Shown here: positions 1-64,000 of the stretch, one piece after another
Layout of the letters: every line of letters begins with the position of its first letter
Numbering within the stretch: position 1 is the first letter of the stretch
Source of the DNA: Corynespora cassiicola
Lineage: Eukaryota; Ascomycota; Dothideomycetes; Pleosporales; Corynesporascaceae
Direction: 5' to 3'
Assembly (NCBI GenBank): GCA_022059125.1
Contig: JAEUWY010000004.1
Location: forward strand, 186,001 to 250,000
DNA: 64,000 nt
The notes under the pieces: model-generated
What the model saw: the letters and a program-made list of their open reading frames with translations, nothing else
Database searches by the model: none
Told to the model about the DNA's origin: nothing
Made by a program: the position numbers and the translations under genes

Positions 1-2
1 AG

Positions 3-335
3 GGCGCGTGCGTCTACTACATGCGCAACATCTTGCATGACTGGCCCGACCAGGCCTGTTATGACATCCTTTCCCAACTTAAAGAGGCCATGGCTCCCGA
101 TTCGGTCATTCTTCTGGACGAGCTTCTCCTTCAGGATTCGGGCGCACACTGGTACGGAGCCTCGTTTGATTTGCTGATGATGGCCAACTACGGGGCGCGA
201 GAGAGGTCACTGGCTGAGTGGGATCGAATTCTCGAGAAGGTTGGGCTGGAACGGAAAACATTTGTGCCATACAGTATGCATGGAGATTCTGTCCAGATAG
301 TCGGTATTCGAGGGGTGGTTCACGAAAGATTGTGA
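3..335 (+). CDS. O-methyltransferase, C-terminal part (5' end outside window)
   Basis: About 110 residues of the catalytic domain of a SAM-dependent, COMT-like O-methyltransferase. The frame is open to the window edge and reads GACVYYMRNILHDWPD at its start; the His of ILHDWPD is the usual catalytic base of this family. A short hydrophobic stretch (SVILLDELLL) follows, then the family's late R-x-x-x-EW-x-x-ILEKVGL helix and the closing strand pair. It would methylate a hydroxyl on a small aromatic or polyketide product. It lies on the same strand as the dioxygenase at 1286 and is probably the left-hand visible member of the cluster. The N-terminal dimerisation domain and the SAM-binding glycine motif are off the window. 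The substrate cannot be told. Confidence 0.85.
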   Translation, partial: GACVYYMRNILHDWPDQACYDILSQLKEAMAPDSVILLDELLLQDSGAHWYGASFDLLMMANYGARERSLAEWDRILEKVGLERKTFVPYSMHGDSVQIVGIRGVVHERL

Positions 336-1061
336 ATCGGTCTGTTTTCGTTTTCGAGGTTTTGATAAAGGGTTACGGCGTAGAGCTGGTCAGGTCAATA
401 CATGTAGGATGTATATAGGCGATATATCTTTAGGGCAAATTTTATATACCACTGATATTTGGCTCCTGATATTTCTTCAGGCTTTCTTGAAGTTGAAGTT
501 TCTCACATGTGTGAATTCCGTATAACAAAACATTACAAGTCTTACAAAACATCAATATAAGCCAGGCAATCTAAAGTTGTTTTATGGATTAATTGCAGCT
601 AGAGTTGCGTGTGAAGTCTGCCAAGAAATCCCGTACTTGAGAACCTGGTTCATGTCTACAAGGGGGGACTATAGTCATCCCAATGCTTCGGATTCTGACT
701 GTTGCTCCTTGGACAATAGCATCTTGTCCCGGTCCTAGTTATTGCGCCTCGGCAAAAGTCGTTCTCTCCACAAAATAACTAAATTATGGAGCTCAGAAGC
801 GATTATCTTCACACATTGTTCCCCTGAATTCTTCACTGGGAACACTTGCCTTTACATCACGTGACTATGAAATTCAGCGCTTATTCGGGGACAATAAATA
901 CACTAAAGAATAATAATTTGCGTCTATTTCATTAGGCTATTTTCCTAAACTTTTATTTGAAACGATAGCGACGATGACCTGGAGGCGAACATGGAGAGGT
1001 CACCTAGGTAGTTTAGCGTTTGTGGCAGACGAGGTGCGGCGATCGGCGAATTTCTGATATC

Positions 1062-1072
1062 TCGGACTCCGA
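1062..1072. promoter_or_regulatory. candidate cluster regulator site TCGGACTCCGA
   Basis: A palindrome of TCGGA and TCCGA around one C, about 214 bp before the dioxygenase start at 1286. It recurs identically at 5624-5634 and with one centre change at 37120-37130. It fits the published AflR consensus TCG-S-W-N-N-S-CGR. That a regulator binds it is inference. Confidence 0.6.
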
Positions 1073-1204
1073 CTTGCCAAATTCGTCCGCGATACCTACT
1101 CTACCAGTGTACCGGAATGAGGCTCTTTCCGATGTCCGGGGAATGGAGGCGTATAGGGAAGCTAATAAGTGCCTCAATTCCTTTAACATCTAGCAATTGC
1201 AGTC

Positions 1205-1219
1205 TATATATATATATAT
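1205..1219 (+). promoter_or_regulatory. TATA-like run before the first dioxygenase
   Basis: An alternating TA run about 70-80 bp before the ATG at 1286. A plausible core promoter, but simple TA repeats are common in this DNA. Confidence 0.4.
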
Positions 1220-1285
1220 CGTGCGTGTAAAACAGAAAAAGTTCAAACTCACACACCTCTGTTTTTTTCTAATACCCTAAACATC

Positions 1286-2649
1286 ATGGCAACCAATTTC
1301 AAGATCGAGCCTCTGGTTCACCCTGAGGGGAAGAAATGCAAGGTAACGACTGAACCCAAGCAATCATGCCAATCCGCCCGTTCCTCGCTAACAATGTTCG
1401 GCTTAGTTTGGAGCCGTCGTCACGGGGCTCGATTTGAACAAGTTCACAGAAGAGACGGTGAAGCAGTTGCGCAAAGCGACTTGGGAACACAAGCTCCTCA
1501 TCATCAAGGGACAGCATGACCTCGAACCGAAGCGAGGATGGGAATTGCTTCAACAGCTCGACCCAGACTCCAAAAAGGTCGACAACACCACGTTCGCCCG
1601 TGCTTTTTACCCCAACGACGGCATCGTAGTAAGTCCAAGAAAGAAATGCCGCAACACTACAAAGGCGCTAACGGATTTCCAGGCCAACATCCGCTACGTC
1701 GAAGTCCCCGAGGCCGGCGCCTTCGTCTTCATCGGCAAGGGCGCCCAGGACGACGCGCGCTACGGAAAGCCAGGGCTCAACATGGGCGACAGCAACTTCA
1801 ACCAGTACTACAGCAAGCCGCTATCGGACGAGGACTTTGAGGCGGGCAAGGCCCGCTTCCACTGGTGGCACGTGGACGGAACCTACTTCCAGTACGACCC
1901 TCCGACCTTCACGCTGCTCCGGCCCATCAAGTTCCCCACCGAGGGCAAGAAGACGCAGGTGGTGGACTGGGCGGACGGGTCGGGCCACACCCTGGAGGTC
2001 AAGCCGGGGCGCACGGCCTTTGTGGATGTGGAGCAGCTGTACGAGGAGCTGTTGAGCGACGAGGAGAAGCAGATGGTGGATCACAGCTGGGTCGAGTACA
2101 TGTACTGGCCGTATGAGTGGATCAAGGGCTGCCGCGGCGCTCCGAACGGTCTTGGCGTGGCGAACGAGGGCAGGGAGGTGCCCGAGGAGGACATGGCGAA
2201 GATTGAGGAGATGAAGAAGGACTGGCAGAAGACGGTACGTGTGCCCTGAGGCAGAAGCCCAAGCCGGCCCGATCCGATGCTGACGCAGATTGTTGTAGCA
2301 CCCGATGGTCTGGGTCAATCCCGTTACGGGCAAGAAGTCGTTCCAGGTACAGCACAACCTGGCCCATCGGTTATTCATCCGCAAGGGCCCCAACGACACC
2401 CCCAAGATTATCGACGACCTGGGCGAGGTGAGGAAGTTCTTGGACAAGTTCCAGAACAGGATCATCAAGCCCGAGTACATTTGGGTGGGCCCGGAGGAGG
2501 AGCATGACTTGCTCATGTTCCAAAACTATGGCCTGTTCCACACCAAGATTGACTACCCGGCTAGCTACGGTGTCAGGACGGTGCACCAGGGCTGGTTGCC
2601 CGGCGGCAAGCCGCCCAAGGGGCCGGTGCCAATTCCGGGACAGGAGTAG
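1286..2649 (+). CDS. Fe(II)/2-oxoglutarate dioxygenase, TauD/TfdA family, XanA-like
   Basis: Four exons, 1286-1342, 1407-1628, 1683-2234 and 2299-2649, give 393 residues. The second exon begins FGAVVTGLDLNK, the usual TauD N-terminal strand, which shows that the first intron must be removed. The iron site is visible: H-V-D in FHWWHVDGTYF (near residue 155) and the distal His in YGLFHTKIDYP, with the 2-oxoglutarate Arg in GVRTVHQGW. The overall layout resembles fungal xanthine dioxygenase XanA, including an insert before PMVWVNPVTGK. XanA acts on xanthine; here the neighbours suggest instead an oxidative tailoring step (hydroxylation, desaturation or ring change) on a cluster product. It converges on the monooxygenase at 3350-5275. 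Its promoter holds a cluster palindrome. Family is secure, substrate unknown. Confidence 0.9.
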
Positions 2650-3349
2650 GTGGAGTAGGATAGCGTCACGTACCTGTTGGCTTGGGCCACGATGAATTCC
2701 GAATGCCGTCTTATCATGAGATTCCATTTGACAATCATGTGCTGTCCATCCGACCTTTGGAGGCTGCATGGATATCTGGGGTTGCTTTGCCAAGCCAGCT
2801 GCACAGACAAGCTGCTTGGACACATTTAGAGGCCCTGGCACTGTACGTGTGTATTAATATAGTTATGGCCGACTCCCGAATGGAAACTACCAACGTACCC
2901 ACAAACTATTGAATAGCGGTTGATCCAGTTTAGATTAAATCGAAGCTTGATTATTATTGTGGGGATGAGCCATCCGTCAACAACCTGGGAACTCGGAATT
3001 CCGGGCCCAGACGACGTCTCGTGTTGATCTTCGGTCTCGGTTTTTTGACAACGGAAGGAACGTTGAGCCGGCGGATCCGGCAGATGCCGGTGGCCCCCAG
3101 ATCCCTCCAAGGGTGCCAGGCAGGTACCTGGGTACCTTGGTAGGCACCTCACGGGTGAGTCGTCATCATCCATGTGCCATGATGCATGCCAATTTTTGTA
3201 ATAGAACGCGTTCTACAAGGACGCTAAAAATAGAAGTCGCTCACACAAGGTCTAGAGAGAATACCATGATGTTGCAGTTGGCATAATGGTCATTTATCAA
3301 TGCGTGGGTGAAGTAGGTACCTATATACAAAAAAAAAACCGGGGCGCTA
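2650..3349. other. convergent intergenic region
   Basis: Lies between the stop codons of the dioxygenase and the monooxygenase. I see no gene in it; a short A run at 3331-3339 sits just past the monooxygenase stop. Confidence 0.7.
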
Positions 3350-5275
3350 CTACGACACCTCAAAGCCCTCAATGTCGCCCTTGGCGTCGTACTCGCGTAC
3401 AATGCGCTCGTACATGGCCATGCCTCCTCCATGGAGCACCCTCCGCATGGCCAGGCGGCGGTGTTCGGGCCCAGCGGCACCCAGGCGCATGGTAGCGCCC
3501 TCGTGGTTGAAGTAGCCCGGGGTGCAGGCGAGTACGACCGAATACCACAGGGCCCACTTCTCAATCTCGTCTGTCCAGGCATCCTCGCCCTGCTTGGTGG
3601 GCTCGACGACGAGCTTCGAGGGGTCGTCTACGCGGCGGGCGGCCTCCTTGAGGACGTTGGCGAGGTGCGTGGCCTCGAGGTCGAAGACGGCCGTCAGGTT
3701 GGGCGAGCCGGCGCCGCCGCCGAGACCCGGGTACAGCAGGTTCGGGAAGCCGTTGGTGGCGATGCCGTGGATGGTGCCGAAGTCGGGGGAGCCGTACTTG
3801 TCCTTGAGGCGGCGGCCGTTGCGGCCGGTCACGGGGATGCCAAAGAGCTCGGCGGGGGCGGCGTCAGCGCCCGTCGCCAGCAGGAAGCCCGTGGCCAGGA
3901 TCAACACGTCGAGCTCGTACTCGACGCCGTTGACGACGATGCCCCGCGCGGTGCAGCGCTCGACGCCCTTGCCGTCCGTGTCGACGAGGCTGACGTTGGG
4001 CTGGTTGAAGGCGGGGAGGTACTCGTCCTGGAAGGCCGGCCGCTTGCACCACATGGGGTACCACGGCTCCAGGCGCTCGGCCGTGGCCGGGTCGGCTACG
4101 AGGTCGCGCACCCGGGCCCGGGCCTGCTCGGCCAGCGGCACGTCGAGCTCGCGGAGGGCGTTTGCGTGGTCGGCCGCCGTCTCGGGCGTCACCAGGCGCG
4201 GGCCGCCGATGAAGCCGGCGAAGCCGCGGGCCGTCTGGGTCCAGCCGTCGGCGACGAGGTCCGGGTGGTCGGGCCCGCGCTCCTCGCCGTCGAAGAAGGT
4301 GTCGAAGTTGAGGCGGCGCGCCTTCTGCCAGCCGGGGCCGGTCGCGACGTCACGTGCCCACGCGGCCTTGTCGGTCGCCTTCTGCCGGCGCGGGCCGCAG
4401 TAGGACGGGGTGCGCTGGAAGACGTGGAGGTGGCCGGCATACCGAGCCACGGCCGGCACGACCTGCACCGCCGTCGCGCCCGTGCCCATGACGCCGACGC
4501 GCTTGCCCTTGAGCTTGGACAGCGTGGGGTCCGTCGGCGACCCGCCCGTGCAGTCAAAGTCCCAGCGCGCCGTGTGGAAGACGGGCACGTTGGCCCGCAG
4601 CTCGTCGAAGCCGTCCAGCTTGGGCATCCTGGGCGCCGTGAAGATGGTGCTGGCGGGGATTACAAACTGCGAGAAGACGGTGAACTCCTCGCCTTGCTTT
4701 CCGTCCGCGCCCTTGCCATCGCCCTCCCTGCGCATGCGCACCACCCACCGCCGCCGCCCCTCGTCCCATGTCGCGCTGAGCACCCGCGTCGAAAACTGCC
4801 CGCGCAGCCCAAAGTGGCCGGCCACGCGCTCGCAGTGCTGCCGGATCTCTTCTCCCGATGCGTACTTTTGCGACGGCACGTAGCCCGTCTCCTCGAGGAA
4901 CGGCAGATAGATGTAGCTCTCGACGTCGCATTGCAGGCCCGGGTAGCGGTTCCAGTACCAGGTCCCGCCGAAGCCGCCGGCCACATCCACCAGGCACATA
5001 CCCTGGGCAGAGAACCCCGCCTCCACCAGCCGCCCCCCTGCCAGCAGCCCCACGAGCCCGGCGCCAATGATAAGGAACTGCACCTCGGCGCCGTCCTGGA
5101 GTGGGTCCTCCTGCTGGCCTTGCTGGCCCCCTAGCCCAAGCCATGGGTCGTGGGCTAGCGGGGTTTCTTGCTCACTGGGGAGTCGGCTGTACTGCTGCAT
5201 GCCATCTGGTCGCAGTCGTTTGTCGCGCTCCTGCGCATAGCGCGCCTCAAGGTCGGTGGCGTCGGGCAGAGCCAT
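3350..5275 (-). CDS. FAD-dependent monooxygenase, Baeyer-Villiger type
   Basis: One exon, 641 residues, starting at MALPDATDLEARYAQ; the open frame runs 59 codons further up but that part is proline- and serine-rich and unlike the family. Two Rossmann motifs flank the signature: IIGAGLVGLLAG (near residue 70, FAD) and VMGTGATAVQVVP (near 250, NADPH). The Baeyer-Villiger core is present as FHTARWDFD, though the usual F-x-G start of the motif reads LRANVP. The late ILATGF motif is also there. Such enzymes insert oxygen next to a ketone, making esters or lactones; the long form with HT-x-RWD resembles enzymes of fungal meroterpenoid pathways. It shares a 1-kb promoter with the divergent prenyltransferase. 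Notably G+C rich compared with the transposon core. Confidence 0.9.
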   Translation of the reverse strand: MALPDATDLEARYAQERDKRLRPDGMQQYSRLPSEQETPLAHDPWLGLGGQQGQQEDPLQDGAEVQFLIIGAGLVGLLAGGRLVEAGFSAQGMCLVDVAGGFGGTWYWNRYPGLQCDVESYIYLPFLEETGYVPSQKYASGEEIRQHCERVAGHFGLRGQFSTRVLSATWDEGRRRWVVRMRREGDGKGADGKQGEEFTVFSQFVIPASTIFTAPRMPKLDGFDELRANVPVFHTARWDFDCTGGSPTDPTLSKLKGKRVGVMGTGATAVQVVPAVARYAGHLHVFQRTPSYCGPRRQKATDKAAWARDVATGPGWQKARRLNFDTFFDGEERGPDHPDLVADGWTQTARGFAGFIGGPRLVTPETAADHANALRELDVPLAEQARARVRDLVADPATAERLEPWYPMWCKRPAFQDEYLPAFNQPNVSLVDTDGKGVERCTARGIVVNGVEYELDVLILATGFLLATGADAAPAELFGIPVTGRNGRRLKDKYGSPDFGTIHGIATNGFPNLLYPGLGGGAGSPNLTAVFDLEATHLANVLKEAARRVDDPSKLVVEPTKQGEDAWTDEIEKWALWYSVVLACTPGYFNHEGATMRLGAAGPEHRRLAMRRVLHGGGMAMYERIVREYDAKGDIEGFEVS

Positions 5276-6267
5276 CGTCTGCGTGTTTCCTCTGCCTTTT
5301 CCCGCGGGTGAAAAGGGCCTTCTGTGAATGGGAGAACCCGTGATAGGATTCTGAAGCGGAGGGGGGGATGAGGAGGCGGCAGTTTCCAAAACAATGTCTG
5401 TCTGTGGCCGAATTGACGGGTTTTGCACCAGAGATATACACCTTGATGTCAATTGACCATCCGAGGCCTTTTATTCTGCCGCTGCTCCTTCATCCGTTTG
5501 ATTCCGTTCCGTTGCTCCAGCCATTTCCCCTTCTTCCACCGCATCTGGCCCTCCTCCGTCCATGCCGGCTCGGCAGCGAACGAGCCAACGGCCAGCTGGC
5601 TATAACGTCGCCATTTTGTGGCGTCGGACTCCGACGTTGGGCAAAATAACCCGTGTTTCAAGTGGCACCATGGCTAGGTGGGTACAATTTGACACTACAC
5701 TTCAACGCCAAGGGATACCATGTAACGTTTTAGCCGATGGCACCAAACAGTTTAGACTCTCAACTGTATCGTCACTATAGGTGAATCAAGTAATCATTTT
5801 AAGCTAAAGTAGCATTTTACTATAGTATAGTTGGACTGTTTATAATTTAAATTTTTATAGCAGCTCTTTATTCTATATTCTTTTTTTTATACTACAATTT
5901 GTTATGGATTTTACACATAACATATGTCTCCAAGTAACTTGAGTAACACGTTGTGAGTTTCTCTGTGTTTCTGGTTCATCTAATGGTCTCCCGCGTGCTC
6001 ATCGTGGATGCGCTTTTGCAGTGAAATGCACCGACCACTTATCAAACCCCCCGAAAGGCCTTGTATGTTCGATCTACAACGCATAGGAATGCAGGAAATA
6101 GGGCGCGCGAAATGGATCCGACAGCCGGAAGAGCTGGATGGTACTGTAGCGTTTAAGAGCTGGTTTTGCAGTCGAGATAGAGAGCCCTAGAACTAATTCG
6201 TTCCAACCTCTGCCTTCTGTTGAACTACCTCACAAGTCTACGTATCGTAGTCGAGCCCACAAACATC
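5276..6267. promoter_or_regulatory. bidirectional promoter, monooxygenase / UbiA prenyltransferase
   Basis: About 1 kb between the two divergent starts. It holds the most extended copy of the cluster palindrome (5624-5634). The stretch 5780-5910 is A+T rich and may carry mild RIP leakage or an old repeat remnant. No gene is seen. Confidence 0.6.
5624..5634. promoter_or_regulatory. candidate cluster regulator site TCGGACTCCGA, extended
   Basis: Here the palindrome extends to CGTCGGACTCCGACG, with 7-bp arms around a central C. It is 349 bp from the monooxygenase start and 634 bp from the prenyltransferase start, so one site could serve both. Confidence 0.65.
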
Positions 6268-7287
6268 ATGTCCACCCAATATACTTTTGTAGAGACGGCA
6301 CCTGCCAAACTGACGGCCATCTCGTCAAAGCCCAAAGATGGGGCAACAAAGCCTTCTATAAAACCATACTTGGAGCTCATGCGCGTGAGCAAGCCCGCTG
6401 GACTGCTGGGCGTCTACTTCCCCTACTTCATCGGCTTCCTCTACTCCGTCAACATCACCTGCCCGACATCCCTCACAGCGGCCGACTGGAGCTGGCTGAC
6501 GGGCATCTTCCTGCTCGATGGCCTCATCCTCCGCAGCTTCGGCTGCGCCTGGAACGACACCGTCGACCAAGACCTCGACCGCCAGGTCGCCCGCTGCAAG
6601 AAGCGGCCCCTCGCCCGCGGCGCCATCACCACGCCCGACGCCCTCGCCACCACCCTCGTCCTCGTCCTCGCCCGCCACGCCCTCCTCTACGCCACGCTGC
6701 CCGACCGCGCCGGCCAGCACGCCCTGGCCACCACCATCCTCGGCCTCATCTACCCCTTCATGAAGCGCATCTGCAACTTCCCCCAGCTGATCCTGGGTAC
6801 CGGTGTCGGCTGGGCCGTCTACCTGATTGACGCCGCCATCGTCGACGGGCCCTATGCCGTTGCTGCGGGGGGCCCCAACCCCCAGGACCGCAGCAAGGCC
6901 ATGATCGCCCTGTTCGCGTCCCAGACTCTCTTCAACATCACCTACGACACCGTCTACGCCTTCCAGGACATCGAGGACGACCTCAAGGCCCGCGTCGGCT
7001 CCCTGGCCATCGCCGTGCGCCACTTCCCCAAGCTGTTCCTGCTGTCCCTCGCCAGCGCCATGGCCGGCTTCTTGGGCGTGACCGTCGTCTGCGGCGGCCT
7101 GATGCGGGGCCCATTCCTGGTTAGCGCTGCCGTGTCGTCTCTGTCTGCCCTGTTCATGTTGGCTCGCCTCGATGTGTGGGACCCGCGGAGGTGTAGGGAC
7201 TTCTTTGTCAACAGCCAGTGGTGGGTCAGTGGCGTTTTGGTCACGGGTCTGGTGGGTGAGCTGGTCATGGCGAGCATGCACGTCTAG
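6268..7287 (+). CDS. UbiA-family aromatic prenyltransferase
   Basis: One exon, 339 residues, from MSTQYTFVETAPAK; the ATG lies 48 bp inside the open frame and matches the length of the family. It shows both Asp-rich prenyl diphosphate sites: NDTVDQDLDRQ (near residue 105) with the following KKRPLARG, and YDTVYAFQDIEDD (near 230). Eight or so hydrophobic spans fit a membrane enzyme. Members of this group join a farnesyl or geranyl chain to an aromatic polyketide or shikimate-derived acid, the committing step in many fungal meroterpenoid pathways. Divergent from the monooxygenase, with a shared palindrome. The acceptor and chain length cannot be told. Very G+C rich, and right next to a ruined A+T block that begins within 250 bp of the stop. 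Confidence 0.93.
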   Translation: MSTQYTFVETAPAKLTAISSKPKDGATKPSIKPYLELMRVSKPAGLLGVYFPYFIGFLYSVNITCPTSLTAADWSWLTGIFLLDGLILRSFGCAWNDTVDQDLDRQVARCKKRPLARGAITTPDALATTLVLVLARHALLYATLPDRAGQHALATTILGLIYPFMKRICNFPQLILGTGVGWAVYLIDAAIVDGPYAVAAGGPNPQDRSKAMIALFASQTLFNITYDTVYAFQDIEDDLKARVGSLAIAVRHFPKLFLLSLASAMAGFLGVTVVCGGLMRGPFLVSAAVSSLSALFMLARLDVWDPRRCRDFFVNSQWWVSGVLVTGLVGELVMASMHV

Positions 7288-7329
7288 GACCTGGTCATGT
7301 TGGTAGGAGGGAGGGGATTGGAAAAGGAC

Positions 7330-7515
7330 ATATCAATGCATTGCTGTCTGAGCTTAGTTGGCAGCGGGCAGATGTACATGAGCCAAGGTGGCGGCGGAAG
7401 AGACGAATGAATGCAATTTTGTCTAAGCATAGTTGGTAGCAGATACATGTGCATAAGCCAAAATCGTGGCAAAAGAGAGCATCTATCATGTTGTTATCTA
7501 AGTTTAGCTAGCAGC
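7330..7515. repeat. 75-bp tandem repeat, about 2.4 copies, decaying
   Basis: The motif g/a-TCT-a/g-AG recurs at 7346, 7421 and 7496, a period of exactly 75 bp. The first copy is G+C rich, the second has many C-to-T and G-to-A changes, and the third fades into the A+T block. It sits directly behind the prenyltransferase gene. Confidence 0.75.
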
Positions 7516-8907
7516 AGAGATATATATATTCTATAATAAAAAGTTATCACTAGAATATAAAGGTTTCTAAAATATTAGTAAAGTAATTGAAAAAACTATA
7601 ATTTATTTTTATTTTTATTTTTACTATATTAAAACTAAATAATAAGTATATATAATATATATATTTTTAAAAAGTTATTTCTATAATTTTAGATTTAGAG
7701 TTTTATAAAACACGATATATTTTCTACAGCAAATCTCTAGCTATTTAAGTAATATAAAAAAGTAAAAAATATTAAAAAAAATAATTAGTTATTTTAAATA
7801 AAGTATATTAGAGCAGGTTTAGCAGCTAAAAAACTATTTTACTAAACTAAGTTTTAGTAATATATAAAATGATTTAATAACTAAAATTAAATATAAGTAG
7901 TAATATTTATATCTAGTAGTAAAACTAAGTTTTACTAATAAGCTAGAAACTATAAATAAAAAAATTTAAAATAAAAAAGTTATATAGTAAAGCTGTTTAA
8001 TAATTGAATATAAAACTATTTAATAATACGTACTAGAATATAAAAAAAACTAAACTTTACTAAAAAAAACTGCTTTTTTTAAAAAAAAATTATATATTTA
8101 TAATTTTTAATTTTTTAATTTTATAACTTACGCTAATTTATTATTATTATCTACTATTAAAATAAATAATTTTATAATTATTTATAAGCTTTATATAGTA
8201 AATTTTACTAAATTTTTTTTTTTTTAATAAAAAAAATTTAAATATTTTTATTAACAGCGTTATATATATATATATATATATATTTAGTAATATAAAATAG
8301 TTATAAGTATTTATTTTTTAAAAATTTTTAATAATTTATTAATAAATTTATAAATAAATACAGTAGTAATTTAATTTTAAATTCTTTAAATAACTACTAA
8401 AATTTTTTTTTCAAATAAATTATATAAACTAATAAGCTATAGTAAATTTACGTAATTATAAATTATAAAATTTTTTATTATTATTATTTTTTTTAAATAA
8501 AAAAATTATATTTATATATAGTTAATGTAACTAAAAAATTTATATACGTAAAAAATTAAATAAAAAGAAAATAAATAAAGATTTTATAATTTTCGGCACG
8601 CGGGCTATAATATATATATATTAATAGTATTAGTATTAGTTACGTATTAAAGAAAATAGTAAATAAAAGTAGTAAAAAATAATTTAATATATATAAAAAA
8701 ATTAGTTATTATTTAATTTTACTATTTAAATTTTTTTAATAAATATAAGTAAATTCTAATTATTTATATTTAATAGTTATCGCTAATTTTAAATTTTTTT
8801 TTTTATATATTTTCTAATAAATTTATTTTATTATTTACTGTATAATAGTAATATTAATTAACTATAAATAAAAATAAAAATATATTAATAAAAAGTTATA
8901 GTACTTA
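7516..8907. other. A+T-rich RIPped block
   Basis: Dense A+T with stops in all frames and TA microsatellites (for example 8262-8282). I cannot name a source element apart from the repeat at 7815-7960. Confidence 0.7.
7815..7960 (+). repeat. dispersed repeat, left copy
   Basis: About 130 bp that recurs in the same orientation at 31360-31500, recognised by a shared run of ACTATTTTACTAAAC followed by TTAGTAATATATAA. The two copies bracket the transposon-filled core. Confidence 0.6.
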
Positions 8908-8919
8908 CAGTAGGGTGAC

Positions 8920-8924
8920 ATTAA
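8920..8924 (+). repeat. target site duplication ATTAA, left
   Basis: ATTAA directly before the 5' LTR; the same five bases follow the 3' LTR at 15736-15740. The target lies inside the Tc1 inverted repeat, and the intact other repeat reads the same with only one ATTAA. Confidence 0.9.
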
Positions 8925-9294
8925 TGTTATGAGCCACAAACGTGGGCCAATGACGGGGCCGACAGGGTCGCACCGCCATGGCTGGTCACGTGACGTGCTC
9001 AGTTGATCAGTCCGCTCAGCAGTACTGAGCAACTGAGCAGTACTGAGCAGAAGCCTCAGGCACATGTATATAGTCCACACAATTGTACTCTACAATTGTG
9101 TTCACCTTGTTAGCAAATCTATCGTTTGGAATTGACTATCAACCTATCGTGCTCTATCTGCCAACACGGAGACCCGTACAGCATATCGCACATCGTTTCA
9201 CTCACGTGACCCTACCAGTACTTATCCCCGAGAATCAACCCAAGCAGCTACTTGCTCCCTAGCCTCGCTCATAGCCTGTAGCACAGCCTTAACA
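8925..9294 (+). repeat. 5' long terminal repeat
   Basis: 370 bp. TATATA at 9067-9072 places a transcript start near 9098. The upstream U3 part holds GTCACGTGAC at 8985-8994 and a cluster of CAGTACTGAGC palindromes at 9014-9050. Confidence 0.95.
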
Positions 9295-9296
9295 TT

Positions 9297-9304
9297 GTGA
9301 ACAC
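9297..9304 (+). promoter_or_regulatory. primer-binding site, self-priming type
   Basis: GTGAACAC, two bases past the LTR end, is the exact reverse complement of GTGTTCAC at 9098-9105, which begins 31 bp after the TATA box. No TGG-type tRNA site is seen. In Tf1 the mRNA 5' end folds back to prime in this way. Confidence 0.7.
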
Positions 9305-9312
9305 CCTTCAAG

Positions 9313-11307
9313 ATGAGTACCACTTCAGGATCACGCGCACCCTCAACCCCAACCAGTAGCACTGTTGGTGCTAAGGCCACTACTGGTGCAATCGTACAAC
9401 CTAACACGGCAGACAACAATTCTATCAAAGTAGCAACACCTGACCTCTACCATGGAGAACGAAGCAAGCTCGAAGACTGGCTCTTGCAGCTCGACTTGTT
9501 CTTCGACTTCCAAGGTGGAAACGTTAAGGAAAAGAAACGCGTCATGTTCGCAGCCACGTACATGAGAGGCAAAGCACTTCAATGGATCAAACCAGCTCTC
9601 ATCAAGTACAAGGACGGCGAAGCCAACGACGACGTCAACGAATGGATGGAGGATTTCGATGAATTCAAGGAGAAGATCAAACAAGTCTTCGGAATCGCCA
9701 ACAAGGATACAATTGCCGGACGAGACATCCAACATCTCAAACAACGGGCTTCAGCTGCTGACTACGCCAACGAATTTCAGCAACTGTCGATCCTCACGGA
9801 ATGGGATGACAAGGCACTTATGACGATGTACCGCCAAGGACTCAAACCCAACGTCAAAGAAGAACTCATGCGTTCTGGAGCTCAGCTCGACACGCTTGAA
9901 CAACTTATAAATGAGTCCATCGACATCGATCAGAAACTGTACGAACTGCGTATGGAATTACGCCAGGACCAAAACCCACGATACCGACAACGTACCAAAC
10001 CAAGCTATGGCAAAGGGTACTACAACGCCAACACCGGTAAACGAGTTGAACGCAAGGTAACGCATCTCACTCGTGACACCTATGGTGACGAACCAATGGT
10101 CCTCGGTAATATCCAGGAAGCGGGACGAGGAGGTAACAAAAAGAGAAACGACAAGCCTAAAGGCAAGGCTATAACTTGCTACGCGTGTGGAAAGACAGGC
10201 CACATCGCAAGAGACTGTCGATCAAAGAACAAGGTCGTTCGACAGCTAAATGTATTGCAAACCACTCCGGATGACGAATCCGACGCAGACGATGAATGGA
10301 AAGTCGTCGTAGACAGATTCCAGAAAACGGGATTCATCTGCGACAGCGAACCACTGCGACATGGAGAAACGGAGGGATTCTTCGATTGTGTTCAGTATCA
10401 AGACAAAGGCACTCAAACGGAGCCTAGGAGCATCCTTAAAGAAGTCAAATTTGAAGGACCTAGCCCCGAGGAAGAAGAAGCCTTTCGCGAAGCACACGAT
10501 CACGAAGACTATCTAAGCGACGCCAGTTACGAGTTCGAAAGAAACAGCGATGGCAGCACGCCACCCGAACTCGCACGATTCAGGATGAACAAGGACCTCG
10601 AAGAAATACAAGAATTGGCCGAAGCTCTTAAGGAACACAGGAGAGATTCGACAAGAACGCCCGCATGGCGGGAAGAATCACCTGTAACGCGCAAACGGAC
10701 AAAGAGGCACAATGACTCAGACAAAGAAAATCAAGACCCAGAGGAACGCCGACAACGACGCAGTTCCAAGGCATGGGAACGAGTCAATCAACCAGATTCA
10801 GGAATCAAACTGGGAGTTTTACCAGACCCTGACAGCGAACCAAACACGGTTCCAAGTCCTCTACGAAGCCGAAACACGCAAGAACTGCAATACTACCTAG
10901 ACCCAAGGAATCCAAAACACGTAACTTACTCATGGACCTCTTGTCGAGAAGACCAATGTCAAATCCACTACTCGGACAAGATGGCCGCAAACTGGTTTCC
11001 ATCCAAACCACGCAAATGCAAACATCAATGGTTCGACTGCGAGACACATGTATGCGACACTCACCTATGGGACAAACGACAATCACAACATTTCCCCGGG
11101 ATGAACGAAGCTGAAGAACTCGCAACGAACATGCTAGTCAACAGGAGATGTACGCAAGATCTCTGGCAAACATGCTTACACGATGATTGCGAACGTCACT
11201 GGAATGAGAAACGCTTGTATGGATTCAGCAACGAGTCTTTTTTAGGACAGCACTTAGCGCCTGGGATCGACCCAAGGCATTGTGCGCTACCAACTCAGAG
11301 AACTTAG
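9313..11307 (+). CDS. Gag polyprotein with extended Cys/His-rich C-terminus
   Basis: 664 residues. The first 230 residues are a capsid-like retrotransposon Gag domain (motifs [23 protein letters not shown]). A CCHC zinc knuckle, [14 protein letters not shown], lies at residues 289-302. About 360 residues follow, which is long for a Gag: an acidic, proline-poor stretch and then three spaced modules W-x2-C-x4-C-x2-H-x3-K at residues 541-556, 573-588 and 618-633; the second and third also have a Cys 4-5 residues before the Trp. Gag ends in TAG at 11305-11307 and overlaps pol. It would form the particle and bind RNA; the function of the triple module is unknown. Confidence 0.9.
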
Positions 11308-14300
11308 TCAAGCTACCTGTCAAGCTTAATGGATACTGGATGAAGGCATTATTAGACACAGGGGCTCAGCGCAACTACCTTTCACAGCAGGCTGTAAAGC
11401 GTAGTAAGGCAAGAACGCATGCCCACGAGCGACCCTATTTCCTCCACACGGCAACTGGAAGGAAGATGCCAGGAAAAGCATTGATGGATCAAGAAGCCAC
11501 GACCATCATGGACATCCAGGGACACCAGGAAGAGATCTCCTTCGACATCATGGGCACGGCCATCCACGACGTCATTTTAGGACTTCCATGGTTCAGAAAG
11601 CATAACCCATATATCGACTGGGCGAAAAAGAAGCTTTCGTTCATAGGATGCGAGTGCGCCATCGCATCGGGACCTACGCATCGGCAGCGTTCGATGGTAG
11701 ATGAGATCACGCTGAATAACATAGGCAGCAAGGGATCGACTAAGACGCTTTCAAGAAGAAAGGTCGACTCCACCAGATCCGACAAGGAGCCACCGGACAA
11801 AGAAGTGAGAGATTTGGAGACAACTCGCGCAACTCCTGTAATCCCCGAAGAGTACAGCAAATGGGAACCACTCTTTCGAGAAGAGGTAGACGACAGAGCG
11901 TTACCTAAGCATCAGCCCTGGGACTGCGAAATAGCCCTTCAGGAAGGAAAGCATCCGACTTTCGAGCCCATCTACAGTCTAACGGAAAAAGAACTCGTAT
12001 CGTTACGAGCATACCTCGATGAAAACCTCAAGAAAGGATTCATACGCGAATCAACGTCAGAGGCGGGATACCCGATCATCTTTGTTCCCAAGAAAGATGG
12101 ATCCCTACGGTTATGTGTGGATTTTAGGAAACTCAACAACATCACGATCAAGAACAGATATCCACTACCGAACATTCAAGAGCTCAGAGATAGGCTATCT
12201 GGAGCACAGATATTTACAGCCTTAGATCTCCGAGGCGCGTACAACTTGATACGCATGAAGAAAGGTGAAGAATGGAAGACGGCATTCCGGACGCGGTATG
12301 GGCACTATGAATATCTTGTAATGCCATTCGGTCTTACCAACGCACCTGCGACATGTCAGGCACTCATCAACAACGTGTTGAGAGCACACCTAGACATATT
12401 CGTCATCGCATACCTAGATGACATCCTAGTCTTTTCCAAGGACCTCAAGGAACACGTCCAGCACGTACGAACAGTACTGGAATGTTTGGGAAAAGCAGGA
12501 CTACGACTCAAACCAGAGAAATGTGAATTCCACAAAGAAGAAGTTGAATTCTTAGGACACATTGTGGGAAGACACGGAGTCAAGATCAGTCCAAAGAAAA
12601 TTGAAGTAGTCAAGAACTGGCCTACGCCAAAGAACGTCAAGGACATACAATCCTTCTTAGGATTCTGCAACTTCAACAGGCAGTTCATCGATCACTACTC
12701 AGAAAAGGCACTACCACTCACCAAATTAACAAGAAAAGATGTACCATTTAAGTGGGATACAGACCAACAACAAGCCTTTGAGACACTCAAAGAAGCAAGC
12801 ATATCACCACCGGTTCTCATATCTTTCACCAGTGGAAAACCCTTACGCATGGAAACAGACGCATCAGACCTAGCAATGGGAGCATGCATCAGTCAAGAAA
12901 AAGAAGGCAAATGGCACCCGATTGCCTACTATTCGAGAAAGTTCAGCGGAGCTGAAGAAAACTACGATGTTCACGACAAGGAATTACTTGCCATCATAGA
13001 CTCTCTCAAGCATTGGAGAATCTACGCAGAAAGCTGTTCAGAACTCACGGTATACTCGGACCACAAGAATCTAATGACATTCACGACAACCAAACCATTA
13101 GACCGACGACATACCAGATGGAGTGAAGAACTAGGACAGTACAAATTCAAGATTGTCTACACACCAGGCAAAGAAAATGGAAGAGCAGATGCTCTGAGTC
13201 GAAGGACGGACATCGCAGGAACCAAGTCAACGAACGAAGCTGCTATCCTCAAGCAAGCGCCAGACGGCACTTTAGGGCCAGCACGCAGCATCAATCTTAT
13301 CATGACAGTACATCAACAAGTACCAGAAGAACTTCATCAAACCATCATCCAGCAGTATCACGAAGATCCGTTGCACGGACACCCAGGTGTCGAACAAACG
13401 ATCAAACTGATACAACGAACGTACGACATCCCTGGATTGAAAGACAAAGTAGCGAAGTTCATCAAGAAATGCACAACATGTCAAAAGAACAAGCACAGTA
13501 CACACGCTCAATATGGAGAACTACAAGCTGTAGAAATACCAGACAAACCATGGACAGACATTGCTATGGACTTTGTCACCGGATTACCAACGTCTCACGA
13601 CCCGGTTTCCAGAGTACCCTACAATGCCATCCTAGTGGTTGTGGACAGATTCACGAAATACGCAGAAATGATTCCATTTAGAGACAACTACACTGCGCCG
13701 GAACTAGCACAGGTTATTCTGGATCGCGTAGTTAGGTATCACGGATTGCCTCAATCAATCATCAGCGACAGAGACAAACTCTTCACATCAAACTACTGGA
13801 CGACACTGATGTCAGCCATCGGAATTAAAAGAAAATTATCAACGGCATACCATCCACAGACAGACGGTCAAACAGAAAGAACAAACCAGACCATGAAAAC
13901 ATACCTACGGATGTATAGCAACCAAAAACAAAATAATTGGGTATCACTACTACCCATGGCACAACTCGCATTCAACAACAGAGAATCAGTAACGACGAAG
14001 CAATCTCCTTATTATGCATTACACGGGACACACCCAAATCTCCTATTACCAAGGATTAAGGAAGAACGAATCAAGCCAGTTGCAAGTCAAGCAATGGACA
14101 AATCGGGAGAATTACGAGAACTTCACGAACAATTACGAAAGAATATCGAGACAGCACAACGCAAGACCATTTCTTATGTCAACCAGAAACGAAAAATGGC
14201 ACCTCAGCTAAAGAGGGGGGATAAAGTGTATCTTCTCACGAAAAATCTTCGAACGACACGACCAAGCAAGAAATTGGATCACGTCAAGGTCGGACCATTT

Positions 14301-14771
14301 TTGATTCTAGAACGAAAGGGACCAGTCAACTATAAACTCCAACTCCCTGCCAATGCTAGAATACACCCAGTGTTCCATGTGTCACTATTGGAACCTGCCG
14401 ACGCCGAAACACCAGTCCAAGAACACTTCCATTACGAGACGGAAGAAGAAGTCGAATTCGAAGTAGAAGCGCTAGTAGGCTACCGCGAGATAGGACGAGA
14501 CGAATTCCGCGACAACCACTTCGCACAGGAATGGTTGGTCAAATGGAAAGGATACCCAGATTCGGAAAACACTTGGGAACCAGAACGAAACCTGAAGAAC
14601 TGTCAGCGACTACTCAAGGAAAGCCGAAGACGAAATCACCTCCACTACTACACAGGGGTAATCAAAGAAAACATACCCGAAGAAAGGCGACACATCGTAC
14701 ACGACCAAACACTTAGGGACCAGCGGACGACACGGGTACTTCCCAGAAGTTGTCGGGAAAACCCTCGATAG
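11208..14771 (+). CDS. Pol polyprotein (protease, RT, RNase H, integrase, chromodomain)
   Basis: Open in the -1 frame relative to gag from 11208, read by frameshifting near 11244. Landmarks: protease LLDTGAQ with Asp at 11355; reverse transcriptase with [19 protein letters not shown] and catalytic YLDD at 12411-12422; RNase H with Asp in METDASDLA at 12858; integrase with the HHCC zinc site (HGHPG, CTTCQ) and the DDE triad at Asp 13569, Asp 13767 and Glu 13875; the GPF strand motif; then a chromodomain (about 14478-14635) with [18 protein letters not shown]. Chromodomains of this class steer integration to marked chromatin, which fits the landing site inside an A+T-rich RIPped block. All catalytic residues are present and the frame is unbroken, so the element could be active. 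Confidence 0.93.
11238..11244 (+). promoter_or_regulatory. -1 ribosomal frameshift site TTTTTTA with stem-loop
   Basis: In the gag frame the codons are TTT TTA after a T, the canonical X-XXY-YYZ heptamer U-UUU-UUA. It lies inside the 100-bp window where both frames are open (11208-11307). From 11255 a stem TAGCGC (11255-11260) can pair with GCGCTA (11284-11289), enclosing a second hairpin TGGG/CCCA (11262-11265, 11271-11274). Confidence 0.75.
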
Positions 14772-15282
14772 CGCTCCAAGTGCTCGGAGAAAGGTTAAGA
14801 GCAAGACCCTCGGAAGGACCGTCGAAAGTAAGAACTTCGGACAACGCCTCGCGTTCCCGCTGCTCTTGCTCCTCCAGGTCTCGTTCCTCCACCGATATGG
14901 CCTCCTCCGCACGACGATCGAGCAAGTCCATCTGTTGACGAAGCCGCTCTTCTTTGGCTCTCGCCACCTGCAAGTCCTCCAAGGCCTTTTCATGCGCTTT
15001 CACAGCCGCATCCTGCGCTTCGCGCGACTCCTTTATCTGTTGTCGCAATTTCTCTTTCTCCTTAGCAAGACGCTGGAACTCGGACTGAGTAACGCGAATG
15101 TTGCACCGCTGCCCGCGATGCAGACACTCACTGCACTTTCCGGAACGAACATGCACCTTACACACTCGTTTATGCTTTACGCAAGTCGAACACTTTTGAA
15201 CCATGACTTCTCCTACGGCCTCGACAAAATCAGCTAGGCGATGACGGCGGACGGTACTGGAGACTGTTGGTGTTTTAGGCAT
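14713..15282 (-). CDS. antisense ORF: Zn2Cys6-like zinc cluster plus coiled coil
   Basis: 189 residues from [10 protein letters not shown]; an upstream in-frame ATG at 15324 would add 14 residues. Cysteines at 31, 34, 41, 50, 53 and 60 give C-x2-C-x6-C-x8-C-x2-C-x6-C, which meets the GAL4-type binuclear cluster rule. Residues about 65-165 are a charged, heptad-like coiled coil ([16 protein letters not shown] onward), the usual place for dimerisation. The C-terminus is acidic and hydrophobic (about 150-189), as in an activation region. It runs against pol, overlapping its last 59 bp, and fills the gap before the polypurine tract. The RIPped relative keeps the same motif spacing at 29868-29936. 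A DNA-binding role is inferred; no transcript is known here. Confidence 0.8.
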
Positions 15283-15352
15283 CGTTGCGAAAGTGGGCAG
15301 CAACGAGGGAAACCCGCGCGTCATATGTTAGCTCAGAGGACCGAGCTAGGCT

Positions 15353-15365
15353 AGAGGGGGGATAG
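15353..15365 (+). promoter_or_regulatory. polypurine tract
   Basis: AGAGGGGGGATAG directly before the 3' LTR, the expected primer for plus-strand synthesis. Confidence 0.8.
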
Positions 15366-15735
15366 TGTTATGAGCCACAAACGTGGGCCAATGACGGGGC
15401 CGACAGGGTCGCACCGCCATGGCTGGTCACGTGACGTGCTCAGTTGATCAGTCCGCTCAGCAGTACTGAGCAACTGAGCAGTACTGAGCAGAAGCCTCAG
15501 GCACATGTATATAGTCCACACAATTGTACTCTACAATTGTGTTCACCTTGTTAGCAAATCTATCGTTTGGAATTGACTATCAACCTATCGTGCTCTATCT
15601 GCCAACACGGAGACCCGTACAGCATATCGCACATCGTTTCACTCACGTGACCCTACCAGTACTTATCCCCGAGAATCAACCCAAGCAGCTACTTGCTCCC
15701 TAGCCTCGCTCATAGCCTGTAGCACAGCCTTAACA
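15366..15735 (+). repeat. 3' long terminal repeat
   Basis: 370 bp, no difference from the 5' LTR seen by eye. Followed by the target copy ATTAA at 15736-15740. Confidence 0.95.
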
Positions 15736-15996
15736 ATTAAAATAGTTTAATCGAAAAAAGAGCAGTTTTTAAACTGTTATAATTTTCTAAATAGACTAGC
15801 TATAAAAATAAAAAAACATTAATTTAATAAAAATTTATTAAAACTTTAAGTTTAAAAAAATTAAAGTTTATATTAGAGTTATAAGGTTATAAATAAGCTT
15901 AAAGTAGAGGTAAAAAAAAATACAAAATTAAGTGCTGATTTATTTTTTATCTAGCGTATAATTTGATTTTTTTATTTAATTATTATAAACCTATAA

Positions 15997-16032
<36 letters not shown>

Positions 16033-17001
16033 ATATAACTTTCTCTTTTAAAAAAATAAATAATAATAATAGAAAAAAAATTTTAAAAAATCAAACTATA
16101 TAAATAAATTAATAATTAATGAAATTATTAATATTTTGTATAATATCTGTTAGCTTTAATAACTGCTTTCTAACGTCTAAGTAAAGATAATATATAATTA
16201 TTTATTATTTTTTGTAGAATTAAATTCTATTCTTTATTTATAGCGTTTATAAATAAAGTATTATCTTTTTTATTATTTTTTTTACTTAATAAATTAGGAT
16301 TTAATTTTTTTAAATTATTTTTTAATATAGCCTAGATATTTTTTATAAGTGCTAGATCTGGGCTATAAGCTAGATATTTAAATAATTTAATTTTATTTTT
16401 TTTAAACTATTTTAAAACTAGTTTAGCTGTATGAATTTTTAAATTATCTTGTTAAAATTTCCAGTCTATAAAGTAATCAGTATTTATATTAATTTTATAA
16501 TTTAATATTTAATTAAATAAATTTAATTAAATAATAAATTTAATAGAAAAATAAAAAAAAGGTATATAAACTAACCGGGTTTTATTTATTTTTAATAATA
16601 AGTTTTAATACTTTTTATATATAATCCGTATTATTAAAATTATTTTTAGAATTAGATGTTTTAATAAACACTAATTCTAATTTTCTTTCTATCTAAATAG
16701 CTCTCTATACTGATATAACAATATCTCAAGCTATAATTTAATTAGTACTAATTTTTTTTAAAAAAGTAATTAAATTAAAAAATTATAATTAATTTTTAAT
16801 TAATTTTAATTTTTTTAATTTTTTTTTAAACTTATAATTTAATTTAATAAAAGCTAATTCAGCTCCTACTCTTTTATTTCTCTTTTTTCTTATATATTTC
16901 TGCCTAGAACCTAGGCCTCTTTCTATTACTAACTTATTAGAAAATATAATTTTATTTAAATTTATATTTTCTATATTTTTTATATTTTTTTTTTATATAT
17001 T

Positions 17002-17385
17002 CTAATTTTTTTTAGCTTTTTTTTTATTTAAATACGGCTTTTTAGTACTAATATTTATACTATAATTTTCTTCTTTTAAATATTTTTGTAAGCTTCTTTT
17101 AAATATTTTTATATTATTTTCTAGTAATATTCTTTTATTTGTTTTTTTAGGGCTTTTAATTAAATCCCTATTAATAATTTTTTTATTTTTTTCTAATAGC
17201 TTAATTTTATCTTTATTTTGTTGTTTATTTAAGCTATTAGATAATTTTTTTTTATTTATTCGTTGTATAGTAGCATAAATACTACTTTTATTTTTATTTA
17301 ATATATTAGAAATAGTTATAATAGGTGTATTAGCTTTTAATAAAAGATTAACTTTTTCTTTATAGTCTGAAAAGTGAGGTTCCAT
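17002..17385 (-). pseudogene. Tc1/mariner transposase N-terminus, RIPped
   Basis: An open stretch of 127 residues starting MEPHFSDYKEKV. It reads as a helix-turn-helix: EKVNLLLKANTPIITIS then ILNKNKSSIYATIQRI, the layout of the paired-like DNA-binding domain of Tc1-class transposases. The remainder is Lys- and Asn-rich, as expected after C-to-T decay, and the catalytic DDE region (about 16140-17000) is broken by stops. It lies inside the inverted repeats of the element at 8908-17851. Confidence 0.65.
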
Positions 17386-17853
17386 CTTATCTTTGTTAAG
17401 AGAAAATAGAGATTTAGAATTTTTTTTCTAAAATATTTATTTATATACTAATTTAACTAGCTTATTATTATAAAATAATACTTATATAATCAAAACTTTA
17501 TTTTTTAAACTTTAATTTTTTATAATTTAAATATAAAAATATAGCTCCAGTTTTTTGCTTACGTAATATATACTAAACCTAATTAGATTAGCGTAAAATA
17601 AAAAGTTAAAATAACTTTTTTAATAAAAAATAAATTAGTTTTAAAATTTACATTTTTTTTACCTCTATTTTAAGCTTATTTATAACTTTATAACTATAAT
17701 ATAAACTCTAACTTTTTTTTCAAACTTAAAGTTTCATTAAATTTCTATTAAATTAATTTTTTTTTATTTTTATAGCTAGTTTAGTTAGAAAGTTATAGCA
17801 GTTTAAAAACTGCTCTTTTTTTAATTAAACTATTTTAATGTCACCCCTCTGTA

Positions 17854-18150
17854 TTAAAAAAAATAATTAAATAATCAAAACAAATAAAAATAAAAATACT
17901 TATAATACTAGTAAAATATCAAATAAAATTATTATGTAATTAAGAACTTAATTTTTTTAAAAAAAACTTCTACTAAATATTTAGCTAATATTATTATTAT
18001 TTAATTAAAATCTAGTATAATTTAAAATAAACTTTTATAATTTTTTTTTAAATAAAATAATAATAAAAATTTTATTTAAATAAAATAATAATGAATTTTT
18101 TTTTTATAGCTTTTCAAATAAAAGTTTAGTCTGCTCTAATATTTGTACTA
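17854..18150. other. A+T-rich RIPped block
   Basis: Nothing nameable. It ends abruptly near 18150 in unmutated DNA. A 12-bp ATATTAGAGCAG near its right edge (minus strand, 18126-18137) also occurs at 7806-7817 on the plus strand and may be a short inverted end of another element. Confidence 0.5.
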
Positions 18151-18428
18151 TAAACTAGTCTGTTCCCAGTTTCATTTTAAGCTCTATTCCAAGCCTTCTT
18201 CCAAGCCTTGTTTCAGGCCCCACCTCGGCGTTGAGGTCTTTTTCCCAAATCCTTGATCGGGTTGCCAGGGCTGCCAATCGTAATGTGCGCATATGGGCCG
18301 ATGACAATGATGACGGCTGTGGGAGTGTTGTTGCGGCAGCAGAGCCGCTTTTGTATCCATGCCGACAACGCCTGAATGTTCGGTTTATAGTTTGCTTCAT
18401 GGTGTGCTTTATCCTGAATCGGGCCTCA

Positions 18429-18935
18429 TTAGAGAGACGGGCCTGTCGTAAGACGTTCTCTCAGATGTTGCAGCTCGTTCAGATTCGAGCGGATCGTATC
18501 CAGGCACGGGGTTCTGTCGGCGTGTTCCAGTCGCGTAAAGACCGATTCCAGAGAGCGCTGCATGCTGGACATATTTTCGACCTGCAACGATACGAGCTCG
18601 TCCAGGAGCGGTCCCGTGTCAGTCCAGTCGAGCGTGTCGCCGCCGATGGATATGGCTACTGCGTGCTGGTCGCGGGCGCTCCAGCTGGTCTTGAACAGAT
18701 CCACGGTACGCGCGCTGATGGCCGTGGCGCAGAGCAGAGGGAATCGCTGTGCTCGGCACAGGCTGCACGCCAGCATCGTCATGCACCTTGTCTCGCACAG
18801 CTCGGCCAGTTCCAAGAGCATATCCATTGCCGCCCTTTGTTGCCGCACCTGCTCAACGCGAAGCAGCGCAGAGAGCGTGTCCAGAACGCAAGTGCAGCTT
18901 CTTGCCATCCCAATAGTCCAATTCAAGTCAGCTTC
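18429..18935 (-). pseudogene. C-terminal remnant of a fungal cluster transcription factor (AflR-like)
   Basis: About 168 residues on an island of normal base composition between two ruined blocks. The order of features matches the C-terminal regulatory domain of Zn2Cys6 regulators of secondary-metabolite clusters: a SCTCVLDTLSALL helix, a Cys-rich stretch ending CSLCRAQ, RFPLLCATAISARTVDLFKT, then a helix of the type VSLQVENMSSMQRSLESVF. A plausible acceptor AG lies at 18936-18937, and a stop lies in frame upstream, so an intron is likely. Upstream only about 150 bp of normal DNA remain before RIPped sequence starts near 19090; a short frame there (ASKVKGEEL at about 19030-19060) is suggestive of a decayed zinc cluster but weak. 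No intact DNA-binding domain is left. It sits between the prenyltransferase and HMG-CoA synthase genes. Confidence 0.5.
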
Positions 18936-19089
18936 CTGGTATGCGTCAGTCTTTGCTCGCTATTAGTCCCGCCTCTATACCTGTATGCATGAACGTACCT
19001 GTACAAAGCGTACAATTCCTCTCCTTTTACTTTTGATGCCCCAGACTTGAAGCTTTTGTGTTTTTCTTTTCTACTAAAGCGAGCTGCCA

Positions 19090-21470
19090 GCTTTTTAAAG
19101 AAGGCTTACTAACATTTTGAAAACTAAAAATTTTAAATTATAACTTATTTATAATAAGTTTTAATTAAAATAATTTTTTTTTTATAATTCTAAAAAATTA
19201 TATTTTAAAAAAGTTATAATTTAAAGTTTTAAGTTAAAAACTATAGATTAATTTTTTAGAGATCTAATTTAATAAAAAGTATTTTTAGATATTAGAACTA
19301 ATACTTACAACTTAGTAATTGATTTTAAAATACTTTACTATTTTATAAATTATAATTATCTATTTTAGTATTATAATAATTTTAAATAGATTTTTTTTAA
19401 ATATTACTATTTTAAAACTTTAAAACTTTAAAATTTTAAAGCTTTAAAGCTTAAAAATAGTATTTTATTTTTTATCAAAATTTTTACGATTTATATATTT
19501 ATAAAATAGAGATTATTTATATATTTGTTAATAATTTGAATAAATTTTTTTTTTAGATACTATTTTATTAGATATTTAATTAGTATTCTTACTACTTATA
19601 TCTATTATTATATTATTTATTTAGTTTTAGTTTAGTAAAGCTAAAATTTTTTTTTTTAGCTTTTTAGATACTATTTTACTTAGTTTATTATTTTATAATA
19701 ATTACTTATATAAATAAAACTTAATTATTTAAAAATTAATTTAATTTTTTACTACGTAATATATAATAAATCTAATATAATTAGTATAAAAGAGTTTAAA
19801 TAATTTATTAAATAAAAAATCTATTTACTTTAAATTATGTATTTTTTAATTCTTATTTTAAATCTATTATTAGTACTATAATTTAAATACAAATTTAATT
19901 TTTTAAAAGTATTTATTAAAATATAATCCAATTTTTTTTAACTAGCTAGATTAGTTAAAAAGTTATTCAAGTTTAAAAAGTATAACTTTTTTTTTTAGTA
20001 TTACTTTATTTTACAAAAATACTATTTTTAATAAATATAGATAATTTAAAAAAAAACTTATTAAAAGCTATCTAGTTAATAGAATTTTTTATTATTATTT
20101 TAAATAATTTTATATAATTACTATATATTATTTTATATCTTTCATTAAAAAGTTTAAAAATTTTATAAAAATTATTATAGTAAAAAAAACTTTATAATAG
20201 ATTCTTTTTTAAATATTAGTTATATTCGTAATACTATTAATATAGTAAAATAGTAGAAGTTAAGTTAAAAACTATATAAATTTCTAATCTAGTATATTTA
20301 AAGTTAGAGTTTAAGACTTATTAAATTAGTTTTTAGTAATTATATAAAAAATCTAGCTCTAAGTAATAGTATTTACTTTATACTAAAATTAATAGTAGAA
20401 AAATAGCTCTAATAATATATATTAATAGTAGTTCTAAAAATAATATTTATTATTTATAAAAATATTTTTAGAGCGTAAGTTTTATACAGCTCGCTTACTT
20501 TACACGCTAATATAAATATAAAATAGTAAAAATCTTATAATACTTTATTTTAAATTAAATTTAGTAAGTACAAAGTAGTCAATTTTCTAATATTTAAAAA
20601 AAAAACTGTTTATATACAAAAATAAAAAATTATTTATTATATAATTATTAATATTAATGTTTTTTAATAAAGTATAATTAGAATTTTTATATTTTTTAGT
20701 AAAAAAACGTAGATTTTAAATTTTATTTATTCTATATTTTTAGTATTTATTTTTAATTTATCTGTAAATTTTTTTTTTAGTATTATATATACATTTTAAA
20801 AATATATTTATTTTCTACTATATTAATATTTACAGCTTAGAAAAAACTATAATAATAAAATATATATTACTATACTAATTAGTATGTTATAATAAAATTA
20901 TAAATTTTTAAAATTTATAGTTAAGTATAAACTAACTATAATAATTAGTTAAAATTTTAATAGAAATTTTAAAACTTATATACACGTGTATAAGTGTAAA
21001 GTATAATAAAAAAATTTAAAACAAATAATTTATATAGCTATTATAAATATAACTAATAATACTTTTTAAATTATGATAGTTTTTTTTAACAAACTAGTTT
21101 AAATAAATTTTTATAAGTATTAAATATTTATTTAAAACTTATAGTAATTTATTAAAAGTATTTTATTTTATATAACTATATTTTATATTTAATATTTTAA
21201 TAATTATAATTATAACTTTTTTATATTATTTTTAAATAAATTTTTAAAGCTTTAATTTATAATTTTTATAACTAATAATTTATAAGTTATATAGTTACAA
21301 ATTTATATTTATTATTAAATTTTATTCTAATATAAATATAAAAATTATAATAGTTTTTTTAATAAATACTAGTTAATTTTTATAATAATACTTAAAGAGT
21401 TTAATTTTAAAAACTTTTAGTATTTTACTTTTTTATTATTACTACTTAAGCGTTAAAATTACTAATTTTC
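19090..21470. other. A+T-rich RIPped block
   Basis: Ruined repeats. The part 19730-20030 looks like a second Tc1-type end; I cannot name the rest. Confidence 0.65.
19730..20030. repeat. RIPped relative of the Tc1 element's right end
   Basis: It shares with 17545-17850, in the same orientation, an ACGTAATATATA block followed by TAAA-c/t-CTAAT, and further on an AACTAGCTAGATTAGTTAAA-like block before a T run. Probably a truncated or more decayed copy. Confidence 0.5.
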
Positions 21471-21605
21471 TGCTTATAGTAAGTAAGGCTTAAAAATAAT
21501 AGAAATTCTGGCTAAACATGCGAATATTGTCCGATCCCGAATAGGCTCTCTATAAAAGGACAGGTCTGTCCTTGCTACCAATGGCAATTCGGACAAGCGG
21601 CGAAC

Positions 21606-23150
21606 ATGGCACGACCAGCTCAACATGTGGGCATCAAGGCCCTGGAAATCTACTTTCCCAATCAGGTCTGTTCTTGTAGCCTCTCCTCGGCCAGTTAACT
21701 GACCCGCCGCCACTCCAGTGCGTTGACCAAAGCGATCTCGAACTGTTCCAGGGAGTAGCCCCGGGAAAATTTACCGTGGGTTTGGGGCAGACTAGGATGT
21801 CTTTCTGCGACGACCGCGAAGGTAACTAGAGTATCGCCTTTCACGCGTTTACACTCAGGGGCTAACCCGTTCACAGATATTTACTCGCTAGCGCTGACGA
21901 CTGTGTCATCACTTCTACGCAAATACGATTTGAATCCGACTTCTATTGGACGCGTCGAAGTGGGCACCGAGTCGCCGCTCGATAAGTCAAAGTCGTGCAA
22001 GTCCGTGCTAATGCAACTCTTCGAGCCATCCGGCAACAGCAACATTGTAGGCTGCGACACTTTTAATGCTTGTTACGGCGGAACCAATGCCTTATTCAAT
22101 GCTGTGAACTGGATTGAATCATCTAGCTGGGATGGCCGCGATGCTATCGTGGTGGCAGGCGACATTGCACTGTACAACCAGCCTGCAGCTCGTCCGACAG
22201 GCGGTGCGGGCTGCGTAGCCATGCTGATCGGACCAGACGCGCCTCTAGCCATTGACCCCGGGCTGAGCGGCTCGTTCTTCAAGCACACCTACGACTTCTA
22301 TAAGGCCGACTTCAAGTCCGAGTACCCGTTAGTTGACGGTCAGTACTCAATCCAGTGTTATACTGAGGCTGTGGACGCTTGCTACAAACACTACAACCAT
22401 CGCAAGGTCGCATCGACTCAGATTCCTGCAACCCCACCATCTCCAGACGAACAAAGTACTGCACTAGACTTTTTCGACTACATGGCTTTCCATGCACCAA
22501 CCTGCAAGCTCGTCGAGAAGTCTTACGCTCGGTTGTTATATAATGACTTCGTCGCCGATCCCACAAACTCTCGCTTCAGCTCGGTATCAGCCGAGCTTCG
22601 TGGCTTGAGCTTCTCTGAGAGCTTGAAAAACAAAGCTGTAGAGAAAACTTTCGTAGCGTTGGCAAAGGAAAAGTTCCTTGAGCGTGTTAATCCCGCTATT
22701 ACGGTGCCTACTTTGTGCGGTAACATGTACACAGCAAGCGTTTACGGCGCTCTAATCGGCCTCCTAGACGGAGTGGGAAATGAGAAGCTTCAAGGCAAGC
22801 GTATCGGTGTGTTCAGCTACGGGAGCGGTCTTGCCAGCTCACTGTTCAGCCTGACTGTACGCGGCAACATCTCTAACATGCTGCGCAACATCGACTTGCA
22901 GGCGAGGCTAAGTAAGAGACACGTTTTGTCCCCAGAAGATTTCGACAAGGTTAGTATCCATAAAGCTGTACGAGGAAACAGAGGTGGTCTAAAGCGTTGC
23001 TAACTATACTCACAGGCATGCCGCATTCGAGAGGGAGCGTACCAGAAGAACAATTACACGCCTGTAGCAGATACTACAAAGCTTCTTCCTGGAACATATT
23101 ATCTTTCTTACGTTGATGATATATTTAGACGTACATATCAAGTCAAATAG
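21606..23150 (+). CDS. hydroxymethylglutaryl-CoA synthase, cluster-borne copy
   Basis: Four exons, 21606-21665, 21719-21821, 21877-22949 and 23016-23150, give 456 residues, the normal length. It condenses acetyl-CoA and acetoacetyl-CoA to HMG-CoA in the mevalonate pathway, in the cytosol. All catalytic residues are in place: Glu in SFCDDREDIYS, the nucleophile Cys in [12 protein letters not shown], and His in [13 protein letters not shown]. The gene stands alone between two RIPped blocks, yet its frame is whole. A housekeeping copy should exist elsewhere, so this is probably a second copy that feeds prenyl supply to the UbiA enzyme. The other option is self-resistance, since HMG-CoA synthase copies are known in clusters for inhibitors of this enzyme. 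A TATAAAA box lies at 21553-21559. Its base composition is less G+C rich than the monooxygenase and prenyltransferase. Confidence 0.93.
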
Positions 23151-23684
23151 ATACTCTGAAGTAAAATATAGAAAAACTAAATAAATAAATAACATAGTTT
23201 ATAAGTTAATTAGCTTTTTAAAATTTACTATTACTAATCGTATAATAACAATATTATAATATTTAATAAAATAGCTTTAATATGGTTTAAAAAGTACTAT
23301 AAGTATATAACTATTAAATATATTTTTATTTTTAATTTTTTTAATTTTTTTTAATTTTTAATTTATAATATATATAATTACTATTACTATCTATTTATTT
23401 TTATTTATATAGTTATTTTCTACTATTATTATTTTTTACTATTTTAATTTCTTTATATATATATATTTTATTATTATAATTATATAAATATTATGGTAGA
23501 ATTCTATATAAGATATAATTATATATAGTATAGCTTATAGTTATAATAAAAGTTTATAAAAAAACTATTAATACTAAAAGTTACTTATAAATACTATTTT
23601 TTATAATTATTATTATATTTTTATTACTACTATACGTTAGTAGTTATTTAAATAAAAAATATATATAATTATAAATTATTACTA
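23151..23684. other. A+T-rich RIPped block
   Basis: Starts right after the HMG-CoA synthase stop; no gene is seen. Confidence 0.65.
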
Positions 23685-24104
23685 TGTTACGAATCTGAGA
23701 AAGTAGGCGGCGCAGGCAACGCTTTTAAAAAATAGCTAATAATAAGTACTAATAGAATATTAATACTAAAAAAGCTTAGTATAAAATTTATAGAACTCGT
23801 AACTTAGCGTTTTATAAGTTTTATAATTTTATAAAAATAGTTTTATAAAACTATAGAATTTTATAGAATTTAATATATATATAGCCTATATAATTATATT
23901 TTATAATTATATTTACTTTATTAGCAAATCTATTATTTAGAATTAACTATTAATTTATTATGCTTTATTACTAATACAGAAATCTATATAGTATATTATA
24001 TATTATTTTACTTACGTAACTTTACTAGTATTTATTTTTAAAAATTAACTTAAGTAGCTATTTATTTTTTAATCTCGCTTATAGCTTATAGTACAGCTTT
24101 AATA
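23685..24104 (+). repeat. 5' LTR of the RIPped chromovirus
   Basis: 420 bp beginning TGTTACGAATCTG; its last 180 bp align with the intact LTR. Confidence 0.85.
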
Positions 24105-27100
24105 TTATAAATATTTTTTAAAATAAGTACTACTTTAGAATTACGCGTATTTTTAATTTTAACTAATAGTACTATTAGTACTAAAGCTACTACTAGTATA
24201 ATTGTATAACCTAATACAGTAGATAATAATTTTATTAAAATAGTAATATTTAACTTTTACTATAAAAAATAAAGTAAGTTTAAAAACTAGCTCTTACAGC
24301 TTAACTTATTTTTTAACTTTTAAAATAAAAATATTAAAAAAAAAAAACGCGTTATATTTGCAGCTATATATATAAAAAATAAAATACTTTAATAAATTAA
24401 ACTAGTTTTTATTAAGTATAAAAACAGCGAAGCTAATAACGATATTAATAAATAAATAAAAAATTTTAATAAATTTAAAAAAAAAATTAAATAAATTTTT
24501 AGAGTTTCTAATAAAAATATAATTACTAAATAAATTATTTAATATTTTAAGCAACGGGCTTCAGCTGCTAACTATACTAATAAATTTTAATAACTATTAA
24601 TTTTTACTAAATAAAATAATAAAGTACTTATAATAATATACTGTTAAAAACTTAAATTTAATATTAAAAAAAAACTTATACGTTTTAGAGCTCAGCTTAA
24701 TACACTTAAATAACTTATAAATAAATTTATTAATATTAATTAGAAACTGTACGAATTACAAATAGAATTATACTAAAACTAAAACTTAAAATATAAACAA
24801 CGTACTAAACTAAACTATAGTAAAAAGTATTATAACGTTAATACTAGTAAATAAGTTAAACGTAAAGTAACGTATTTTACTTATAATACTTATAGTAATA
24901 AACTAATAGTTTTAGATAATATTTAAAAATCAGAATAAAAAAATAATAAAAAAAAATAATAAATTTAAAAATAAAGCTATAACTTACTATACGTGTAAAA
25001 AGACAGACTATATTATAAAAAACTATTAATTAAAAAATAAAATTATTTAACAGCTAAATATATTATAAACTATTTTAAATAATAAATCTAACGCAAATAA
25101 TAAATAAAAAGTTATTATAAATAAATTTTATAAAATAGAATTTATCTGCAACAGCGAACTACTACAACACAAAAAAATAAAAAAATTTTTTAATTATATT
25201 TAGTATTAAAATAAAAGCACTTAAATAAAGCTTAGAAGTATTTTTAAAAAAGTTAAATTTAAAAAATCTAGCTCTAAGAAAAAAAAAGCCTTTCGCAATA
25301 TATATAATTATAAAAAATATTTAAATAACTACAGCTGTAAGTATAAATTAGAAAAACTTACTAAATTTTAGATTAATAAAAATTTAGAATAGAGATAAGA
25401 ATTAGCTAAAATTCGCAAAAAAAACAGAAAAAATTTAATAAAAATATTTATATAGTAGAAAAAATTATCTGTAACGCGTAAATAGTTAAAAAAAAACTAT
25501 AATTTAAATAAAAAAAACTAAAATTTAAAAAAACGCTAATAACAACGCAGTTCTAAAGTATAGAAATAAATTAATTAACTAAATTTAAAAATTAAATTAA
25601 AAGTTTTACTAGATTTTAACAGCGAACTAAATACAGTTCTAAATTTTTTATAAAGCTAAAATACGTAAAAACTATAATACTACTTAAACTTAAAAAATTT
25701 AAAGTATATAAGCTATTTATAGATATTCTATAAAAAAAACTAATATTAGATTTACTATTTAGATAAAGCAACAGCAGAATAGTTTTTAAAAAAACTATAT
25801 AAATATACGCAACAGTAGTTTAACTGCAAGATATATAAATATAATACTTATTTATAAAATAAATAATAATTATAATATTTTTCTAAAATAAATAAAAATA
25901 AAAAACTTATAATAAATATACTAGTTAATAGAAAATATACGCAAAATTTTTAGTAAATATATCTATATAAAAATTATAAATATTACTAGAATAAAAAGTA
26001 TTTATATAGATTTAGTAATAATTTTTTTTTAGAACAGCATCTAGCGCTTAAAATTAATCTAAAATATTATATACTACTAATTTAAAAAGTTTAGTAAAGC
26101 TATCTATTAAGCTTAACAGATACTAAATAAAAATACTATTAGATATAGAAGTTTAATACAACTATGTTTTATAGCAGGCTGTAGAAAAAAGTAAAATAAA
26201 AATATATACTAAAAAATAACTCTATCTACTTTATATTATAAATAAAAAAAAAATATTAGAAAAAATAATAATAGATAATAAAGCACGTGCTACTATAAAT
26301 ATCTAAAAACACTAAAAAAAAATTACTCTTAACATCTTAAATATAGCTATTTATAATATTATTTTAGAACTTTTATAGTTTAGAAAGTATAACTTATATA
26401 TTAACTAAATAAAAAAAAAGCTTTTATTTATAGAATATAATTACGCTATTATATTAGAACTTATATATTAATAGTATTTAATAGTAGATAAAATTACGCT
26501 AAATAATATAGACAGTAAAAAATTAAACAAAACGCTTTTAAAAAAAAAAGTTAACTTTACTAAATTTAATAAAAAATTACTAAATAAAAAAGTAAAAGTT
26601 TAAAAAATAGCTTACGTAACTTCTAAAATCTCTAAAAAATATAGTAAATAAAAACTATTTTTTTAAAAAAAAATAAATAATAAAATATTATTTAAGTATT
26701 AGCTCTAAAACTGCGAAATAGCTTTTTAAAAAAAAAATATCTAACTTTTAAGCCTATTTACAGTTTATTAAAAAAAAAACTTATAATATTATAAATATAT
26801 TTTAATAAAAATTTTAAAAAAAAATTTATACGCGAATTAACGTTAGAGACAAAATATTTAATTATTTTTATTTTTTAAAAAAATAGATCTCTACAGTTAT
26901 ATATAGATTTTAAAAAACTTAATAATATTATAATTAAAAATAGATATTTACTATTAAACATTTAAAAGTTTAAAAATAAGCTATTTAAAATATAAATATT
27001 TATAGTTTTAGATTTTTAAAACGCGTACAACTTAATACGTATAAAAAAAATAAAAAATAAAAAACAGTATTCTAGACGCGGTATAAGTACTATAAATATT

Positions 27101-29849
27101 TTATAATACTATTTAGTTTTACTAACGCATCTGCGATATATTAAATACTTATTAATAACGTATTAAAAATATATTTAGATAATATTTTAGTTTTTTTTAA
27201 AAACTTTAAAAAACACATCTAGTATATATAAATAGTACTAGAATATTTAGAAAAAGCAGAACTACGACTTAAACTAGAGAAATATAAATTCTATAAAAAA
27301 AAAGTTAAATTTTTAGAATATATTATAGAAAAATATAAAGTTAAAATTAGTTTAAAAAAAATTAAAGTAGTTAAAAACTAGTCTACGCTAAAAAATATTA
27401 AAAATATATAATTTTTTTTAAAATTCTGTAACTTTAACAGACAGTTTATTAATTACTATTTAAAAAAAATATTACTACTTATAAAATTAATAAAAAAAAA
27501 TATACTATTTAAGTAGAATATAAACTAATAATAGGCTTTTAAAACACTTTAAAAAGTAAGTATATTACTACTAGTTTTTATATTTTTTACTAGTAAAAAA
27601 CTTTTACGTATAGAAACAGACGTATTAAATTTAGTAATAAAAATATATATTAATTAAAAAAAAAAGTAAATAGTATTTAATTATTTATTATTTAAAAAAA
27701 TTTAGCAGAGCTAAAAAAAATTACAATATTTATAATAAAAAACTACTTACTATTATAAATTTTTTTAAATATTAGAGAATTTATACAGAAAACTGTTTAA
27801 AACTTACAGTATATTTAAATTATAAAAATCTAATAATATTTATAATAACTAAACTATTAGACTAATAATATACTAGATAGAGTAAAAAACTAAAATAATA
27901 TAAATTTAAAATTATTTATACGCTAAATAAAGAAAATAAATAAATAGATATTTTAAGTTAAAAAATAAATATTACAGAAACTAAGTTAATAAATAAAACT
28001 ATTATTTTTAAGTAAGTGCTAGACAGTACTTTAGAACTAGTACACAGTATTAATTTTATTATAACAGTATACTAATAAATACTAAAAAAACTTTATTAAA
28101 CTATTATTTAATAGTATTATAAAAATTTATTATATAAATATCTAAGTGTTAAACAGATAATTAAACTAATATAATAAACGTATAATATTTCTAGATTAAA
28201 AAACAAAATAGCGAAGTTTATTAAAAAATATATAATATATTAAAAAAATAAGTATAGTATACACGCTTAATACAGAGAACTATAAGCTATAAAAATACTA
28301 AATAAACTTTAAATAAATATTATTATAGATTTTATTACTAAACTACTAACGTTTTATAACCTAGTTTCTAAAGTATTTTATAATATTATTTTAGTAGTTA
28401 TAAACAGATTTATAAAATACGCAGAAATAATTCTATTTAAAAATAATTATACTATACTAGAATTAGTATAGATTATTTTAAATTACGTAATTAAGTATTA
28501 TAAATTACTTTAATTAATTATTAGTAACAGAAATAAACTTTTTATATTAAACTATTAGATAATACTAATATTAGCTATTAGAATTAAAAAAAAATTATTA
28601 ATAGTATACTATCTACAGATAGACGGTTAAATAGAAAAAATAAACTAAATTATAAAAATATATCTACGGATATATAGCAACTAAAAATAAAATAATTAGA
28701 TATTATTATTATTTATAATATAACTTATATTTAATAATAGAGAATTAGTAATAATAAAGTAATTTTTTTATTACGTATTACACAGAATATATCTAAATTT
28801 TTTATTACTAAAAATTAGAAAAAAACAGATTAAGTTAGTTATAAGTTAAGTAATAAATAAATTAAAAAAATTATAAAAATTTTATAGATAATTATAGAAA
28901 AATATTAAGACAGTATAACGTAAAACTATTTCTTATATTAATTAAAAACAAAAAATAGCACTTTAGCTAAAAAAAAAAAAAAAAATATTTTTTTTTATAA
29001 AAAACTTTTAAATAATATAACTAAGTAAAAAATTAGATTACGTTAAAGTTAGACTATTTTTAATTCTAAAATAAAAAAAACTAGTTAATTATAAACTTTA
29101 ACTCCCTGCTAATGCTAGAATATATTTAGTATTTTATATATTACTATTAGAATTTACTAACACCGAAATACTAGTTTAAAAATACTTCTATTATAAAATA
29201 GAAGAAAAAGTTAAATTTAAAGTTAAAGCACTGCTAGACTACCGCGAAATTAAATAAAAAAAATTTTAAAATAAATAGTTTATTTAGAAATTTCTAGTTA
29301 AATAAAAAAACTACTCTAATTCGGAAAACACTTAAAAACTAAAAAAAAATCTATAAAATTATTAGTAACTACTAAAAAAATATTAAAAGAAATATATTAT
29401 CTACTACTACACGGGGTTAGAATAAAAAAACTTACTTATAAAAAAAAAATTTATTTTTTAAAAATAATTAGAGACTTAATAATATAGAATAACTATTAAA
29501 AAGTTTAAAAAATTAAAAAATAGATTAGTTTATAGCTGCAGTACTGGCAGAAACTTTAAAATTTATTAAAACTATTTTTTAGTTTAGCGCTTCTAGCGTT
29601 TTTAGCTACTTTAACTTTTTTACAGCTTTAAAATCCGCGTTAAATAACTTTTTTTTTTTTTTTTAGAAACTTTTTTTATTTTTATAAATATTTTAGCTTA
29701 AAATACGTATTACGTATCCGCGCTAAAACAGCTTTAACTAAATATTTTTTTTTTTTAAAATAGTTTTAGTTACTTTTTTTTTTCAGCTTATTTATTTTAA
29801 AGTTAATTTTAAAAAAGTTAAAAAGCAAAATATTAACTAGTATATATAA

Positions 29850-29940
29850 CTAATAGCCCGCGTACTCACAGTTTCTACACTTTTTACTTAATAATAATAG
29901 CTTATAAGTTAAATTATTTTTTACATAACGTTTATAAGCA
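29850..29940 (-). pseudogene. relic of the antisense Zn2Cys6 motif in the RIPped element
   Basis: Read on the minus strand, positions 29936 to 29868 encode Y-x2-Y-x6-Y-x8-C-x2-C. The three Tyr codons are TAT where the intact element has Cys codons, the change RIP makes in TGC or TGT, and the last two Cys are still TGT. Spacing is identical to the intact ORF at 14713-15282. Confidence 0.75.
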
Positions 29941-30057
29941 ACTATTATAATAATATTTTAAGTATTAATATAATTTTTATAAATATAATAATAAGCGGTA
30001 CTGCGCGACAACATCAGATTAGCCTATAAAAATATTAAACTAGAAAAAAAAAAGTAG

Positions 30058-30477
30058 TATTATAAATCTGAGAAAGTAGACGGCGCAGACAACGCTTTTA
30101 AAAAATAGCTAATAATAAATACTAATAGAATATTAATACTAAAAAAGCTTAGTATAAGATTTATAGAACTCGTAACTTAGCGTTTTATAAATTTTATAGT
30201 TTTATAAAAATAGTTCTATAAAACTATAGAATTTTATAGAATTTAATATATATATAGCTTATATAATTATATTTTATAATTATGTTTACTTTATTAGCAA
30301 ATTTATTATTTAAAATTAACTATTAACTTATTATGCTTTATTACTAACACAGAGATCTGTATAGTATATCGCATATTATTTTACTTATATAACTTTACTA
30401 GTACTTATTTCTGAGAATTAACTTAAGTAGCTACTTGCTTTCTAGCCTCGCTTATAGCCTGTAGTATAGTTTTAATA
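30058..30477 (+). repeat. 3' LTR of the RIPped chromovirus
   Basis: 420 bp beginning TATTATAAATCTG, the RIPped form of the 5' copy. The two LTRs differ from each other, as expected when RIP hits them separately. Confidence 0.85.
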
Positions 30478-30482
30478 TACTA

Positions 30483-31500
30483 CTACTGTTTAAACTACTA
30501 TTTTAACTATTACTTTTTTTAGTATTTTTAAAAATTTAAAAATAAAATTTATTAAATAAAAAATTTAAATAAAAATAATATATAATAAATTTAAAAAAAA
30601 AAACTAAAATTTAATTTACTATAAATATTTAAAACTCGTCAGAAAAATTGTTTTAATAATATTACTTATATTAAATTTAGTTATAAAAATTAAAATTTTA
30701 TAAATTATTAGAGTTATATTACTACGCTATATTAGTTATAAATAATTTTATTTTTATAAAATAATTTATTTATAAGAAAGTTTAATTTAATTTTTTTTTT
30801 TATTTTTTTTTTATAAAAGTATAGTCTAAAATTTTTAGTTAAAATTTATTTTATACAGTTTTAGTTTAGTAAATAATATTCTTATATTAATAAATATTAA
30901 AATTAATACTTATAATTTAGTAACTTAATATAATTTATAAGTAAATCGCGTATATAAGCGAGTCGCGTACTAAATACTAAGTATTTATATAAAACTTTAA
31001 AACTAAATAATTTTTTAATTATAATAGCTATTAAAAAATAATTTAATATTTAAAAAGCTAGAACTTATAGGTTTCTATAATTACAAAACTTTTATTTATA
31101 AGCTTATTAATATAAAAATATTAAGCTTTAAAATGTATATAAAATAGCTATAATAAATTATAAAAAAAATTTAAGAATAAAAAAAAAACTTATAAATTTA
31201 ATCTATTATTATAGCGCGTAGTACTTATTTTAGTATATATAATTCTATTTTTAAATTTTTATAATTATATAAAATAATCAAAATAGTAAAAAATAAGTAA
31301 ATATTAAAAAAACTTTTATAATCTTTTAATAACTATCTAAATAATATAAAAAAAAGTTTAATAGCTAAAATACTATTTTACTAAACGAAGATTTAGTAAT
31401 ATATAAGATAATTTAATTACTAAAATTAGATATAAGTACTAGTATCTACGTTCAGCAGTAAGGCTGGACTTCGCTAATAAACTAGTAACTACAGATAGAG
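30483..31500. other. A+T-rich RIPped block
   Basis: Ruined repeats; the right edge carries the dispersed repeat at 31360-31500. Confidence 0.65.
31360..31500 (+). repeat. dispersed repeat, right copy
   Basis: Same orientation as 7815-7960 and less mutated; the boundary to normal DNA lies at about 31500, 117 bp before the next gene. Confidence 0.6.
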
Positions 31501-31616
31501 GGCCGAATTATCGGTGTGTTTTTAGGTTTTCTAAGTTAGAAAGCTCCGATAATAATGCATAATGATAATAAAAACGTTGATACCCACAGGATGAGAACGT
31601 ATTAACAAAGAAAACA

Positions 31617-32538
31617 ATGACGGCAATGCTTTCGGGAGTTGCTTTTATCACGGTAGCGGGATCTGGTAATTCTTATTCCTCTTGCTTGCAAAAATGCCCA
31701 CAGCAAAGAAGACGACTGACAGGACGTTGCAGGCTTCGGCCAAAGCGCCGCATACTCGCTAGCCCAGCACGGCGTCCGCAAATTCGCCCTTGTTGATACC
31801 AATGAAGCTGGGCTGAAAGACACGACGGAGACTCTAGCATCGCAGTATAAAGTGACAGACGTACTGAGTGTGTCCACCGAATGTAGCACCGAAGAGACAG
31901 TCGAGGCAGCCGTTCAGCAAGCCGCCTCACGATTCGGGCGTATCGACTTTGCCATCATTAATGCCGGGTTCGGCGGGCCGCTCGGTGGTAGTCCCGACGC
32001 GGCGCCCGCGGCATTCGAAGCCCATTTTAAAGAGCACGTGACGGTTGTGTGGCTTTGGCATCGGGCCCAGATACGGCAGATGCTTCGGCAAGAGCCGCGC
32101 GATTTACGGTCCGGTCGTGGCAGCATCGTACATGTCTGCTCGGTACATGCCTTCGCTGCATCGCCACCTCAAATCGCTGCTGGTGCGTACGTAGCGGGTC
32201 GACACGCCGTGCTGGGCTTGACACGCTCCGAGGGAGTGCTCTATGCGCCACAACAGATCCGTATCAATGCCCTCTGCCCTGGATACATCATGTCTCCCCT
32301 CATCGCGTCTTCGGAGCAAACCAAGGCTCTTGTCGGTCAGCTTGTGCGCGAACGTGTGCCTGCGGACCGACTTGGACAGCCTGAGGAGGTTGCTGATGCA
32401 ATTGTGTTTTTGGCCGGACCCATGAGCAGCTACATGTTTGGTCAGTCTTTGGTTCTAGATGGGTAAGTTACCGTTCAATCTCCACGGGAATGAGAGCATG
32501 CAACGCTAATCCTAAATAGGGGCTATCTAGCTCAGTGA
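31617..32538 (+). CDS. short-chain dehydrogenase/reductase with an altered active site
   Basis: Three exons, 31617-31665, 31733-32462 and 32520-32538, give 265 residues; the last exon codes only for the closing GYLAQ. Fold markers: cofactor loop AGSGFGQ split by intron 1, an Asp after the second strand (LVDTN, favouring NAD), INAGFGG, catalytic Ser in HVCSVHAF, and the PGYIMSPL and LVLDG tails. The catalytic motif reads Y-V-A-G-R, so the Lys of the Y-x3-K motif is Arg. It could be a poor or inactive enzyme, or have another role. The promoter is cut short by the RIPped block at 31500. It is probably part of the cluster. Confidence 0.85.
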
Positions 32539-33459
32539 AATTCTACGATGTCGTACTTTTTGGCACACTGGTTGTCAATTTTTTGGAAGCAGTTCAGTGT
32601 GAGAGAAGAAGTATCATTTAGTATATATCTCCCTTGATTTCTTGTCTCAGAAATGGATCATGGAGCGAAGACCATGCAACCTTTTGTCTTTCAATGCCTT
32701 GACTCTATTGATATTAGGGGAAAAATCTTGACTTCCACTGTTAACAACCTTATCAAAGACTTTTTCCTGCGCGATAAGACTCTACCATAGAGATTTCAAG
32801 GGTGAAAGGGAAGAAACAGCCTGTGAAGCCGAATGTAGGGTAGCCATTCAGAAGGGCTGTAGCTTCACATTCTGAAACTAGCAATTAGAATAGGCGCAGA
32901 ACAATAAAGTTCGTTTTTGGAACTGGGTTATTACAAGGATACGGGATTTATTGCTGGCAACACTATCCGCAGACCAACATAACGAGACCAAGTCGCTCCG
33001 CTGCGGGAATGACTTGGAGTGCGGATTCGAGTGGCACTTGGCAGGATGTGGCAGGATGTGGCAACTTGTTTGCGACACAAGAACAAGTACGACGAAAGCA
33101 CACACACAACCAAGATGTCGTATCTCCTTTTAGTCCTTCGATCATTGCGCCGAATGGTACCTTTAATGGCACGGGAAGGTGGGCAAGGGGTCCTTGCAGG
33201 TGCCAGGTACTAGCGAGCTCGGTGCGTTTTAGTTTAATTCGACGACCGAACCAAGTATGCCATCGTCAACACGCACAACACCATAATCCGCCGAGGGGCA
33301 GAAACAGTAATGCGCTAGCTATATCACTATTTATGATATGGTATCTTCGCGAGAGAAATAAAATGGAAAGATTAGCTATCTGCATTTCTGCATCATTCCA
33401 CGGTCTCTATCGAGGAGCTACTGAACCCACAGCATTCCTGTCTCGTATAGCATCATAAA
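32539..33459. other. intergenic region between the SDR and the ketoreductase-like gene
   Basis: No gene seen. A loose TCG-N5-CGA sequence lies at 33239-33249 but lacks the GAC core of the other sites. Confidence 0.6.
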
Positions 33460-34630
33460 ATGTCCGCTTTCGATAGTCCCGCAATCGCCCCAGGCTCCAC
33501 CATCCTCGTAACGGGAGCGAACGGTTTCGTCGGCGCTCACGTCGCAGACCAGCTTCTCCAGCAAGGCTACAGAGTGCGAGGCACAGCCCGAGATGCCGCC
33601 AAGCACCAATGGCTCTCAGATCTCTTCTCGCAAAAGTACGGCAAGGACAAGTTTGAACTGGTCACTGTCAAGGACATGAGAGAGCCCGGTGCATTCGATG
33701 ACGCAGTCTCAAGTATGCTCCCCGCGTCGACACTACATTGGCTCCGCCGCTAACAGGTTTCTACCATCCAGACGTATCCGGCATCGCCCATGTTGCCTCG
33801 GTGCGGGATATGACCGTCACTCCGGACGAGTTGGTCCGAACCACCGTAGCCGGGACGCTGGGGTGCCTGCAAGCCGCAGCCAAAGAGCCAAGTGTGAAGC
33901 GATTTGTACTAACATCGTCTTCCGCTGCCGTCCGTTCGCTGCAGGCATACCCCGGAACAGATACTGTCTCTGCGGAGGAGTACGACGAGAAGACGCTGGC
34001 CTTGTCCAAGAACATTCCGGCCGATCTTCCGCCGATGCACAAGTTCATGATCGGCTACTTTGCTTCCAAGGTCGCAGCCGAAAAGGCTTTCTGGGAGTGG
34101 GTGAAGGCCAACAAGCCGCACTTCTCCGTAAACGCGGTGCTTCCATGCACCATCTATGGAAGCCCACTAGACGTGGCTCACCAAGGTTTCCCATCTACCT
34201 CAAGGATTCCGCTCCAGATCTTGGACGGCGATGTTGATTCCATTAAACACGTGCAGCGTTGTATGTAATCCTTGCCCTTAACATGTGTACAGCTCGAACG
34301 ACGACTAAAACTGGAACAGTTTACTATGTCCACGTTCAGGACGTCGCTCGCCTTCATGTTGCCGGTCTAATCCACCCGACCACCACCGACGAACGGATAT
34401 TTGCATACGCTGGCAAGTATTCTATCAACGAGTTCTTCGACATTTTCGCAAAAACCGTCCCCGGCTACAAGGCCCGAGAGAAACTCCAGGGTTTAGATTT
34501 CCCACTTGCGGATATTGGTCCTCGGGGGAAGGCAGAAGCGCTGTTGAAGGATATGGGTCGGTCGGGGTTCGAGGGTTTGGAGGAGACCATTATTAGCAGC
34601 GTGCAGACGCGTATAGATGCAACCTCGTAG
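33460..34630 (+). CDS. extended-SDR NADPH reductase, GRE2 / aldehyde-reductase-II type
   Basis: Three exons, 33460-33712, 33772-34260 and 34320-34630, give 350 residues. The NAD(P) loop is VTGANGFVGAH (residues about 17-27), the catalytic Ser lies in FVLTSSSAAV, and Y-F-A-S-K keeps the Tyr and Lys. This family reduces ketones and aldehydes, or acts as dihydroflavonol-type reductases. In the cluster it would set the state of a carbonyl group. It reads away from the SDR, about 920 bp downstream of it. The substrate is not known. Confidence 0.88.
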
Positions 34631-35217
34631 TTTTAAGAGGCCAAAATGAATTTTTGTAGCGTATTCCATGATAAAATATGATAGATAAGAAATTATGATC
34701 TTGTTGTTCAAATAAACCCACTAAGTTCATATCTGTGGTGATTGGTTTGGCTTCTCCGAAGCTACATCTGTGTTTAAATCCTCCTTGAAATTCGTTTGAA
34801 GTGGTTGGGTGGGAGTTGATGTGTGTTCGGGTAACCCAAGAGCTAGTTAACTCGTATATGCAACACGTTACAAGATGTTAGTATATTTGATAGGAATGTG
34901 GCTCTTTGAAGCTAGCAGTGGATCTCCTCCACTCCCCACATTCGGCTGAAGTCGCTGCCCACTTTGGTCCCACTTGAGAAATATCGCCACCGAGGTAGCA
35001 GAGAAATCGCTAATACCTTAATCCAACTCCTCAATCGACAGTATCATAAGACCAAACTAAGGGATTGAGTCTGACAACAACAAGAAACCACACCCGGATG
35101 ACACATGATAGATCAAATCAACTTGTATTATAACCGCAGCTAACAGGTTATTTCTTCATACACTAATAAAACAAGACCGCTTGCCTACTGAAGTTGCTTC
35201 ACGAAAACATCATTCCA
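34631..35217. other. convergent intergenic region
   Basis: Between the reductase and TauD-type dioxygenase stop codons. No gene seen. Confidence 0.65.
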
Positions 35218-36675
35218 TTAAGGAGCGCCCGCGCCCTCCTCAGCCAACCCTTCGCGCATCGACTTGCTGTTGGGGTCAAAATAGGGCTTCTCGCCGATAC
35301 CGCAGACGCGGAATCCAAAGCGCTCGCCAAACTCGTCGTAGTCCATGGTAGCGTTGTGAACCATGCTGCGGTTGTCCCAGATGGCTATTGTGCATGTCAG
35401 TACTCATTCCCGTCTTTTGGGGTAAGGGTGTGGAAAGGGAGAAAACTTACCCATGTCATTTGGACCCTGCCACCTGAAGCGGCACTGCAGGTCATGGTTT
35501 CGGAGCACAATGTCCATCAGCCAGTTCAGAAGCATCTCGCTCTCAGGGGGAGTTAGGCCATTGATGGAGCCGGGCTGTTGTGGGATATTCGGTTAGTAAA
35601 GGTATGGCTTGGAGGTTGGGAGGAGGGGGGAAGGGGGGACACGTACGTATGCGCCGATAGCAAAAACGCTCTTCCATCCGGTAACGGGGTTTGTGCGGAT
35701 GACCGGGTGGACTGCCTTCATAGGAGTGCCGGTGTTGTCAGGGTGGCCACGGGCATCCGAGTACACCTTGAGGTTCGCGTTCTTAACAATCTTCTCAAAG
35801 ACTGAAGAATTAAGTTAGCAAGAACGGATGTGGGTGATCTATGGTATATCTGGCTTACATGGTGCGGTGTAATTTGCAGTGCGCTCCTCGAGGAACTTCT
35901 TCATAGGCTCGCTGAGGCGGTCGTAGACCTCATAGCCAGATGCCCACAGGGTGTCTAGAACAAATCAGTATCGTGCATTCATAAAGAACGTGATTGGAGG
36001 CAAACATACCTCCTCCGCAGGTGGGAAGTTCTACAAGTCGCAAGCAGGTGTAATCGGAAGGCACCTGTTCGGACTGAATATCACTGTGCCATGACTCAAG
36101 CGCTTGCCTGGCATTTCCTAGATCACGGGGCGTGGCCTTGCCGTTGACCATCTTCCTCTGACGGGAGTTGATGGTGCTGATGTTCAAGTCGTCGCCACCC
36201 ATTGCTCTCTGTGGGTTGAGCACAGGGTGGATGTGCAAAGTTGATTCCTTCGGCTTTCCCACCAGCTCACCCATACGCTGGATGAGTGTCTTTTGAAGAT
36301 CATTGGTCATGTCGTTTTGGTTGCGGAAGAAGACAACTCCACGTCGAGATACTGCAGATAGATGAGTCAATTCAGTCATTTCGAGTGAGCCTTTTCCGCG
36401 CGCTTACTCGTGATGGCGAGGTCCCTGAGTAGCTCATCCGAATTTGGTGCATTGAGCATGTGAACGAGATTTGCCTCGGGGAACTCAGTGCCAACAGTAG
36501 GCGTAACCAAGAACTGCTTCAGGGGCTTGAGGGCGCCCTGGAGCTTCAACGGCTTCGGGAAGCTCGTTTCTTGAGCAAGTCCTCTTCGCAGGCATGGCGA
36601 ACGAGCTGGTTGCAATACTGAGAAACGCAGCGCTGGTGCTCCGCGGGAAAGCAAGACATTGGCGGTTCTCGACAT
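35218..36675 (-). CDS. Fe(II)/2-oxoglutarate dioxygenase, TauD family, with a likely mitochondrial leader
   Basis: Six exons on the minus strand (36675-36408, 36351-36010, 35954-35859, 35801-35647, 35574-35451, 35384-35218) give 383 residues. The iron triad is complete: H-S-D in LESWHSDIQ, and the distal His in DNRSMVHNATMDY, with the cofactor Arg in ERFGFRV. The first 40 residues are rich in Arg, Ser and Ala without acidic residues (MSRTANVLLSRGAPALRFS), typical of a mitochondrial presequence. This is a different subgroup from the XanA-like enzyme at 1286. It is divergent from the NmrA-like gene with a cluster palindrome between them. The substrate may be a sulfonate, as for taurine dioxygenase, or a cluster intermediate. 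Confidence 0.9.
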
Positions 36676-37328
36676 TGTGACTGATGAGGTACCTACTATC
36701 TAGAAGCAAAGAAGAGCAAGAGGCAAATGGCTATCAACTCTATACAGGCAAAGGATAGCAGGAAATAAATGGTTAATAGCCCCAGGGAAGCGGTTTCGCT
36801 ATTATAATAATAGGCTTTAAAGACCCCAGTCCCTATAGGGAGACCGATGAGTCGGCACATTTCTACCTCTCTACTGGGGTATCCGGTACATATGTTCGAG
36901 GTGGTACGAGCTCGAAGACGCGCAGTGGTGGGTCTCGTGCCTCGGCTCGGGGGATTTGTGAAACGACGGGCCGATTCCACCCCACGGGACAATAACAGCC
37001 ACACTCCTACTGCCAAGAATGGTGGAGGTGCATAACGTTCCTGCATAGTTTACTCACCGAAAAAGCAGGTGTCGGATCTGTCGAGTTGATCGTAGTATTA
37101 CGTTGTGATGTTGGACTACTCGGACACCGAGAGAAGCCTAGTGTATCTCAGCTAGATACCCGTGCTTCGGGCCGTTCCCTTCTATTCATAGGCAAATACT
37201 TTCCGCTCCATTTCGTGTTTCCCTTTTAGGACGTACGTACTTTGCTCGAAGATTGAACTTCACACCATCTTTCTTTTCCCCCCTTTACTTTATTTCAAAC
37301 TAGGAGACATAGCATTGTTGTTCCAGAT
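36676..37328. promoter_or_regulatory. bidirectional promoter, dioxygenase / NmrA-like
   Basis: 653 bp between two divergent starts, holding the third palindrome at 37120-37130. A short frame on the minus strand has no sign of being real. Confidence 0.6.
37120..37130. promoter_or_regulatory. candidate cluster regulator site TCGGACACCGA
   Basis: The same 11-mer as at 1062 and 5624 with one central change, 199 bp before the NmrA-like start and 445 bp before the dioxygenase start. Confidence 0.6.
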
Positions 37329-38424
37329 ATGGCTAAGAAGCTTTGCGTGGTTCTCGGTGCGACCGGCAACCAGGGTTCCTCCGTCGCCCATGGGTTGCTT
37401 AAGACCGGAGAGTGGAATATCCGTGCCGTGACCAGAAATGCGAGCGGGGAAAAGGCGAAAAAACTTGCTGCAGAGGGTATGGAGGTTGTTCAAGCCAACT
37501 ATGACGATGAAGAGTCCATCAGAAAGGCATTCAGTGTGAGTTGATTATTGCTCAGGCCCTTTATTTGAGCAACACCTGACATATGGGCAGGGTGCTCAAG
37601 CCATCTTCGCCGTGACAAATTGGTGGGAGGCTTTCGCAGTATGCAAAAGTCAGTCTGGGGCTGGTGACATTGAAGAACGCCAAGGTATCGCGCTCGCGAA
37701 GCTTGCGGGTGAAGTAAAGACGTTGGAGCATTTTATTTGGAGTACACTTCCTCCAGCACACAACATCACCAATGGCAAATACCCAGTTCCCCATTTCGAC
37801 TACAAGGCAAAGGTCGACGATCACATCCGGAACAACATGCCAGAGTTGGCTGCCAAGACAACTTTCCTAATGTTTGGCTTCTATCCGTCCAATTTTGCCT
37901 ACTTCGGCATGTTGAAGCCGCTCCCACTGGTATGTCAATGCGCTCGAATTACACACTAGGAATATAACTGATCAATTACCTATGAATAGACGGCTGTGCC
38001 TGGGACGTATATTTGGATGGTTCCAACGGATCCATCAACGCTTTACCCGATGTCTGGTGATATGACTAAGGATCCAGGTGTTTGGGCGCGCCAGATCTTG
38101 GCCAATCCCAAGTTGACGCATGGAAAGTATGCCGCCGTCTGTACTGAAGTCATCACCCTTGGGGAGGCGCTCTCACAGTGGTCAGAGGTCTCAGGAAAGA
38201 AAGGTGTATATGTGCATGTAAAGCCAGAGGTTATCGTCAACTTGTTCGGCCTGGCAGGAGCAGAGGCTAACACCGGCGTGTTGTTTGGTGAGGCTGTGCC
38301 GGATTGGTGGGGCCACGTCAAGGAACAGGGTCTCTTTGTCTCGAAGGAGGAGCTGGGTATTCGGGATGATGAGGTTTCCAACTTCAAGCAAGCTCTTGAG
38401 TCATTAAAAGAGCACCTAGGATGA
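37329..38424 (+). CDS. NmrA-like NAD(P)-binding protein
   Basis: Three exons, 37329-37535, 37591-37929 and 37990-38424, give 326 residues. The Rossmann start is VVLGATGNQGSSVAHGLL. The later order of features (FAVTNWWE, LEHFIWSTLPP, and the MFGFYPSNFA stretch) is that of the NmrA-like family of atypical SDRs. There is no Y-x3-K catalytic pair at the usual place, so the protein may sense NADP(H) redox state or act as an unusual isomerase, as some cluster members do. It is divergent from the TauD-type gene and shares its palindrome. Confidence 0.85.
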
Positions 38425-39189
38425 TCATGCACGTCTTCCGCTATATAGAACTGCCTTGGAACAGCTTACTACCATATATTCTAGCCTAATAACTAAAAGA
38501 ACACGTTGTTATGTTCCACACAAATATCACATGAGTGGTATATATTAGCATTGGGTATTACAGAAGCATTTATTATATAGACTATAATAACTCTCTAATG
38601 GATACATATGTCATTATAGTCTCCCTGCTTTTTCAATATGCATATAGGCCTGCTTCATAAGCGCTAATGTCATCCGCTATAGTTGCTTACATGATCTGCA
38701 GTACATGGATGAATGGCCCGCATCTCGAGCTGCAGTGTGCAGCGACGGGTGGGCTCGGGCCGTGGCAATGCGCAGACGCTTTTGTGAGGGTAAGTGGAGT
38801 AGGTGAGATGTGAGGATTAGTAGCCAGACATAGCGCATAAGGAGATGGAGTCGCATGGACAAGGCGGCAAGCTCTTTGCTAATTGAAGGGGAAAAAGTCG
38901 CGGTTTGGTAGCGATACCTAAACACGGTATGGGTTCCGCAACCGTTGTCTGTTTGTCGTCCTACTCAGTACCCAGACAAACCTAGCATCTCAATCAAGTA
39001 TCTGAAAGTGGTGAGAAGTGAGCATCGCACCTGGGATAGTGAGTGCCACAGCCTCGTATATCCAGGACCCGAATCCCTCCCTCGGCCCCTCTTCGGACCA
39101 TACCAAATCGAGGTTAGCCTTGCCGCCAACTTGACCATCAGATAAAAACCCTTCACGATCAGATAACACGCCTCTCTCATCCCTTCGCC
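38425..39189. other. intergenic region before the transporter
   Basis: No gene seen. Confidence 0.6.
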
Positions 39190-40731
39190 ATGTCGTCCTT
39201 TCTACCCCGACCCCCCTACACAATCCCTTTGATATACACCGTGACATTTCTCTTTCTTTTCGGTTTGTCGCTGCAACCCGCGCCCCGCACTCAAATTTAC
39301 GAAACCATCATCTGCGAAAACTTCTACCAATCACACCCCCACCATCCCAACCACAATCAAGATGCGCATATCCAAAAAGACTGCAAAATCCCCCCCATCC
39401 AGCAGGAACTCGCCCTAGTAGGCGGTATCGAACGTCTAACTATCCTTATCCCTTCGCTCCTCAGCATCCCCTTCGCCGCTCTCGCCGACCGCCTCGGCCA
39501 CTCTTCCATCCTCTCTCTCGCCATCTTTGGCTGCCTGCTCGAAGAGGCCTGGGCCCTGCTGATATGCAGCTTCCCCGCTGTGTTCCCGCTGCGGCTCGTG
39601 TGGCTGCATTTCATCTTCGGGGGGTTGGGCGGCGGCATCACAGTTGTGGTTAGCCTCCTGCACGTCATTGTTGCGGCCGTGGTGGAGGGTGCGGAGCAGC
39701 GGACCAAGGTGTTTTTTCGGCTGAGGGCTGCGGGGGTGGGTGCTAGTGTGCTGGGGTATGCGGTTAGTGGGGTGGTCATGAGGAGGTGGGTTTGGGTGCC
39801 GTGGTGGGTGGGCTTAGGGAGTTTGGCGGGGGCGACGGGGGTGGGAACGTGTTTGCCTATTACTAAGGGGGAGAGAGTTGAGGACGAAGCGCGACACAGG
39901 GATCATAAGATGGGGTGGAGGGAGAGATTTGGCGCTTCTGGACAGCTGTTCGTGAGAATTTTGAGGTTGTTAGTGGGGAATCGGCAGATTTTAGTGATGC
40001 TGGTGCTGGTACTGCTGTGTCAGCTGGGATTCGATTCGTTACCGCTGATGATGATAATCTATGTGAGCAAGCGATATGGGTGGAAATTCTCGGATGTGGG
40101 TTTTTTTTCTTTTTTTCGAAGGGCGTAGAATTGCAGAAGCGCTGACTGTGATAGGCAAATTTGCTCAACTCGCTGGAGATGATGTTCGAATTTATCGTTT
40201 TGGTCTTCTTGCTTCCGATTGTAACGAGCTTGCTTTCACGCTCGAAGCTTTCGCCTTTCGGAAGGGACAAACTTATTGCCCAAGCCAGTATCGCAGCGTT
40301 GGCCATTGGAGCAATCTTTTTGGGCTTGGCGCCCGTTGTTCCTCTGGCTATTCTTGGTAAGATATACTTTGCATAACTTTAATATAAAACCGCTGATCAA
40401 TAATACAGGAATATCCGTCATGGCTTTAGGTGCCGGCCAAGACTCGGCTCTCCGATCAATCACCACAGAGATGGTGGATGCCAGCGATGTCAGCATCGTC
40501 TATTCGGCAATCACCATGCTTAGGGCTATCGGCGGCTCTGTTTCCGGACCAGTCTTTGCCGGGCTCTATGGAGTGGGACTGCGAATTAGCGAGTCATGGC
40601 TGGGCTTGCCTTATATTGTTGCCGGCCTGCTATTTGCCCTTGCATTCTTATTACTAATGTTGCTCAAGGAGCCCTCGGGATATGAAGTAGTGTCCGAGAA
40701 TGAACCAGAAGAGGAGCCTTTGCGGCCGTGA
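39190..40731 (+). CDS. major facilitator superfamily transporter
   Basis: Three exons, 39190-40095, 40155-40356 and 40409-40731, give 476 residues with about 11-12 hydrophobic spans. The loop after span 2 reads AALADRLGHSS, the MFS motif A in weak form. The long loop before it (residues about 35-75) is His- and Asn-rich. A charged linker lies near residue 230-255. It is probably an exporter for the product, or a transporter unrelated to the pathway; there is no palindrome in its promoter. Likely the right-hand border of the cluster. Confidence 0.85.
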
Positions 40732-41406
40732 ATATAGAAGGTATAGGAATTTTCTGTTTGATGGATCTCTAGTGTGGCTACACATGATACCCCAATAGCT
40801 AGATTTCGGCATCGCCTTACGACATCCAAAAGAAAATGCCTGACACTCTTTCATCAGTCTCACCATAGCGAATTATACATATGACGATTGCGATTTTCTT
40901 ATACTATCCTCCACTTGAAGGAAGAAGCACGCCACAGTTACATAAATCCTGTCCACAAAAGGCGTCTCATTCCCTCAATACACAAGAAAGACTTAGACTA
41001 TACTCTAGATCAAAAAGAAACAAATGAGAATAGTAAACCTATATGAAGTTTCCAGATTCCACGTTAGAAGTCGTTCTAAACCATGCCCACATGATCGTTC
41101 AAATATTGGCCAAGGTAAGGTTCTTAGATAGCCGCTATTGCTGCCCTACGGCAACAACCTTTGCAAGAAATCAATTGCCTAGTTCTGAATTATTCTTGTA
41201 TATTGATTGACTGGTATTGTGAACCGAACATTCTCATCAAAGAGCATTCGCATTTCCCAGCATCTTCTGAAACTACCCTTTGTCACTTTACAATACTGTT
41301 CATTATTCTTGATCAAATTTTCATGATTTAATTCTATCAAATATCCCTAAACTTATCGAGGAAAATCCGGATCTTGAAGTTGAGATAGCGCCCTAGTACC
41401 ACAAAC
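40732..41406. other. intergenic region
   Basis: No gene seen. Confidence 0.6.
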
Positions 41407-42060
41407 ATGTCCTCCCGAACCCGCCATACCGGAGGTCCAGCTTCCCCCATCGAGCTCAGAGACGCCGATTCCCGAGCCCTACCCGCCGACTATGAAGACA
41501 AAAATCATCCCCACTTTCCCAATGACTACGAAGCGCAGGCACATCAACCCCGCTCGTTTCTCGGCAAAAAGAAACTGTGGCTCTTCTCCGGCTACATCTT
41601 GCTCCTCGTCGCCCTCGCTGGTGCAGGCATCATATTGGGCATCAAAATGAAGCACGAAGCTACAGAGAACCCCAAGACTCCCCCCGTGAATGAAACCATA
41701 GTTCCGTCTCTCGCATGGGCGACCGTAACCGAGACCATCATTCATTCATCTACTAACCGGCCCCTCATTATCAACGCACCAACCCCAGTCACCGTCACAC
41801 GAAGTGACATTTTGTCCATCATTTCGAGTCCTCAAACTACGAAGGAAGAGCCTACGGCGGAGGCTCCCGCGACTCCTACACCAGAGCCGCCGCCGCCGGC
41901 AGCGGCGCCAAGTGATTGGCCGAACGGTGCGAGTGGGTGCATGTATTTTGGGCATTTCTCGAGTGAGAGTATTTGCAAAGATCACTGTAAGCCAGAGGCT
42001 GGAAAGCAGAAGTCTTGCGACATGATGCGTGCGTGGAGGTGCGTGATATGTGCCGCATAA
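41407..42060 (+). CDS. single-pass membrane protein with a Cys-rich tail
   Basis: 217 residues in one exon. A hydrophilic N-terminus (about 55 residues) is followed by one membrane span (LWLFSGYILLLVALAGAGII), then a Ser/Thr/Pro-rich outer stalk and a C-terminal 40 residues with six Cys (from GCMYFGHFSSESICKDHC). I do not recognise a named family. The layout (short cytosolic part, span, O-glycosylation-type stalk, small Cys domain) is that of many fungal surface proteins. Its neighbour at 42607 has a similar plan. Confidence 0.65.
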   Translation: MSSRTRHTGGPASPIELRDADSRALPADYEDKNHPHFPNDYEAQAHQPRSFLGKKKLWLFSGYILLLVALAGAGIILGIKMKHEATENPKTPPVNETIVPSLAWATVTETIIHSSTNRPLIINAPTPVTVTRSDILSIISSPQTTKEEPTAEAPATPTPEPPPPAAAPSDWPNGASGCMYFGHFSSESICKDHCKPEAGKQKSCDMMRAWRCVICAA

Positions 42061-42606
42061 GAGGTTCAGTAATCAAGGCGACTGTAGGTTCATGCCACAG
42101 GGAAAGCTAGACAACGAGCTTCATTGATGTGTCAAAAGATGCTCAAAAATATGATTCGAATGATTATGTTAAAAAATGCCTGTAAATTTTGAAACCATAG
42201 TTATCTTGTTACCATGTGATATATGCATGAAAGTCATTGTTGGTTTATCTATTTAATTATCAATATGTTCTTCTTATCAAAGTATATAAGCCACTGAGAC
42301 AAAACCTAAGTAGCGTGGTTTGTTGCATTTATTTGAATGGTGGTCCATTGAATTCGATGATGAGTCAACTAGGATGTATTTCCGCGCAGCGCCACACCGT
42401 CATAATTTCTTTTTGGTCTGTCACATGTGTCAGAATCAATCAATATCAATATGTAACCACTCAGATAGCAAGCGCATTGTGAATACCCGCAGTCATTGTC
42501 TCATCATTTTGCTTTTTCTATAAGTAAAAGAAAATCTGCCTTAGAATTTCCTCAGAGCTATCCACTCCTTCATTACTACCTATCTCATCTTGAGAAACTT
42601 GATAGA

Positions 42607-42984
42607 ATGAGTACGCACTCGTCCGCTTTATCATCTGTAACATCTCCAGTGTCCTTCCCTTCACGTCTCCCAAATCGGCCTTTGACCGCCCCTCGGGTTC
42701 GACTCTATAGGAGAATTATTCACAACCGAAATGTTCAACTGGCATTATCGATATTCATGGCAATTGTTATTTCAGTCTTAGTAGTAGCATTGGGCTTCCT
42801 GGCTGGCAGGAAATTTGCTCCTCAGCTGGCTGATGGCAAAAACCATACCAGTATTGTGGTCGCGCCAATCACGGCCACTAAAACCGAGTTCGTTACGCAG
42901 ACCTCGATATTCAAGAATCCGATCACAGTTACCATCAGTTATCTTCAATCCACTGTTACGGTCATGGCGACAAAAAAAGAATAA
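42607..42984 (+). CDS. small single-pass membrane protein
   Basis: 125 residues from MSTHSSALSS. One membrane span (LALSIFMAIVISVLVVALGF) after a basic stretch, then a Thr/Val-rich tail (VTISYLQSTVTVMA) like the stalk of the gene at 41407. They may be divergent paralogues. The open frame extends upstream but the extra part has no support. Confidence 0.5.
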   Translation: MSTHSSALSSVTSPVSFPSRLPNRPLTAPRVRLYRRIIHNRNVQLALSIFMAIVISVLVVALGFLAGRKFAPQLADGKNHTSIVVAPITATKTEFVTQTSIFKNPITVTISYLQSTVTVMATKKE

Positions 42985-43669
42985 AGCTACAAATGCGGCG
43001 CAGGGATTTGTCTAAAATCAAAAGACTGATAGTACACAACGATCAAAGCCAAATTTGGAAGATCATCGAGCATTTAGAACATAGAACAGGCTTAATTTTG
43101 GAATCTAGCTCCATGGCTTCAATCTTAGAATTGAATTAGGAACCATATTCTGAATTAAAATTAGTCTCCCTTCTATCGGTATCGTTGATTCATTTCTACG
43201 AATTCTAGTTACTAGGGAACTACTGAAAATGGCCATGAGATGTTAGGGTACCTAAAGGCTTCAGAATGGATGCTTGCGCATGGAAATTATCAGGGAAGAT
43301 TTGCATATACATATCAACGCAATACCAATTATGCAATTTAGGGAGATATATCACTTGCTTTTGCGTTTTGACATGACTCCAAGTTCTGTCCATTTGCCAA
43401 ACTCGAGTGAACATAGAATTGGAAAGCAGGAAAATATCTGGTATATTCAAGAAGATTAGAAGAGGGAAATGTTATTTCAAATTGCTGCATAACGAATAGT
43501 ATGATATATGGCGCTGTGGATCTCATGCAGGAAATATAATCTCGCTTCCATGACAACAGCACCCGCAGAAATTCGTAATTCTAGGAAATTCAGGCACCCT
43601 ATATGCTACATCATTCGAACATGCAGCCCGCAACTAAGACCAAGGTGGGAATATACTCCTTGCATATTT
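42985..43669. other. intergenic region
   Basis: No gene seen. Confidence 0.6.
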
Positions 43670-45128
43670 TCATACAATGCTGTTCGCCGAGACGCTTTCC
43701 CCTAGCCCATAAGTGTGGTATACTCTTGCAGCACTGTTGATCATTCTCTGGGGATCTGTTGTTTGCTGGGTCGAACTCCTTTGAATTCCGACACTCCTAG
43801 CTCCAAAACTGTCGTCTGTATCATCGCGTTTCAGTACTTGCCCCCCAGCCGAGATTGTAATGGAGTATTTGTTTGTGTCAGCCGGCTCGGTAAATCTCCC
43901 AAGTCTACTATCAATCGGTGCTAGTGGGATATGGCCTGCGTTTTGTTTCGATTTGCCAATGCTCGAGCCAGTGATGTTGACTTGCGCGCGGTCTGTTCGG
44001 GAACCCGGATAGCTGTTTTTCCACCCGCCAATCATTGCTGAAATCCAGTGCAGAGCCAGGACGGAAAATAAAGCGTTTCCGATGCAGCATATATAGAATA
44101 TCCAAGCCGGCTCCTGTTTAACCAGTATCAAGACAGTAAGGTTCGTCGCGGAGGAAGCGAGTGTGGCGAGTGCGCCAAGAAAGCTTCGGTAGATCAAGGC
44201 TCGGTGGGTGGGTGTGCTGCCCGTTTTCGAACCGATGTTTGCCAGATACATGGCTATTATAGTTCCAAGATAGGACTTTGAGCCATATTAGCAAGTATAT
44301 TGGGGTTCCATTCATGAGAGACTGACATTAACCACAGCATCAAAAGTAGTAAAGGATATCAAAGCCGGTCTTTGAATGTTTACTATGCATGACCCATGGT
44401 TGTCCAAGCGAGATACTCCGCTATTTCATGTCAGAACAATGCCGAGATGAAGATTGCTTCGACTCACGATGCGAGAGTAGGTACGATGACGCATACATAG
44501 GGCACTTGTAGGATGTCAGTCAATCAACGATCTCCATTGGAACTAAAGCTCACCAAGCATGCAGACGTTGAAGATCCACAGTTTCGATGTAGCTCGTGGT
44601 TTCCGGTCCCCGTACATGATAATATGCTGGTTCATCAGTAAAGAACGGGGCTGTGAGCTTGAGGGAGACCTACGACTATCTCAACGAAAAAGAGGTAGAT
44701 GAGAACCCTTGCCGAGAAGTAGCATATGAGAGCTTCTCCAAGTTAGAGACGGACCACGTAATTCCGAGGGGGCATATGCACAGATGAGAGTTGTCGCCTC
44801 GCAAACAGCTCGAGACTTGCTGACCCCGACACCCTGAAGCATTATATCGATCATTCCAACCAAAAACATAGAGTCGACGTAGACGGCGATGATCACTGCC
44901 TGCATTAGACTTTTTCTGATGGTCTGTTTCTGTCCACTTACAGCAATTCGCGAAGGGTAGGCTATTCCATTTGGTGATCCGCTGTATCCGTCGGGCTGTA
45001 GTGGCTATTGTCAGCGCGAGTAATGACGGATGTTGACCCTAACACGTACTTAAACAGATGGCCAATACACCGAGCGTAACCAAGCAAAATATGTCAGAGA
45101 CTAGTCTTCCTCTCAGCGGCAGATCCAT
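43670..45128 (-). CDS. seven-transmembrane fungal membrane protein, about 390 residues
   Basis: Minus-strand exons that join in frame: 44995-44782, 44732-44674, 44626-44554, 44504-44468, 44420-44327 and 44275-43670. A first exon from MDLPLRGRLVSDIFC at 45128 supplies span 1, but I could not find a donor that joins it in phase, so the 5' end is uncertain. Seven hydrophobic spans can be counted, with the fungal signatures VEIVHIIMYGDRKPR after span 3, LDNHGSCIVNIQRPALISF before span 5, and FDAVVNSYLGTI inside it. I recognise this as a fungal-specific 7-span family of unknown role, sometimes called receptor-like. The C-terminal tail of about 100 residues is Ser- and Thr-rich and hydrophilic. Confidence 0.6.
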
Positions 45129-47179
45129 TTTGATGAGATTCTGAACAAAAGCTGACGATACAAATAGTGTGGGTGAATACAATCGAGGAGAAGTGTGGCG
45201 ATGGAAAAGCAGGAGGCGAAACAAGGTTAAACGACAGGTGATAAGGCATGAACTCTGCAGGTCAAGTTTGGTTCATTTGCACTGTCGACACCTTCGCAAG
45301 GATGCCGTATTCATCTGCAGCCATGGGAATTAGCTCGTGATTGAACATACATGGCAAGCCTAACCTGGAAGAGACGGCGTGGTATCCGGCAACCTGGCTT
45401 AGCGCGAACTTTATACTCGCGTCGAATCATTGGCGAGCGATAGTCACGGTACAGCCACCTGCTCCCTCACAGAGTCAGGTACTGTTCGAAATAGTCGGCG
45501 GTAAAGCATTGCGATGCGGGCGAATGCACCTGGATTACAGAAAAGAAGTTGCGACACCCGCTAATGTCCATGCAGTTTTCGAAGTACCTAGGTAGACAAG
45601 GTTGCTGGGGAACTCTACCGTCTAACGAGGCGGCCTCGCATTCGCTTCTAGACCGCTCTGTGGTATGGACTGATTTCTGGGCTGTTCTATGCATTGGTGT
45701 GGTATTTGTGGGCTGCTTACCTGTTTCTACTGTCACGTGACGTCTGCATTCACCAATGAGAAGGTAGCAGGCGTGTCGGGTCTCCAAACAGGCAGGTGTA
45801 AACATATTAGTAACGTTGGTGCGACGGGAACAGGCGTTCCAGGAGCAGCCATCCGTCATGCAAGACGGAAGTTTTCTCCAATGAATGAATGAACCAAGCA
45901 TGAGGAGCCCTGCCGGCTTGTCCTTACGCACTACGGATGTGCATTCCGAGGGAACCTGAGGGCGTGGAACCGCGACGCCCATCACCACCAAAACACCGTG
46001 GAAATCTAAGCACCATGTCTACACTTTCCTTTTGCGGCACTTCGCGCGAAAAGCCGTCACTACACGAGGAGATTGGCTTGCGAACGCCTTTCGCGCCTTC
46101 TGCTCGCCATCCAAGACGCCATTTGAGGTATCAAGCGAGGGATTGCCTCATAAATCTTCAATACTGTCTAATTGTGGAAGACGATGCGATCAATAGGGAT
46201 TGTGACGGGTTTTGAGCCTGCACATCAGTTCCGCAAGAAGCTAGCATGGAGCGGCTCATGTGTCGCCTAGCTCGGAGAATTTGGAGCAAACAAGCAAGTG
46301 CAGGGACCCTGGCCGGATTCTAGGATCAGTAATAGACACTGCGGAACACTCTCTACGTACGAGACAAGAAGGTTAGCCGGCTGACAGAAGAGAAGCATGC
46401 AGGGTCACACTCGCGTGTATCGACGGCAGGGGAAAAGAGAAGCCCAGGTGGCAAGCGGGGTTAGAGTTAACGAGAACCACAGTGACGTATCCGCGCCTCT
46501 CGCGGAAACCGTCGCTTACATGATTTAATTGGCAGTTCCAAGCTGGTAGAGAGAGGAGTGTCGTGAGTTACATGGTGCCACAATGTCGTCAACGTGAGTC
46601 AGCAGAATATATCCTCCCATGTACTTCTAGCATTGGACAGCTACGCGCATGCCCAATTTGTTCTTGGCTGGCTGCTATCATTAGCTTGGGTCAACGCCGA
46701 GTTGTCCCAGCATCTGTCAGGTGCATCCTTACCTTTAGACCAGCACATAAGTTCGACCTATGGAATTGAATTCCAGCTAATGGATTTTATCGATCATCTC
46801 ATATTGCTGTCGGTGAAATGGTCTTCTGAGAAAAAAAGACCAAGGAATCAGGTGATAAGCTATGCCACTCAGACAAGTACCTATAGCCATTACCGAGAAC
46901 GTCTACAATATAAGAGTACATCCGCTACAGTGTATAACAGCTTACTGCCAGGTCGATGTCCGCGAGTCTAAATCAACAGGGCAGAATTATATCTCACATG
47001 ATGGGCACGGTATGAATGCAGTCTGAATAGTGGAGCGGGCCGTATGGTCCTTTCGACAAGCAGGAATGGAAGCCCTTAAAACAGAACTGCTGTCATCGAA
47101 GATGAAGTAGTTAAGGAGAACTTGGGCCTGAAAGACTTGAAATAGTGTCAAGATCGTATTCATTCTCAGAGCTACCAGC
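45129..47179. other. gene-poor stretch
   Basis: Normal base composition but no coherent gene. Short frames (for example 45467-45991 minus and 46594-46971 plus) have no recognisable motifs. Confidence 0.5.
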
Positions 47180-47740
47180 TTAATCGATGCGTGTAAGGTC
47201 AGAAAGGTTTAGATTACACCAAAGACTCACAATATATCCAGTAGCAATGTCATCATACGAAGTCGAACACACGAGATGTGTTCCTCCAGGCCTCCCAAGT
47301 TCTAGACATGAAACAACTTCCAACAACTGGATGCACGGTGGACCACCAACGACGACAAGGATGGGCAGAGAATCAGAAATAAACGAGAGCTTGAACAATA
47401 GCAGCTGCAAGGCACAGACCTGCCCCCGAATACGATTTTGATGTCCCTGGAACGGCTTCTCATTCCAAGCGTACTTTGTTTGTCGACGGAAGGTACTATT
47501 TTGAGGCGCATTCTGCAACGAAGCTATGTCTTTTTCAAGTTCTGTCCTGACCAGACTGCCCGTGTGAAGAAACCGCTGAAGTTGTTCTGCAAGTGCCTCA
47601 TGATCATCGCATTCTCTCAGGTGTTCGACAGCCCAATGTTCGATGCGGGACCATGCGAGCTCGATCGTTCGGCATTCCTCAATAATAGACAATATAGAAA
47701 TTTCAGCGTGTTTGAACTTTTTGCAAATGCCGTACGGCGA
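47180..47740 (-). pseudogene. fragment of a fungal-specific family (N-terminal domain of ankyrin/STAND-like proteins)
   Basis: The frame reads SIIEECRTIELAWSRIEHWA and later YAWNEKPFQGHQNRIRGQV with LQLLL, a block I associate with the N-terminal region of many large fungal proteins that often end in ankyrin repeats. Only about 150 residues are open; there is no ATG in a sensible place, the C-terminal repeats are missing and the frame after about 47390 has lost the pattern. Probably a decayed or truncated copy. The upstream exon, if any, was not found. Confidence 0.4.
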
Positions 47741-49289
47741 AGGGATGGTTCTGCAACAGCCCAGGACAAGGCTACCGCTCCATCAGTGCCGGGGCTGTGC
47801 CTTTTTTGTCAGGCCTTTATGCGCTGCTTGCCGAGTCAAGTCAGTCTTGGGATATGTGTTGGAGGCTTTGTAGAGATAAAATTCATGAAATTTGTTCGCT
47901 TTTGTATTAGATATTGAGAAACTTGTGCCTTGCAGAGCTCACTTTAGAAATTTGACTCTCTCTTCCTATCCATATTCCCGTGATTGAAAGGTGATGTTGC
48001 CATCGGAGCAGTCAGCTCTGCCTCTCTGTTTGATTCCAAGCATGATGGAGGGCAGGCCAAGCACTTTACTGGCTTTCATCCGGGGAAGAAAATATTTACG
48101 CGTCACAGCCTTGTTCGCTGACACTGGGCTGGAATACGTCCCATATCTTGTCATTTCCGACCACGGGATGTGCGAGTACAGTTCGTCGTTTGATTGAGTA
48201 CCTTTCAAATCCAAGTTCAGGGGAGTAGGAGTACTCTTGTAGATAGAGTGAGAAAAAGAGCTTTAATACCTTGCGTTTCCGTATCGCGCAAGAGCACAGC
48301 CCCGACCTCTTTCAGCCTTGCTCAGCAATTCGCTGTCCACTACCGGATCAAAGCGTGCGGGATAGGTGCTATGACGAAAAACATAAAAAGGGCAACAAGC
48401 ATCAACAGCTATCGGTACCACGCTGTCGAGGTCTAGACAGCAAGGATCATAGACAGGGCTGCACCCCTCTACCGCACCCCCCCACCTTCCCATTCCACAA
48501 CAGGAAGCCACCGCCATCCTCCAAAGTGTTACCAAGTCACGATGGAAATCACGAAACAGTATCTATATAAGAGAAGGTACTCATATAAAAGAACCGATGA
48601 CATTCCCTATCTACCAATCCCCAGCCCTTGGCCTCCCGCCACTCAAAACCCACCAACTCCCATTCCAAGCCAAGGAACACAAGCCAGCACAGCACGAGCG
48701 CGCGCGACGACCAAGCCTCGCACCCCGGAAAAAGGGGTCCCAGTAGGTAGACTAGAAGAAAGAAGAAAAAAAAGGTAGAGATCCTCAACCCAAAAGCAAC
48801 TCGAATTTTTTTTCCAATATAGCCTCCCATCTCTCCATCCATCTTCCATCAACTCGGGCGCTCACCGGCGCCCTTCACATCCATCCCCACGTCGAGCTGC
48901 TTCGCAAAAGTGTTTGGGTATCAGGCGGGAACAGCAGACATGCGAACCGTCAGATTTGTGTTGATAGGAAACCAGAAAAGAAAAAAGGTTGTGTGAAAAA
49001 GGGGGCCCATGTATTTCCTTCCCCCACTCTTAGCCCAAAAGTCAACGCTTGCTCCGAAGGAACAAGAATGAAAACGATCCGGAGGGAATCAAGTCCATCG
49101 CTACCCAAGATTCTGACTCCATGACGCCAGAGACGACGGCCAATCGAGGGACAAGATACCAAGGCAAGGAAACCGGGGGAGAAGGCAAGGAATGAAGGCG
49201 ACAGGTCAAAACCGTGCTCTTCGCTTTTCGCATATCACGCTAGTACTCTCTATGATGGCGCGAAACCTCTAGCGAAGCTATCAAAAAGA
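47741..49289. other. gene-poor stretch before the BYE1-like gene
   Basis: No coherent gene. The part after about 48780 may be the 3' untranslated region of the minus-strand gene that follows. Confidence 0.5.
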
Positions 49290-52091
49290 TTAGCCATGCT
49301 TTTGACCATTTGCTGCGTTCTTCTCTTCGAGGTGTCTGTACAGAGCAGAAGTATCGTTACGGGTCTCTGGGTAGTTCTCCACAATATGCTTCAGATTCTC
49401 CATAAGCACTGGAGGCATAGTGGGGCTATTGGAGAGCAGGTCCCTTATGACTGGCTCGTCGATGAAAGGCCCGAAAATCTCGATGGCCCTCGGGACGCGG
49501 TGATGTGGAGGAGGCTCAGGCACAGGCATCTGGGGGATATGGCCATTGCTTCCCGGTGGCTGGGCATACGGATTTCCATAACCCTGGGCGGGTGAGAACG
49601 CGGCATTGACAGGCGAGTAAGCCGGAGCGTGAGGGTTCGTTACAGGCGAAGGGCTGGGTCCGTTGGCCATGCCGCTCATTGGAGGTGCTGGTGGAGCAAT
49701 CTGGGTAGAGGCAATGTCTTGGGCAAACCGTTCCGGCTGAGTGGCAGGCAGGGCGGGCTTGGTTTCGGGCAGCTTGGCGATCAGAGCAAGAACAATCATG
49801 TGCTCCTTGCGAGGGGTTTCGATGGTGCAGTACTCCAGCATGTCCAGGAAAGGCGGCAGGTTGCCAGCTCCGGGCTCGATAGGGATGACGTAAAGATCAC
49901 GCATAACATCGTTGCCTCCAGTCACTGGCACTACACCCCAACGGTCGCGAGGATGGAAATAGTTGTAGAGGTGGTCCATGACAGCGCGTGCCTCTGAGTT
50001 CTGCGGGGAGACGGCGAGAACGGAAACATCGTGACTGCCACTGGAAGCCAAGCCTTGTATGTACTCGTTGCCCTTTTGGCTTTCAATGCGACCCTGGATA
50101 GGAAGGGTAGGATTCAGCAATTGGACCCAGGGTACGACCTGGCCAAAATCACCACCTGCAACATGTCGCGCAACAGCCTCGAAGGGCTCCATGCTCTGCA
50201 TGCTGATCTGACCCTTCCACACAATGCTAGAGTCTCCGGAATAGCCTGACATTTCGACATCGCCATCGTCGTCCTTGAGAAGACGATCAATATCTGCGTC
50301 ATCACCAGGGCCCTGCTGCTTCTCTGGTCCGCGAGTAGAGCTCTGACGACGACGTATAAAGGTCTGCTGGTCGTTCTGGGGCGAGCGGACTTTGTCAAAG
50401 ACTGATTGAATGTCAAATTTCTCCGACGGACGGCGCCCACCGTCAGCCTGAGGAGCAGAAGTGTCAACGGAAAGCGGGGCCTGTCGACCGAGATCTTCTG
50501 GAAGTTCGACCGTGTTGCCATCGTGTCGGGGAGACTGTCCTTCGGCAGGCTTCTCGTCAGGTACCTCGTCTCGGTCACGACGCTCCGGGGGCCTGAATTC
50601 ATGGCTGGCTGCCATGTCGTCAGCGCCCACGAGCTCCTCACCCTTATGGGTCTTACGAAGGCGAGGGCCAGTCTCTTCGGTCAGAACCATCTGCTTTTCT
50701 GCTGCCTCGCGCATAGCTGCGTATTCGCGCTGCTTCTCCTCGCTGGCCATCTCCTCGGGGCTCATGGTGGCAAATTCAGTGGGGGTGAGGCTTCCAGAGA
50801 GAAGTCGGTCAACGAGCGCCACGTTCTTCTTGAGGTTGAACATGATGGATCGCATATGCTGGGAATAGGCCGAGTCGCCGCCAATGGGTTCTCCGTGGTG
50901 CTCGATGGCAGCATGCTCGATCTGCAAGGTCAACCGTGAAGCAATCGACTTGGGAGTCTCGCCATCAGGAATGCGGTAACCGCGGTTATCCGAGGCGGCG
51001 TTGATGCCCTGGGCCAGCGTGTCCCTGATGCGCTCGGCCAAGGCCCTCTGCTTCTGGGGCAGAGCCTCAATATCGGTGGCAGGACCAGCGGCCTGCGATG
51101 GAGCTTTATCATGGTGTTGCGAGCTCGACTTGCGGCGCTTCTTGTTAGTAGTATCTTTTTCGGAAGTCGACTCGTGACGTCGCTTCTCGCCCGCGGGAGA
51201 CTGAGGCTGGCTCTTGGGAGGCTCGCGCTTGGTCTGGGATGTACGGTTAGCAACGCGGGCGCTGCGGAGGGAGAGAGGTTGTACCTTGGGCTCCGTATGG
51301 CCATTGGAACCCGATTGGGGTGCTTCCTGCGGGGTGGGGGTAGGGGTTGGGCCAGGCGTCGACGCACTGCCGGCTGGAGGGGCTTGGGTCGATGCCGGCG
51401 GAGCGGTGGGAGCTGGAGTGGGAGTCTGCGCAGGCTGGGGAGTGGCAGGACCGGCCTTCTCAGAGCCAGGCTCAGACTTGACATTGCTGGGGCGCGACTT
51501 GTTCTTGGAGCCCTTCTTGCGTGCCCAGGGCTTCTCGCCACGCTCCATGGCGGCCAGCAGCTCGACGTGATCCTCGGGCTTGCATCGCTCGCAGTAGTAA
51601 GACTTCTCGTCCCAAAAGTCGCCCTCGGGCAGGTTCAGGCACTTGTTGTGCTGCCAGACCTCGCACTTGTCGCAGCAGATCATCTGGCGGCCGCGAATGT
51701 CGCGCTGGTCGCCACAGACGCAGCGGATGATGGCGTCGCCCTCGCCTTCGGGCTCAGCAGAGGCGACTGATTGCTCGCGCGTCGACTGAGCAGGAGCAGC
51801 GGCCTTCTTGTCGCCCTTGGGCTTGGGCTTTGGCTTCGGCATGGGGGGCTCGTCGAGGTCCTGGTTCTTGGTGTGATGGCCCTTGTTGGCGCGGCCTGAA
51901 CGGCGCACTTCCTCTGTAGAAAAGACAATTAGCTCGGGCTGCGGGGTGGTGAGTGGCGCGCGAGGCGAACTCGGAGGGAGAGAGCGCAGTGAGAGGGAGA
52001 AGGATGAGGATGGTGAAGGTGAAGGTAGAGGTAGTGGAGAATGCGCGACACACCAGGCAGGCGCGCGTCGTGGGGTCTGCTTACCAGCCAT
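49290..52091 (-). CDS. BYE1: PHD finger, TFIIS-central and SPOC domain protein (BYE1-like)
   Basis: Two exons. A 7-base first exon (52091-52085, ATGGCTG) is spliced across 171 bp to 51913-49290, giving 876 residues that start MAEEVRRSGRANKG; without this splice the frame would read a low-complexity stretch. The PHD finger spans about residues 65-118 (CVCGDQRD, CCDKCEVWQHNKC, YYCERC). A TFIIS central domain follows (KQRALAERIRDTLAQ, about 290-420), and a SPOC domain lies near 560-720 (VWKGQISMQSM). In yeast Bye1 this set binds H3K4me3 and RNA polymerase II and affects elongation. Nuclear. It is divergent from the gene at 52773. Part of the conserved right-hand segment. Confidence 0.85.
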   Translation of the reverse strand: MAGKQTPRRAPAWCVAHSPLPLPSPSPSSSFSLSLRSLPPSSPRAPLTTPQPELIVFSTEEVRRSGRANKGHHTKNQDLDEPPMPKPKPKPKGDKKAAAPAQSTREQSVASAEPEGEGDAIIRCVCGDQRDIRGRQMICCDKCEVWQHNKCLNLPEGDFWDEKSYYCERCKPEDHVELLAAMERGEKPWARKKGSKNKSRPSNVKSEPGSEKAGPATPQPAQTPTPAPTAPPASTQAPPAGSASTPGPTPTPTPQEAPQSGSNGHTEPKVQPLSLRSARVANRTSQTKREPPKSQPQSPAGEKRRHESTSEKDTTNKKRRKSSSQHHDKAPSQAAGPATDIEALPQKQRALAERIRDTLAQGINAASDNRGYRIPDGETPKSIASRLTLQIEHAAIEHHGEPIGGDSAYSQHMRSIMFNLKKNVALVDRLLSGSLTPTEFATMSPEEMASEEKQREYAAMREAAEKQMVLTEETGPRLRKTHKGEELVGADDMAASHEFRPPERRDRDEVPDEKPAEGQSPRHDGNTVELPEDLGRQAPLSVDTSAPQADGGRRPSEKFDIQSVFDKVRSPQNDQQTFIRRRQSSTRGPEKQQGPGDDADIDRLLKDDDGDVEMSGYSGDSSIVWKGQISMQSMEPFEAVARHVAGGDFGQVVPWVQLLNPTLPIQGRIESQKGNEYIQGLASSGSHDVSVLAVSPQNSEARAVMDHLYNYFHPRDRWGVVPVTGGNDVMRDLYVIPIEPGAGNLPPFLDMLEYCTIETPRKEHMIVLALIAKLPETKPALPATQPERFAQDIASTQIAPPAPPMSGMANGPSPSPVTNPHAPAYSPVNAAFSPAQGYGNPYAQPPGSNGHIPQMPVPEPPPHHRVPRAIEIFGPFIDEPVIRDLLSNSPTMPPVLMENLKHIVENYPETRNDTSALYRHLEEKNAANGQKHG

Positions 52092-52772
52092 GATGAAGTC
52101 GGACACGCAGATATGGGCTCGGAATTAGGACGAGGGTGACCAACGTGAGCAGCTTGGACAATGCAGGCAACGAATTCACAATCTCTCTACGAAATGCCTC
52201 ATGCGCCACACGCGACTGCAAGCGATTCGATTGTCGCGCGAGCAGACGGCGGGGGCGGACCTCTAGCTATGAACCGGGCGCGCCGCCACGAGCTGGACGG
52301 GCGCCGAAGACAAGAAAAAAGGGTGAGTCGAGGGGGAGCGCACGCCTTCAGCAGTCCGGCGCACAGCTTGCACGCGACAGAAACCTTCCCCAGAGCTGCC
52401 GCGACGGGACGCGCGGGCGCAAACACCGAGGCGGGTGGGCCGGCGGGTGGGCCGGTGGGCGGGCAGGAGGGGGCGCTGAAGCAGAGACGATGCTCCTCAG
52501 CAGTGGCAGCGGGGCAGCGAGGGGGATGGTGATGTTGCGCGATGGAGGGGTGCAAGGCTCGCCGGGGGGTCGTGTGGTGTTGAGAATGACGAGGAGCAGA
52601 TGGAGGTGGAGTAAACGGTTCTGCCGAAGACGGGCGGCGGCCCAAGCTCGGCACTAGTCAGCAGCAGCAGCAGCACCAGCACCTGGCAGCCCGCCAGCCC
52701 TGGGCACCACGCTTTTGTAATCCCAACACCCCAACTTCGCCTTCTACACTCCCTCTGCGCGTCCCTGCTACC
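52092..52772. promoter_or_regulatory. bidirectional promoter, BYE1-like / CCDC16-like
   Basis: 681 bp, G+C rich, with a GGGTGGGCCGG-type repeat near 52432-52465 and a CAG run at 52661-52675. Confidence 0.5.
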
Positions 52773-53522
52773 ATGGCAGACGTGCGGTCTATGCTTCGCA
52801 AGGAGCGCCAGGCCCGACAGCCCGCCAAACCCCCCAAGACCTCAGCTGCACCAGCCACCGAGCCCGCGTCGAGAAAGAGAAAGGCCGCTGATGACGGGAC
52901 AGAGGAGCGGAAGCGCACCAGGACCGAGGTCGCTGCAGGCGTGCCGGCTGGCTTCTTCGACAGCAAGGATGCCGACGCCGGCGCCGACGTGGAGGCGGAT
53001 GACGACGATGCGCCCACGGCAGAGGCCCCCGAGCAACAGCCAGGCAGCCCTCAACCACCTCCTAGCGCCGCAGAGCTCGAGTCGCCCCCGCAGAACGAGA
53101 CCAAAGAAGAGGACCTGGATGCCTTCTTGGCCGAGATGGAGCAAGAGGCCCCGGCAGAACAGCCCTCGACCGGAAAGCCAAACCTGTCCGCCTACTCAGC
53201 TGGCGCTGTGATCCAGTCCGCGCCCATGACGGTCGCCGAGATTGCCGCCCAGGCGCGCGATGAGCAGAGTGCTCAGCGGGCTCGACGGGATGAGGAAATG
53301 GAGGGCGAGAAGGAGGACGCTGTGCGCCAGCTCGAGGACGAGTTCGAGGAGATGGACGGACTGGAGGCTCGCGTCAAGAAGCTGCGCGAGCAGCGAGAGG
53401 CCCTCCGCCTCAAGCATGCTCAAGCGGAGCCCGAGGACATTGTACTGGCGACGCCGCAGCCCGAGGAGGAAGACGAAAGCGAGTCCGACGACGAGGACTG
53501 GGACGACTGGAGGTTTCATTGA
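52773..53522 (+). CDS. coiled-coil protein of the CCDC16 / ZNF830 type, no zinc finger
   Basis: 249 residues, one exon, starting MADVRSMLRKERQARQ. Residues 1-60 are basic with a nuclear-signal-like KRK, the middle is acidic, the motif LDAFLAEMEQE is followed by the conserved YSAGAVIQSAPMTVAEIAAQ, then a coiled coil, and it ends DDEDWDDWRFH. These are landmarks of the fungal CCDC16-like proteins, related to the splicing-linked ZNF830, which here lacks the N-terminal C2H2 finger. Role in pre-mRNA splicing is inferred from the animal relative. Confidence 0.7.
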   Translation: MADVRSMLRKERQARQPAKPPKTSAAPATEPASRKRKAADDGTEERKRTRTEVAAGVPAGFFDSKDADAGADVEADDDDAPTAEAPEQQPGSPQPPPSAAELESPPQNETKEEDLDAFLAEMEQEAPAEQPSTGKPNLSAYSAGAVIQSAPMTVAEIAAQARDEQSAQRARRDEEMEGEKEDAVRQLEDEFEEMDGLEARVKKLREQREALRLKHAQAEPEDIVLATPQPEEEDESESDDEDWDDWRFH

Positions 53523-54000
53523 GCTTCATCATCTCCTTTGGCATTGCATAGGACGGTCTCTTGCATTCTCGGGCAAACCTGCATGTAGCATAGCATATTT
53601 GGGCGTTTGGGATGATACCACAAATCGATTCTCTGGCACTTTTGGCCGAGTCACGTGCGCCTCCCTGTGTCTCACCCATGGGTGCGCTGTGGCCCCAACA
53701 TTTTGTCTGTGTGTGCAAAAATCCGGAGGCTGCTCAGAGACTGTGCGGAACGCCCGCGGGTAAGATTGCTTTGGCCCTGCCTAGTTCCGTTCCGAAACGG
53801 ACTCCATAGGGTCATGTCTGACGATGTGTGCCAAGCTCTATATAATTGCCTTCGGGCTCTGCTGTAGACCTCCGCAACTTGAACACGTCCACGAGCCACC
53901 ACGTCAAACTTTTGTCCCACCCAGGCGCCTTCGCCTCTTTGGATTTCTCATACTCTGCAAATTTCCTGCAGCTGCGCCGGCGAATACGCCTGCCCTCACC
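53523..54000. other. intergenic region
   Basis: No gene seen; it holds the 3' end of one gene and the promoter of the next. Confidence 0.6.
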
Positions 54001-55883
54001 ATGTCACGGCGGCCCAATCCCGCCGCTGATCGCGCGGAGCAGAACCGCCAGACGCTCAAGAGCCTGGTGAAGCTTGAGGCCAACAAGAGCTGCGCCGACT
54101 GCAAGAGGAACAAGCGTACGTCTAATCCTTGCCCAGGACATGAATCGCACGAATTCTGACTTTCTGCAGACCCCCGATGGGCCAGCTGGAACTTAGGCAT
54201 CTTCATCTGCATTCGGTACGCCGCCCCATCTCCCGCCACCTCCTCTTGCCCACGCGCTAATCGTATATACACAGATGCTCTGGTATCCACCGTGGTATGG
54301 GAACGCACATTAGCCGAGTCAAATCTGTTGACCTCGACTCTTGGACCGACGAGCAATTGCAGAGCGTTCTGAAGTGGGGTAATGCGCGCGCAAACAAGTA
54401 GGTCCTTTACGAGCAATACAGTCACAAAAAGGCAGCCCTGACTTGCATAGGTACTGGGAAGCAAAATTGGCGCCGGGCCATGTTCCATCCGAAGCGTGCG
54501 TATTCCGACCGCCGTGCCACTTGCGCTGGCTAACTCCTCTGCAGCAAGATCGAGAACTTCATCCGTACCAAATATGAATCTAAGCGGTGGGTCATGGACG
54601 GCGGCATTCCAGACCCAGCTTCGTTGGATGTCGAGGACGATGATATCGTGAGTGGCAATCCTCTCTGCCTGGCTTGAATCTAGCTAACAGCTACGTAGCC
54701 ACTAAAGAAGGTCCAGGAGAAGGTCCAAATAGAACGCTCTGCCTCGCAGCGACTTGCCGGTAGCTCAGGCGGTCCTCCAAGAGCTCAACCGCCACCGCCC
54801 CAGCCCGCCATCGATCTTTTCGGCGACGAGACGCCCGCTCCCCCGCGACCGAGTACAGGCCCTCCCACTGCCCGGGCCGTTCCACCAAAAGCAGAGGCTG
54901 CCCCGCCAAAGCAGACCAAGGCGGGTGACTCTCTGCTTGGACTCGACTTTTTGGGGAGCGCGCCCCCCACACAACCAGCTCGACCTTCTAGCACGGGGCC
55001 CGCCAATGCTGCCCCGTCCCGACCGGATCTCAAACAATCCATCTTGTCACTATACGCCTCTAGTTCGAAGCCAGCCGCCCAGCCTCAAGTACAGCAGCAC
55101 ACCCGTCAAGAGTCATTCGGTGCTTTGGCCTCTCCTCAGTCCCAGACATCTCCCCAGCAATCCAACTTTGGTGGCCTCAACGATGCGTTCAGCAGCCTGT
55201 CTTTCAGCAGCCAGCCTGCGCCACCACAGCCTAAGCCTTCACCATTCGCCGGTCTAGACAACTTCGGCTCCACAAAGTCTCCTCCCACAACCTCCACCTC
55301 TAACTTGTTTGGTGGCGGAGGCAGTTTCTTCGATTCGAAGCCCAAATCACCACCCGTCCAGTCCCGCACTGGCAGCACCAGCGGCTTTGGGGACTTTTCC
55401 GCATTTACTTCACCATCCACCTCCGTGGCTCCGAAGCCTGCCGCCCCAGCCTCCGGAATGAACGACCTCCTCGATCTCTCCATGCCCGCCGCAGCCCCTC
55501 CCGCCCCCAAGCCCGTCTCCTCTCCCCCCCTCACGTCCCCGTCCGCAGGCTCCGCCTTCAACCTGACCTCGCCCGCCGCCGCACCCAAGCCAGCAGCAGC
55601 TCCCAATTACTCCGGTTTCTCCAACATGGACGCCTGGGGCTCGACCGATGCTTGGGCCACCCCGGCCGCCTCTCAGCCCGCAGCCACCACTACGGCTACA
55701 GCCCCACACACGCAGTCTTCCAACGCGGGCGGATGGGGCGGATCGGCGGTCACGCAGGATGATGACTTTGGCGGGTGGAGCAGCGCTGCGCCCACGACCA
55801 CGACACACACGAGCAACACAACGGCGAAGCCCGCAGGCGGATTTTCCGGCGGAGATGATTTGTTTTCGAATGTTTGGGAGTAG
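54001..55883 (+). CDS. AGE2: ArfGAP protein, AGE2-like
   Basis: Six exons (54001-54115, 54170-54215, 54275-54397, 54451-54495, 54545-54647, 54699-55883) give 538 residues. The ArfGAP domain fills about residues 10-135: zinc site C-x2-C-x16-C-x2-C (CADC to CIRC), then the catalytic Arg in [16 protein letters not shown]. The rest is Pro-, Ser- and Ala-rich and ends in [19 protein letters not shown] could bind clathrin adaptors. In yeast Age2 activates Arf GTP hydrolysis at the trans-Golgi and in endosomal traffic. Five introns within the conserved domain fit a single-copy conserved gene. Confidence 0.9.
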
Positions 55884-56470
55884 GACGTTTTGAAGCGTTG
55901 GAATCGGGTCATGTTTAGTAGCACATTGAGGTTTCAGAGCGGATAGAAATATTTGGTCAGGGGATGGCCTTGGAGGGAGTTTAGTATGGGATAGAGAATG
56001 AATAGGAACGAGATGTGAGAGAGGATTTGCAAAATTGTGTATGGATGTGTGATGGCTCATGTGTACATTAATGTTCTATACAAGATGACGGCCCAAAGGA
56101 AACGGAAGGAAACCAGAATGACGCTGAAATGCTAACGCTAATCCGTATCCCAGGCGCCGTGCGCCTGTTTGACTGCCCAGTCAGTCCCGCTAAAATCAAA
56201 AGGGATAGAAAAGTAGGTTGTCCAAGGTGGCGTTGGAAGATTTTATGGTTCCGTGGCCAGGGGTTTGGAGGGTAGAGGAAAAGTGCCGACCCATGTATAG
56301 ATGAAATCGTGCTCCGGGTGGGTGTTGTATCCGCGTCGCCGATGTCTTCGGAACCCAAGCCCAATCCCCACCCCTGGGTCCTTTCCTCTCATAACCTGTC
56401 CATTGCCCCTGTCCCCGTCTCGAGTCCTCATGTCCCCTTCCCAGCGCGCAAGCCACCGATGCCAAAGTGT
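55884..56470. other. convergent intergenic region
   Basis: Shared 3' region of the ArfGAP and SNARE genes; no gene seen. Confidence 0.6.
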
Positions 56471-56948
56471 CTAGAATATCAAACCCCAGATCCAGTACAG
56501 CACCAGCACGGCTCCCACGATCATGCCCGCCAACTTGAGGATCGCCACCTTATTCCCGCTCTGCGCCATGCGGCCAAGTCGTGTCGCGCTCCCTTTCAGC
56601 GTCGTGCCAAAGGTGGAAAAAGTCTCGCTCTGTTCACACATATCAGCGCTCGCTCCAAACATTTTCCCACTGCACTCTCAGGCATCACCCGATCCCGCAC
56701 GTCTTCCACAGCGCCCCCAGCCCGCACAAAAGTCCCCCTCCTCCAAACAGCCAGCCCAAGTCCCCTGCCAAAACCCCAGCCCTGACCCCAAAAACCAAAG
56801 GCAAAAGACGTACCGTACTGTCAATGACCCCCTGATCCCGCGCATTGTCGTAAATGTCAATCGTCACCCCGCGCAGCGCAGACACTTTGTTCGCCAACTC
56901 GTCCAACCTCGAGTTATTCTGCCGCTCGCGCTCATACGCATCCGACAT
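56471..56948 (-). CDS. SFT1: Qc-SNARE, SFT1/BET1-like
   Basis: Two exons, 56948-56814 and 56629-56471, give 97 residues, the same length as yeast Sft1. The first exon MSDAYERERQNNSRLDELAN begins the SNARE motif, which continues over the intron (GVIDST then SETFSTFGTTLKGS) with the central Gln layer residue not settled by eye, and one C-terminal membrane anchor (VAILKLAGMIVGAVLVLYWI) ends the protein. It would act in fusion of vesicles within the Golgi. The intron is long for this window (184 bp). BET1 is the alternative assignment. Confidence 0.8.
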
Positions 56949-57920
56949 GTTTCCTTCCTTGCCAACTGTGGTGGCTCGTCCGTTCGTTCGTTCGTTCGTC
57001 TGGGCAGGCAGGCGGCGGCGGCGGGTCGTGCGTTTCAGGAGAGTGAGCGCGGCGCGGATACCGTGGCAGGAAGTTTAACGTCTCCCAGTCGCCGCAAAGA
57101 TATGTATATAGTTTGCAAAGTGTGCGCGCGGAGCGTGCGTACCGTGGGTGCGTAGGTAGGTGTCGAGCAAGAACGGGGGGGTGGGCTCACGGGGTCAAGG
57201 CCCAGAAGTCGGAGGTTGCTCGGTGCCAAGAATAGAGCTTCATCCTATTGGTTGCAGGATTGAGGCGTGCATGCGGGGAAGGGGGTCCCTGGGAGGTGCA
57301 GGTGCAGTGGTGCCAGGTGGTAGGGCAGCGCGCAGGCGCAGGAGATCGCTGGATCTGGGGTCTGGATCTGAGCAGGCTTGAGACGTGGGCGTAGGCGTGG
57401 CGACTCTTTACTTTGACTTCATGTCTTGGTGTTGGAGCTTCTAAGTTTGTACAGCACGGCGCGATGGATGGATGGATGGATGGATGATACTAGTAGCAAA
57501 GACAAGTCTTCTCATGTCACGTCATGTTGGATTTGCAAAACAGTGTTCTTGAACGTTCGAATCAAAATGGAATTTTTTGTCGGCGCCGAAGAAGCCATGT
57601 GGTATCCTGGAGATCTTCTTTCGTGCTTGGGTATATGAAAACCTCCCCTTTTTCCTTCCTCCTGCTCTAAATAAAAAACAATGGTGGATGCGAAAATGAA
57701 CCCTATCCACGCTGCGCTGCGCATTACGATGCTATGATGACAATGTAGAAAAATAGTGAAAGGAACGATGCTAAGCCAACGGACCCGTCTAGATGATATG
57801 CCAACCCCGTAATCAGATGGGGAAAAGAAAAACAGCAAGGAATGCAGACGAACACCTCCCGTCTAATGGGTAACAATAAACTCCAAGCAACTTTTCAATC
57901 AAGGCAGACAATGTAGGCGT
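56949..57920. other. intergenic region with two short tandem repeats
   Basis: A CGTT repeat at 56981-56999 and a GATG repeat at 57463-57487. No gene seen. Confidence 0.6.
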
Positions 57921-59049
57921 CTACCAGAGGGTGTATCCACCGTCAATGATGACGTTGGAGCCAGTCATGTACGACGAGGCATCCGAAGCCAGCATGACGG
58001 CCAGGTTGTTGAGCTCGTCGACGTCACCGAGGCGGGCCTGGGGCGTCCTCTCGGTCCACATCTTCTTCTGGGCGTCAAGGGCAGGGACGCGGTTCAGGGC
58101 CGTGTCCATGTATCCGGGAGAGATGGAGTTGACGCGGATGCCGTACTGGGCCCACTCGGCGGCGAGCGACTTGACGAGCATGACAACGCCAGCCTTGGAC
58201 GCGTTGTAGCACGACTGCTGCTGGGGGTAGTTGACGATGCTGCCGGACATGGAGGCGACGAAGACCATGGACCCGCGGGTGCCGTTCTGGATCATGTGCT
58301 TGCCGACCGTCTGGGCGACGATGAAGGAGCCGTTCAAGTTGATGTTGATGAGGGTGCGGAAGCGGTCAATGTCGTAGGTCTCGGCGGGCATGTTGGAGCT
58401 AGGGGGAACTGTTAGAAGCGGTTTCGGAAGGCAGACAGTCAGGGGCAAACGTACTCAGCGATACCGGCGGAGTTGACGAGGACGTCAATGCGGCCGTAGT
58501 GGTCGGCAATCTGCTGGACAGTCTGCTCGACCATGGCCTCCTTGGTGATGTCGACGGGGTAGAACTTGCAGTCGACGCCAGTCTGCTCGGAGAGCTCGCG
58601 GGCGGCCTGCTCACCGTCCTGAAGGAGGTCGAGGATGGCAATTCCCTTGACGCCAGACTCAGCAAGAGCCTGGGCCATGTTGAAACCGAGACCGCGGCCA
58701 GCGCTACATGCACAATCAGCTTCGAGTCCAGCAAAAAAGGGGGCAACACAGAGGTAAAAACCTACCCAGTCACAACGGCGACCTTGTCGGTCAGGGTGAA
58801 CTTCTTCAAAGTAGGGGTAAGACGTTCAGCGATGGCGGGATCCAAGCGCTGAGCAACGGTCTTGATGTCCTCGCCCGGGGGCTTGACAACCGGCGGGGGC
58901 TCGTTCATGGGGACGGCCATGTCCTGGGAGAGCACGCTGGCCTGGTCGCGCTTCTTCGCGTCGGTGAAGTGGCGGACAGGAGCCTGAGCCCTGACAATGT
59001 TCACCCTGCGGGCAGCACCGGCGGCCCTGGATCCAAATCGGGACAGCAT
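57921..59049 (-). CDS. mitochondrial short-chain dehydrogenase, arabinitol/xylulose reductase type
   Basis: Three exons, 59049-58766, 58703-58455 and 58398-57921, give 336 residues. The first 30 residues are Arg- and Ala-rich without acidic residues, a likely mitochondrial leader. Then VVTGAGRGLGF (cofactor, near 93), NSAGIAD, Ser in FVASMSGSIVNY, and Y-N-A-S-K with the full catalytic pair. The ending YMTGSNVIIDGGYTLW is that of classical SDRs. The nearest fungal group reduces or oxidises sugar alcohols such as D-arabinitol or L-xylulose; the exact substrate is open. Part of the conserved right-hand segment. Confidence 0.88.
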
Positions 59050-62000
59050 TGTGAATGTGTGTGGTGTGTATGTGAAGGACGTGGGAGAAAGGGGTATCGA
59101 GGTATGGAGAGGCCGGAAGACGGAGGAGAGGTTGGAGGATCAATAAATGAAATCCAGCAGAGCAGAGACGGGGCTTATCAACCCTTCTTATCAATCAAGA
59201 GTTATCAAAATTTTCGTGCTATTTGTGGAGCACAAGGGAACGACGGCGAAAAATGCAAGCGGGTATGGAAGTAAGGGAGGCAAAAAAGAGGATACGCAGA
59301 CGGTCAACGAGCAAGCCGGCTTCCTCGAGGCCCGTTTTATAATGGAGCGCGCTGGCTTGACCGCCCCCCTCATCCCTCTCCGGACCCCCATTCGCAATGG
59401 CCAGGTCCCATGAAAAAAGGAGTCATGGCTCTAGGGCGTTGCCGTCGCAAGTTCTGGTCGACCGGCGGGCCCACGTGTGGAATGTCTTTTTGTGGAGAAT
59501 GGCGCAGGTCACGATGTTAGATGGAGGCTGTTCCGCTTGCACGTTTCGAAGAAAGCGGCGAGCGAAGGCGGACTTGGTGGGGAGTCTGGACCCTGATGCT
59601 CTTGGCCCAGGGTTGTCGTGCGCGCAGGCGCACAAGCACCGACTTGCTAAGGATGGGATGCACGCCGTGGGTCCTGGGTCCCGCAGTAGGCAAAGGATGG
59701 GCGGGTACCTGGTTTTGAGAGTCGGTCCGGAACGCTCACAGGCTTCGAAATTTTCTTGGTGGCTACTAGACTGGCTTCCATCGGGACTTGGCTATACCCA
59801 CAGGGCTAGGTCGCTAGCAATGGGTAATGTGGGAAGTGGGACTGAGGGCGAACGCTAGGACCCAGTTCCTAATCTTCACACACCGATATTTTGAGCCTGC
59901 GTGGAGCTGCGTTGCGCAGCGTGGGGACTGGCTGGCTGAGGACTGGCGGTTCAAGTCATGATGCATGCTGGGTGCGTAACGTCATCGGACGCCTGCTGTG
60001 CCTATCTCCGGACCCTCTCGGCTTGCTCTATACCGTATGCCTTGAGCTCATCTCTTCTCGAATCGTGCCTACTCCGGGCGCGCTGCGGCTCCGCGACGGG
60101 GCTATTGATGGGGTTCTACAGTCAGACTTTTTTTTTTTTCCCTCTCTCCCACGCCCCCTCCAACACTAGGCAGTACGCGGATATGCGGCTCAAGTCCATG
60201 TACCATGTTGGCAGGACCCAGTGTGAATCAACACCCAAGTCGTCTCACGCTCCGGGGAGCTGCGGCGCGGTGCAGGGTCTACGTCCGACACGCGGGAGCT
60301 TCATTTGTCGAGGAAGCGTTTTGGGCTTGCGTGGATGCCCGTCTTGCATTTGTAATGCGACCAGCGGAGACTTTGGGAGGGCCCCCCACTGCCAGTTATC
60401 CTGCGGGATAACGAGCAATAAATTAGGCTTTGTGCGTCGATGTTATTTGCGGTGGCGGGTGTGCACCTTGCGACCCCCACGTTTTTCACGATGTCAGGTG
60501 CCGCCGGGTTTCGCGAGGCGACGGGATGGAGAGCCCACGGCAGGAAAAGGGGGTTGTCCATGTGATGGGCCAGAGCCAGAAGCCCGAGGTTTCTTTTTTA
60601 ATTGCTGTCACTGTGCGCAGGCAGCGTGACCATCAAAAATCCATTTTTGGATTGCCATTATGTGGCCTCGAAAGCTCGGGGGCAGAGGGGGTGCGAAGGG
60701 GGTGCGAAGGGGGGGACAAGACGGCCGTCGTCGTGGCATCTTCTCCCCAGCTTCCATCGTGTTGACGAGAGACGTCGTGGCTACTCCGCGCGACAGATCG
60801 CTTTAGCGTGAGGCTACGCTTCGCTCCCGATCCCGTGAAGCTGCGAAAGGGATCGACGGTACATGAAGGTGCGTAGCCCTGCCCTCCAGGCGCTCGGCAC
60901 CTATCGTGAGGTGCACCCCGTTTCCTTCTAGAAGCTTTTTTTTTTCGCGTGCCGAAGTCCCTGAGTGGGGGCTCGGAGAGATGAGGGGCAAATCGGGTGT
61001 TTTCGGGCTCGTGCGAGGCTAAGCTCGAAAGCCGATCCATTGCCCTGTGGTTGGCTTAGGACCGCGGTCCTGGTGTTTGGAGGGCGTGGGAGGCTTCCGG
61101 TTGGACGTTCTTTGGCAATCTGAACGGTGAGATGGGATCAATGGGTCTGGGGTATGGCTGGCTGTCAAGGCGCCGTGGCGGAGCTGATGGATATAACGTC
61201 GTCTCATCCACCACGACATGCAAAGAAGGATTGAATGATGAACTCTGCAGGATAACACGAGGTCCATCTGGGGTGTTCCCTTTCATGGAATTCTCAGACA
61301 TTCAACTGCTTGTGGTTAACAGGATAGAAGCTGCCGCTGCTATCACTCCTGGACGGAGGCTGGACCCCTGGGTGCCTGACGTTTGACGCCATGCTGTATG
61401 TTCAGAACGCTCCTTAACACACAGGCCATGACTACTGTTATCTATCATGTTAGTCCCCGACATCCAATGGACAGAAACGTCGCCTGGGTAGCCCACTAGG
61501 GTAGAGCGGTTATGAAGGGTCCGTGCACACTTCTGCCCCAGCTGGATGATTTCTCGAGCCACCAATTCTTCGGAGGCTAGTTTTCTCCAGAGGAAGATGG
61601 AGTCTGCGCTAAAATACCTGTCTTCTCGGATATGGGAGGTGGGTCGCCCTTCGGGTAAGCTTCTGCAGTGATTTCCAAGTCCTGCACCGTCCGCGGTCCT
61701 TCCCGCCACGCACCCCACTGCCGCCGTATTGCCAGCACTATTCGTTTCATAAGCAATTTAGCTTGACGATTTTCTAATCGGTTAATAGCGCAATATCACA
61801 TGCTGCTACAGTTTCGAATTCAGTCCACTGGAGGCGCACTAACCTCCACATACGTTTAAGAATTAGAAAGTTTTAGTTCTTGGTTATCTCTTGTTCTATT
61901 GTTATCGAACTTACATTTTTTTCTTCGGTATCAATTTCTCGGTAGGTTTGCCACCTTTTGTTGATCTATGAATATTCCTGGGTTAACTTTAGTGGGTAAT

Positions 62001-63242
62001 CCACACTAAGCCAGCAAATTTGCGCTCACAGGTTTTCACCCTCACCATATATATCGTAGCCTTTCCAAGAAGCTTCTATGATATTGGACTTTGCTTCATT
62101 CCCGTCGACCCTTCTTTTCTGACCTGATCTTGCCGAAGAATCCACCTGTTGGACCTCGACGCGTATTGCTCAGTCATGACCTATTCATGACCCTCGTCGG
62201 TGGTGCTCATTAATGCGAGCAATCTATCCTCTCGGCCTAGATAGTGAGACGTTATAGAGTCTCCTCATTCGTGGCTAAGCCAAAGTGTAGTCATCACTCA
62301 TGGGAAAGATTACGCCAAATAGCCACTTCGTTGGGACACCCATTTCATCTCCTCATTTATATTTACTCTCCCAACTTTCTCTGCCCATCTACTCTCCATG
62401 TTTCCCGGTCAACTGTTTCTGTCCATTGGTGGATAGTACTGTATCTATGAGACGATGATAGTGGCTGCCTATTTAGCCTGTTCCAACCGAAGTTCCAGCC
62501 TTTATCACGTTCCTCACCCATTGAAAATCCAACTACCTGAATGTTAGTTCCAGCATAAAAAAATTTGAGGGCTTCAATAATACCAATCAAACTTCCAATT
62601 AGGTCATAATAGTAAAGATATACTGATCGCAAACAAAGACCAATAGTCAACGCATCTTTGGTGAAACCATCCTAGTTCAGTAGCGCTTCGCCTGAAGTCG
62701 TCTCTTCTGAGCATGCGGCCGAATTCTCCGACCTGCGGAAACTAGGCCAAAATCTCTTCGATGGATATATTCCTCGGTCAGAATCTTGTTTGCCATGGCA
62801 GCGTCGTCGTAAGGCCTCAGCGGCTGTCTTGACTCAATGCACCATCAGGTGGCAGAAACGACAGCAAAAGGAGGTAGTGGGCAAGCGAAGACATTAGGTT
62901 CTATGTTGGCAGTTTGACATCAACATTTTGTGGTCGAGAAGCTGTTGATCCAGCTTTAGTCTTTCTGTGCTTATTTTTCAGTGACGATTGTCACGAGCAC
63001 CTATGAAGGTCCGACACTACCTAGGTAATGCAGGTCAGTTTGTTGCGATGGCCGACTTAAAGTGCTCGAAGCCTGGCCGTCGCTGCGATTAGATCGGAAT
63101 AATGGCAGCTATAAAAGTAGATTTTGCGAACCAGCAAAAAAGTTTGCTGTAACAAAATTTTCCTCGAAGTATACTATCGCATACCCTCGCACATACGGGA
63201 AGGATGCAAGTCAAGCCCTTTCAGAGTGAGAGGGGCAAGAAG
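59050..63242. other. long gene-free stretch
   Basis: About 4.2 kb with normal to high G+C in its first half and no coherent gene on either strand. Frames such as 61302-61718 minus have no motif I recognise. Confidence 0.5.
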
Positions 63243-63249
63243 AAAAAAA
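63243..63249 (-). terminator. RNA polymerase III T-run terminator
   Basis: Eight A on the plus strand (63243-63250), so a T run on the minus strand right at the end of the 5S gene; seven lie beyond it. Confidence 0.8.
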
Positions 63250-63369
63250 ACATACGACAGCGGGTATTCGCTAGTGGTCACCCACCTAACTACTAATCCG
63301 CCGGTACGCTGCTTGAGTATGGCTGAGCGGACGGGAAGCCCTATTGTTCAGCGTCCTGTGGTCGTATGT
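63250..63369 (-). rRNA. 5S rRNA gene, dispersed copy
   Basis: 120 bases, the exact usual length. On the minus strand it starts ACATACGACCAC and ends GTCGTATGT, which pair to form helix I. It holds the conserved stretches GGGCTTCCCGTCCGCTCAGC and TAGTTAGGTGGGTGACCAC, and is followed by a T run. Helix II differs from the usual filamentous-fungal sequence on both strands in a way that keeps pairing (GGACGCTG with CAGCGTACC). A frame of 178 codons on the other strand is only a shadow of it. Confidence 0.9.
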
Positions 63370-63656
63370 ATCATATTGTCAACGTTTTTCATATATAAAA
63401 TAGCTGTGAATGCTCTTCTAGCAAGTAGTGGGCGAACAGAATTTATAGCTCGCGTAGTGCCTCCGGACGTCAACACCAACGCCACCACACTTATATACCT
63501 ATCTTACACCCTTATTTCCATCTTTCGTCATGTACGTTTACATTTATACGATTCTCTGGGATCGAATGTTGAATTACTTCAAATATCTACAGATCAGACT
63601 CGAATGAGGCTCTTAGTCCCTAGGTACATAAACCGAAAGCCAACAAATAGGCATGT

Positions 63657-64000
63657 TTAAGAAGTCAACTGAGACCCGTATCCAGTTCCTTCGCCCCGAA
63701 AAACGTCCGTCTGTAGGGTTTTCCCGTACGAAAACCCATTGAAGTGAACTTCATCATATACAGTTGCTGGCAGTTCCTTGAAGAAGGTTTGAATCTTTCT
63801 TGCCGATATCAAAAATCGCTGCTTCAGTTTCTCATACCCCTCATCAACAATCATATAGTCACGTTTCTTGATAATGCCATCAACCATCACATGCTTGACA
63901 TCGCCAACGCTGGCATGCAAGATGATAGCTGCAACTGGATCGTCCCAGCCCAACATGGAAGGTGACGTACCGCTCCAGACGACCAGGTCAGCCTTTGCAC
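63657..64000 (-). CDS. amidohydrolase, C-terminal part (5' end outside window)
   Basis: The frame is open to the window edge and gives about 113 residues: KADLVVWSGTSPSMLGWDDP, AAIILHASVGDVKHVMVDG, then a helical tail. These are the last strands of the composite beta-sandwich of the metal-dependent amidohydrolase superfamily, in the cytosine-deaminase / chlorohydrolase-like branch. The metal-binding His and Asp residues lie upstream, off the window. It would hydrolyse a C-N bond in a ring or side chain; the substrate is unknown. Confidence 0.8.
   Translation of the reverse strand, partial: AKADLVVWSGTSPSMLGWDDPVAAIILHASVGDVKHVMVDGIIKKRDYMIVDEGYEKLKQRFLISARKIQTFFKELPATVYDEVHFNGFSYGKTLQTDVFRGEGTGYGSQLTS

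Follow-up and report, generated by a model that had tools for sequence, protein, structure and literature searches.

Zhao et al. 2011 reportedly described brtn, an antisense gene of Boty-like elements in Botrytis cinerea. The available text of PMC7264820 records extra antisense genes, without known function, in LTR retrotransposons from plants and from Botrytis, and the available parts of PMC8365987, PMC4227169, and PMC5987419 mention Boty brtn. The plant aORF-3R genes (gene23 of Grande, RIRE2, and TRP28 of Retand) lie antisense between pol and the 3' LTR and are conserved among copies, according to the accessible sections of PMC7264820 and PMC11963269. The same two sources place the Grande product in the nucleus, and the accessible part of PMC11963269 reports predicted DNA binding for the TRP28 antisense ORFs of Retand. 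ORF3s downstream of pol occur in rotifer elements, as described in the available portion of PMC5408684. The antisense gene treated here, which an earlier note pointed out on an otherwise standard element, is not a one-off, and Boty brtn and plant aORF-3R are precedents for its position.

Modular exchange has its own precedents. In lambdoid phages, the immunity region, a regulator with its operators, is swapped as a module, and the repressor is proven. VANDAL elements are DNA transposons, and their VANC protein is unrelated to the antisense product described below. The anti-silencing VANC proteins of Arabidopsis target repeated short motifs in the DNA of their own elements, and both proteins and motifs change; on the available text of PMC5735166, this is the nearest proven case that we found of an element protein matched to its own DNA repeats, although matching there proceeds by protein-repeat coevolution and not by block exchange on a constant chassis. 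Podospora crapaud, a chromodomain element, has a conserved R-U5, diverged U3 types, and an interior that is for the most part homologous in three clusters, and Westerberg et al., citing earlier work, proposed a U3 template switch for it (available text of PMC10787394). In that text only two ORFs are drawn, the word antisense is absent, and the cause of U3 diversity is left open.

We analyzed an element in a 64,000-nucleotide stretch of Corynespora cassiicola DNA (the window). Like Boty, it is a fungal element with gag, RT, IN, a chromodomain, and an extra antisense gene; the likeness is one of description, and the available passages on Boty do not mention exchange with U3. The position of the gene is that of plant aORF-3R. 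Unlike here, the plant proteins have another domain, and the accessible sections of the plant papers describe Retand as non-chromovirus and do not describe U3 co-exchange. By comparison of copies, we show that the antisense ORF (aORF) and U3 have been exchanged as one block between elements with the same chassis. An antisense extra gene is of a known kind, while the regulator-plus-U3 cassette behavior appears to be new: no description of an antisense Zn2Cys6 gene exchanged together with U3 was found in the open-licence literature searched.

The element at 8925-15735 on the plus strand (6,811 bp) is a complete LTR retrotransposon and, by its LTRs with a TSD, gag, PR-RT-RH-IN order, and a chromodomain ending the integrase, a Ty3/gypsy chromovirus (Table 1). 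The gag and pol frames would be joined by a -1 frameshift at a canonical-looking T TTT TTA heptamer, and the purine run before the 3' LTR is likely the polypurine tract. The genome containing the window (44.35 Mb, 23 contigs) holds 19 full-length copies (the window copy and L009-L027), all encoding an identical antisense protein. Eighteen of the 19 are identical to one another and the window copy differs at one gag base; their LTRs show zero differences in every case, and TSDs match in 17. Because the copies are near-identical and LTR divergence is zero, amplification must be very recent. The genome in which this burst took place is also crowded with RIP-type relics of the element. The left-hand TSD is all A/T in 10 of the 19 copies, and the two copies with non-matching TSDs, L025 and L027, look as inter-copy recombination would leave them.

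Table 1. Features of the element and of its 3' cassette, in window coordinates.
Feature	Position	Strand	Remarks
5' LTR	8925-9294	+	370 bp; no differences from 3' LTR
gag ORF	9313-11307	+	capsid, CCHC knuckle
Heptamer T TTT TTA	11238-11244	+	phase suits -1 shift from gag to pol; pol frame open from 11208
pol ORF	11340-14771	+	protease, RT, RNase H, integrase, chromodomain
Chromodomain	14457-14621	+	end of integrase
Exchanged block	14467-15507		widest span from comparison with relics
Antisense ORF (aORF), cassette type A, P0001	14713-15282	-	189 aa, intact
Conserved C-terminal motif	14743-14793	-	residues 164-180, within acidic tail; SPxxW also in type B
Predicted long helix/coiled coil	14833-15087	-	residues 66-150 (85 residues), AlphaFold2, mean pLDDT 85.5
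Zn2Cys6-like cluster	15103-15192	-	residues 31-60; sequence, and low-scoring fold match of predicted models
Purine run AGAGGGGGGA	15353-15362	+	precedes 3' LTR; seen in sequence
3' LTR	15366-15735	+	370 bp; no differences from 5' LTR
U3 upstream of TATA	15366-15507		variable, co-exchanged part of LTR
Half-sites in A U3	TGAGC 15371, 15467, 15475, 15485; GCTCA 15438, 15455		
TATA-R-U5	15508-15735	+	common to compared A, B1, B2, C, and D copies
TSD	flanking 8925-15735		ATTAA, 5 bp

The minus-strand ORF between pol and the 3' LTR is as the earlier note described it: cysteines 31, 34, 41, 50, 53, and 60 fit C-x2-C-x6-C-x8-C-x2-C-x6-C exactly. It is convergent with pol, and its 3' end runs 59 nt into the pol ORF; an in-frame ATG at 15324 would extend the protein to 203 aa, although most aligned homologues begin at or near the ATG at 15282. 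A coiled coil followed by an acidic tail was also claimed, and both are found, the first as a predicted helix and the second as a net charge of -11 over residues 131-189. The coil segment 111-132 contains many of the invariant residues.

The GAL4-type plan proposed for this protein stands in part. In its Cys spacing, in the predicted coiled coil after the cluster, and perhaps in its predicted cluster fold, the aORF product resembles Gal4, Hap1, Leu3, Ppr1, Put3, and Pho7, and structure comparison finds that the predicted models of two types (A and the type B described below) resemble Zn2Cys6 regulators, with low scores; four unrelated helical chains outrank the Zn2Cys6 matches of the A model. 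The protein differs from fungal Zn2Cys6 regulators in being element-borne, in its length of only 189 aa, and in the lack of a Pfam Zn_clus (PF00172) match to P0001 at E <= 1. At that threshold Zn_clus matches 3 of 26 A members and 10 of 25 B members (best 0.0056), and unrelated families score the B members about equally (Bunya_G1 7/25, best 0.0036). Canonical PF00172 clusters read bases with a basic loop that joins Cys 2 to Cys 3, and they also have a loop proline. The reading loop here is not canonical: the A position that we take to be the equivalent of the base-reading lysine of Gal4 (Lys-18) is mostly N, K, G, or S, and the B loop is mostly non-basic. The residues usually found in the C3-C4 loop of A-type proteins do not include proline, though in most aligned B members Met-Pro precedes Cys 4. 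PDB sequence searches with alignments A1 and A4 (the latter of the B family) returned nothing meaningful.

Judged from its homologues, its copies, and the constraint shown for its sister type B, the antisense ORF is a real protein-coding gene. A search of 5.8 billion proteins with P0001 gave 182 proteins at E <= 1e-3 (P0086 is the window's own), and a profile of diverged members gave 227 at E <= 0.01, largely the same set. The exact six-Cys spacing is kept in 134 of 141 A-type proteins (P0001 and 140 listed) and deviates in 7. Among the A-type matches listed, UniRef names two Zn(2)-C6 fungal-type. Named matches come from Cercospora, Sporormia, Hortaea, Periconia, Exserohilum, and Pyrenophora, and since these are filamentous ascomycetes and the relics are RIP-like, we regard this as a filamentous-ascomycete gene family. 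Most of the listed matches are nameless, and no Botrytis name occurs among those listed (120 of 182 and 120 of 227 for A, and those of the B search); IMG/VR viral contigs scanned with P0001, A1, and pol held no relative.

The antisense ORF lies between pol and the 3' LTR in all 19 full-length A copies, the arrangement of aORF-3R. Merging all 124 scored integrase/chromodomain rows (124 of 222 candidates scored) gave 120 pol loci, and because only part of the candidates was scored, the locus counts are lower bounds. Of these at least 120 loci, 54 adjoin an A gene and 41 a B gene, none adjoins both, and 25 adjoin neither. Read from the side of the antisense genes, 54 of the 58 A loci and 41 of the 47 B loci are convergent beside a scored pol, the remainder having no scored pol within 1 kb; at one pol locus a further A gene lies 577 bp off on the pol strand and converges with a different pol. 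The expectation that homologues lie antisense beside chromovirus pol genes is thus borne out directly inside this genome. Elsewhere the indication is indirect: the longest contig bearing the homologue measures 6-8 kb for 29 of the 120 listed, 4-6 kb for 5, and 8-10 kb for 1, compared with 6.44 kb for the element minus one LTR.

The pol loci that have no A gene were candidates for elements lacking an antisense gene. Reading four of them rejected this and revealed an antisense frame of another kind, which has CxxC pairs and whose tail is helical; we call it type B. Searching with a profile of the broken B frames, in which X replaced the stops, brought up 76 proteins from elsewhere. UniRef gives two of these the name Zn(2)-C6; the whole six-Cys pattern is present in 41 of the 76, and many of the remainder are short. 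Profiles of A and B align over 149 columns (probability 97%, E 2.5e-11) with six Cys on six Cys, and the tail motifs pair up, LSPSTW (A) on FSPAMW (B). In this genome the B-type matches all contain stops. Protein-level constraint, for which the earlier note had asked, is found in these relics as an excess of third-position transversions: B1 and B2 differ in the antisense frame by 21, 15, and 36 transversions at codon positions 1, 2, and 3 (150 codons, p = 0.0025). This test covers type B relics only, in four pairwise comparisons that are not independent. DUF3716, an uncharacterised family, matches 3 of 25 B members weakly (alignment A4, best E 0.003), no better than chance families; it might include element-borne genes of the aORF kind.

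Four of the 25 loci with neither gene were read and contain other antisense relics, called C and D. The copies read are eroded. Up to the fifth position their relics follow the A spacing with Cys or Tyr, and the sixth lies elsewhere, as judged by eye with no chance control; Tyr at such positions would be the RIP product of Cys codons. In tblastn they match A-type proteins weakly (E 5.6e-10 to 0.001, uncorrected for low complexity or composition). One of the four lies in the window itself, at 23875-30478, where this chassis occurs a second time, heavily mutated by RIP and with a type D 3' cassette.

RIP produces transitions only, and we therefore measured divergence by transversions. One R-U5-gag-pol chassis bears at least five 3' cassettes (A, B1, B2, C, and D), each with its own U3 and its own antisense gene, which is Zn2Cys6-like in A, B1, and B2 and has a partial Cys pattern in the eroded C and D. 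Over R-U5, gag, and pol, transversions relative to A amount to 1.2% in B1 (n = 5543), 1.0% in B2 (n = 5401), and 1.4% in D (n = 5373); A differs from three of its own relics by 0.4-0.7% over the whole element. For C the comparison with A covers 393 nt only, with 0.9% transversions in R-U5 and 1.8% at the pol end (14553-14715). Purifying selection was rejected as the source of this likeness, because pol third positions are equally similar (5/1040 transversions from A in B1, 5/1040 in B2, and 10/1030 in D, compared with 4/1040 and 3/1040 in two A relics). The chassis is therefore the same element and not a protein held alike by selection. From the pol end to the TATA box, in contrast to the chassis, A gives no blastn alignment with B1, B2, C, or D at E <= 1e-5.

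Left edges of the exchanged block fall at 14467 (B2), 14491 (D), 14678 (B1, read from L031 and L033), and 14715 (C), and in B1 transversions are raised to 8-9% from about 14541 on. Right edges fall at 15492 (B1), 15505 (C and D), and 15507 (B2), and the TATA box is at 15508. In the B1-B2 pair compared, the antisense genes can be aligned (14.6% transversions) but the U3s cannot. A B-type U3 is found no more than 320 bp upstream for 23 of the 47 B genes and for 0 of the 58 A genes, a count that leaves out 3 of 43 rows (secondary pieces) and for which 40 of 95 candidates were scored in the B2-U3 search. Such an association of aORF and U3 is likely once the block has moved, because the two are physically linked. 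The R-U5 searches scored 40 of 209 and 40 of 306 candidates, so their counts, like that of the B-type U3s, are lower bounds. In gag, the bin 10500-11000 has 20-23 transversions per 477-500 bp relative to the B1, B2, and D relics, compared with 1-5 in most pol bins, and the gag divergence of the active copy from two A relics is similar in total; the active element may carry an exchanged gag segment too.

Do the exchanged U3s share candidate binding sites? Zn2Cys6 relatives differ by the spacing and orientation of one shared half-site; the candidate half-site here, GCTCA/TGAGC, is not CGG. The A U3 has six GCTCA/TGAGC words in 150 bp versus 0.56 expected, a number that none of 2000 shuffles reaches. 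Because the word was picked after viewing A and B1, a fair test takes the top 5-mer of each shuffle, whatever its letters: by this control the counts are reached in 8 of 1000 and 5 of 300 shuffles for A, and in 2, 6, and 10 of 300 for the B1 U3s, and GCTCA/TGAGC is the top 5-mer in both. In the B U3s, TRAGC/GCTYA was counted to allow for RIP. The B1 U3s hold 11, 10, and 9 versus 2.0, 2.4, and 1.7 expected (0, 1, and 0 of 1000 shuffles), and GCTCA-N4-TGAGC pairs are arrayed in series. In the B2 U3s, which have 6, 5, and 5, other words rank top; 15, 103, and 3 of 1000 shuffles reach these counts, making one of the three copies unremarkable for the half-site. GCTCA/TGAGC clusters were not found in the C and D U3s (1-2 versus 0.95-1.7 expected), and a single half-site common to all cassettes was rejected on this ground. 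CGG/CCG enrichment was also rejected, with a count in U3 (4) near expectation (3.3). The D cassettes have repeated words of their own, TATAGAA eight times in L038 (1/500 shuffles) and TATAAAA at the top in L039 and the window D copy (2 and 16 of 500 shuffles), which could have been made by RIP and are given no weight.

We favor, at slightly better than even chances, the reading that the aORF encodes a small dimeric Zn2Cys6-like regulator of its own element, with either sign of regulation. The gene would be read antisense from the 3' LTR. Its product would enter the nucleus and, by binding the half-sites that recur in U3 of the element's LTRs, would determine how strongly the sense promoter drives gag-pol. 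The acidic tail with its aromatic C-terminal motif presumably resembles activation regions more than repression regions, and activation may be somewhat the likelier sign. The cassette, consisting of aORF, purine run, and U3 up to the TATA box, is contiguous and, as the comparison of copies shows, is exchanged whole between elements with the same chassis. The simplest origin would be template switching during reverse transcription: because the first strand transfer happens at R, a heterodimeric particle can join a foreign U3 and aORF to a resident chassis, and a second switch near the pol end would return synthesis to that chassis. R should start just downstream of the observed right edge of the block. 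A wider proposal, that fungal chromoviruses carry interchangeable regulator-operator cassettes swapped by template switching on a constant gag-pol chassis, we put forward tentatively, at a little under even chances.

Control of its own LTR, which the earlier note had suggested, gains indirect support: aORF and U3 upstream of the TATA box change together, and half-sites cluster in A, B1, and weakly B2. Several findings weigh against a regulator. CGG/CCG is not enriched, the reading loop is non-canonical, and P0001 has no Zn_clus match; the half-site is not the top 5-mer in B2 and is not clustered in C and D, which keep the A spacing at the first five Cys/Tyr positions only. The neighborhood of aORF and U3, moreover, lets their joint exchange reflect strand-transfer mechanics and not function. 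On one rival reading the block moves for no functional reason: packaged heterologous RNAs recombine at R and the pol end, and aORF and U3 both hitch-hike as parts of old lineages in which gag-pol was homogenized. The right edge at the TATA box, beside the presumed position of R as the site of first strand transfer, agrees with it, and for crapaud Westerberg et al. considered template switching, recombination by chance, and gene conversion (available text of PMC10787394). It does not account for the A or B gene at 95 of the 120 pol loci and the antisense relics at 4 others that were read, for the constraint on the protein, or for the half-site clusters common to U3s that do not align. We consider exchange without functional cause improbable, a shade more so than either of the next two possibilities.

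The aORF protein could instead be a structural accessory, acting in nuclear import, in an integration complex, or as an RNP factor, with no specific U3 site and U3 merely as its neighbor. The non-canonical reading loop, mostly non-basic in B, would suit such a role, as would a protein that is mostly helix with many invariant residues in coil 111-132, and the accessible sections of PMC7264820 put forward parallels of this kind from plants and retroviruses. The B2 and D blocks include the chromodomain (from 14467 and 14491), and B1 is raised in transversions at the chromodomain end; exchange that reaches the chromodomain could mean that integrase and aORF are matched. However, C keeps the chassis chromodomain end while its aORF and U3 change, and the half-site clusters fall in the variable U3. 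We think this unlikely. The same low standing goes to a repressor that limits its own copies, so that a swapped cassette lets a newcomer escape, as in heteroimmune phages; being a special case of the regulator, its share is contained in that of the regulator. Exchange of regulator plus operator on a constant chassis has the lambdoid pattern, module exchange between otherwise similar elements, of which the exchange pattern alone is shown here. The aORF directly adjoins the putative operator, and A expanded as intact copies while the other types decayed. Yet the tail is presumably more activation-like, RIP alone accounts for the death of the older types, and Westerberg et al. tested RIP escape as a cause of crapaud U3 diversity and did not find it, according to the available text of PMC10787394. 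Finally, the working part might be the antisense transcript and not the protein, through double-stranded RNA that acts either for the element or against it. The available text of PMC7264820 discusses antisense RNA roles of such regions, but conservation here is at the protein level, with Cys invariant or near-invariant, and we regard this as very improbable.

Since gene type and promoter type change together on the same element, the question of function becomes a protein-by-U3 matrix. If cognate pairs prove specific, retrotransposons have exchangeable immunity or activation modules, and the regulator, if real, would be the retrotransposon equivalent of phage heteroimmunity or of private activation. 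Such cassettes would also account for U3 subfamilies in fungal elements, among them crapaud, where the authors left the cause open. Elsewhere in the window, very A+T-rich DNA at 17002-17385 on the minus strand contains a 127-aa ORF that, by eye, looks like the beginning of a Tc1/mariner-like transposase, helix-turn-helix included.
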